From IMG/VR virus record IMGVR_UViG_3300025137_000011, positions 1 through 30,790 of that record: a DNA stretch of 30,790 bases. One strand, 5' to 3'. The notes below the pieces were generated by a model. The model saw only the letters and a list, made by a program, of their open reading frames with translations, ran no database searches and was not told the DNA's origin. Source of the DNA: a virus. The position numbers and the translations under genes were made by a program. Within the stretch, counting starts at the first letter, position 1. The number at the start of each line of letters is the position of its first letter. This document shows positions 1 through 30,790 of the stretch, one piece after another.

Positions 1-45
1 CAAGCCTTTGTGGCGGTGGAAGACGGGGCCGAGTATGCCCATTAA
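1..45 (+). CDS. 3' end of the primase-helicase gene (duplicate of 30692-30736)
   Basis: These 15 codons, including TAA at 43-45, are the tail of the primase-polymerase/helicase that starts at 28520. They appear here only because the circular genome was opened inside this gene and the junction is duplicated. They should not be counted as a separate gene. Confidence 0.93.
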   Translation, partial: QAFVAVEDGAEYAH

Positions 46-99
46 GGACAAGACTTTGCGGGCATGCGCCAGCTGTGACGCGGTGTGGCGTGGCGCCAT
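1..99. repeat. Left copy of the 99-bp terminal direct repeat (circle junction)
   Basis: Bases 1-99 are identical to bases 30692-30790. The repeat runs through the end of the primase gene and the start of the zinc-ribbon gene without breaking either frame. This is what a circular genome looks like when an assembler leaves one k-mer of overlap, so I read the true unit as 30,691 bp. A genuine short terminal repeat is possible but less likely, because the boundaries fall inside genes and carry no packaging-like feature. Confidence 0.95.
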
Positions 100-214
100 C
101 TTCTGCCCTTTTTGCGATGAGCCAACAGGTGAGCCGATAGAGGAAACGCCCGCCGATGTTTACCTTGAAGTCATGCTGGCTCTGTTACCGGATGATACCA
201 GACACGACAATTAG
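35..214 (+). CDS. Small zinc-ribbon protein
   Basis: A 59-residue protein of unknown function. The visible feature is a four-cysteine zinc knuckle near the N-terminus, CASC and then CPFC eight residues later, followed by an acidic C-terminal half (PTGEPIEETPADVYLE). I place the start at ATG 35, which overlaps the primase stop codon (43-45), so translation is probably coupled to the primase on the circle. A longer frame from base 8 would lie inside primase coding sequence and is not needed. Its position makes it the last gene of the replication operon (28317 onward), which suggests a small nucleic-acid or replication accessory, but that is inference from position alone. No family is recognised. 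Confidence 0.75.
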   Translation: MPIKDKTLRACASCDAVWRGAIFCPFCDEPTGEPIEETPADVYLEVMLALLPDDTRHDN

Positions 215-219
215 CGGCT

Positions 220-247
220 TACACCGAAACTCTTTGTTTTCGGTGTA
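220..247. other. Perfect 10-bp hairpin after the replication operon
   Basis: TACACCGAAA (220-229) and TTTCGGTGTA (238-247) form a perfect 10-bp stem with an 8-base loop, six bases after the zinc-ribbon stop. No T-run follows on either side, so a classical intrinsic terminator is not supported. It could end or stabilise the replication transcript, or be a protein-binding palindrome. Confidence 0.6.
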
Positions 248-259
248 GGGCTGGCGGCT

Positions 260-314
260 TTGTCACATGGGTTTAATTGTTCCTATTTCGGGGTGTTATT
301 TATCCATGTGACAA
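260..314 (+). promoter_or_regulatory. Promoter-like segment framed by an 11-bp inverted repeat
   Basis: TTGTCACATGG (260-270) and CCATGTGACAA (304-314) are exact inverted copies, 33 bases apart. Between them lie a weak -35-like TTGTTC (277-282) and, 17 bases on, a weak -10-like TTATCC (300-305) on the edge of the right arm. The layout fits a promoter with operator arms on both sides, feeding the HTH gene at 372. The inverted repeat is certain; the promoter call is tentative because neither hexamer is strong. Confidence 0.5.
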
Positions 315-371
315 CCGGGCACCCTGGCGACAAACTACCCATAGAAACCAAATCGTAAAGGAGCGCACACC

Positions 372-584
372 ATGAAGCAGAGTAAGAGAATAAGAACCGC
401 AGCCGCAGCCGAGTACATTGGACTGGCAAAGACGACACTCGAGAAGCTAAGATTCACCGGGGGCGGGCCAGTGTTTATTAAGCTTGGTGGCGCCGTTGTC
501 TATGATACCGATGACATAGATTTATGGCTTAAGAGGAACCGCGTTGACCCGTCAAAGGACGCAAAGAAACGGCGTGACCTGTAG
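372..584 (+). CDS. Small helix-turn-helix (HTH_17/excisionase-type) DNA-binding protein
   Basis: A 70-residue protein made almost entirely of one winged HTH of the MerR/AlpA/excisionase type. The pattern is a first helix with AAAAEYIGLAKTTLEKLR, a GGGPVF turn, then a wing (KLGGAVVYDTDDIDLWL) and a basic tail. An AAAGGAG Shine-Dalgarno lies at 357-363, eight bases before ATG 372. Proteins of this family act as phage regulators, excisionases or small packaging factors. No integrase is present, so an excisionase role is not supported. It sits between the inverted-repeat promoter (260-314) and the palindrome-rich region (651-945), and both are plausible binding targets. That assignment is inference. 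Confidence 0.8.
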   Translation: MKQSKRIRTAAAAEYIGLAKTTLEKLRFTGGGPVFIKLGGAVVYDTDDIDLWLKRNRVDPSKDAKKRRDL

Positions 585-608
585 CCCAGAAGCTGATAAA
601 ATTGCAGA

Positions 609-626
609 GCCCCGAAAGTCTGGGGC
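609..626 (+). terminator. Short GC hairpin after the HTH gene
   Basis: GCCCC (609-613) pairs with GGGGC (622-626) across an 8-base loop, 25 bases after the HTH stop. There is no T-run after it, so a terminator role is a weak guess based on position. Confidence 0.25.
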
Positions 627-671
627 ACTCCTCACAAGATGACCCGTTCTTAAATCTGCCCAATCTGGGCA

Positions 672-689
672 AATACGCCGCGGCGTATT
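672..689. repeat. 18-bp perfect palindrome AATACGCCGCGGCGTATT
   Basis: The palindrome is two head-to-head copies of the half-site AATACGCCG. The same half-site recurs at 907-915, with its inverted partner CGGCGTTTT at 926-934 (one mismatch), there separated by 10 bases. Just before the palindrome, TGCCCA-ATC-TGGGCA (657-671) forms a further small hairpin. Repeated palindromic half-sites usually mark the binding sites of a dimeric protein; which protein is unknown. Confidence 0.75.
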
Positions 690-746
690 GATTGCAATGA
701 TATCAGGTACTTAGGCACCGTTTTGAATTGTGCCCGGGACCCCCTA

Positions 747-808
747 CCCCCTCACCCTGAGCATGTAGCAATGTATGGCAACGTAGTGCAGAGTCAGGGT
801 AGAGGGGG
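747..808. other. 15-bp stem-loop with a repeat-bearing loop
   Basis: The C-rich arm at 747-760 pairs with the G-rich arm at 794-808, giving 14-15 bp with a single bulged A at 801 and a 33-base loop. The loop holds three similar short units (GTAGCA, GTATGGCA, GTAGTGCA), which look like degenerate mini-iterons. A stem this strong in a gene-free segment beside an AT-rich tract fits an origin, a structured leader or a small RNA. The sequence does not decide among them. Confidence 0.55.
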
Positions 809-832
809 GTACCCCTGCCCATAATCCCATAA

Positions 833-860
833 TTGAGTGTTAGTATATATTAGGTAATAA
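833..860 (+). promoter_or_regulatory. Candidate promoter in the AT-rich tract, for the late operon
   Basis: TTGAGT (833-838) and TAATAA (855-860) are separated by 16 bases inside a tract that is almost all A and T (821-880). This is the best sigma70-like match upstream of the nuclease-methyltransferase-terminase genes. The transcript would have a leader of about 220 bases containing the right arm of the split inverted repeat. An alternative is that the tract is a DNA-unwinding element with a promoter-like match arising from its composition. Confidence 0.4.
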
Positions 861-906
861 ATATATTAATAAAAACAAGGGTGTTGCGTTCTCTTTGTTG
901 GCAAAA

Positions 907-945
907 AATACGCCGCGGAGGGTACCGGCGTTTTGGGCAGATTTA
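907..945. repeat. Right arm of the split inverted repeat with 651-689
   Basis: Read on the opposite strand, 907-945 reproduces 651-689: TAAATCTGCCCAA is identical in both (651-663 against 933-945), the next 14 bases differ, and then CCGCGGCGTATT is identical (678-689 against 907-918). Two matching blocks at exactly the same spacing suggest conserved protein contacts at both ends of the 295-bp segment. Confidence 0.7.
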
Positions 946-1087
946 CCAGATGTTGCGCAGCGCGTCAGAGATGAGAAGGATATAGACTCGGTTCCGGTAC
1001 TGTTTAACGCAGTGCAGAAGAAACGTACTTTTTGCCCTTTGGTTGTTCTTTTCTTGGCTTTGCTTATAATGCCAAACAGGGGGCACG

Positions 1088-1390
1088 ATGGCAGAGGCGA
1101 AGAAGAAACGAATCAACACGAAGGCCAAGGGCACCCGGCTTGAGCATCGGACTATGCGGGTTCTCGAGGCTGCCGGGTACAAGTGTTGTCGCAGTGCGGC
1201 AAGTCTTGGCGAGTGGGATGTCATCGCCGTTGGACCTACAAATGTTCGACTGGTTCAAGTGAAGGCGAACCGGCGCCCCGGCAGTGTTGAGATGGAAACG
1301 CTTCATTCTTTTGTGGCGCCGTCTAATTGCAGCCGTGAGGTATGGGTATGGAAAGACCGAGCCCGGCAGCCAATTATCGAGGTGCTTTGA
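1088..1390 (+). CDS. Hjc/VRR-like PD-(D/E)XK nuclease (Holliday junction resolvase-like)
   Basis: A 100-residue protein with the layout of small archaeal-type Holliday junction resolvases and related phage nucleases. It has a basic N-terminus, Glu19 in GTRLEHR, Asp44 in GEWDVIAV, and the Q-V-K strand at residues 57-59, which stands for the usual (E/Q)XK motif. Such enzymes cut branched DNA; in a phage they may trim recombination or replication intermediates before packaging. AGGGGGC upstream serves as Shine-Dalgarno. The TGA stop (1388-1390) overlaps the ATG of the methyltransferase (1390-1392), so the two are translationally coupled, and both lead straight into the terminase genes. The fold call is fairly secure; the substrate is inferred from the family. 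Confidence 0.75.
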   Translation: MAEAKKKRINTKAKGTRLEHRTMRVLEAAGYKCCRSAASLGEWDVIAVGPTNVRLVQVKANRRPGSVEMETLHSFVAPSNCSREVWVWKDRARQPIIEVL

Positions 1391-2535
1391 TGGAAACCCA
1401 AAGAATCAATATTTCAGATTTAGCGTGCGACCCGGCGAACGTTCGATCACACGATGGCAAAAACTTAGACGCAATCAAGGCCAGTCTTCAACGGTTTGGA
1501 CAGCAGAAGCCAATCGTTGTTGACGAGAAGGGCATTGTCATTGCTGGCAATGGTACACTGACAGCGGCGCGAGCTCTGGGCTGGGATGCCATCAATATTG
1601 TGCGCACCGAGCTAGCAGGGGCCGAGGCCACGGCTTATGCAATCGCAGACAATAGAACGGCTGAGCTTGCCGAGTGGGACGACGAAGCACTGGCTAAGCA
1701 GCTCAGCGCATTGCAGATTGAAGACGAGGCTCTGGTTGAGGCGGCGGGGTTCAGTGATGCTGAGCTGACGGCGCTTGTCGATGAGGTGACCGGCATTACC
1801 GAGGGCAACACGGACCCCGACGAAGTGCCAGAGGTGCCGGAAGAACCGACCGCGCAACTTGGGCAGATTTGGCAGCTTGGCGACCATCGGGTGATGTGTG
1901 GGGACAGCACCAGCGCTGAGGATGTGGCGGCGCTTATGGATGGGCAGAAGGCTGATATGGTTTTCACTGATCCGCCTTATGGAATGAGCCTAGATACTGA
2001 TTACACAAAAATGGGAACATCAACCAAATCCTACAATCCCGTTCACGGCGACGATAAGCCATTCAATGCAGGCGCAATGATGGATATCCTGTCGTCACCT
2101 ATTTGGTATATCTGGGGAGCGGATTATTTCTGCAAATCAATCCCCAGCTGGTCAGAGGGTTCAACACTTGTTTGGGCAAAAGCGCATTCGGAAGACGAAA
2201 ATAAAGTATTTGGTTCTTCATTTGAGTTTTGTTGGAGATACCCCAGGGCCAAGAAAGAAGTCTGGTTTGTTCGTCGAATACACATGACTGATGAGCACCT
2301 AAAAGCGCACCCGACCCAAAAACCTTGTGCGTTGCCTGTTCGCGCCATAGAAAAAGACAGTGACCCCGGGCAGCTAATCGTTGATTTATTCCTAGGCTCA
2401 GGCTCAACACTAATTGCCGCAGAGCAGACAGGCCGCAAGTGTTACGGTATGGAATTGAGCCCCGCTTATTGTGATGTGATAATTAAACGCTGGGAAGATT
2501 TCACCGGGCAGACTGCCGAGCTAGTGAATGGCTAG
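1390..2535 (+). CDS. ParB-like nuclease domain fused to a DNA adenine methyltransferase
   Basis: A 381-residue two-domain protein. Residues 1 to about 95 are a ParB/sulfiredoxin-type domain (INISDL, then a GNG turn in the VIAGNGTLTAARALG box). An acidic Pro/Glu linker follows. Residues from about 170 are an amino-methyltransferase: DPPYG near residue 193 is the catalytic motif IV, and VDLFLGSGST near residue 331 is the AdoMet-binding motif I. Motif IV before motif I makes it a beta-class enzyme, and DPPY favours N6-adenine. Such fusions are common in phages as orphan methylases that protect against host restriction. I start it at ATG 1390, where the protein begins with the ParB strand; upstream codons belong to the overlapping nuclease. 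The end overlaps the terminase start at 2528. Confidence 0.88.
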   Translation: METQRINISDLACDPANVRSHDGKNLDAIKASLQRFGQQKPIVVDEKGIVIAGNGTLTAARALGWDAINIVRTELAGAEATAYAIADNRTAELAEWDDEALAKQLSALQIEDEALVEAAGFSDAELTALVDEVTGITEGNTDPDEVPEVPEEPTAQLGQIWQLGDHRVMCGDSTSAEDVAALMDGQKADMVFTDPPYGMSLDTDYTKMGTSTKSYNPVHGDDKPFNAGAMMDILSSPIWYIWGADYFCKSIPSWSEGSTLVWAKAHSEDENKVFGSSFEFCWRYPRAKKEVWFVRRIHMTDEHLKAHPTQKPCALPVRAIEKDSDPGQLIVDLFLGSGSTLIAAEQTGRKCYGMELSPAYCDVIIKRWEDFTGQTAELVNG

Positions 2536-3025
2536 GAAACCGAAAGCCAAGACACCGGCCAAGCCGAAGGCCAAAAAGAAACCAGGGCGCAAGCGCAAGG
2601 TTCTGACGGAAGAGGCTCAAGATAAATTCTTGAAAGCTATCCGGCTGGGATGCCCTATCAAGGACGCCTGCGGCTGCGCTGGCTTTTCGGAGACCTGGTT
2701 TCATGATGAGAAGAGACGAGCGAAAGAGAATCCGCAACTGGAAACCAGCAAGCGGTTCGCGGCATTTTTGGCGCGCATAAAAGAAGTAGAAGGCGAAGCT
2801 ACAAACCGCTGGCTTGCTATGGTCGAAAAAGCTGCAATGTCTGGCACTTGGCAGGCGGCGGCGTGGAAGCTCGAGCGGCGCAGGGGAATGACGCTCAAGG
2901 TACAGCAAGAGATATCAGGCCCGGAGGGGGGCCCAATCAAGCATGAAGTCACCGATGCAAAAGAGCGGCTCTTGGATAAGCTGGCTCAGCTCGCTGCCAG
3001 AGAAGAGCCGGACGACGTTTCTTGA
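2528..3025 (+). CDS. terS: Terminase small subunit
   Basis: A 165-residue protein with a very basic N-terminal tail (Lys/Pro repeats to about residue 25), then a helix-turn-helix segment (IKDACGCAGFSETWFHDEK), a helical middle and a charged C-terminus. This is the usual make-up of phage small terminases, which recognise packaging DNA and regulate the large subunit. It overlaps the methyltransferase end by 8 bases, and its own end overlaps the large terminase by 83 bases. The call rests on domain style plus its place directly before a clear large subunit; there is no unique signature residue. Confidence 0.75.
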   Translation: MARKPKAKTPAKPKAKKKPGRKRKVLTEEAQDKFLKAIRLGCPIKDACGCAGFSETWFHDEKRRAKENPQLETSKRFAAFLARIKEVEGEATNRWLAMVEKAAMSGTWQAAAWKLERRRGMTLKVQQEISGPEGGPIKHEVTDAKERLLDKLAQLAAREEPDDVS

Positions 3026-4277
3026 ATCGCTAGACGCGGAAGAAATGGCAGCGCTCGAAGACAGCTGGCTATTCACAGCCAGAGTTGAACAGCTGCCGCC
3101 GGATGGAGATTGGCGAATCTGGCTGATTCAGTCGGGGCGTGGTTGGGGTAAGACCCGAACCGGCGCGGAGTGGGTTCATATGGTGGCGATGACAAACCCA
3201 GGGATTCGAATTGCCCTGGTAGCACGAACCGCCGCCGATGCCCGCGATGTTATGGTCGAAGGCCAATCGGGAATCCTGGCGTGCAGTGGCGCCGACCGGC
3301 CAGAGTACGAGCCAAGCAAGCGGCGGGTGACGTGGGCTAATGGCTCGATGGCGAGCACCTACAGCGCCGACAAGCCCGACCAGCTACGAGGGCCGCAGCA
3401 TCATATCGCTTGGGCTGATGAGCTCGCAGCTTGGCCCCGCTGGGATACATGGGACCAGCTCCAATTCGGGCTACGTCTTGGAGATAACCCGCGTTGTGTT
3501 GTGACCACGACACCGAGACCCCTGGCAAGGCTGCGCCGAATCGCTGAAGACCCGCGAACACATCTGACACGCGGCGCCACGATGGACAACCGGCAGAACC
3601 TGAGCCGGGATTTTATCAGGGCGATTCACGACCGATACAAGGGCTCGACTCTGGGGCGCCAAGAGCTAGACGGTGAGCTACTGAGCCAACTACCCGGTGC
3701 GCTGTTTATGCGTAGCGACTTAGAGAAGCACCGAGTTAAAGAAGCGCCGACCCTGCGTCGTATCGTTGTGGCAGTTGACCCGGCGGTGACCAGTTCAGAC
3801 GAGGCTGACGAGTCGGGGATTGTTGTCGCAGGTATGGGCGATAACGGGCATATGTTTATTCTTGATGACATCTCGATGCGAGGCACACCGGATGCCGTGT
3901 GCCGCCGAGCGCTTGAGGCGTATCATTTTCATAAAGCCGACTGCGTTGTCTTCGAGTCAAACCAGGGCGGCGAGACTTGGAAGAGCATCACCGCCCAGCT
4001 CGACAGAACCGCAGCGGTCAAGCTGGTTCACGCATCTCGAGGGAAGCATGCGCGCGCGGAGCCTATCGCCAGCCGGACGGAACAGGGGCGAGTTCATTTC
4101 GTGGGCATTTGGCCGGAGCTTGAAGACCAGCTGACGAACTACGTGCCAGGGCTCAGCAGAAAATCACCCGATAGGCTGGACGCTTTTGTATGGGCATGCA
4201 CTGAGCTTGACCTGTTACCCAGCTTCGATATTTCAATAAATCCTGATGATGGATTCGTGGCGAGTACGTGGATATGA
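2943..4277 (+). CDS. terL: Terminase large subunit (GTA gp2-like ATPase-nuclease)
   Basis: A 444-residue packaging motor. The ATPase half has Walker A GRGWGKT near residue 64, Walker B AWADE near residue 155 and the coupling motif TTTPRP. The RNase H-like nuclease half shows VDPAV near 277, FESNQGG near 336 and DRLDAF near 409, which carry the metal-binding acidic residues. The opening (WLSSLPEKSR then EQLPPDGDWRIWL) matches large terminases typical of alphaproteobacterial gene-transfer agents and related phages, so I keep ATG 2943 although it lies well inside the small-subunit gene in another frame. Headful packaging with circularly permuted ends would agree with the circular assembly. The stop overlaps the next start (ATGA at 4274-4277). 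Confidence 0.95.
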   Translation: MKSPMQKSGSWISWLSSLPEKSRTTFLESLDAEEMAALEDSWLFTARVEQLPPDGDWRIWLIQSGRGWGKTRTGAEWVHMVAMTNPGIRIALVARTAADARDVMVEGQSGILACSGADRPEYEPSKRRVTWANGSMASTYSADKPDQLRGPQHHIAWADELAAWPRWDTWDQLQFGLRLGDNPRCVVTTTPRPLARLRRIAEDPRTHLTRGATMDNRQNLSRDFIRAIHDRYKGSTLGRQELDGELLSQLPGALFMRSDLEKHRVKEAPTLRRIVVAVDPAVTSSDEADESGIVVAGMGDNGHMFILDDISMRGTPDAVCRRALEAYHFHKADCVVFESNQGGETWKSITAQLDRTAAVKLVHASRGKHARAEPIASRTEQGRVHFVGIWPELEDQLTNYVPGLSRKSPDRLDAFVWACTELDLLPSFDISINPDDGFVASTWI

Positions 4278-5176
4278 AGGCCGAGGTGAGCAAAGCAAAA
4301 GCGCGGCGAAAGTTTCCGAGCTTCAGAGGAACAAGAAGCGGGCCGGGCTCTAGAAAAGCAGAGGCGCGAAGCAAGGCGCTAGCGCCAAAAATAAAGGCCA
4401 TCTTCGATAGGTACTATCGCGTTCTAGTCGATGCGGAAATTAAGCGAGTGAAGGGCATCGTGCTCAAGAGCGCCGCTGACCGTGAGCGGTTCATAGAGCA
4501 GCTCTCAACCCTGCTGACCATCAGCGGGATTCGAGAGATTGAAGATGCAGGCAGAAGAGAGGATTCAAGCTTCGCCGTATCGCCTACATTTTATCAGCAG
4601 TATTTTAACGAGAAGAAGAACGCGGCCACGGCGATGCTCGTTAACGTCGATGATGAATTTAAAACGAACATGCGCAAGTCCCTAGGCGAGTGGCTGACCG
4701 AAGACCCAGGAATCACGCAGGCAGAGCTTGCGCGGCGCATCCGCTTCTCGTTTTATGCAGACGGCGCCGAGGTGCTGGCACCAAACCAGAAGCCAAGCCG
4801 GGGAGTGCTCGAGCCGCTGGAGCGAGGGCCAAGGATTACCCGCGATGTCTTCAGCAGGGCTTCGCTGATTGCTCGCACTGAGCTAGGCATGGCGCAGAAC
4901 CGGGCAAGCTTCGAGGCGTTAAAGGCTACCGATAGTAAATATAAAATGTGGGACGCCGAGAAGCGAGACGGCGGCAGAAAGCACCAAGAGATGGACGGGG
5001 TAATTGTGCCAATAGGTGAGCCGTTCGTGCTGCCTGATGGAACAGAGATTGACTACCCCAGCGCGCCCGGCGCCCCTATCAAGCACGTGGCAAACTGCCG
5101 GTGCGGGGTTCTTAAACCGCCCAAAAGATTGATAGATATATACGAGAGAGAAAACGGAATAACTCCGAGCAGCTGA
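4274..5176 (+). CDS. Mu F-like minor head protein
   Basis: A 300-residue head morphogenesis protein of the phage Mu F family. The C-terminal signature is clear: ARTELGMAQN near residue 200, then the KMW...RKHQEMDG segment, and a final NCRCGVLKP near residue 274. The first 30 residues are strongly basic. In other phages this protein sits at or near the portal vertex and helps in head assembly or is ejected with the DNA. I start it at ATG 4274, overlapping the terminase stop by the ATGA arrangement; a GTG two codons upstream is possible. It comes before the portal gene here, whereas in Mu-like genomes the portal usually comes first. Confidence 0.88.
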   Translation: MKAEVSKAKARRKFPSFRGTRSGPGSRKAEARSKALAPKIKAIFDRYYRVLVDAEIKRVKGIVLKSAADRERFIEQLSTLLTISGIREIEDAGRREDSSFAVSPTFYQQYFNEKKNAATAMLVNVDDEFKTNMRKSLGEWLTEDPGITQAELARRIRFSFYADGAEVLAPNQKPSRGVLEPLERGPRITRDVFSRASLIARTELGMAQNRASFEALKATDSKYKMWDAEKRDGGRKHQEMDGVIVPIGEPFVLPDGTEIDYPSAPGAPIKHVANCRCGVLKPPKRLIDIYERENGITPSS

Positions 5177-5201
5177 GAAATAGCTAAAAGGATTTTACAA
5201 G

Positions 5202-6587
5202 ATGGCAGAAGAGAAGAAGAACGAAGACGAGACGATGGACATCATCGGGGCCAGTGGCTTGAGCCAATACGGCGGCAGGATTTCAGAGGAATTTCTGCCT
5301 GACCTAAAAGGCGACAAAGCCGCCCGCATGTATAAAGAAATGTCGATGAACGAGCCGGTCATCACCGGCATCTTGTATGCTATCAGAACGCTCGTTCGAC
5401 AGACCAAGTGGGAAATAAGAGAATCAGACGACACGCCAGAAGCAAAGGCGGCGGCTGATTTTGTTTCTGAATGCCTCTTCGAGGACATGGAACAAACTTG
5501 GTCAGATACGCTTAGCGAGATTCTGAGCTTTCTCACCTTCGGTTATTCAGTAAACGAAATAACTTATAAAATCAGACGCGGCCCAACGGAAGAAGAGCGG
5601 CAGTTTAAATCTAAGTTTTCAGACAACCGCATAGGCTGGCGCGGGTTCCCTATTCGCTCGCAAGAGTCTGTTGATAAATGGGACATCGACGACCAAGACG
5701 GTTCAATCCTTGGCGTCTACCAGCAGCCGCCGCCGAACTTCGATATGCGATATATTCCGCGCGATAAATTCTTACTGTTTCGAGCCGACGCCCACAAGAA
5801 CAACCCAGAAGGGCGCAGCGTACTGCGCGGGGCTTATATCTCGTATTACTACAAGAAGAAGATAACCACATATGAAGCAATTGGGATCAGCAGGGACCTA
5901 GCCGGGCTCGCATGCCTCGAGGTACCGCTGCAAATTTTAAGCAGCAGTGCAAGCGCAGGTGAAAAAGCCGTTCTTGCATCAATGAAAAATATGGTTCAAA
6001 GAATCGGACGCGATGAATACGAGGGCTTAGTGATTCCGAGCGAGCAGCTGGCAGACGGGAGCCCCAGCGGGTACAAGCTCCGACTGCTAAACGCAGGCGG
6101 ACGGCGCCCCATTGATGTCAACGAAATCATCAAGCGGTACGAGTCGCGAATTGCGATGAGCATGCTTGGCGAGTTCATCCTGTTGGGCTCTGAATCGGTG
6201 GGCTCGTTTGCTTTGGCTGATTCAAAGACCAGCCTATTCAGCCAAGCCTTGGGAACCTACCTTGATTCGATATCGTCAGAGTTCAACAACCAAGCAATCC
6301 CTAAGCTAATGAGGCTCAATGGCTTCGCAGAAAAAGACTTTCCAACGCTGGCTTATGACGACATCGAGGTGCCTGCCCTTGGCGAGCTTACAGGTGCACT
6401 GTCTGGACTTGTCGGCTCTGGCATCCTGACACCGGATGACAAGCTCGAGGAATACGTAAGGGAGCACGCAAACCTTCCGGCGGTTGATTCAATGAGCGCA
6501 CGCATGGAACCGGAAGCGGACGCCCTAGAGATGACCGCTGAATCTATCAAGGCATATGGGAAGGATGAAGAAAATGAAGACGCATGA
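5202..6587 (+). CDS. Portal protein, DUF935 (Mu gp29-like)
   Basis: A 461-residue portal subunit, expected to form the dodecameric DNA channel of the capsid. The sequence follows the DUF935 pattern: an N-terminal MSMNEPVITGILYAIRTLV helix, a FGYSVNEITY strand, the PRDKFLLFRAD segment, and a long helical part with IAMSMLGEFILLGSE and TSLFSQALGTYLDSI. An AAAAGGAT Shine-Dalgarno precedes ATG 5202. The C-terminus is acidic (GKDEENEDA) and overlaps the protease start. Length is close to that usual for the family. Confidence 0.9.
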   Translation: MAEEKKNEDETMDIIGASGLSQYGGRISEEFLPDLKGDKAARMYKEMSMNEPVITGILYAIRTLVRQTKWEIRESDDTPEAKAAADFVSECLFEDMEQTWSDTLSEILSFLTFGYSVNEITYKIRRGPTEEERQFKSKFSDNRIGWRGFPIRSQESVDKWDIDDQDGSILGVYQQPPPNFDMRYIPRDKFLLFRADAHKNNPEGRSVLRGAYISYYYKKKITTYEAIGISRDLAGLACLEVPLQILSSSASAGEKAVLASMKNMVQRIGRDEYEGLVIPSEQLADGSPSGYKLRLLNAGGRRPIDVNEIIKRYESRIAMSMLGEFILLGSESVGSFALADSKTSLFSQALGTYLDSISSEFNNQAIPKLMRLNGFAEKDFPTLAYDDIEVPALGELTGALSGLVGSGILTPDDKLEEYVREHANLPAVDSMSARMEPEADALEMTAESIKAYGKDEENEDA

Positions 6588-7986
6588 CATCGCAGCGCCA
6601 GAGGGTTTCCACTGGATGCAATACGAGGGCGGCCCGGTTCTTATGACTGGCGACTACGCCCCGCATGAGGGCGCGGCTGAATCCGTGGCTTTTGAAGTCA
6701 TTGAAGAGCACGACCCCGGCAGGCTGCCGCAAGCTGAGCCGGTAGAGCAGGGCGCGGAGTGGGATAAAATTTACAATGCGATTCTGGAGCGCACCGGGAA
6801 CAAAGAGCTGGCAGCAGCAACGGCTACCGCCCGAGTAGGCAAAGACCAGGCAGAACCGGCGCCGGTTCAAAAGCGGCGGCTTTTGTTCGTGGTCAGTCAA
6901 CCGAGCAATCTAGACCGCGTTAGGAAGTCGCAGCTTTGCGGCGTTGAGGGCCGAGTGTTTAAAGAGCAGTACCTAGAGCCGCTAGGGCTCGAGCGTTCAG
7001 ACGTTGAAGTTATCGACATGGGCGAGCTGTCAGAGCACCAGGATGCGCAGCCGGTGGCGGTGATTGCACTGGGCAAAGCTGCCCGGCTTGCGCTTGGCAA
7101 CGTGGCGGATTTTAGTTTGCCTCACCCGTGGAGCATCCGAAAGAGCGGCGACAAACGCGGAGAGCTTGCCCGCAAGTTTAAGCGCATAGGCCAGCTTCTT
7201 GAAAAGCAGCAGAGCTACCAGCCACCTCTTGGCGTTCAAGATGCGGCGGCGCGTGGGTTGATGCTTCGGGCTAAGCATGGGCGAGGCGGTACGGAGGTGG
7301 GCGTTGCACGGGCTCGAGACTTGAAGAACGGGCGGCGCGTATCAATTAATACAATCAAGCGGATGGTGGCTTATTTTACTCGCCACTATAAAGACTTGAA
7401 CGCACCAGCAAACAGCAACCCCAAGGATAAGGACTACCCAGGCGCGGGGCTTGTGGCTTGGCTTCTTTGGGGCGGCGACCCAGGGCGGCGATGGGCTGAG
7501 AAGATTGCAGCTCGGTACGAGCGGGAGCAAGCGAAGAAAGCTGTTAACATCTACAAAGCAGACGACGCCAAGCGCATTGTCTACGGCGTGGTTCTAGACC
7601 CCTATATAGTAGATGCCCATGACGACTACTTGAGCCCGGCAGAAATTGAGACCACCAGCCACAACTTCATGGCCTCGAGCCGGATGATAGGCTTGGACCA
7701 CGGCGGCGCCACAGAGGCTCAGGTTGTCGAAAGCTGGATTCAGCCCTACCCTAACGCCGATGAATATAAGAAGGCGGTGGCAGGTGAGCCGCACCAGGCA
7801 ACCCGTACAGCCTTCGGCGATGACTTCATCCACTCAGGCTCTTGGGTTCTTGGCGTCAAGCTGAGCCCTGAAAACTGGGCGAAGGTTCAAGCCGGTGAGC
7901 TCAATGCTTTTAGTATTGGCGGATTCGGAACCCGTGAAAATATAGAAGCAGCCGACATGCCAAAGGTTGAGTTTATAAGTGGTTGA
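6574..7986 (+). CDS. XkdF-like prohead protease with uracil-glycosylase-like and GG-type domains
   Basis: A 470-residue multidomain protein. Residues 1-90 are unassigned and include a conserved-looking helix, WDKIYNAILERTGNKELAAA. Residues about 100-205 resemble a uracil-DNA glycosylase fold: strand LLFVVSQPS, then GVEGRVFKEQYLEPLGL, VIALGKAARLALG and LPHPW, but the normal catalytic residues look replaced. Residues about 237-305 are the phage-specific VGVARARDLKNGR...WLLWGGDPGRRW module. Residues about 325-455 are the XkdF-type serine protease, with LDHGG near 373 and FSIGG near 445 as likely catalytic His and Ser. I choose ATG 6574 because AAGGA at 6561-6565 is well spaced; ATG 6556 and 6565 are alternatives. 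It should mature the prohead. It stops (TGA 7984-7986) just where many relatives continue into the scaffold-like part. Confidence 0.82.
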   Translation: MKTHDIAAPEGFHWMQYEGGPVLMTGDYAPHEGAAESVAFEVIEEHDPGRLPQAEPVEQGAEWDKIYNAILERTGNKELAAATATARVGKDQAEPAPVQKRRLLFVVSQPSNLDRVRKSQLCGVEGRVFKEQYLEPLGLERSDVEVIDMGELSEHQDAQPVAVIALGKAARLALGNVADFSLPHPWSIRKSGDKRGELARKFKRIGQLLEKQQSYQPPLGVQDAAARGLMLRAKHGRGGTEVGVARARDLKNGRRVSINTIKRMVAYFTRHYKDLNAPANSNPKDKDYPGAGLVAWLLWGGDPGRRWAEKIAARYEREQAKKAVNIYKADDAKRIVYGVVLDPYIVDAHDDYLSPAEIETTSHNFMASSRMIGLDHGGATEAQVVESWIQPYPNADEYKKAVAGEPHQATRTAFGDDFIHSGSWVLGVKLSPENWAKVQAGELNAFSIGGFGTRENIEAADMPKVEFISG

Positions 7987-8015
7987 CCGAATCTCTTAGA
8001 TGGGCAATAATTCGA

Positions 8016-8037
8016 GCAGGTCGAGAATCTGACCTGC
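8016..8037 (+). other. 7-bp hairpin in the protease-scaffold gap
   Basis: GCAGGTC (8016-8022) pairs perfectly with GACCTGC (8031-8037) over an 8-base loop. It lies in the 102-base gap between the protease stop and the scaffold start. No T-run follows, so it is not an obvious terminator. It may tune the level of the downstream, more abundant scaffold protein. Confidence 0.45.
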
Positions 8038-8088
8038 CAGACCCGAGCCAGGGCACAAATCACAAAAATCAGAAAGCGGGGCAGCTTA

Positions 8089-9000
8089 ATGAGCAAGCGC
8101 CGAATCACTGCGCTTAAAGACGTTAAGACCCTTGAGGTCTCTCTCGTTGAAGCCGGTGCAAACAAAAAGAAACGATTTCCAATTATGAAATCACGGAGCA
8201 ACGCAATGGATGAAATCCTTGTTGAAGTGCTGAAAGCTGAGGGGCAGAGCGAAGCCGTCGAAAAGCTTGAAGGCCTTCTAAAGATGGAAATGCCAGACGA
8301 CGCCAAGAAGGCAGTCATGGCAGCGATGAAACTTCTTGAAGCATATTCCGACATGATGCCAGTGGGCGAAGCTCTTGCAGCTTTGCGCAGCGCATCCGGC
8401 GAAGAAGAAGCTGAGCCCAAAGAGGCGATGGAAGAAGAAGCCGAAAAGATGAAAGAGGAAGAGGCCAAGAAAGAGGAGGAATCAGACGAAGAGAAGCTGA
8501 TGAAGTCTCTGGGCGAACTTCCCGAAGCTGCTAAGGGCGCAATGCAAGCCATCTGGAAGCGTAACGAAGAGCTGGCCAAGAAACTCGAAGACCGAGAAAG
8601 CGAGCTAGGCGTTGAAATCGCCAAGCGTGCACGTCGTGAGTACCTGGCAAAAGCTGAAAAAACGCTCTGCAACATCCCAGGCCATAGCCTCGAGGAAGTT
8701 GTTGATTTGATGATTGACGTTAAGGCGCGTGATAACGACTTAGGCGACCGCGTCGAAAAAGCCCTTGAAGCTGCAAGTGCAGCAATGCAGGGCGGGCCGC
8801 TTCTCGTTGAAGCTGGCCGCAATGTACCGGATATGAGCGCGGGTGACCCGTGGTCTAAAATCCAACAGATTGCAAAATCAGAAGTTGAAGCAAGCGGCGG
8901 CAAATTAAAGATGCCCGCAGCTATTGCAAAAGCAATTCAAACAAACCCGGCGCTATATCAAGAATATAACGAGCAGCGCCAATCTAACGGAGGCCGTTAA
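8089..9000 (+). CDS. Scaffold-like head protein
   Basis: A 303-residue protein that opens with the motif LKDVKTLEVSLVEAGANKK (residues 8-26). This motif usually marks the junction after an XkdF-type protease domain. It continues into an acidic, Lys/Glu-rich, coiled-coil-like middle (about 100-145, EEEAEKMKEEEAKKEEE) and a helical C-terminus. This composition is typical of scaffolding proteins, which line the prohead interior and are cut by the protease. It lies directly before the decoration and capsid genes, as expected. It is in the same reading frame as the protease but is separated by two stop codons (TGA 7984, TAA 8008). The start at ATG 8089 has only a weak Shine-Dalgarno (AAAGCGGGG). 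Confidence 0.72.
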   Translation: MSKRRITALKDVKTLEVSLVEAGANKKKRFPIMKSRSNAMDEILVEVLKAEGQSEAVEKLEGLLKMEMPDDAKKAVMAAMKLLEAYSDMMPVGEALAALRSASGEEEAEPKEAMEEEAEKMKEEEAKKEEESDEEKLMKSLGELPEAAKGAMQAIWKRNEELAKKLEDRESELGVEIAKRARREYLAKAEKTLCNIPGHSLEEVVDLMIDVKARDNDLGDRVEKALEAASAAMQGGPLLVEAGRNVPDMSAGDPWSKIQQIAKSEVEASGGKLKMPAAIAKAIQTNPALYQEYNEQRQSNGGR

Positions 9001-9002
9001 TC

Positions 9003-9386
9003 ATGGCATGGGAATCATCACAAACTTGTATCACATTGAAGGCACACGCTGACTACTCATCTTCTCAGTACCGCTTTGTTAAGGTTAACTCTTCAGGATC
9101 TGCAGAGCTAACAGCCGCCGACGGTGACGCCATCGGCATCTTGCAGAACAATCCAGGCGCAGGCGAGGCGGCGGTTGTCGCTATCGGCGGCGTATCCAAG
9201 CTTTATATCGGCACAACTGGATCGCTTGCTGCGGGTTCTATCGTTGCATCAGAAGCAGCGGGCGCGGGTATTCTAACCAACGCAAGCGCGGCGGCTCTGG
9301 CTATCGCTCTGGAAGACTCCACGGCCAACGGTGACATCATCTCGGTTGTAGTGACCGGCGCCAACGGAAAAGTCCAAGCAGCATAA
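9003..9386 (+). CDS. Capsid decoration/cement protein (DUF2190-like)
   Basis: A 127-residue protein rich in Gly, Ala and Ser and predicted from sequence to be mostly beta strands (FVKVNSSGSAELTAADGDAIGIL, then a GGVSKLYIG strand and VASEAAGAG). It closely follows the pattern of DUF2190/capsid-cement proteins that trimerise on the outside of the capsid. GGAGG at 8990-8994 is a strong Shine-Dalgarno. Position between scaffold and major capsid protein supports the call. Confidence 0.8.
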   Translation: MAWESSQTCITLKAHADYSSSQYRFVKVNSSGSAELTAADGDAIGILQNNPGAGEAAVVAIGGVSKLYIGTTGSLAAGSIVASEAAGAGILTNASAAALAIALEDSTANGDIISVVVTGANGKVQAA

Positions 9387-9409
9387 CTCGAATTTAGGAG
9401 AATATTGAC

Positions 9410-10375
9410 ATGGGAATTACAACCTCAGAAGTGCATGTTGACCAAGCACTCACCAACGTATCAATCGCATACGCGCAGGAACAGACCAGCTTTGTGGCCA
9501 GCCGTATTTTTAACAGCATCAATACATCGCAGCTATCTAACAAGTATCACGTCTTTGATAAGGACCAGTGGTTAAGAAGCCAAGCAGACCTACGGGGAAC
9601 GGGATCACCAACTCGAGGCGCTAACTTTACGCTTTCAACTGGTACGTTCAGTTGCCAACAGTATGGCGTCCATATGGACGTTGACGATTACGTAGCGGCG
9701 AACGCTGACGCAGGCGTTGACATCCTGACAAGTGCGGCCCAGTACGTCACAGAGAAACTTTTGCAGAAGCGAGACGAAGTCTTTGCTGCAACATGCTTCA
9801 CAACTGGCGTATGGAACGGTTCTTCTGATGGTAACGACGTAACGCCAGGTACCAAGTGGAGCGCTTCAGGCGGTACACCTATCAAGGACATTCAAACGCA
9901 GCAGGACAACGTACACGCAAAGACTGGTCGAAAGCCAAATGTTTTACTCATTGGGAAGGCAGTATACACGGCGCTCCGTGATAGTGATGATTTGCTAGAT
10001 AGGGTCAAATATTCTGAAAAAGGAATTGTTACAACTGACCTGATGGCCTCGCTCTTTGGCGTTGATGAGGTCATTGTTGCAGGCAGCATCGAGAACACTG
10101 CTCTTGAAGGTGCAACGGCGGTCTATGCTCCGGTGTTTACTTCTGAAGATGCACTCTTAGTTTACCGTCCACAAAATCCAGGTCTGATGACTCCGGCGGC
10201 TGGCTACATGTTCAGCTTCACCGGCGTTGCAGGTGCTGATCAGTTTGAAGGTCTCCGGACTCTTCGCTATCGCATGGACCAAAATCACTCAGAGCGCATT
10301 GAGTCTCTCAGTGCTTTTGACTTCAAGGTAACAGGCGCTGATCTAGGCGTGTACTTTGATGCAGCAGTAGCTTAA
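9410..10375 (+). CDS. Major capsid protein
   Basis: A 321-residue protein in the classical position after the decoration gene. Features include an N-terminal arm (VDQALTNVSIAYAQ), a long helical domain with YVTEKLLQKRDEVFAATCF near residue 120, a loop RKPNVLLIGKAVYTALRDS, and a C-terminal FEGLRTLRYRMDQNHSERIE. These resemble HK97-fold capsid proteins found with DUF2190 cement and Mu-type portal proteins. TAGGAG precedes the ATG. No N-terminal delta domain is present, in line with a separate scaffold gene. Confidence 0.88.
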   Translation: MGITTSEVHVDQALTNVSIAYAQEQTSFVASRIFNSINTSQLSNKYHVFDKDQWLRSQADLRGTGSPTRGANFTLSTGTFSCQQYGVHMDVDDYVAANADAGVDILTSAAQYVTEKLLQKRDEVFAATCFTTGVWNGSSDGNDVTPGTKWSASGGTPIKDIQTQQDNVHAKTGRKPNVLLIGKAVYTALRDSDDLLDRVKYSEKGIVTTDLMASLFGVDEVIVAGSIENTALEGATAVYAPVFTSEDALLVYRPQNPGLMTPAAGYMFSFTGVAGADQFEGLRTLRYRMDQNHSERIESLSAFDFKVTGADLGVYFDAAVA

Positions 10376-10379
10376 TCAG

Positions 10380-10589
10380 ATGATATTTCCAACGCGGGAC
10401 ATCAAAGGCAGTGAGGGCACCATCAAAGCATGGACCCCGCTTCCTGATGCCCGCAGTTGGCCAGCTTTTCGCAGGATGATGACATCAGGGGCACTCGTAG
10501 AGGTTCCTGATGAATTACTTTGTGCAAAGCTAAAACCGAAACAAGAAAAGCGCAGCAGGGGGCGACCCCGTAAAAGGGTTGAGCCATGA
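10380..10589 (+). CDS. Small protein with AT-hook-like tail
   Basis: A 69-residue protein of unknown role between the capsid and connector genes. The C-terminus is highly basic and holds SRGRPRKRVEP, a typical AT-hook core (RGRPRKR) that binds the minor groove of AT-rich DNA in other proteins. The N-terminal part (MMTSGALVEVPDELLCAK) resembles the short loading-type proteins often found before head-tail adaptors. The stop overlaps the next gene start (ATGA at 10586-10589). The Shine-Dalgarno is weak, so expression may depend on coupling to the capsid gene five bases upstream. Confidence 0.65.
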   Translation: MIFPTRDIKGSEGTIKAWTPLPDARSWPAFRRMMTSGALVEVPDELLCAKLKPKQEKRSRGRPRKRVEP

Positions 10590-10990
10590 GCTGGTCTTAT
10601 AGTGATTCGCTGAGCACTGACCGCGATATGTTGCGGTTTAAAATTGGCGATGTAGATACTGACGAACAGCTCTTGAGCAACGAGCTCTTAGACGCGCTTT
10701 TAACATCTCGAGGCAGCCCAACACTTGCGGCAATTGACGCGGTGGAGGGTATCCTTGCGAAGTTTGCCCGCGATATAGACCGCAGCGCTTTAGGCATGGG
10801 CGGGGCTCGTTCTCAGAAAACGCAGTTCTACCGTGACCTACTCAAAGAGCTGAGGGCAGACGCCGCGCGCGGTGATACCAGCATCTTCTTCGGTGGCGGT
10901 TCTATCTCTCAGAAAGAATCAAACAGAGAAGACGCAGACGCACCGCTTACCCCGTTTAGAATTGACCAGTTCAAGAATAATGGGGCTTGA
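10586..10990 (+). CDS. Head-tail adaptor (connector)
   Basis: A 134-residue helical protein starting with the usual adaptor pattern, TDRDMLRFKIGDVDTDEQLLSNELLDALL, followed by helices with Ala-rich packing and a less ordered C-terminus. Proteins of this type form the ring under the portal. The position (after capsid, before the gp10-like protein and tail terminator) fits. It starts inside the stop of the previous gene (ATGA). Confidence 0.75.
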   Translation: MSWSYSDSLSTDRDMLRFKIGDVDTDEQLLSNELLDALLTSRGSPTLAAIDAVEGILAKFARDIDRSALGMGGARSQKTQFYRDLLKELRADAARGDTSIFFGGGSISQKESNREDADAPLTPFRIDQFKNNGA

Positions 10991-10993
10991 ACC

Positions 10994-11587
10994 ATGGCGG
11001 ATGATTTCAGCATAGAGGTGGACAAAGAGCTTAAAGAGTTCTCAGATAATGCCCTGAATAATATCAGCAGCATGTTCCCCCTTAAAATTGTTGAAGCTGC
11101 GCAAGAGCTGCAATCTGAGCTAATACTGAGCACGTCAGAAACGCTTAAAAAATACTCTCAAGGCACCCTAAAAAGAGCGTGGAAGATATCAGCCGCCAGG
11201 ACATCACCCGGCGGGCTAGAGATTGATGTTACCAACGCGGTACCGTATGCCCTAATTCACGAAGAGGGCGGCGTGATTAGACCCAAGCGCGTGAAGGCTC
11301 TTGCTGTACCCAACCGAAACTACCGGCCCATAATTAAGAACGGAATACCGATAGCGCCTCGAGAGTTTGACCCAGGCCGCAACCTTCTGAAGTTTCAGCC
11401 ACCCAAAAAAGCTGGCCGCATTGGCTACCTAGTAGACATCAAAACAGGTGAGCTTGCTTACACTCTGATGGCATCTGTAAAAATCAAGCCCACGGGATAC
11501 ATTACAAAAGCCCTTGATAGAGCGGCGCCACGAATCACAGAGCTATTAGGCGAGGGCATGGTTACAGCTCTGGGCAAAGGCGCATAG
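10994..11587 (+). CDS. HK97 gp10/Mu gpG-like head-tail joining protein
   Basis: A 197-residue protein. The central pattern GTLKRAWKIS, then a short beta region with YALIHEEGGVIRPKRVKALAVP near residues 90-110, then PIAPREFDPGR matches tail-completion/virion morphogenesis proteins of the HK97 gp10 and Mu gpG type. These proteins join the head connector to the tail terminator. The N-terminal 60 residues form an amphipathic helix. It begins four bases after the adaptor stop. Confidence 0.78.
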   Translation: MADDFSIEVDKELKEFSDNALNNISSMFPLKIVEAAQELQSELILSTSETLKKYSQGTLKRAWKISAARTSPGGLEIDVTNAVPYALIHEEGGVIRPKRVKALAVPNRNYRPIIKNGIPIAPREFDPGRNLLKFQPPKKAGRIGYLVDIKTGELAYTLMASVKIKPTGYITKALDRAAPRITELLGEGMVTALGKGA

Positions 11588-11588
11588 A

Positions 11589-12044
11589 ATGGGAACCCCT
11601 ACGCGCAAGCTGATTCTTGAGAATCTGCAGACAACATTCGCAGGCATAACGACCGGCAACGGCTACAAGACGACCGTGCAGACCGTGCAGGCTTTAGCGC
11701 GTGGGTACTTTGATGTGAAGACAGGGGAGCGGCCTTTCGTTGGTTACGTGCCAACGTCGGAAGCTTTCCAGCATCAGCCCGGCGGCAATATGTACAGCAC
11801 GATGAATCTCACGGTTATCGGTCACATCTCAGGGAATACGCTGGCCATTCGTCAGACGAAGATCAACAACCTAATCGATGATGTGATTGCAGTCTTGAAC
11901 GTGGACACCACCAGAGGGTCAAACGCAATCAGCACAACAGCTGTAAGCGTTGAGACCGATGAAGGCGACCCCGACGCCTTCGGTGATGGTAGCTTCGTCA
12001 TGCAAACTCAAATAAAATACATTCGAACCACAGCAGCGAGTTAA
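11589..12044 (+). CDS. Tail terminator-like protein
   Basis: A 151-residue protein placed where the tail terminator is normally found. The sequence begins with a helix (TRKLILENLQTTFAGI) and then alternates strands and a helix (TKINNLIDDVIAVLNVDTT), ending in VMQTQIKYIRTT. This is the order of gpU-type terminators, which cap the tail tube and join it to the head. No diagnostic residue is visible, so the call rests on order, length and strand pattern. Confidence 0.65.
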   Translation: MGTPTRKLILENLQTTFAGITTGNGYKTTVQTVQALARGYFDVKTGERPFVGYVPTSEAFQHQPGGNMYSTMNLTVIGHISGNTLAIRQTKINNLIDDVIAVLNVDTTRGSNAISTTAVSVETDEGDPDAFGDGSFVMQTQIKYIRTTAAS

Positions 12045-12047
12045 GCG

Positions 12048-12254
12048 ATGAAGATTAAATTTGTAGGCGAGGCGCCGATTAGACACGGCGATCATCTAGT
12101 GAGCCAGGGCGATGAGCTCGACATCAGCGAATCAGAGGCGCAGGCATTGGTTGCTTCTGGTCTATTTGAAACGATAAAAAAGAAAACAGCAAAGGCAAAG
12201 AAGGCAGACAAAGCCGACAAGCCAGAAGCCGAGAAAACTGAAGGAGCTGAATAA
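12048..12254 (+). CDS. Small Lys-rich head/tail-region protein
   Basis: A 68-residue protein. Residues 1-45 form a compact domain (MKIKFVGEAPIRHGDHLVSQGDELDISESEAQALVASGLF), which resembles a short module often encoded near phage connector and tail genes. The tail is a Lys/Ala/Glu repeat. Its TAA (12252-12254) overlaps the tail tube ATG (12254). An in-frame A AAA AAG run at 12076-12082 relative to the codons (12176-12182 by position) encodes part of the Lys tail; I do not treat it as a frameshift site. Confidence 0.6.
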   Translation: MKIKFVGEAPIRHGDHLVSQGDELDISESEAQALVASGLFETIKKKTAKAKKADKADKPEAEKTEGAE

Positions 12255-13660
12255 TGGGCGCAAGTACCGACCACGCACTGGGTAGAAACTTACGATTCTT
12301 TGTTAAAGAGGAAGCAGCCGCAGGCGGCGCATATGGAACAAGCGGTCAGGAAGCGCTAGCCGGGGCAAACGCTGCCAAGGTTCTATCGGCTTCTATGGAA
12401 TTTACCGTTGCGCGCAATGACCGCATGGACAGCAGAACCAGCCGGTCAGTGCTTGAGCGAATCACGGGCAAGCAAGAAGTAAGTTGGTCATGTGAAAGCT
12501 ACCTGTTACCCAGAGGGACCAAGGAGCCGCCAAACGCCAGTCCATTAATTCAGGCCGCGCTTGGCCGAGGCCCTACTACTACAACGGCCATTCAAGCGAC
12601 AATTACAGCAGCAACGAAAGCATCTTCGGCGGTTATTACCTTCGGCGGCGGCCATTCGTTCCAGGTTAATGACCAAGTTTACTTTGAAAACGTTGTGGGG
12701 ATGACCGAGCTAAACGGGAATCAATACAAGGTTACAGCGGTAAGCACTAATGATGTGACTTTTAATGTTAACTCGTCAGGCTTTGGAACATGGGGCGCAG
12801 GTGGTAGTAATCACGCAAGTCTTTTGTCTTTCACTTTGTCCGATTCTAACGCACTGCCAACGGTTCACATGATGCGAACGGCTAACGATGTTCTTCGAGA
12901 AGACCTATTCGGCTGCTACGTTGAAGATATGAACATCACCGCAAGCGGCGGCGAAGAGCCAAAGATTAGTTTTAGCGGCGGCGCTTTCAACTATGCGTTG
13001 ACCGGCTCAGGCACAACCGAGGGCACCGGCTCAAGTGCGACCAGCCTGATCACTGAATCAGGGCAGGGCGTCAACTTCATGGTGGGCTCTGTTATTAGTT
13101 TTAATTCACTGGCCGATAAAATCGTGACAGCGAAAAGCTCGGACACTTTGACCATTTCAAGCTCGAGCTGGTCAGATGCTCAAGCCATCACGCCGACAAC
13201 TTACACCGAAACAACCGCAGGCAATCCGGTGAATGGAATCAGCGGCAGCCTGGTACTCAATAGCGTGACGCTTCCCGTCACCGCTTTTGATGTGACCGTG
13301 ACCAACGGAGTCAAGGCGCTATCAGATGAGGCTTTCGAGAAGGGCACCTCTGACTTCGTAGCGGGCTATCGTTCAGTCAAGGGCAACATCTCGGTGCGAG
13401 CCCGTAAGGACTTCATCAAGTCACTGGCGCAGCGATATGTGCAGACAACAGCCACAGCTGACCCGACGTTCTCAAGTGTTGCGCTCGTTGTGACCATGGG
13501 CGGCGTTACTGGCAAAAAGGTTGTAGCGACACTTTCAAAAATAGAGCTCGACTTCGCAGGCATTGACGTGCCGGAAGCAGAAGAGGCCATCTTGAGCTTA
13601 CCGTTTACCGCTCTTGGGACGAGCGGCAGCGATGAGCTGACCTTGGCGTGGAATCAATAA
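12254..13660 (+). CDS. Major tail tube protein with an inserted beta domain
   Basis: A 468-residue tail tube protein. The N-terminal part has RNDRMDSRTSRSVLERITGK and SWSCESYLLPRG, typical of long-tail tube subunits, and the C-terminal part ends with strands leading to LSLPFTALGTSGSDELTLA. In between, about residues 125-195, is a small beta module (FQVNDQVYFENVVGMTELNG, then YKVTAVSTNDVTFNV) of a type that occurs in many phage structural proteins and probably projects from the tube surface. GAAGGAG precedes the TAATG junction. The protein is longer than simple tube proteins because of this insert. Confidence 0.8.
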   Translation: MGASTDHALGRNLRFFVKEEAAAGGAYGTSGQEALAGANAAKVLSASMEFTVARNDRMDSRTSRSVLERITGKQEVSWSCESYLLPRGTKEPPNASPLIQAALGRGPTTTTAIQATITAATKASSAVITFGGGHSFQVNDQVYFENVVGMTELNGNQYKVTAVSTNDVTFNVNSSGFGTWGAGGSNHASLLSFTLSDSNALPTVHMMRTANDVLREDLFGCYVEDMNITASGGEEPKISFSGGAFNYALTGSGTTEGTGSSATSLITESGQGVNFMVGSVISFNSLADKIVTAKSSDTLTISSSSWSDAQAITPTTYTETTAGNPVNGISGSLVLNSVTLPVTAFDVTVTNGVKALSDEAFEKGTSDFVAGYRSVKGNISVRARKDFIKSLAQRYVQTTATADPTFSSVALVVTMGGVTGKKVVATLSKIELDFAGIDVPEAEEAILSLPFTALGTSGSDELTLAWNQ

Positions 13661-13684
13661 TGGTAATTAAGGAGACCAAACAAA

Positions 13685-14047
13685 ATGGAAGAGCAAGAAG
13701 ATAGCAGGACATACATACCAGAGCTAGGCGGCAATAGAGACCTAGACGAATCCGAGCAGGTATCGTGCGAAGTTTTACCGATGACAGGCGAAGAGCTTAG
13801 AGCGTACCAGCGAACAATGGTAGGCGTTAAACCTGGAAGCTCTCAAGCGCTCAAGAAGGCTGAGGCTGTTATCAAGCGCATCATCTCAGAGCGAGTTGTT
13901 AGTATTGAAAACTACGCTGACATCAAAGGCGCCAGCATCACGAACGGTGAAGAGCTTTTCTTGAGAGGTGAGCCGCCGATGGTAGACGAGGTCTACGCGG
14001 CGCTTTCTGATATCTCAAAGCTTAGAGAGGGCCAGCGAAAAAACTAA
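13685..14047 (+). CDS. Tail assembly chaperone, short form (lambda gpG-like role)
   Basis: A 120-residue protein between tail tube and tape measure, the invariant place of tail assembly chaperones. It is mainly helical and charged (MTGEELRAYQRTMVGV, then AEAVIKRIISERVVSIENYADI). AAGGAG at 13670-13675 precedes ATG 13685. The last codons are CGA AAA AAC TAA and contain a frameshift heptamer. Ribosomes that do not slip make this short form. The chaperone coats the tape measure protein while the tail tube forms; this is known for the lambda system and inferred here. Confidence 0.82.
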   Translation: MEEQEDSRTYIPELGGNRDLDESEQVSCEVLPMTGEELRAYQRTMVGVKPGSSQALKKAEAVIKRIISERVVSIENYADIKGASITNGEELFLRGEPPMVDEVYAALSDISKLREGQRKN

Positions 14048-14451
14048 TCACCGCCGCTAGGTTTATCCTAAGCGGCGATAAGGCGCTGAGCTGGGGATGC
14101 AGCCAGTGCAGAGGCGAAGGCTTTGAGGACGGCGACCATCTGAGGGCGTCGAGGGGCTGCGAGGGAAAGGACGTTGAAAGCTTAGGTTTTAGCTTTGATG
14201 CATCGCTTAGGCAGTGCCCTTGGGCATCGATAGACCAGGAAGCTTGGGAGCTTCTGAGATGGTGGAACGAGTGGAAAGCTTTTCAGGTGTTGCCTTGGGG
14301 TGGCGCCGATTTGATGAAGCAGCCCGCTATTGTCCTCGAAGTTTTAGAGATATGTGAGACCGAGAAAAAACAGGCTGAAAAGCGACAGGCAGAAAAACAG
14401 CAGGCAGAAGCCAAGCGGATGAGAAAGAGCGCAAACAATGGCAGAAGGTAG
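13685..14451 (+). CDS. Tail assembly chaperone, long form made by -1 frameshift (GT-like)
   Basis: After a -1 slip at 14038-14044 the ribosome reads on from 14044 to TAG 14449-14451, giving about 255 residues: 120 from the first frame and 135 from the second. The extension has no ATG before its residue 91, so it cannot be made independently in full. It carries a Cys cluster (CSQC, then Cys at extension residues 39 and 58), a Trp-rich stretch (LLRWWNEWKAFQVLPWGG) and a charged coiled-coil end (EKKQAEKRQAEKQQAEAK). In lambda the equivalent GT protein bridges the tape measure to tail tube subunits. The frame end overlaps the tape measure start (14438) by 14 bases. A zinc-binding role for the cysteines is a guess. 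Confidence 0.88.
14022..14077 (+). promoter_or_regulatory. Programmed -1 frameshift signal: SD-like run, A AAA AAC, stem-loop
   Basis: The heptamer A AAA AAC (14038-14044) is exactly in phase, with AAA in the P site and AAC in the A site. Upstream, GAGAGGG (14025-14031) is an SD-like stimulator about 10 bases before the A-site codon. Downstream, after 7 bases, CGCCGCT (14052-14058) pairs with AGCGGCG (14071-14077), extended by AGG/CCT past one bulged A, with loop TTTAT. This is the same three-part design as the E. coli dnaX signal. Confidence 0.9.
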
Positions 14452-16207
14452 AGAATTTGTCTTAACGCTAAAAGCGAATGATTTAGCGTCTGGGGCAATT
14501 AAAAAACTATCTGAAGGCATGGGGGCCACGACCGGGGCAGCGAAGAAGCTGGCCCAGGCTGGCGCCAAGACTTTCTCAGCTATCGGCGGCGCCATCGTTG
14601 TGGCCAACCAGGCCGTGCAGTTATTCAAAACGGGCTTTGATGCTATATCAGGGCTAGTGGGGGGCAGCCTCGAAGCGGTTAGGGAGCTTCGGGGCGAGAC
14701 CAACCCGCTGGTGCTCGAGATGAATAAGCTAGCGACCGAATCACAAGCGGCGAAGGCTGCGCTGGGGTCTGCCTTTGCTTCGGCGCTCTTGGGCATATCT
14801 AAGGCATTCAAGAGCTCAAGCGTTAACGCTGCCGAGTTTCTCGACAACAACCGAAAACTGATAGCCACCAAGATTGTACAGTTTCTATTCAAGGCGGCGA
14901 ACGCCCTGGTTGACGGCATCGCCTCCGGCTTGCAGCTTGCCAACACGACATGGAGAACGTTGACGGCCACGGTTGATGAGTCGATTATGTCGATTACTAA
15001 ATTTATCGGTGCATGGTCTCAGGCAATGCTTGCCTTTGAGCCCTTTGAAGAGAAACAAAAGATGCTCAATTCCAGAATTGAGATGATGGCGACCCTCTAT
15101 AATGAAGCCGAGCAAAGGCTAAACGCCAACACCGACGCGCAAGGCAAGTTTGCCGACCAGATTGAAAGCGTTAGAAACAGAATCAAAGAGCTAATCGAGC
15201 AGGGCTACGGCCCAGCCCTTGCGGCGGCTAAAGCTTTCTCTGATGCAGCCGGCGCCACACCTCTCGAGTCAACAGAGCAGGCTTTGCTACGAATTGGCAT
15301 GCATGCAAATACTCTAAGATTTGCGCTCGCTGATGGAGCGAAGCAAATAGCGAACGGCTTAGGCTTGGTCGAGGGCACAATTGCCTTTGATAAATTCCAG
15401 ACCAAGCTTGACGAGGTCAACGGGCTAATAGGTGTTGCGACTCCTAACAGCTTGGCAGCGCTCAAGCAGAACCTCGAGGGCTTGTATGCAGAGCTCGGAA
15501 CCCCGCTAGTCATCGACGTTGACCTAAACAACCTAGACCAGAGCCGCGAAGCTTTCGCACTGTATACGGCGCAGCTTGATATTGCAGTGAAGAAAGCGCG
15601 CGAAGGTTTCACGTCGTTAAACGATGAAATCGACAACAACAAAACGAAAATAGAAGAGGCTTCAGCGGCTGGGGTCGAGATGGCCAGCATTGTTTCAGGT
15701 GCTTTTGGTTCAGCCTTAATCTCTTTGGCCGAAGGTCAGGCAACCTTGGCAGAGGCAACGCTTGATGCTTTATCAATGGTGCTTTCTGCTGTAATTCAAG
15801 TAGCTCTAAACTCTATTATCTCCTCAGCATTGACCGGACAGGCTAACGCCATCGCCGCAAACTTAGGTATTCCTGTTGTTGGTTTAGCGGTAGGTGTGGC
15901 GGCAGGCCTTGCGGCTCTTGCTGCAATATCTTCTTTAAAGTCAACGCTACCAGAGCCTAAGAAATTCGCTCAAGGTGGTTTTGTAACAGGCGGAACCGCT
16001 GGCATTGATAGCGTTCCCGCATTGCTTCAGCCCGGCGAATTTGTGTTGACCAAAGACCAAACCGACCAGATGTTGCAAGGCGGACTAGGCGGCGTGAACA
16101 TTCAGCTGACTTCTCAGATTCCGCCTTCACGGGCAGAGATGAAGAAGTTTGTTCGTCAAAACGTGCTGCCAGCTCTTCGAGACCTGCGCGCGCAGGGGAT
16201 TACCTAG
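14438..16207 (+). CDS. Tape measure protein
   Basis: A 589-residue protein following the chaperones. It is Ala-rich and helical, with a long hydrophobic segment at about 445-505 (repeated Leu/Ala/Val/Ile, including VVGLAVGVAAGLAALAAI), and ends in the familiar tape-measure C-terminus: FAQGGFVTGGTAGIDSVPAL then LQPGEFVLTKDQ. It sets tail length and is ejected or forms part of the channel during DNA entry. By the usual rule of about 0.15 nm per residue the tail would be near 88 nm. Start ATG 14438 lies within the chaperone extension in another frame. The stop abuts the next ATG. Confidence 0.93.
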   Translation: MAEGREFVLTLKANDLASGAIKKLSEGMGATTGAAKKLAQAGAKTFSAIGGAIVVANQAVQLFKTGFDAISGLVGGSLEAVRELRGETNPLVLEMNKLATESQAAKAALGSAFASALLGISKAFKSSSVNAAEFLDNNRKLIATKIVQFLFKAANALVDGIASGLQLANTTWRTLTATVDESIMSITKFIGAWSQAMLAFEPFEEKQKMLNSRIEMMATLYNEAEQRLNANTDAQGKFADQIESVRNRIKELIEQGYGPALAAAKAFSDAAGATPLESTEQALLRIGMHANTLRFALADGAKQIANGLGLVEGTIAFDKFQTKLDEVNGLIGVATPNSLAALKQNLEGLYAELGTPLVIDVDLNNLDQSREAFALYTAQLDIAVKKAREGFTSLNDEIDNNKTKIEEASAAGVEMASIVSGAFGSALISLAEGQATLAEATLDALSMVLSAVIQVALNSIISSALTGQANAIAANLGIPVVGLAVGVAAGLAALAAISSLKSTLPEPKKFAQGGFVTGGTAGIDSVPALLQPGEFVLTKDQTDQMLQGGLGGVNIQLTSQIPPSRAEMKKFVRQNVLPALRDLRAQGIT

Positions 16208-17137
16208 ATGGCCTACGATACACCCCAAGACCTAACAAGTGCAGAGACTACCGGCTTCAATGCTGATAAGCCCTTGATGGTGGTTCAGCAGGCAGGCAAC
16301 CCCTCAGAGGCGCATTGGACGGTTACCGGAAACCTAACCGGAACAGATGTTACTTTACCAGCAGAGCCAGCCGCTCGTGCCTACGATGACATAGGCAACT
16401 TGGTGACAAGTACCACCGGGGTGGCATCCACCAGCCCGAAATATTACGGATTTACTTTCTCGGCGGGGATAACCTTCGACACGTTCGCAATACTGGGGCA
16501 CAACTTTGCATCCACCGAGTTGACCAGCGCAGCCCTGGAAATTGCCGATGATGCGGCCTTCGGTACGAATAAAATTGAGATTGCAAAGTGGACAAGAGGA
16601 TCAGTGACTGTTGACGATAGGATCTTGATAACCAACCTCAACAGCGCAGGCGGCTCGAGCACTTACAGCTCAGGTGGAACGGCTCAGCGATATTCCAATG
16701 TCCAGTATGCCCGGCTTGTCGTCACTCATAGCGGCAGCAAAGACCCAGAGCTTGGGGAAATAATTCTAGGCCATAGATACCAGCTACAACGCAACCCAGA
16801 TTTACCCTGGAACAATAAAGCGCAGGCTTCAGCGGTGACTGACTTTGTCAGTAATACGGGCATGCTTAAGCGGTACGTTTTAAACCGTGGCAAAGCTGCG
16901 CGAAGCTTTCGCAGTAGCATGGGAGCCAGTGCAGAAATTGCGGTTATCGATGCCTGGTTCGCAGCGACCGAAGAAGGCACAAGAAACTTCGTTTATATTG
17001 AAACGCCGAGCTCTTCGCCGCAAGCCTACTTGATGGCGATGGTAGACAGCGCGCTAAACTTTCCGCTTGTTGGACCATTTGAGCGCGTTTTAGAATTTGC
17101 GATGAGCGAACAACCGCCCTTTTTGGCGCGTGAGTAA
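16208..17137 (+). CDS. Distal tail/minor tail protein
   Basis: A 309-residue mainly beta protein directly after the tape measure. The middle part resembles a galactose-binding-like jelly roll (YYGFTFSAGITFDTFAILGHN, then ARLVVTHSGSKDPELGEIIL). The C-terminal part (DAWFAATEEGTRNFVYIETP and ERVLEFAMSEQPPFL) looks like the segment that packs onto the tail tube end in distal tail proteins. I call it a Dit-like minor tail protein from fold pattern and position; no exact family is recognised. ATG 16208 immediately follows the tape measure TAG. Confidence 0.65.
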   Translation: MAYDTPQDLTSAETTGFNADKPLMVVQQAGNPSEAHWTVTGNLTGTDVTLPAEPAARAYDDIGNLVTSTTGVASTSPKYYGFTFSAGITFDTFAILGHNFASTELTSAALEIADDAAFGTNKIEIAKWTRGSVTVDDRILITNLNSAGGSSTYSSGGTAQRYSNVQYARLVVTHSGSKDPELGEIILGHRYQLQRNPDLPWNNKAQASAVTDFVSNTGMLKRYVLNRGKAARSFRSSMGASAEIAVIDAWFAATEEGTRNFVYIETPSSSPQAYLMAMVDSALNFPLVGPFERVLEFAMSEQPPFLARE

Positions 17138-17140
17138 TCA

Positions 17141-20101
17141 ATGAGCTACACTTTAAGCGCCGCATTTATAAAAGCCATGAGCCGGTCGACGGTCCAGCCT
17201 GTTGTGCACTGCTCTATTGCTTTGAGCGGTACAACAATGGACTTCCACAACTCCACAGAGGCATTAGATGCCTCTGTAACAGGCGATGCCCTGTTGAGCG
17301 AGGTTACATCCATAGCTCAGTCAGTGGACCCCGTGACGCGCAAAGTGCAGCATGGAGAGATGACGCTTAATCTCTTTGACGATGGAAAGATTAGAGCGCT
17401 CGCAGGCAGTAAGAAGTTCAGAGGCAAGGTTGCCACCATAAAGCTAGGCGACGCTTCGCTGGCCCTATCTGACTTTGTCAGTATATTTCGCGGCCCTATT
17501 GGGTCCGTGCTACCTATCCCCGGCGGTATATCAATCAAGGTTCAGGCTTTTACGCATCAATTCAAGGGCGTTAAAACCTTTAGAACCTACGTTGACGAAC
17601 ACCCTTTTGCGGCGCTTTCTCAGATGCTTCAAGATTGCGGCGTTGACTCAGGCGATATTGATACAGCATCTTTTACGCCGTCGAATCACACCGATATCTC
17701 TCACTATAATTACAGCTCTTTTGTGTTCTATAATAGTTATGATGGCACACTTCCCCCAGTGCTAGAAGAAGACGCTATAATGTCCGCTTCAGCTGTAGGG
17801 GTGAGCCGATCTTCTCAGGAAATAAGCGTCGAAGCGTTTATCGATGAAACCATGAGGATGACAAGATCGACCTTAATAATTGACCCCGGAACCGGTGATA
17901 TAAAAATAGGCCGGTACAATTCAAGCGAAGCCGTCACCAAGCACTTTACTGAAAACGATTACACCGATTTTGACCAAGAGGAAGGGTCTAACGATATAAT
18001 CACAGAAGTAAAAACATCCTTTGGAAAAATTTACGACGGGAACGCATTAATTCAAGTTGATTCTTCCTCTGAATCAGCTTTCGGGGCCACAGATTTCTCT
18101 CATACTGTCAATTATTTGTCGGGAACTGTTTTAGTCTTCGATGATGCTTTAACAGGATCCACTACCAGCTTTCTTGGCAAAGCTTCAGACGGGGGCATCA
18201 CCGGAACCAGGGCGCTTATCAGTGGATCTCAACCCGCTGACGCCAAGCTATCGGCAGACAGGCCATTTTTCGGATTATACCGAACAGAAGTTTTAAAAAG
18301 CCAGACAGCCTTCACGGGAACAGCCGTTGAGATAACTTTCCCTAAAAGAGATCACGACGGAAACTTGACAGGTGGAACCGGTGGCGCCGCTGTAGGTCTC
18401 AGCACAACCCTGGTTTCTCGGCCATTTGCCGGAACAGAGGCGGGCGGCGTTGAAGCTTCGGCGGCTGGCGTCAAAGCTGTTTTAGACGCAACCATCGCCT
18501 TTGACTATGGCGTTTATGTTTTAGAGCGACTCTCAAACAGTTGCCCGCGTGTTGTATTATCAACAGGGCTCGAGCACCTAAACGTTGAGATTGCCGACCT
18601 AGTATCATTAGACTCTGACTTGTTCTTATCAACCGCGCTTGGATTAAATGGCCTTGATAGCTCTACAAAGTTTGAAGTCACCAAGCGCGAAGTCACGCCC
18701 ATAGGCGACTCAATAGGAATCGTATTCGAGCTCACGTATGCCACAACCAGCAGCGCGCCAAGTGTCACGGTGACATCAAAAACACCTGTTGCAGCTTCAA
18801 CCAGCTTGGGCAGGGTTCCAAAGTCGCAGTTTATCGCAGCTAGGACGGGCGGCGATAACGGGGCGGTCATTGATAACCAAACGAGAACGCTACAGGTCAC
18901 AGCAACCAGCGGGCTAGGGATTAGCGTAGCAGCTGGGGCAGTATCAGCCGCAGGCGTTAGAGTCGAAACAGACGCAGCGCAGGCGCTTACAGTGACCGCT
19001 TCAAAAGATTCTTATATAGGCATCAACCCGATGACGAGCGGCTACTACGTGCAGGAAGTTACCACCGGCGCAGCAGAGCCCTCATTGGCACCGGCAGAAG
19101 TTAGGCTGGCCAAAGTTGTGGCCGGGGGCTCAAGCGTGAGCTCTGTTGTTGACCTGCGAAATTATGGTCAGGTATCAGTTGAGCAGCTAGACAAAACAGC
19201 CTTTGCGCCGGGTAAAGATTTAATCTGGAATACAGGCTTTACGACTTACCCGAACAACGGAGCGGCGCCCCCAGGCTGGAGCGCGCCAACGTCGACACCT
19301 GGAACCGACTTTATAAAAAACGAGGCCGTGGTTTACGATGGCCGCTATGCTGTGAAGACCCTTGGAACTTCAACGGTTGTTCGGTTGATATCTGAGAAAA
19401 TACCTATTAATAAAAATAGAGTGTATCGAGCTTCGGCATTTTACCAGCAAGCGGCGGCGATGAATATGCGCCTCTTTGTATACTTTTGGAAAGCTGACCG
19501 AACGGCGGCGAGCACTGCGAGCACTTCGGTGTACAATGCCAACCTAACATCGACCGGTGCATGGCAGAACATCACCGGCGTTGTGGCGCCGCCAAGCGAT
19601 GCGGCCTATGCCAGCTTGGATTTAAACAGCGCTAATACCGGCGTTTCATATTTCAACAACGCAACCCTCGAGGTGGAGCCCGATAGCTTTTCCGCCGCGC
19701 GCGCTAGTTCCAACTTTACATCAGGCGGGACCGGAAACCCTATCGTCTTCAACTCTAAACTCCACGATCACGGCGGAAACTACGACGCCACCTCTGGCCA
19801 ATTCACCGCCCCGCGTTCAGGTACTTACTCGTTCAACACTAACATTTCTTTCGCCGGGACTGCTGGGGCTAAAGTTGTTTCCGTCCGCATCTCGGCCTCA
19901 GCGGTGGGTGTTCTTGCGGCTGCTAATCTTAGCGAGCGCGTAAACGGTACCGCCGCTGTGAATGACGTGACGGTTAGCCTTAACGTCGCATCCGCTGATC
20001 TTGTGGCGGGAGAAACCGTAGAGGTAGATCTTGTATGGAACACAACTGCGCCCACAGTACTGCAGGGCTTCAGCTTCTTCAGCGGGCGAGAAATTACGTG
20101 A
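17141..20101 (+). CDS. Tail hub/tip protein with carbohydrate-binding-like and C1q-like domains
   Basis: A 986-residue tail tip protein. Residues 1 to about 330 look like a baseplate hub (tail-associated lysin type fold, with a RGPIGSVLPIPGG loop and a long beta region). Residues about 330-690 are beta-rich and lead through repeated strands to LRNYGQVSVEQ-like ends. Residues about 692-845 resemble a carbohydrate-binding jelly roll (WNTGF...PPGW, then RVYRASAFYQQA and DLNSANTG). Residues about 856-986 form a C1q/TNF-like tip (GGNYDATSGQFTAPRSGTYS, then GFSFFSGREI), which trimerises and binds receptors in other systems. So the hub and a receptor-binding tip are in one chain. A terminator follows at 20126-20151. 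Confidence 0.75.
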   Translation: MSYTLSAAFIKAMSRSTVQPVVHCSIALSGTTMDFHNSTEALDASVTGDALLSEVTSIAQSVDPVTRKVQHGEMTLNLFDDGKIRALAGSKKFRGKVATIKLGDASLALSDFVSIFRGPIGSVLPIPGGISIKVQAFTHQFKGVKTFRTYVDEHPFAALSQMLQDCGVDSGDIDTASFTPSNHTDISHYNYSSFVFYNSYDGTLPPVLEEDAIMSASAVGVSRSSQEISVEAFIDETMRMTRSTLIIDPGTGDIKIGRYNSSEAVTKHFTENDYTDFDQEEGSNDIITEVKTSFGKIYDGNALIQVDSSSESAFGATDFSHTVNYLSGTVLVFDDALTGSTTSFLGKASDGGITGTRALISGSQPADAKLSADRPFFGLYRTEVLKSQTAFTGTAVEITFPKRDHDGNLTGGTGGAAVGLSTTLVSRPFAGTEAGGVEASAAGVKAVLDATIAFDYGVYVLERLSNSCPRVVLSTGLEHLNVEIADLVSLDSDLFLSTALGLNGLDSSTKFEVTKREVTPIGDSIGIVFELTYATTSSAPSVTVTSKTPVAASTSLGRVPKSQFIAARTGGDNGAVIDNQTRTLQVTATSGLGISVAAGAVSAAGVRVETDAAQALTVTASKDSYIGINPMTSGYYVQEVTTGAAEPSLAPAEVRLAKVVAGGSSVSSVVDLRNYGQVSVEQLDKTAFAPGKDLIWNTGFTTYPNNGAAPPGWSAPTSTPGTDFIKNEAVVYDGRYAVKTLGTSTVVRLISEKIPINKNRVYRASAFYQQAAAMNMRLFVYFWKADRTAASTASTSVYNANLTSTGAWQNITGVVAPPSDAAYASLDLNSANTGVSYFNNATLEVEPDSFSAARASSNFTSGGTGNPIVFNSKLHDHGGNYDATSGQFTAPRSGTYSFNTNISFAGTAGAKVVSVRISASAVGVLAAANLSERVNGTAAVNDVTVSLNVASADLVAGETVEVDLVWNTTAPTVLQGFSFFSGREIT

Positions 20102-20125
20102 TAGGCGCGGCAAGTTTACCCGGCT

Positions 20126-20151
20126 GCGCCGGGCTGGGCGGTGCTTTTTTT
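20126..20151 (+). terminator. Intrinsic terminator after the hub gene
   Basis: GCGCCG (20126-20131) pairs with CGGTGC (20139-20144), with one G-T wobble and a 7-base loop, and is followed at once by seven T residues (20145-20151). A competing stem CCCGGC/GCCGGG (20119-20124 with 20128-20133) overlaps it. It should stop or reduce transcription from the upstream late genes before the fibre genes. Confidence 0.75.
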
Positions 20152-20188
20152 GGTTTCCTTAAGCCGCCCGGCCCACTACAATCGAACC

Positions 20189-20217
20189 GTTGCGAGGCTA
20201 TCGGCAGCCGCCGCAAC
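20189..20217 (+). other. Two-part hairpin in the leader of the fibre genes
   Basis: GTTGCG (20189-20194) pairs with CGCAAC (20212-20217), and inside it GGCT (20196-20199) pairs with AGCC (20206-20209), with a 6-base loop. It lies 13 bases before the strong Shine-Dalgarno GGGAGGAG of the 20245 gene. It may be a leader structure of a transcript that starts after the terminator. I see no clear promoter in 20152-20188. Confidence 0.45.
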
Positions 20218-20244
20218 TTAAACCCTTACGGGAGGAGATGACCG

Positions 20245-20550
20245 ATGGCATCCAGAGGCAGCTTTGAAGCAGCAAAATCCTATACAACTAGCCCAACCAC
20301 AATCTTAGAGTTTGATTGCCCGCATACATCAAAACGCGGCGTTGTGTTTTTCCTTTATCCCTCGACAGTTGGCACGGCTACGTTCAGCTATCTGGACCCA
20401 GCAGGCAACGCTCGAACGATGCAGACAACAGCTTGCGCGGCCAACGACCTAACCACCGTGACCTTCAACTTTCCAATCTCGAAAGTTCGGCTTGCGTACC
20501 AGGGCACATCTAGCGGCGGGAATATTTCCGCTGAAGGGCGGGGTCACTAA
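20245..20550 (+). CDS. Small beta-rich protein before the tail fibre
   Basis: A 101-residue protein of unknown function with alternating hydrophobic strands (RGVVFFLYPSTVGTATFSYL, then LTTVTFNFPISKVRLAYQG) and no charged helix, suggestive of a small beta-sandwich. A strong GGGAGGAG Shine-Dalgarno precedes it. The stop TAA (20548-20550) overlaps the fibre ATG (TAATG), so both are probably made together, and a role as a fibre collar, adaptor or second receptor-binding element is plausible. Confidence 0.65.
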   Translation: MASRGSFEAAKSYTTSPTTILEFDCPHTSKRGVVFFLYPSTVGTATFSYLDPAGNARTMQTTACAANDLTTVTFNFPISKVRLAYQGTSSGGNISAEGRGH

Positions 20551-22400
20551 TGCCAAAAATTGTACAATTTAATTTGCCACCCGGTGGAACCGTCGTACAG
20601 GTTGCAGACAATACAAGCGAAGCTTTGGATATCGAATCGGCTGGACCCGATGCGAAAGATTACATCACTCTTGATACAACCGATGGCAGCGAAAATATAG
20701 GGCTAGGAGCACGCACGGTCATAACGGCCACGACATCCCACACGCCAGACAACCTTGCTGATTTTGATAACTATGCACTTGTTCTTGAGGGAAGCTCGAA
20801 CTCTAACGATGAGACCGGTTTCTTGCTTGCTAGTTCCGGCACCGGCAACGGCGGGAGCGCAATCGTTCACAAAGATACCGGAGGCTATGGCAAGGGCGAA
20901 CTTAATTTTTACACGAAACAGTCAGAAGGAGCAGGTGCGCCGCTATTAGCTTTCCGCATTGGTGACGATGGGGTCGCTCAAGCGATTCAGGATATGACAA
21001 CAGCTGTAACCGGCACATTCACAGCAACGCAGGGCAGCGACGTTATAAACGCGGGAAGCTCGACAGCTTTTACAACGGAGCTGCACGTAGGTTCAGCAAT
21101 TAAAATTCCCTCAGACGTTGCGGCTGGTTTTGAAATATTCACCGTTGACGGAATCACAAGCGACACGATTCTTTCGCTTGATTCAAATTATCTGGGCTCA
21201 ACCAGGGCTACCTCAGGCGGCGCTTTCACAGACGGCGGCGAACTCTTCGCGGTTAAAACTGGTGATAGTAAATCGCTCTTTAGCGTGAATGAAACCGGCG
21301 CAATCGGTTGCGGTAGTGCAGCAGGTACAGCTCACGCATCAAATAATATTGCAATCGGTGACGATGATGCGCTTGATGCAATCACAACAGGTGTAAGCAA
21401 CGTAATCGTGGGCGGTTCCAATGCTACGCATCAGCTCACAACAGGCAGCCGCAATGTAATCGCGGGTTATCGGGCGGGTGAGGATTGCACTAGCACCAGC
21501 GACTCGGTAATTATAGGCGAGATTGCTGGCGCTGTTGGCAATATGGGGAGTCAGCAAGTTCTTATCGGAAGGGGTGCGGGCACGTCTTCAACTGATATCA
21601 ACAACGTAGCAGTGGGTTATCAGGCTATGTACGATTGCAGCGGACGCAATAATGTTGCAATTGGTCACTCAGCACTTAAGGCCACCGGTTCACAAGATTC
21701 TTGCGTTGCGCTTGGGATGCAGGCGCTTGTTGCCGCGACTGGAGGCAAAAATATCGGAATCGGTCAAGATGCAGGCGATACCATTGTCGGCGGTTTTGGC
21801 AATATTTGCATCGGCCACCAAGCCGATACCGGTGCAGCTCAAGAGTACTCAATTGCTATAGGTCACCAAGTGGCTGCATCGGTAAACCAGAAAGCTTACA
21901 TCGGTGATGGCTCAAGTGCGACGTCAATTGTTTTTAGTGGTGGCGGTAATAGTTGGTCAACGGCGTCTGACAACAGAATTAAAGAAAATGTCGAAAACAA
22001 TACCTTGGGCTTAGATTTTATTAATGCGCTCAGGCCGGTGAAGTACACTGAAATAAATCCGCAGGACTGGCCAGAAGAAATTAGGCCGCACATCTTTTTT
22101 GATAAAACCGAAACGCGAATCAATGAAGAAACAGGCGAAGAAGAAACCTACACAATCCCAGCGCGTGAGCGCGACCCTACTTGTACCGATGTTTTTGACG
22201 GCTTGATTGCTCAAGAAGTTAAGGCGGCAGCAGATGCAGCTGGAACAACGTTTTCAGGATTTGAAGACAGCGAGCCTAATGGTCTTGTTCGTTTGCAATA
22301 TGAGAAATTTGTAGTGCCCTTGATTGCAGCCGTGAAAGAGCTTTCGTCTCAAAATGAGAGCCTAGCAGCCAGAATTGCCACGTTAGAGGCAGGTGGCTGA
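20550..22400 (+). CDS. Tail fibre with YadA-like head repeats and S74 chaperone domain
   Basis: A 616-residue fibre. Residues 1 to about 250 form the attachment and shaft region. Residues about 260-455 are 14-residue-type left-handed roll repeats as in YadA/haemagglutinin heads (motifs such as NNVAIGHSAL, NVIAGYRAG, QVLIGRGAG, NIGIGQDAG). From about 472 comes the peptidase S74 intramolecular chaperone (SDNRIKENV, then LDFINALRPVKY, DGLIAQEV and a terminal coiled coil). S74 domains drive trimer folding and then cut themselves off at the Ser-Asp site. This is a trimeric receptor-binding fibre. It is separated from the hub gene by a terminator, so its dosage may be set independently. Confidence 0.9.
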   Translation: MPKIVQFNLPPGGTVVQVADNTSEALDIESAGPDAKDYITLDTTDGSENIGLGARTVITATTSHTPDNLADFDNYALVLEGSSNSNDETGFLLASSGTGNGGSAIVHKDTGGYGKGELNFYTKQSEGAGAPLLAFRIGDDGVAQAIQDMTTAVTGTFTATQGSDVINAGSSTAFTTELHVGSAIKIPSDVAAGFEIFTVDGITSDTILSLDSNYLGSTRATSGGAFTDGGELFAVKTGDSKSLFSVNETGAIGCGSAAGTAHASNNIAIGDDDALDAITTGVSNVIVGGSNATHQLTTGSRNVIAGYRAGEDCTSTSDSVIIGEIAGAVGNMGSQQVLIGRGAGTSSTDINNVAVGYQAMYDCSGRNNVAIGHSALKATGSQDSCVALGMQALVAATGGKNIGIGQDAGDTIVGGFGNICIGHQADTGAAQEYSIAIGHQVAASVNQKAYIGDGSSATSIVFSGGGNSWSTASDNRIKENVENNTLGLDFINALRPVKYTEINPQDWPEEIRPHIFFDKTETRINEETGEEETYTIPARERDPTCTDVFDGLIAQEVKAAADAAGTTFSGFEDSEPNGLVRLQYEKFVVPLIAAVKELSSQNESLAARIATLEAGG

Positions 22401-22401
22401 C

Positions 22402-22809
22402 ATGGAAGGCGGTGCAATGGTTGAGGCGGGCGCGATGTTTGCTGCACTCTTGGCGGCATTGCGTGTAATTGAAAAGCTTGTTGATAAAAAAATGGGCAAC
22501 GGTCAGAGGCCGGTGCAGGTCGACTTGCATCAAACAGAGATTGCTAATCAAGTGGGCCAGATGACCGAATGTCTAGCCGCAACAGGTCAAACGCTTGAGC
22601 GTATCAATGACAAGATTGACAACATGGACCTGCGCCAAGCGGCAATGGCGTCGCTGGTTGGTACGGTCGAGGGCCGCGTAAAGGATGTTCAGGACACGGG
22701 GCACAAGACGTTTAACATCGTAGAAGCAGGGCGACAGAAGGCCGAGAAGGCTGAGCTACTGCGAGAAATTGCAGCATCGCAAACAGGCAACCAGTCAACA
22801 ACAACTTAG
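22402..22809 (+). CDS. Coiled-coil protein with N-terminal hydrophobic helix (lysis-region)
   Basis: A 135-residue protein. The N-terminus has a short hydrophobic helix (AGAMFAALLAALRVIEKLV), followed by a heptad-like region (LERINDKIDNMDLRQAAMASL, then GRVKDVQDTGHKTF) and a polar tail. The layout resembles XhlA-type or other membrane-associated accessory proteins of lysis cassettes, but a fibre-associated role is equally possible. The start is either ATG 22402, one base after the fibre stop, or GTG 22393. It lies directly before the holin-like gene. Confidence 0.6.
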   Translation: MEGGAMVEAGAMFAALLAALRVIEKLVDKKMGNGQRPVQVDLHQTEIANQVGQMTECLAATGQTLERINDKIDNMDLRQAAMASLVGTVEGRVKDVQDTGHKTFNIVEAGRQKAEKAELLREIAASQTGNQSTTT

Positions 22810-22818
22810 GGGTAGAAC

Positions 22819-23064
22819 ATGAAGCCAGGGATTAAAACGAGTGAGATGATAGTCACCTTGATCGGCGTGGTCGGCGGAATCTTAATGGGCTCCGGTGTCC
22901 TTGGAGATGGCCAATGGACAACCATCGTGGGCGGTTTGCTCGCTGCAATTTGCGGCGGCAGTTATACAATGGGCCGCAGCATGGTCAAAGGCAAAGAAGC
23001 TATCGGAGCCGCCCAAGTTCAGGCGGCGCGTGAGCTTGCAAAAAAGCAGAGCCCCGAGAGCTAA
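22819..23064 (+). CDS. Holin-like small membrane protein, short form
   Basis: An 81-residue protein with two membrane segments, about residues 9-28 (MIVTLIGVVGGILMGSGVLG) and 33-52 (WTTIVGGLLAAICGGSYTMG), and a short charged C-terminus. Size, two segments and position before a peptidase fit a class II holin, which would open the inner membrane for the endolysin. AGGGGTA precedes the ATG. Codons GCA AAA AAG near the end form a -1 slippery heptamer that can extend the protein. Confidence 0.7.
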   Translation: MKPGIKTSEMIVTLIGVVGGILMGSGVLGDGQWTTIVGGLLAAICGGSYTMGRSMVKGKEAIGAAQVQAARELAKKQSPES

Positions 23065-23276
23065 TTAATGCGGCACTCGCTGGGGCAAATGCGGCTTCCA
23101 AGATGGCGGCAGGTTCGGGACTGTTTACGGTTGGCGCTGGCATTGCTGGCGATATCGGGAAGCTTGACGCTTCTCTTAGCACTCGAATCAATGAAAGCGT
23201 GTCTCTATTTGCCAGTGGTAGCGTGGACACGTCTAAGCGGTGGCAGGCGATGACCGGGCTTAAGGTTGAATGGTAA
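22819..23276 (+). CDS. Extended holin-like protein made by -1 frameshift (candidate)
   Basis: If ribosomes slip at 23040-23046, the product is 152 residues: 76 from the holin-like frame and 76 from the -1 frame. The extension (AEPRELINAALAGANAASK, a Gly-rich turn, then LDASLSTRINESVSLFASG and a final AMTGLKVEW) looks like real coding sequence, with alternating strand residues near the end. Its only ATG is at 23103; a 57-residue protein from there is the alternative, but no Shine-Dalgarno stands at a usual distance. Its TAA (23274-23276) overlaps the endolysin ATG (23276), as expected for a translated frame. A membrane protein with a C-terminal strand-rich domain could be a regulated holin or a holin-spanin type protein; this is speculation. 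Confidence 0.6.
23040..23086 (+). promoter_or_regulatory. Second candidate -1 frameshift signal: A AAA AAG plus GC stem
   Basis: A AAA AAG (23040-23046) is in phase in the holin-like gene and is the same heptamer used by dnaX. Four bases downstream, GCCC (23051-23054) pairs with GGGC (23083-23086), and CGAG (23055-23058) with CTCG (23076-23079) across a 3-base bulge. No good SD-like stimulator is seen upstream. The -1 frame is open from 23034 to 23276. Confidence 0.65.
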
Positions 23277-23695
23277 TGGCGCAAATCGGTAAATACTTTA
23301 CAAGCGAAGAGTTTGCTTGCCCGTGTTGCGGAAAGACATCGCCGAGCACCCGGCTCGTGTCTATCTTAGACACGGCCCGCATCCAGCTTGGCCCGCTTCG
23401 CGTAAATAGTTCTTATCGCTGCGTATCTCATAATGCCCATGTAGGTGGCGCCGTCAATTCGCTGCACTTGCCTCAAAACGATGGCCGCGTGTTGGCTGCT
23501 GATATCACTTACGTTGACGCGACTAAGCGCCACGGTGAGCATATTTTAAAGCTTTACATAACGCTCGAGAACATAGCGCGCAGGTTTGGCAGCGCGTACG
23601 GGCTGGGCTTGTATTCGACCTTTACCCATATTGACACCAGGGGCGAAGCAGGGCGAGACATGGCCCGGTGGGACAAGTACCCATGGCCGCGCTAG
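23276..23695 (+). CDS. M15-family peptidase endolysin
   Basis: A 139-residue L-alanyl-D-glutamate or D,D-type peptidase of the M15_3/YcbK group. Landmarks are the N-terminal zinc-like CPCCGK (residues 15-20), SSYRCVSHNAHVGG (45-58), His64 in NSLH, Asp77 in AADI, and HID (118-120); His64, Asp77 and His118 are the expected zinc ligands. It cuts peptidoglycan cross-links to release virions. I choose ATG 23276, which overlaps the upstream TAA and has AAGG about ten bases before it; ATG 23270 is an alternative. It has no signal peptide, so it needs a holin. It is the last gene of the late operon. Confidence 0.85.
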   Translation: MAQIGKYFTSEEFACPCCGKTSPSTRLVSILDTARIQLGPLRVNSSYRCVSHNAHVGGAVNSLHLPQNDGRVLAADITYVDATKRHGEHILKLYITLENIARRFGSAYGLGLYSTFTHIDTRGEAGRDMARWDKYPWPR

Positions 23696-23734
23696 TCTAT
23701 GCCCAATACTTCATATGCGGCGGGTATCTCTGCG

Positions 23735-23977
23735 CTATTGTATAGGCTCGTCTTCCTCGTTTGCGTAATGCAGAAAAGTAAGGCCCTTGTGCTGATTGAC
23801 CACCACGTCAAAACTATGGCCATGCTCACAGGAAAACCCCAGGACAGCAATCTGTCGGCTGTTTCCGTCCATTGAGTTGAAGTTCATTGCGACGTTCTCC
23901 AAGTGCGTATAATACTCGCCACACACTGGACAGCTCAGAGCGTCCGTGTCCTCGTGAATCTTAATTAAATCATCCAT
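23735..23977 (-). CDS. Small zinc-ribbon-like protein
   Basis: An 80-residue protein of unknown role with a CPVCGEYY knuckle (residues 16-23) and a second Cys-His pair (CEHGH) about 30 residues later, a typical zinc ribbon, and an acidic end. The start is ATG 23977, with AGGGG about seven bases upstream on this strand. It is the last gene of the early (-) operon and converges on the late operon; only about 40 bases separate the two stops and I see no clear terminator between them. Confidence 0.7.
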   Translation of the reverse strand: MDDLIKIHEDTDALSCPVCGEYYTHLENVAMNFNSMDGNSRQIAVLGFSCEHGHSFDVVVNQHKGLTFLHYANEEDEPIQ

Positions 23978-23994
23978 CAAATACCCCTAAAAGT

Positions 23995-24071
23995 GGCCCC
24001 GCCCTAAGTTTGTAAAATCAAAAAATCTTGTTTGAGGGATTCCCTAATATCACGCCGTTGCGAGCGGGGCC
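23995..24071. repeat. Inverted repeat GGCCCCGC / GCGGGGCC in the intergenic space
   Basis: GGCCCCGC (23995-24002) and GCGGGGCC (24064-24071) are exact inverted copies, 61 bases apart, filling the gap between the 24076 and 23735 genes. The transcript here could fold into a long closed stem with an A/U-rich interior. There is no gene inside. Function unknown. Confidence 0.5.
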
Positions 24072-24075
24072 GGTT

Positions 24076-24207
24076 CTAACTCTTATAGCCTGCTTCTATC
24101 TTTCGCCGCAAGCTGTTGCGCGCGTAGCGTTCGTATCCCTCACGGATAAGCATCGCGACACCAACAGCGCCAAAAAATCCAAGCAGCCAACCTGTAAAAT
24201 TCCCCAT
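24076..24207 (-). CDS. 43-residue single-span membrane protein
   Basis: A small protein with one membrane segment near the N-terminus (FTGWLLGFFGAVGVAMLI) followed by a strongly basic tail (REGYERYARNSLRRKIEA). GGGGTGAATT precedes ATG 24207 on this strand, four bases after the stop of the previous gene, which is the usual spacing in this operon. An unknown early phage membrane peptide; such proteins may alter the host membrane or block superinfection, but nothing here shows that. Confidence 0.68.
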   Translation of the reverse strand: MGNFTGWLLGFFGAVGVAMLIREGYERYARNSLRRKIEAGYKS

Positions 24208-24210
24208 AAT

Positions 24211-24513
24211 TCACCCCAACAGAAGCAAGCGACGCCAGCGGCTAGGACGCGGAACCGGTCCAACGCTTGCGGCCTCTTGCTCTAGAATTTCCTCAGCAAC
24301 ACTGAGCCCGCGAAAAGCCGCGCGCAAAGTCTTCACCGTTTCCTCATAAATCCCGGCGACCTTAACATGATTCTCGTTGTCGAGGCACCAGCTACGGCCC
24401 ACAAACTCAGAGCCTAGCGCCGCCGAATCTCTGCAAGCGTGCTCAATAAGTTCCATTAAGTTGCGGCAGTGTTCAAAGTCTATTGCCTCGGTTGTTTTCT
24501 CAATCTTCGACAT
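24211..24513 (-). CDS. Hypothetical helical protein
   Basis: A 100-residue protein that I do not recognise. It is helical and charged, with Cys residues at 16, 28 and 43, an amphipathic helix (IYEETVKTLRAAFRGLSVAEEILEQ begins near residue 54; only its pattern matters) and a basic, Leu-rich C-terminus (WRRLLLLG). GGGGGTGAATA precedes ATG 24513, which overlaps the stop of the upstream gene (TAATG). Its place in the early operon suggests a host-interaction role by position only. Confidence 0.65.
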   Translation of the reverse strand: MSKIEKTTEAIDFEHCRNLMELIEHACRDSAALGSEFVGRSWCLDNENHVKVAGIYEETVKTLRAAFRGLSVAEEILEQEAASVGPVPRPSRWRRLLLLG

Positions 24514-24830
24514 TATTCACCCCCTGCGATAATCGCGGCCAGCCCGGCGCGGTCGTCTTCTGAATAGTCAACGATGCGGCCAAGCTCGAGCGCCTTGGTT
24601 TTCTCGTAGTCGAGCTCTCGAAGCCTGTCCATCTTTTTTGTGTGCGCCACAGCTTCGCCAAGCGTTCGCGGTCCAACGGCGGCATGCTCGAGCGCATAGC
24701 TTCGTTGTAAGCCGAAATGGGCAGCCGTCATCAATACGGCGGCAACAAAGAGCAGCCCTTTAAACCACCAACCTTTACCTGGTTCCTCTTGTCTGGGCGC
24801 ACTGGGGCGCCGTTGTCCAATATCTCTCAT
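24513..24830 (-). CDS. Hypothetical single-span membrane protein
   Basis: A 105-residue protein with a basic N-terminus, one membrane segment at about residues 20-41 (GWWFKGLLFVAAVLMTAAHF) and a charged outer or periplasmic part (KKMDRLRELDYEKTKALELG). The N-in topology and the helical soluble part resemble i-spanins in outline, but it lies in the early operon away from the lysis genes, so I do not call it one. ATG 24830 has its Shine-Dalgarno GGGG in the loop of a small AT hairpin (24830-24847). Confidence 0.65.
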   Translation of the reverse strand: MRDIGQRRPSAPRQEEPGKGWWFKGLLFVAAVLMTAAHFGLQRSYALEHAAVGPRTLGEAVAHTKKMDRLRELDYEKTKALELGRIVDYSEDDRAGLAAIIAGGE

Positions 24831-24847
24831 AAAATACCCCTATTTTA
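24830..24847 (-). promoter_or_regulatory. AT hairpin with the Shine-Dalgarno in its loop
   Basis: TAAAATA (24830-24836) and TATTTTA (24841-24847) are perfect inverted copies around CCCC, which on the coding (-) strand is the GGGG of the Shine-Dalgarno of the 24830 gene. The stem is made only of A-U pairs, so it could act as a weak temperature- or ribosome-sensitive gate. Chance is possible in such a short AT stem. Confidence 0.4.
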
Positions 24848-24855
24848 GTTGTAGC

Positions 24856-25044
24856 CTATTCGGCCTCTTTGGTTTCATTCAGCCACTTTTTGCGGCTGTT
24901 ATCTCTGCCCAGCTCATACGACTTGCGCGGCAGAGGGTTTAAGCATTTCTCACAAAGCCAGTAAGGCTTCCCGTCTGCTTTTGTTAGTTTTAAAGTCACT
25001 TCGGTTCTGATGCACCCCTGGCAGTACGAAGTCTTACGAAGCAT
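24856..25044 (-). CDS. Small zinc-ribbon protein
   Basis: A 62-residue basic protein with a four-Cys zinc ribbon: YCQGC near the N-terminus and WLCEKC about 20 residues later, then a Lys/Arg-rich end. The start ATG 25044 overlaps the previous stop (TGATG); a GTG one codon earlier is a poorer choice. The function is unknown; zinc ribbons of this size commonly bind nucleic acid or host transcription or replication proteins. Confidence 0.7.
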   Translation of the reverse strand: MLRKTSYCQGCIRTEVTLKLTKADGKPYWLCEKCLNPLPRKSYELGRDNSRKKWLNETKEAE

Positions 25045-25214
25045 CACCGCCGCCAGCTCTCAGGCTCGTGGTACTCACTAAGCGCGTTCTTGCGCTGATG
25101 ATTTGCAACCTCAGACCGCAGGCGCTCAATGAGCCCCTTAGAGCGGCGCTTCTCTTCGAGCGCTACGATTAACATTGAAAAAAACACAGAACCAACAAAG
25201 CTCCAAAATATCAT
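25044..25214 (-). CDS. 56-residue membrane-anchored coiled-coil protein
   Basis: A small protein with an N-terminal membrane segment (MIFWSFVGSVFFSMLIVAL) followed by a helix of charged heptads (EEKRRSKGLIERLRSEVA) and a polar end. GGGGGATAG precedes ATG 25214 on this strand, and its TGA overlaps the next ATG (TGATG), which is good support for translation. The gene is too short to appear in usual size-filtered lists. Role unknown. Confidence 0.7.
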   Translation of the reverse strand: MIFWSFVGSVFFSMLIVALEEKRRSKGLIERLRSEVANHQRKNALSEYHEPESWRR

Positions 25215-25219
25215 TAATT

Positions 25220-26092
25220 CTATCCCCCAAACAGTGGCAGCGAACTGCGCCCCATTTGCTCATATTTAGCGCACCCCTTGCGCTGTTCCTCACCGCTTAA
25301 CGGCTGCCCGCCAAGCCCACAAATCCACTGGCCCCCTTGGCCCTCTATCACCGGCTTACCGTGCTGGCAGCTTCTGCACGTTTTAACCGGCCCAATTGCT
25401 TCAGTCTGGCAAGCGTCGAGATGATGACACCACCGGCACTGATAATAATCCGCTCGCTCTGAAACTTTAGCAGGTGGCTCAGACGCTTCAACAATTCGCC
25501 GCGCTCGTTCCATGAGCTCGCCTGCATAAAACTGATCATATTCCCCGCGCTCGTAGTAAATGCGGTCGTCATCCTTGCACACTGCGAAGTAGGCCCAGCG
25601 CCTAAGCCCAAACAGGTGACAATAAAGCTGCATTTGCGCGTAGTGCATAGGCTTTGCTTTTCTAACGCGTTTCTTCTCGAGGTCGTCAAAGCTCTTTTTA
25701 TTGTGCGTCTTAAATTCTGCACAGTGCCAGGTCTTTGGCGCTTCTTTAAGCCCAAGCAAAGCCCCGTCCATTGAGCCGCCCATATGGCCACCTAGAGCGC
25801 TGGCGCGCCATTGCTTGCCCGGTTCCGGCCCTTCGCTCACTGTTGTACCGGCGGCTAGCAGGTCAGTGATAAGCCAGTTCTCTTCGATTTCACCCCGGCG
25901 GAAAAGCCGCAGGATTCTGCCATCGAACTCAGGCGGGCGCCACCAGCGCCAGCTGTACCAAATCTTGCGCTCGCAATCGTCGCCTAGGCCGCTGCATCCC
26001 AGGTGGTCACGTTGCCACGGGCTGGCAGCTTTCTTAATTTGATGATACATCTCAGCCACTGTTGGCGGCATCATCTTCGGAAGTTTCGCCAT
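25220..26092 (-). CDS. Cas4/RecB-like Fe-S exonuclease (PD-(D/E)XK)
   Basis: A 290-residue nuclease. The active site reads Asp109 in GSMDGA and Glu126-x-Lys128 in AEFKTH, followed by the YAQMQLYCHLFG helix (from residue 151) typical of RecB/Cas4 nucleases. Cys40, Cys219, Cys222 and Cys228 (QCRWCHHLDAC) match the four-Cys iron-sulphur clamp of Cas4/AddB-type enzymes. A further Cys set (239, 242, 258, 274) makes a C-terminal zinc-like extension that ordinary Cas4 lacks. No Cas1, Cas2 or repeats are nearby, so this is a phage recombination exonuclease that would make single-strand ends for the Sak4-like partner. The start ATG 26092 follows GGGGGTATC and a strong hairpin. Confidence 0.85.
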   Translation of the reverse strand: MAKLPKMMPPTVAEMYHQIKKAASPWQRDHLGCSGLGDDCERKIWYSWRWWRPPEFDGRILRLFRRGEIEENWLITDLLAAGTTVSEGPEPGKQWRASALGGHMGGSMDGALLGLKEAPKTWHCAEFKTHNKKSFDDLEKKRVRKAKPMHYAQMQLYCHLFGLRRWAYFAVCKDDDRIYYERGEYDQFYAGELMERARRIVEASEPPAKVSERADYYQCRWCHHLDACQTEAIGPVKTCRSCQHGKPVIEGQGGQWICGLGGQPLSGEEQRKGCAKYEQMGRSSLPLFGG

Positions 26093-26103
26093 TGGATACC
26101 CCC

Positions 26104-26134
26104 GGCAGAGGGGTGCGAATCGCGCCCCTCTGCC
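26104..26134 (-). other. 14-bp hairpin before the exonuclease gene
   Basis: GGCAGAGGGGTGCG (26104-26117) pairs along its whole length with CGCGCCCCTCTGCC (26121-26134), with one wobble and a 3-base loop. It fills the gap between the SSB-like gene stop and the exonuclease Shine-Dalgarno. No T-run follows on the coding strand, so it is not an ordinary terminator. RNA processing, mRNA protection or attenuation are possible. A related stem stands at 27394-27417. Confidence 0.75.
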
Positions 26135-26147
26135 ATTGGTTAAATTG

Positions 26148-26687
26148 TCAAAAAGGTGGGTTGCCTGCTGCGCCGCCCCAAGGTGGCGCCGCTTGGCCAG
26201 TTGGCTGATGCCCTGCTTGCGGTTCGCCTTGAATCGGCGCGCTTGCCTGCGCTGGCTGGCTCATGTCTGCTTGTTTAGGCGCAGGGTAATAAGCCGCGAT
26301 GGCATTAGAAGCATCAAAGCCGTTCGATGCTGGCTTTGTCTTTACCTGAATCCGAACCAGCTTGTTATGTATCTCGCTAGAATCTTGCGGACTATGTTCA
26401 ATACCAGCGGCGCGAAGTGCTTTTTTCCATTGCTTGCGCCCAATGTCTTGGGCTTGCTGGCTTGTATGAATCAGAGTGATTTTATCCCATACGAGGCGCC
26501 GTTCATGCGGGCCGCTCTGAATCTGCCAAGTGAGCTCCAGTATGTGACCGTTGCCCGCGCGGGTCGGGGTAAGTTTTGAATCTGTAACCTTGGCCATATA
26601 TTTGCCCTCTGGAATCAGGCTGAAGCCTTCGCCGGAATCGGGGCCGATGTCCACGTTGTCAATGTTGATATGTTGAAGATTTGCCAT
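26148..26687 (-). CDS. DUF669-type single-strand-binding-like protein
   Basis: A 179-residue protein with the DUF669 pattern: VDIGPDSGEGFSLIPEGKYM at the start, then strands with LELTWQIQSGPHERR, and GRKQWKKALRAAGI. The C-terminal 50 residues are Pro/Gln/Gly-rich and disordered, ending in NPPF, which recalls the DIPF tip that single-strand-binding proteins use to recruit partners. Proteins of this family are encoded beside Sak4-like ATPases and are thought to act as phage SSB-like proteins. TAGGAG precedes ATG 26687, five bases after the Sak4 stop. Confidence 0.8.
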   Translation of the reverse strand: MANLQHINIDNVDIGPDSGEGFSLIPEGKYMAKVTDSKLTPTRAGNGHILELTWQIQSGPHERRLVWDKITLIHTSQQAQDIGRKQWKKALRAAGIEHSPQDSSEIHNKLVRIQVKTKPASNGFDASNAIAAYYPAPKQADMSQPAQASAPIQGEPQAGHQPTGQAAPPWGGAAGNPPF

Positions 26688-26691
26688 CTTG

Positions 26692-27363
26692 TTACTCTCC
26701 TAGGATTTTGTTTTTAATTTGCGACAGGTCGCACGGTTCAAATAGTTCAAGCGCGCCGCTTCTATCTTTTGCGGCGTGGGTTCCATTGGCTGACGTCTGA
26801 AGCCACCGCTGAATAGTTCCTTCTTCGTCAGTATGGACACGCAGAGCAAAGACTTCGTCGAAGAAGTAGGCAAGGCCTTGCGTCAAGTTCTTGCCTGGCA
26901 TCGATGGCCCAAAGACCATAGAGCCGTCATCGAGCTGTACTCGTTCCTGCTTTGCAGTCATGTAAACATGGCGCTCTGGCAGGTCTCGGAAGCCCCTGAT
27001 TAATTGCGTCATCTGGTCAGCCATCTGGCCGTAGGCTCTCATAGTGTTCTTGTTCTCTGCTTTCTCGTGAGCCAGTGACACCTCAGCGATTTCAGAGATT
27101 GAATCAAGGCAGACCCAGCGCAGCCCCTGCGCTTCTTTGGACCCTACGAGCCATTTATAAGCCTCTTGGATATCAGCAATGGACTTCACCTCGATGGCCG
27201 TTATGTCGTGGTCACGTAGGGACAGAAGGCCGCCCTCTGCGCTGATTACTACAGTAGGGGCGCCGGTTGTTGCGGCCAGCCGCGTTTTACCTGCGCCAGC
27301 TTCGCCATAGATTACCATTTTGAGAAAGTGGCCGCCCATGTCGTTAGTTTTTGTTATCTTCAT
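26692..27363 (-). CDS. Sak4-like RecA-fold recombinase ATPase
   Basis: A 223-residue ATPase. Walker A is GEAGAGKT at residues 20-27, Walker B is WVCLDS with Asp87, and the following GQMADQMTQLIRGFRDLPER and YMTAKQER segments agree with the AAA_24/Sak4 group of phage single-strand annealing and strand-exchange proteins. It lacks the large RecA C-terminal part, as usual for this group. AAAGGA precedes ATG 27363. Together with the DUF669 protein and the Fe-S exonuclease it forms a complete phage recombination module: end resection, strand coating and annealing. The exact biochemical activity is inferred from relatives. Confidence 0.85.
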   Translation of the reverse strand: MKITKTNDMGGHFLKMVIYGEAGAGKTRLAATTGAPTVVISAEGGLLSLRDHDITAIEVKSIADIQEAYKWLVGSKEAQGLRWVCLDSISEIAEVSLAHEKAENKNTMRAYGQMADQMTQLIRGFRDLPERHVYMTAKQERVQLDDGSMVFGPSMPGKNLTQGLAYFFDEVFALRVHTDEEGTIQRWLQTSANGTHAAKDRSGALELFEPCDLSQIKNKILGE

Positions 27364-27393
27364 CTTGTTTCCTTTGCGCTTGTAGTAAGTGCC

Positions 27394-27417
27394 GCAAGGG
27401 GGTGCGCGCCCCCTTGC
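27394..27417 (-). other. 9-bp GC hairpin before the Sak4-like gene
   Basis: GCAAGGGGG (27394-27402) pairs perfectly with CCCCCTTGC (27409-27417) with loop TGCGCG. It has the same core (GGGG-TGCG ... CG-CCCC) as the hairpin at 26104-26134, and again stands alone in an intergenic gap before a recombination gene. No T-run is present. Confidence 0.7.
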
Positions 27418-27442
27418 AGCTTAACCGGTGAGGTGTCGTCGT

Positions 27443-27634
27443 TTAGACCCCACCAGTTAATCGGAATTTGTCGTGTGATTCGTTATGGATAACAAAGCCG
27501 CCATCTTGCGCATCGTAGCGCTTGATTTTGACGGTGTCCGGCTTAATGCTCAGAGCTTCAACCCAGCCGTGCGCGACGTGATACACCTCAACCTTGCCGC
27601 CTACGCGGCGCATTTGATAAGCCATTAAAGCCAT
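27443..27634 (-). CDS. Hypothetical small beta-rich protein
   Basis: A 63-residue protein with alternating strands (GGKVEVYHVAHGWVEALSI, then TVKIKRYDAQDGGFVIHN) and no Cys or membrane segment, probably a small beta barrel. AAGGGGG precedes ATG 27634, which overlaps the stop of the upstream gene (TAATG). I do not recognise the family. Confidence 0.65.
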   Translation of the reverse strand: MALMAYQMRRVGGKVEVYHVAHGWVEALSIKPDTVKIKRYDAQDGGFVIHNESHDKFRLTGGV

Positions 27635-27795
27635 TAGAAACCCCCTTGAATCTTTGCAATCGCCTGCGCGTTGCTATCCTCTGATGTGATGTTAAACCCG
27701 GCAAAGCTGCCGAGGTAGAAATATGCGTTGTGATTTGGGCTGTACTCGTAGACGCACTCATAAGCCCAGTCGATTCTGTACTTGTCGATGGTCAC
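27634..27795 (-). CDS. 53-residue hypothetical protein
   Basis: A small acidic-aromatic protein, starting at GTG 27795 (VTIDKYRIDWAYECVYEY), then NAYFYLGSFAGFNITSED and ending in KIQGGF. The GTG start overlaps the previous TGA (GTGA) and follows GGGGGTGAG, and its TAA overlaps the next ATG (TAATG); both junctions are typical of this operon, which is the main support that it is real. The tyrosine-rich make-up suggests a compact protein. No family is recognised. Confidence 0.68.
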   Translation of the reverse strand: MTIDKYRIDWAYECVYEYSPNHNAYFYLGSFAGFNITSEDSNAQAIAKIQGGF

Positions 27796-27935
27796 GACTC
27801 ACCCCCGCCAAGTCTTGCAATGGTACGCTGCGCGGCTTCGCGTTCGCTGCGCTCGTGTTCTAGTTGTTTTCTGAGCGTGGCTATCTCTTCGCGTAAGCGG
27901 GCAATAGTCGGGGCATCTTCTGGTATGGTTTTCAT
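27792..27935 (-). CDS. 47-residue coiled-coil peptide
   Basis: A short protein starting at ATG 27935 (MKTIPEDAPTIARLREEIAT) that continues as a heptad-rich charged helix (RKQLEHERSEREAAQRTIAR) and ends in GGGES. This would form a dimeric coiled coil. A longer frame extends upstream, but its N-terminal residues look random and the 13-base leader CGAACGAAAGAAC stands exactly five bases before this ATG, as it does before the 28195 gene. Role unknown. Confidence 0.6.
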   Translation of the reverse strand: MKTIPEDAPTIARLREEIATLRKQLEHERSEREAAQRTIARLGGGES

Positions 27936-27940
27936 CGTTC

Positions 27941-27953
27941 GTTCTTTCGTTCG
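27941..27953 (-). repeat. 13-base leader repeat, copy 2 (before the 27935 start)
   Basis: CGAACGAAAGAAC on the coding strand, ending five bases before ATG 27935. The same 13-mer is at 28201-28213 with identical spacing to the ATG at 28195. There is no usual Shine-Dalgarno at either start, so this element probably takes part in translation control or initiation. Confidence 0.7.
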
Positions 27954-27964
27954 TTTGGTTGTTC

Positions 27965-28195
27965 TTAAAGACCAAGAGCCCCGCGCAGGCTTTTGCGGGC
28001 CTCGTCGGTTGTGCTGGCGCTCCATGTTGAAACCAAAGTTTCAAGGTCAAGCGCCACCGCTTCGGCTTGGCTGTCTGATAAGTTGTCAAATACTTTTGAA
28101 ACCAACCAAGGGGCAATCGTTCGGTCACCCTGCGAAATGCAGCGCGCTTCTACCGGGCTCATGTTTTTAAGTAATTTGGTAAGGAATGAGTTCAT
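27965..28195 (-). CDS. Hypothetical helical protein, first gene of the early operon
   Basis: A 76-residue helical protein (MNSFLTKLLKNMSPVEARCI, then LVSKVFDNLSDSQAEAVALD and TDEARKSLRGALGL). I choose ATG 28195 because the 13-base leader repeat ends five bases before it; a longer frame to 28225 would run through that leader. It is the promoter-proximal gene of the (-) operon and is likely to be made early and at a high level. Function unknown; early helical proteins of this size are often host-takeover or anti-defence factors, but nothing in the sequence shows that. Confidence 0.65.
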   Translation of the reverse strand: MNSFLTKLLKNMSPVEARCISQGDRTIAPWLVSKVFDNLSDSQAEAVALDLETLVSTWSASTTDEARKSLRGALGL

Positions 28196-28200
28196 AACTT

Positions 28201-28213
28201 GTTCTTTCGTTCG
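28201..28213 (-). repeat. 13-base leader repeat, copy 1 (before the 28195 start)
   Basis: CGAACGAAAGAAC on the coding strand, ending five bases before ATG 28195 and identical to 27941-27953. It lies in the 5' leader of the early operon, about 25 bases after the TATAAT box at 28237-28242. Confidence 0.7.
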
Positions 28214-28236
28214 GTGCGGCGTCATTGCCTCACATG

Positions 28237-28290
28237 ATTATATTTACATGCTTTGTGTTTGACGTCAAATACTTTTCAATGATAAAACAA
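28237..28290. promoter_or_regulatory. Divergent early promoter region with palindrome TTTGACGTCAAA
   Basis: The 12-bp perfect palindrome lies at 28258-28269. For the (+) genes, TTGACG (28259-28264) is a good -35, with ATAAAA (28282-28287) 17 bases on as -10. For the (-) genes, a perfect TATAAT (28242-28237) is present, with the same palindrome giving TTGACG on that strand 20 bases upstream, a long spacer. Both promoters thus share one palindrome, the natural site for a dimeric repressor; the RHH-like protein encoded at 28317 is the obvious candidate. The region also has a flanking imperfect repeat of GCTTTGTGTTT. Confidence 0.6.
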
Positions 28291-28316
28291 ACAAAACACA
28301 AGCAAGGGAGTTTTTT

Positions 28317-28499
28317 ATGTCAGAAAGTACAGTTTACGGAATCAAGATATCAACGGAGATATTACACCGGGCCGACAAAGTGGCCGAGGACTTAAGCAAG
28401 GACGTGCGGCGGTTTCCAAGCGGTGACGCTGGCAGGGCTGACGTGGTGCGGCTTGCAATCGTCTTGGGCTTGGATGCACTTGAAGGCGTCAGAGAATAA
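28317..28499 (+). CDS. Small ribbon-helix-helix-like regulator
   Basis: A 60-residue protein: a short strand (STVYGIKIS), then two helices (TEILHRADKVAEDLSKD and RADVVRLAIVLGLDALEGV). This is the arrangement of MetJ/Arc-type RHH repressors, in which the strand pair contacts the major groove. AAGGGAG precedes ATG 28317. It is the first gene of the replication operon, directly downstream of the shared palindrome at 28258-28269, so autoregulation and control of the divergent early operon is likely but inferred. Confidence 0.7.
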   Translation: MSESTVYGIKISTEILHRADKVAEDLSKDVRRFPSGDAGRADVVRLAIVLGLDALEGVRE

Positions 28500-28519
28500 C
28501 AATCAAATAGGGGGTTGAG

Positions 28520-30736
28520 ATGATGGCGGGATTTACGGCGGCGCAATGGTGCGAGCTGACTAATATATTTAACGGGCGCTTGCTGCGCGGCGAGCGCGGA
28601 ACCAACGCAATAAAAACAGAAGGCTGGAACCTGTTCAGCACTGGCGACACGGTCACAGCTGAAGAGCTCGAGGGCATCGACGAAGATGCCCCGGCTTTTA
28701 ATCTTGGAATAAGGACCGGCCGCGGCCTGGTCGTGGTTGATATCGACAAGCCAGAGAAGGAGCCGCTAATCAGGGGCATCGTGGGTCATTCTAATTTTGA
28801 AGTGAGTACGCCACGGGGTAAGCATCTATACTTTAGAACCGACCCAGGGGCGAAGATACCGAGCCGCATCATGGGCGGCGTGGATATCTTTTGCAGTCCA
28901 AGCGGCGACAGCTCTAAGGGTTCTTATGTGGTGGCGCCGGGAAGCGTCAGAACCGCAGACCGTGACTTGAAGCTTAAGGGCTACGGCGTAGAGCGGGCGG
29001 TTTATGACCTTATTGTGTTCGATGGCATAGACGATTTTGAGGATTTAGCTTACCGCGAACCTGATATTATCTTTGAACTCATGCGGGCAATCGGGACGAA
29101 TGGGCCTGTTGGGCCGGGTTTTCCGACCAGGGGGCAACCTTCTGGAAACATCTTTGACGTATCAGCGGTTAAAATTCCGCACGATGGGCGGCCAGTTGGT
29201 GAAAATGAAGGCCGGAATAATGCGGCGGCGTCGCTTGTTGGGCAATATATCCACGAGGGCGACGACTTCAACAAGGCATGGCAGAAGGTCAGCGCTTGGA
29301 ATGAAGCAAATCCGGTGCCGCTCGAGCCCGAAGAGCTGCACAAGGCGGCGGTGTCAGTATTTAAAAGCCACCAGCGCAATCACCCCGAAGATAAGCCCAT
29401 AGAGCCCACCAGTGAGCCTATACGCATCAAAAAGCCGCGCACTGTTGTGAGTGCCTTGCCTGCAAAGCTTCACAGCATACCGGGCATTTTAGGCGATTTT
29501 GTCAAGTGGTACATGGAAACAGCCCCGGCGCCCCATGTAGAGATGGCGGTTCAATCCGCCCTTGCTCTTGGTTCGGTGGTACTTGGCCGCAAGTACGTCA
29601 CAACAGAAAGCAACTTCACAAGCCTATACTTCTTAACCGTGGCCAAGTCTGGCACCGGCAAAGAATACGGAAAGAAGGCCATAGAGAAGATTCTTGATTC
29701 AGCGGGGCTCGATGACCTCATAGGCGGCAGCGGCTACACGTCACCGGGGGCGGTATATTCAGAGCTTAGAGACAGGCCGACCCATATAACCGTCATCGAT
29801 GAATTCGGGAAGTATCTTCAGGCGTGCAGCGCGTCAGGCAATAGCCAGCTACAAGAGGCAGTGACAACGCTTGTTGAGGCTTTCGGCCGATTGGATGGTA
29901 CTTTAAGACCGCGCGCATATTCGTCGATGGGTCTGACAGAAAAGCAGCGGGGCGACGTTGAGCGGCTGAAGGTGACGCGGCCAGCTATCACGCTTTATTC
30001 GATGACCACGCCGAAGCAGTTCTACAGCGCCATAGGCGAGGCAGACATTGAAGCGGGGATGCTTGGCCGGTTTCTCGTTGTGAACAGTGATGCAGAATGC
30101 GGAGCTCGTAAGCGTGGCCAAACTAAAGCGGCGCCACCGGCTGGCGTTGTAAGGTGGGCACAATCGATGCGGGATGCGGGCGGTGGTAATCTGGCGGGGG
30201 TTGAGGTTCACGACGTGGCGCCGAAGACCGTAGAGATTGAATTTACTCCGGCGGCTTATGAGGTGCTCGATGCTTTCGAGGCTGAGAACGTGAAGAGGCG
30301 CCGCAAGCTTTCCAGCAGCGGCATGGATGTGTTGCTTGCCCGCTCGGTTGAAATTGCCATGCGGCTGGCTGCTATTGTTGCGTGTTCTAAGTCATCGCCA
30401 AGGATAGATAGGGAGGCGATGGAGTGGGCGGTCATATACTCCGGGCATGCGTTCAATGGCCTGGTTGAAGCCGTGGGGAAGCAGATGACCGGCTCAGAGT
30501 TTGGCGCGCGGCGGCAAGCTATGCTCGAGACTGTATTGGCAGCCGGTGAACGGGGCATGACTGACAGAGACCTGAAAAAGCGCTTTAGAAACTTAAAGCC
30601 CAAAGAACACGCCGAAGCCGTGAGGGCTTTGGTTGACGCTGGCGAGATTGCCTTAGTTGAGATTGACCACCAAGGGGCAGGCCGGAAGCGTCAAGCCTTT
30701 GTGGCGGTGGAAGACGGGGCCGAGTATGCCCATTAA
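28520..30736 (+). CDS. Primase-polymerase/helicase fusion (prim-pol, PriCT, DUF3987-type ATPase)
   Basis: A 738-residue replication protein. Residues about 10-180 are a bifunctional primase-polymerase domain: VVVDIDKP near 71 holds the metal-binding Asp pair, STPRGKHLYF near 97 the active His, and VDIFCSP with YVVAPGS the last motif. Residues about 230-295 are a PriCT-type helical domain (EGRNNAAASLVGQYI, then PLEPEELHKAAVSVFKSH). Residues about 325-600 are a DUF3987-type ATPase/helicase with Walker A AKSGTGKEYGKK near 374 and Walker B ITVIDEFGK near 423. The C-terminal 80 residues look like a winged helix. It would prime and unwind DNA at the phage origin. GGGGG precedes ATG 28520. The gene spans the circle junction and its end recurs at 1-45. 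Confidence 0.92.
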   Translation: MMAGFTAAQWCELTNIFNGRLLRGERGTNAIKTEGWNLFSTGDTVTAEELEGIDEDAPAFNLGIRTGRGLVVVDIDKPEKEPLIRGIVGHSNFEVSTPRGKHLYFRTDPGAKIPSRIMGGVDIFCSPSGDSSKGSYVVAPGSVRTADRDLKLKGYGVERAVYDLIVFDGIDDFEDLAYREPDIIFELMRAIGTNGPVGPGFPTRGQPSGNIFDVSAVKIPHDGRPVGENEGRNNAAASLVGQYIHEGDDFNKAWQKVSAWNEANPVPLEPEELHKAAVSVFKSHQRNHPEDKPIEPTSEPIRIKKPRTVVSALPAKLHSIPGILGDFVKWYMETAPAPHVEMAVQSALALGSVVLGRKYVTTESNFTSLYFLTVAKSGTGKEYGKKAIEKILDSAGLDDLIGGSGYTSPGAVYSELRDRPTHITVIDEFGKYLQACSASGNSQLQEAVTTLVEAFGRLDGTLRPRAYSSMGLTEKQRGDVERLKVTRPAITLYSMTTPKQFYSAIGEADIEAGMLGRFLVVNSDAECGARKRGQTKAAPPAGVVRWAQSMRDAGGGNLAGVEVHDVAPKTVEIEFTPAAYEVLDAFEAENVKRRRKLSSSGMDVLLARSVEIAMRLAAIVACSKSSPRIDREAMEWAVIYSGHAFNGLVEAVGKQMTGSEFGARRQAMLETVLAAGERGMTDRDLKKRFRNLKPKEHAEAVRALVDAGEIALVEIDHQGAGRKRQAFVAVEDGAEYAH

Positions 30737-30790
30737 GGACAAGACTTTGCGGGCATGCGCCAGCTGTGACGCGGTGTGGCGTGGCGCCAT
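30692..30790. repeat. Right copy of the 99-bp terminal direct repeat
   Basis: Identical to bases 1-99. One copy should be removed to give the 30,691-bp circle. The copy begins in codon phase with the primase gene. Confidence 0.95.
30726..30790 (+). CDS. 5' part of the zinc-ribbon gene (duplicate of 35-99)
   Basis: The ATG and first codons of the zinc-ribbon protein described at 35-214, cut off by the end of the window. On the circle there is only one such gene. Confidence 0.85.
   Translation, partial: MPIKDKTLRACASCDAVWRGA

Follow-up and report, generated by a model that had tools for sequence, protein, structure and literature searches.

Programmed frameshifting in double-stranded DNA phages is known mainly from tail-chaperone genes and from some structural genes. 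Both dnaX (tau/gamma) and the tail-chaperone pair gpG/gpGT use the slippery heptamers A AAA AAG or G GGA AAG together with a stimulator, either a Shine-Dalgarno-like sequence upstream or a stem downstream, and gpG/gpGT yields a minority product that is extended at its C-terminus. Two forms of a holin are made in a fixed ratio from one gene in lambda (S105/S107), where a second start adds two N-terminal residues. The spanins (Rz/Rz1, with their overlapping reading frames, and the unimolecular T1 gp11; PMC6139136) are encoded in lysis-gene neighbourhoods and link the inner and outer membranes, while trimeric autotransporters (Hia, AtaA and YadA; PF03895) and the YadA-like adhesins of phages (phiEco32 phi32_119) share an anchor of one helix and four strands that closes with a beta-signal ending in an aromatic residue. 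The nearest historical link between frameshifting and lysis that we found in the open-access literature is that of MS2, whose lysis expression, according to passages of two papers (PMC5009743; PMC10885494), was once ascribed to frameshifting in the coat gene; for frameshifting in a holin gene or for a beta-anchored spanin, no earlier report was found in that literature.

The locus described here lies in a 30,790-base IMG/VR virus record, analysed over its whole length (the window). It has the same heptamers and the same kinds of stimulator as dnaX and gpG/gpGT, and a minority product with a C-terminal extension is proposed, as for gpG/gpGT; unlike in those systems, the slip site falls in a holin-like lysis gene, the extension resembles an outer-membrane anchor and a third gene overlaps it. 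As we interpret it, one gene would give two holin forms in a fixed ratio, as in lambda, but the difference between them would be a C-terminal domain gained by frameshifting. With the spanins the locus has in common its lysis-gene neighbourhood and, as in Rz/Rz1, overlapping reading frames, and the fusion would likewise link both membranes; in contrast to them, the holin, the extension and the overlapping gene contain no lipobox, attachment would be through a predicted beta-anchor, and the protein would be a frameshift product of the holin gene. Lacking a lipobox, the fusion falls outside the described spanin classes but may act in a similar way. It differs from the trimeric autotransporters in having no passenger, no Sec signal peptide and no Pfam match, and in being joined to a holin-like protein, and the phage YadA-anchor genes that we examined (phiEco32, TG1, Privateer and PhiR5_1) do not stand beside lysis genes.

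Slip site, stimulators and relatives

The holin-like gene (22819 to 23064, plus strand, frame 0) encodes a membrane protein of 81 aa with two hydrophobic segments, one of which is predicted as a clear transmembrane segment while the second is weaker and below threshold. It matched Pfam Phage_holin_10 (Pam3 gp28) with an E value of 4e-4 and 20.7 bits, under the 27-bit gathering cut-off and hence short of the score for membership in this class II-like family. A single ATG serves as start of the holin frame in the window, rather than two starts a few codons apart, and a second form would differ at the C-terminus. The heptamer A AAA AAG at 23040 to 23046 is in phase with this frame (codons GCA AAA AAG CAG), and the -1 frame is open between a TGA at 23031 and a TAA at 23274-23276. 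The extension (23040 to 23276, plus strand) comprises 78 codons from the heptamer, or 76 residues beyond the shared Lys-Lys, and the predicted fusion, which has the first 74 codons in common with the holin, would be 152 aa long. Its TAA overlaps the ATG (23276) of the adjoining M15 endolysin frame, which has a second in-frame ATG at 23270 (endolysin, 23270 to 23695, plus strand; Peptidase_M15_3, E 1.6e-11; phrog_894 endolysin, E 1.3e-25). The heptamer, the open -1 frame and the TAA/ATG overlap all stand where the initial annotation had placed them, and the GC stem that it described is present, beginning 4-5 bases past the heptamer.

Scanning the whole plus strand of the window for an in-phase X XXY YYZ near the end of an open reading frame and followed by a long -1 extension yielded three cases, namely the holin slip site, a tail-assembly-chaperone slip site at 14038 and one within a spurious frame. 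The second belongs to a -1 frameshift of the tail-assembly-chaperone type (13667-14451; A AAA AAC in phase at 14038), whose extension of 134 codons ends where the tape measure gene starts; within this genome it is an internal positive control for frameshifting.

The candidate stimulator in the window is a stem-loop 3' of the slip site (23051 to 23086, plus strand), in which GCCCC (23051-23055) pairs with GGGGC (23082-23086) and the upper stem is variable. Taken as a single sequence the stem is unremarkable (z +0.91 for the 81-nt fold; 165/200 shuffles equally stable). The lower stem is conserved in the window's family (nine sequences) and has three compensated pairs, found in L017, a result obtained with 8/500 shuffles. 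Stem-loops beginning about 5 nt 3' of the heptamer occur at most other A AAA AAG loci, and the long stem of a second family (group 2; about -24 kcal/mol, 89.5% paired) shows no covariation beyond that of shuffles. GGAGG stands exactly 13 nt 5' of the heptamer at 17 of the 24 loci with G GGA AAG and at 9 of the 30 with A AAA AAG, compared with a Shine-Dalgarno-like 5-mer upstream of 5% of the other codons in the same open reading frames; this GGAGG also encodes conserved residues and may serve both purposes. Which stimulatory element is present depends on the family, either the GGAGG 13 nt upstream or a conserved stem, and the window has the stem only.

Homology searches queried with the holin, with the extension and with alignments of each gave about 55 distinct sequences. 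All untruncated relatives encode the extension in the -1 frame, preceded by a canonical heptamer that is in phase; it is A AAA AAG in 30, G GGA AAG in 24, and G GGA AAC and C CCA AAG in one each, and the A run is longer at two loci (L040 and L041). Even close relatives exchange the heptamer in register, since L120-L122 read ...VGK (G GGA AAG) where L125-L135 read ...KKSPE (A AAA AAG), the holin and extension being otherwise very similar. None of the approximately 55 relatives has the extension fused to the holin in one frame. The search for homologues proposed in the initial annotation has thus found them, always in the -1 frame, and the random stops there that it named as a warning sign are absent. 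Because the heptamer is exchanged among relatives and the arrangement is always kept, both a sequencing or assembly error in the A run, the other doubt it had raised, and a chance arrangement are excluded, the different heptamers standing in independent contigs. The comparison of relatives strongly supports the programmed -1 frameshift that had been suggested for the holin-like gene, and we regard it as almost certain; that ribosomes do slip here we infer from the same comparison.

Tblastn with the holin and extension against reference phages gave no match, and alignments of both found no relative among GTDB genomes. The nearest terminases are at most 52% identical and are headed by those of phages of Gram-negative bacteria. 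Two further observations concern exchange around the slip site. L010 and L014 have holin N-terminal parts very different from those of the window and L002, while the last 20 or so holin codons, the slip site and the extension are nearly identical in all four, a pattern that, from the alignments, is one of module swapping immediately upstream of the slip site. The holin-like protein of L105 is unrelated (phrog_9987 holin, E 0.017); its locus has a divergent extension behind G GGA AAC and lacks the frame-0 gene described below, and the combination of frameshift and anchor-like domain seems from this locus to extend past one holin family.

The extension and an overlapping frame-0 gene

Modelled by AlphaFold from 23 sequences, the extension (pLDDT 85.8) is a helix (residues 5-20) followed by four antiparallel strands. 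Its five best Foldseek matches in the PDB are all membrane anchors of trimeric autotransporters (Hia, AtaA and YadA; probability 1.00, E 2e-3 to 6e-2), and its best viral structure matches are YadA-like anchor proteins; VIA-align gave Z 6.3, little above unrelated rows. The helix and four-strand meander matching solved anchors was found in families A and B, while for family C the elements are predicted in the same order, but its model is of low confidence (pLDDT 68) and has best PDB matches that are not anchors. At the sequence level, the extension aligns with the last 80 residues of phrog_17426 (E 2e-4), the region that also covers the PF03895 anchor of phiEco32 phi32_119, and hhalign against phage YadA anchors gave a collinear but weak alignment (P 0.0027, probability 11%). 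A Pfam search of the extension returned no YadA_anchor (PF03895) match, and a sequence search of the PDB no useful one.

The strongest sequence mark of the extension is its C-terminal motif. The window extension ends in W..A..GLKVEW, and among the last 12 residues W at -11, G at -6 and W or F at -1 are present in 55/55 sequences, with hydrophobic residues at -3 and -5 and K or R at -4 and mostly at -2. A terminal pattern of this kind is typical of the beta-signals of outer-membrane proteins. From the models, the extension very likely adopts a YadA/Hia-like outer-membrane anchor fold; we call it anchor-like and do not assign it to the YadA anchor family, the PF03895 match being absent. Where it is the only coding frame, changes in family C fall at codon positions 1:2:3 in the ratio 28:11:78. 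This pattern, with the invariant W, G and terminal aromatic residue, bears out the initial impression that the extension reads like genuine protein, since it is under conservation at the protein level.

A further gene, f0b (23068 to 23253, plus strand), lies in frame 0 within the extension and encodes 61 aa with a basic N-terminus and one predicted transmembrane segment. Its ATG is one codon past the holin stop. The counterparts in relatives are 36-64 aa long, have one hydrophobic segment and an ATG or GTG start, and usually begin one codon beyond the stop of the holin, and a good Shine-Dalgarno often precedes them, often taking in bases of the slip site; the start is kept in all but one of about 55 relatives, the exception being L105. 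Changes were counted by codon position in the extension and the holin, by parsimony on trees, with p values that are approximate. In the overlapped part of the extension the third-position share of changes is 0.39 for family A, 0.43 for B and 0.29 for C; the holins of these genomes give 0.59, 0.61 and 0.73 in that order (p 7e-6, 7e-9 and 3e-15). The share is 0.67 in the non-overlapped part in family C (p 2e-8); in family A the changes at extension codon positions 1:2:3 of the overlap are 78:43:76. A share so reduced relative to the holin indicates that both frames are under selection, and f0b is with high probability a real third gene. The reading of the locus in the initial annotation was right as to the -1 extension and had overlooked the overlapping frame-0 gene. 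A mutation simulation of frame-0 identity was dropped, control genes giving an equal mean z of about 2 that did not discriminate. Against Pfam and PHROG f0b had no significant match; it may be a second holin or an antiholin, which is a guess.

Upstream of the holin, a gene at 22393 to 22809 (plus strand) encodes an N-terminal hydrophobic segment and a coiled coil; it has the same place in the relatives inspected and is possibly a further lysis protein. Downstream, several relatives have something other than an endolysin next to the extension. In several, a small basic protein (MPxKKDxRLKRAGVSGYNKPKRTP...NKVKW) directly follows the extension in the endolysin's place (L051, 1741-2007; L056, 3110-3376; L028, 1175-1441).

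Possible roles of the fusion protein

The explanation that we favour, with some reserve, is that frameshifting makes a minority holin-anchor fusion which links the holin to the outer membrane, in the manner of a spanin without a lipoprotein. Most ribosomes would terminate at the holin stop and yield the 81-aa two-span membrane protein, while a minority would slip on A AAA AAG and produce the 152-aa fusion with its 76 C-terminal residues forming the predicted YadA/Hia-like beta-anchor; terminating ribosomes could re-initiate one codon further on and make the single-span f0b. A fixed minority of holin subunits could thereby engage the outer membrane. The fusion would most likely act late in lysis, with the holin and the M15 endolysin, and connect the disruption of the inner and outer membranes. 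No o-spanin-type ORF with a lipobox was found near the lysis genes of the window, which is in keeping with a spanin substitute. A spanin-like role at the outer membrane has, in our judgement, about even chances of being correct, and the fusion may trimerise and insert into the outer membrane, in a topology that is likewise putative. The phage YadA-anchor genes examined, none of them beside lysis genes, and the relatives with another gene in the endolysin's place speak against it, as do the weak hhalign alignment, the lack of a Pfam anchor match and the poor family C model. Topology is the main difficulty of the mechanism: by the positive-inside rule, a holin with two transmembrane segments has its C-terminus in the cytoplasm, which counts against the anchor reaching the outer membrane. 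Either the weak second segment does not span the membrane, giving an N-in/C-out protein, or the holin is N-in/C-in and the domain would stay cytoplasmic until it is exposed once the inner membrane opens at triggering.

This same topology lends weight to a different proposal, in which the fusion regulates the holin as an antiholin-like or timing subunit; the frameshift would set the ratio of short to long holin, and the beta domain would alter only oligomerisation in the inner membrane or the cytoplasm. A predicted C-in protein keeps its domain cytoplasmic, the whole holin-like N-terminus is common to both products and frameshifting yields a fixed ratio; yet a cytoplasmic regulator has no need of an outer-membrane-type C-terminal signal that is invariant in 55 sequences, and the predicted anchor fold would be superfluous to it. 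We hold such a regulator to be rather unlikely. The initial annotation had thought of a fixed ratio of two holin forms of the lambda type, which finds no direct support in an extension predicted to be a beta-sheet, anchor-like domain with this kind of beta-signal; signal and fold together make an outer-membrane role the likelier of the two. Improbable, to our mind, is that the frameshift serves chiefly to control translation, shifted ribosomes stopping at TAATG and re-initiating on the endolysin or bypassing f0b, with the peptide incidental. The overlap of TAA and endolysin ATG and the position of f0b, whose Shine-Dalgarno often shares slip-site bases, would suit it, but the extension is conserved as a protein and, as described above, is followed by something other than an endolysin in several relatives.

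That the extension might be a separate gene, translated from its own start with no frameshift, had also been raised. An ATG does stand in the extension frame of the window, at 23103, and some ATG is present within extension codons 3-32 at 22/56 loci; an ATG or GTG with a Shine-Dalgarno of at least 4 nt, however, was found at only 11/56, at varying positions, 7/56 extensions have no start codon at all, and no conserved start with a Shine-Dalgarno was found across the 56 loci. An in-phase heptamer that is both kept and exchanged would moreover be unexpected if it had no role in frameshifting. As the -1 arrangement is present in all untruncated loci and no start is conserved, independent initiation is excluded as their common basis, and the separate gene is a largely refuted and very improbable reading. 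Least probable of all, and refuted by the data, is a chance opening of the -1 frame, with f0b as the only real gene of the two. Changes at extension position 1 are indeed as many as at position 3 in the family A overlap, but past the end of the frame-0 gene the coding pattern is normal, the W, G and terminal aromatic residue are invariant, and L105 retains the extension without f0b.

Returning to the holin-anchor fusion, we put forward, tentatively and at slightly less than even probability, a new class of lysis factor, in which a frameshift-made holin fusion would insert a YadA-type trimeric beta-anchor and tie the rupture of the outer membrane to holin triggering with no lipoprotein spanin involved, accompanied by a third, overlapping membrane protein, all within about 460 bases. 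Here a frameshift is conserved in a lysis gene, and the exchange of heptamers among relatives is, for a purely comparative argument, close to proving its function. Judging by the appended domain, phages may couple the holin to the outer membrane through an anchor of the beta-barrel type in place of a lipoprotein; to our knowledge this route is absent from the described spanin classes. So short a stretch would encode three membrane proteins, of which two overlap each other in different frames, and the fusion would escape standard gene callers. If true, this arrangement would point to an undescribed coupling of inner- and outer-membrane rupture in the lysis brought about by uncultured phages.
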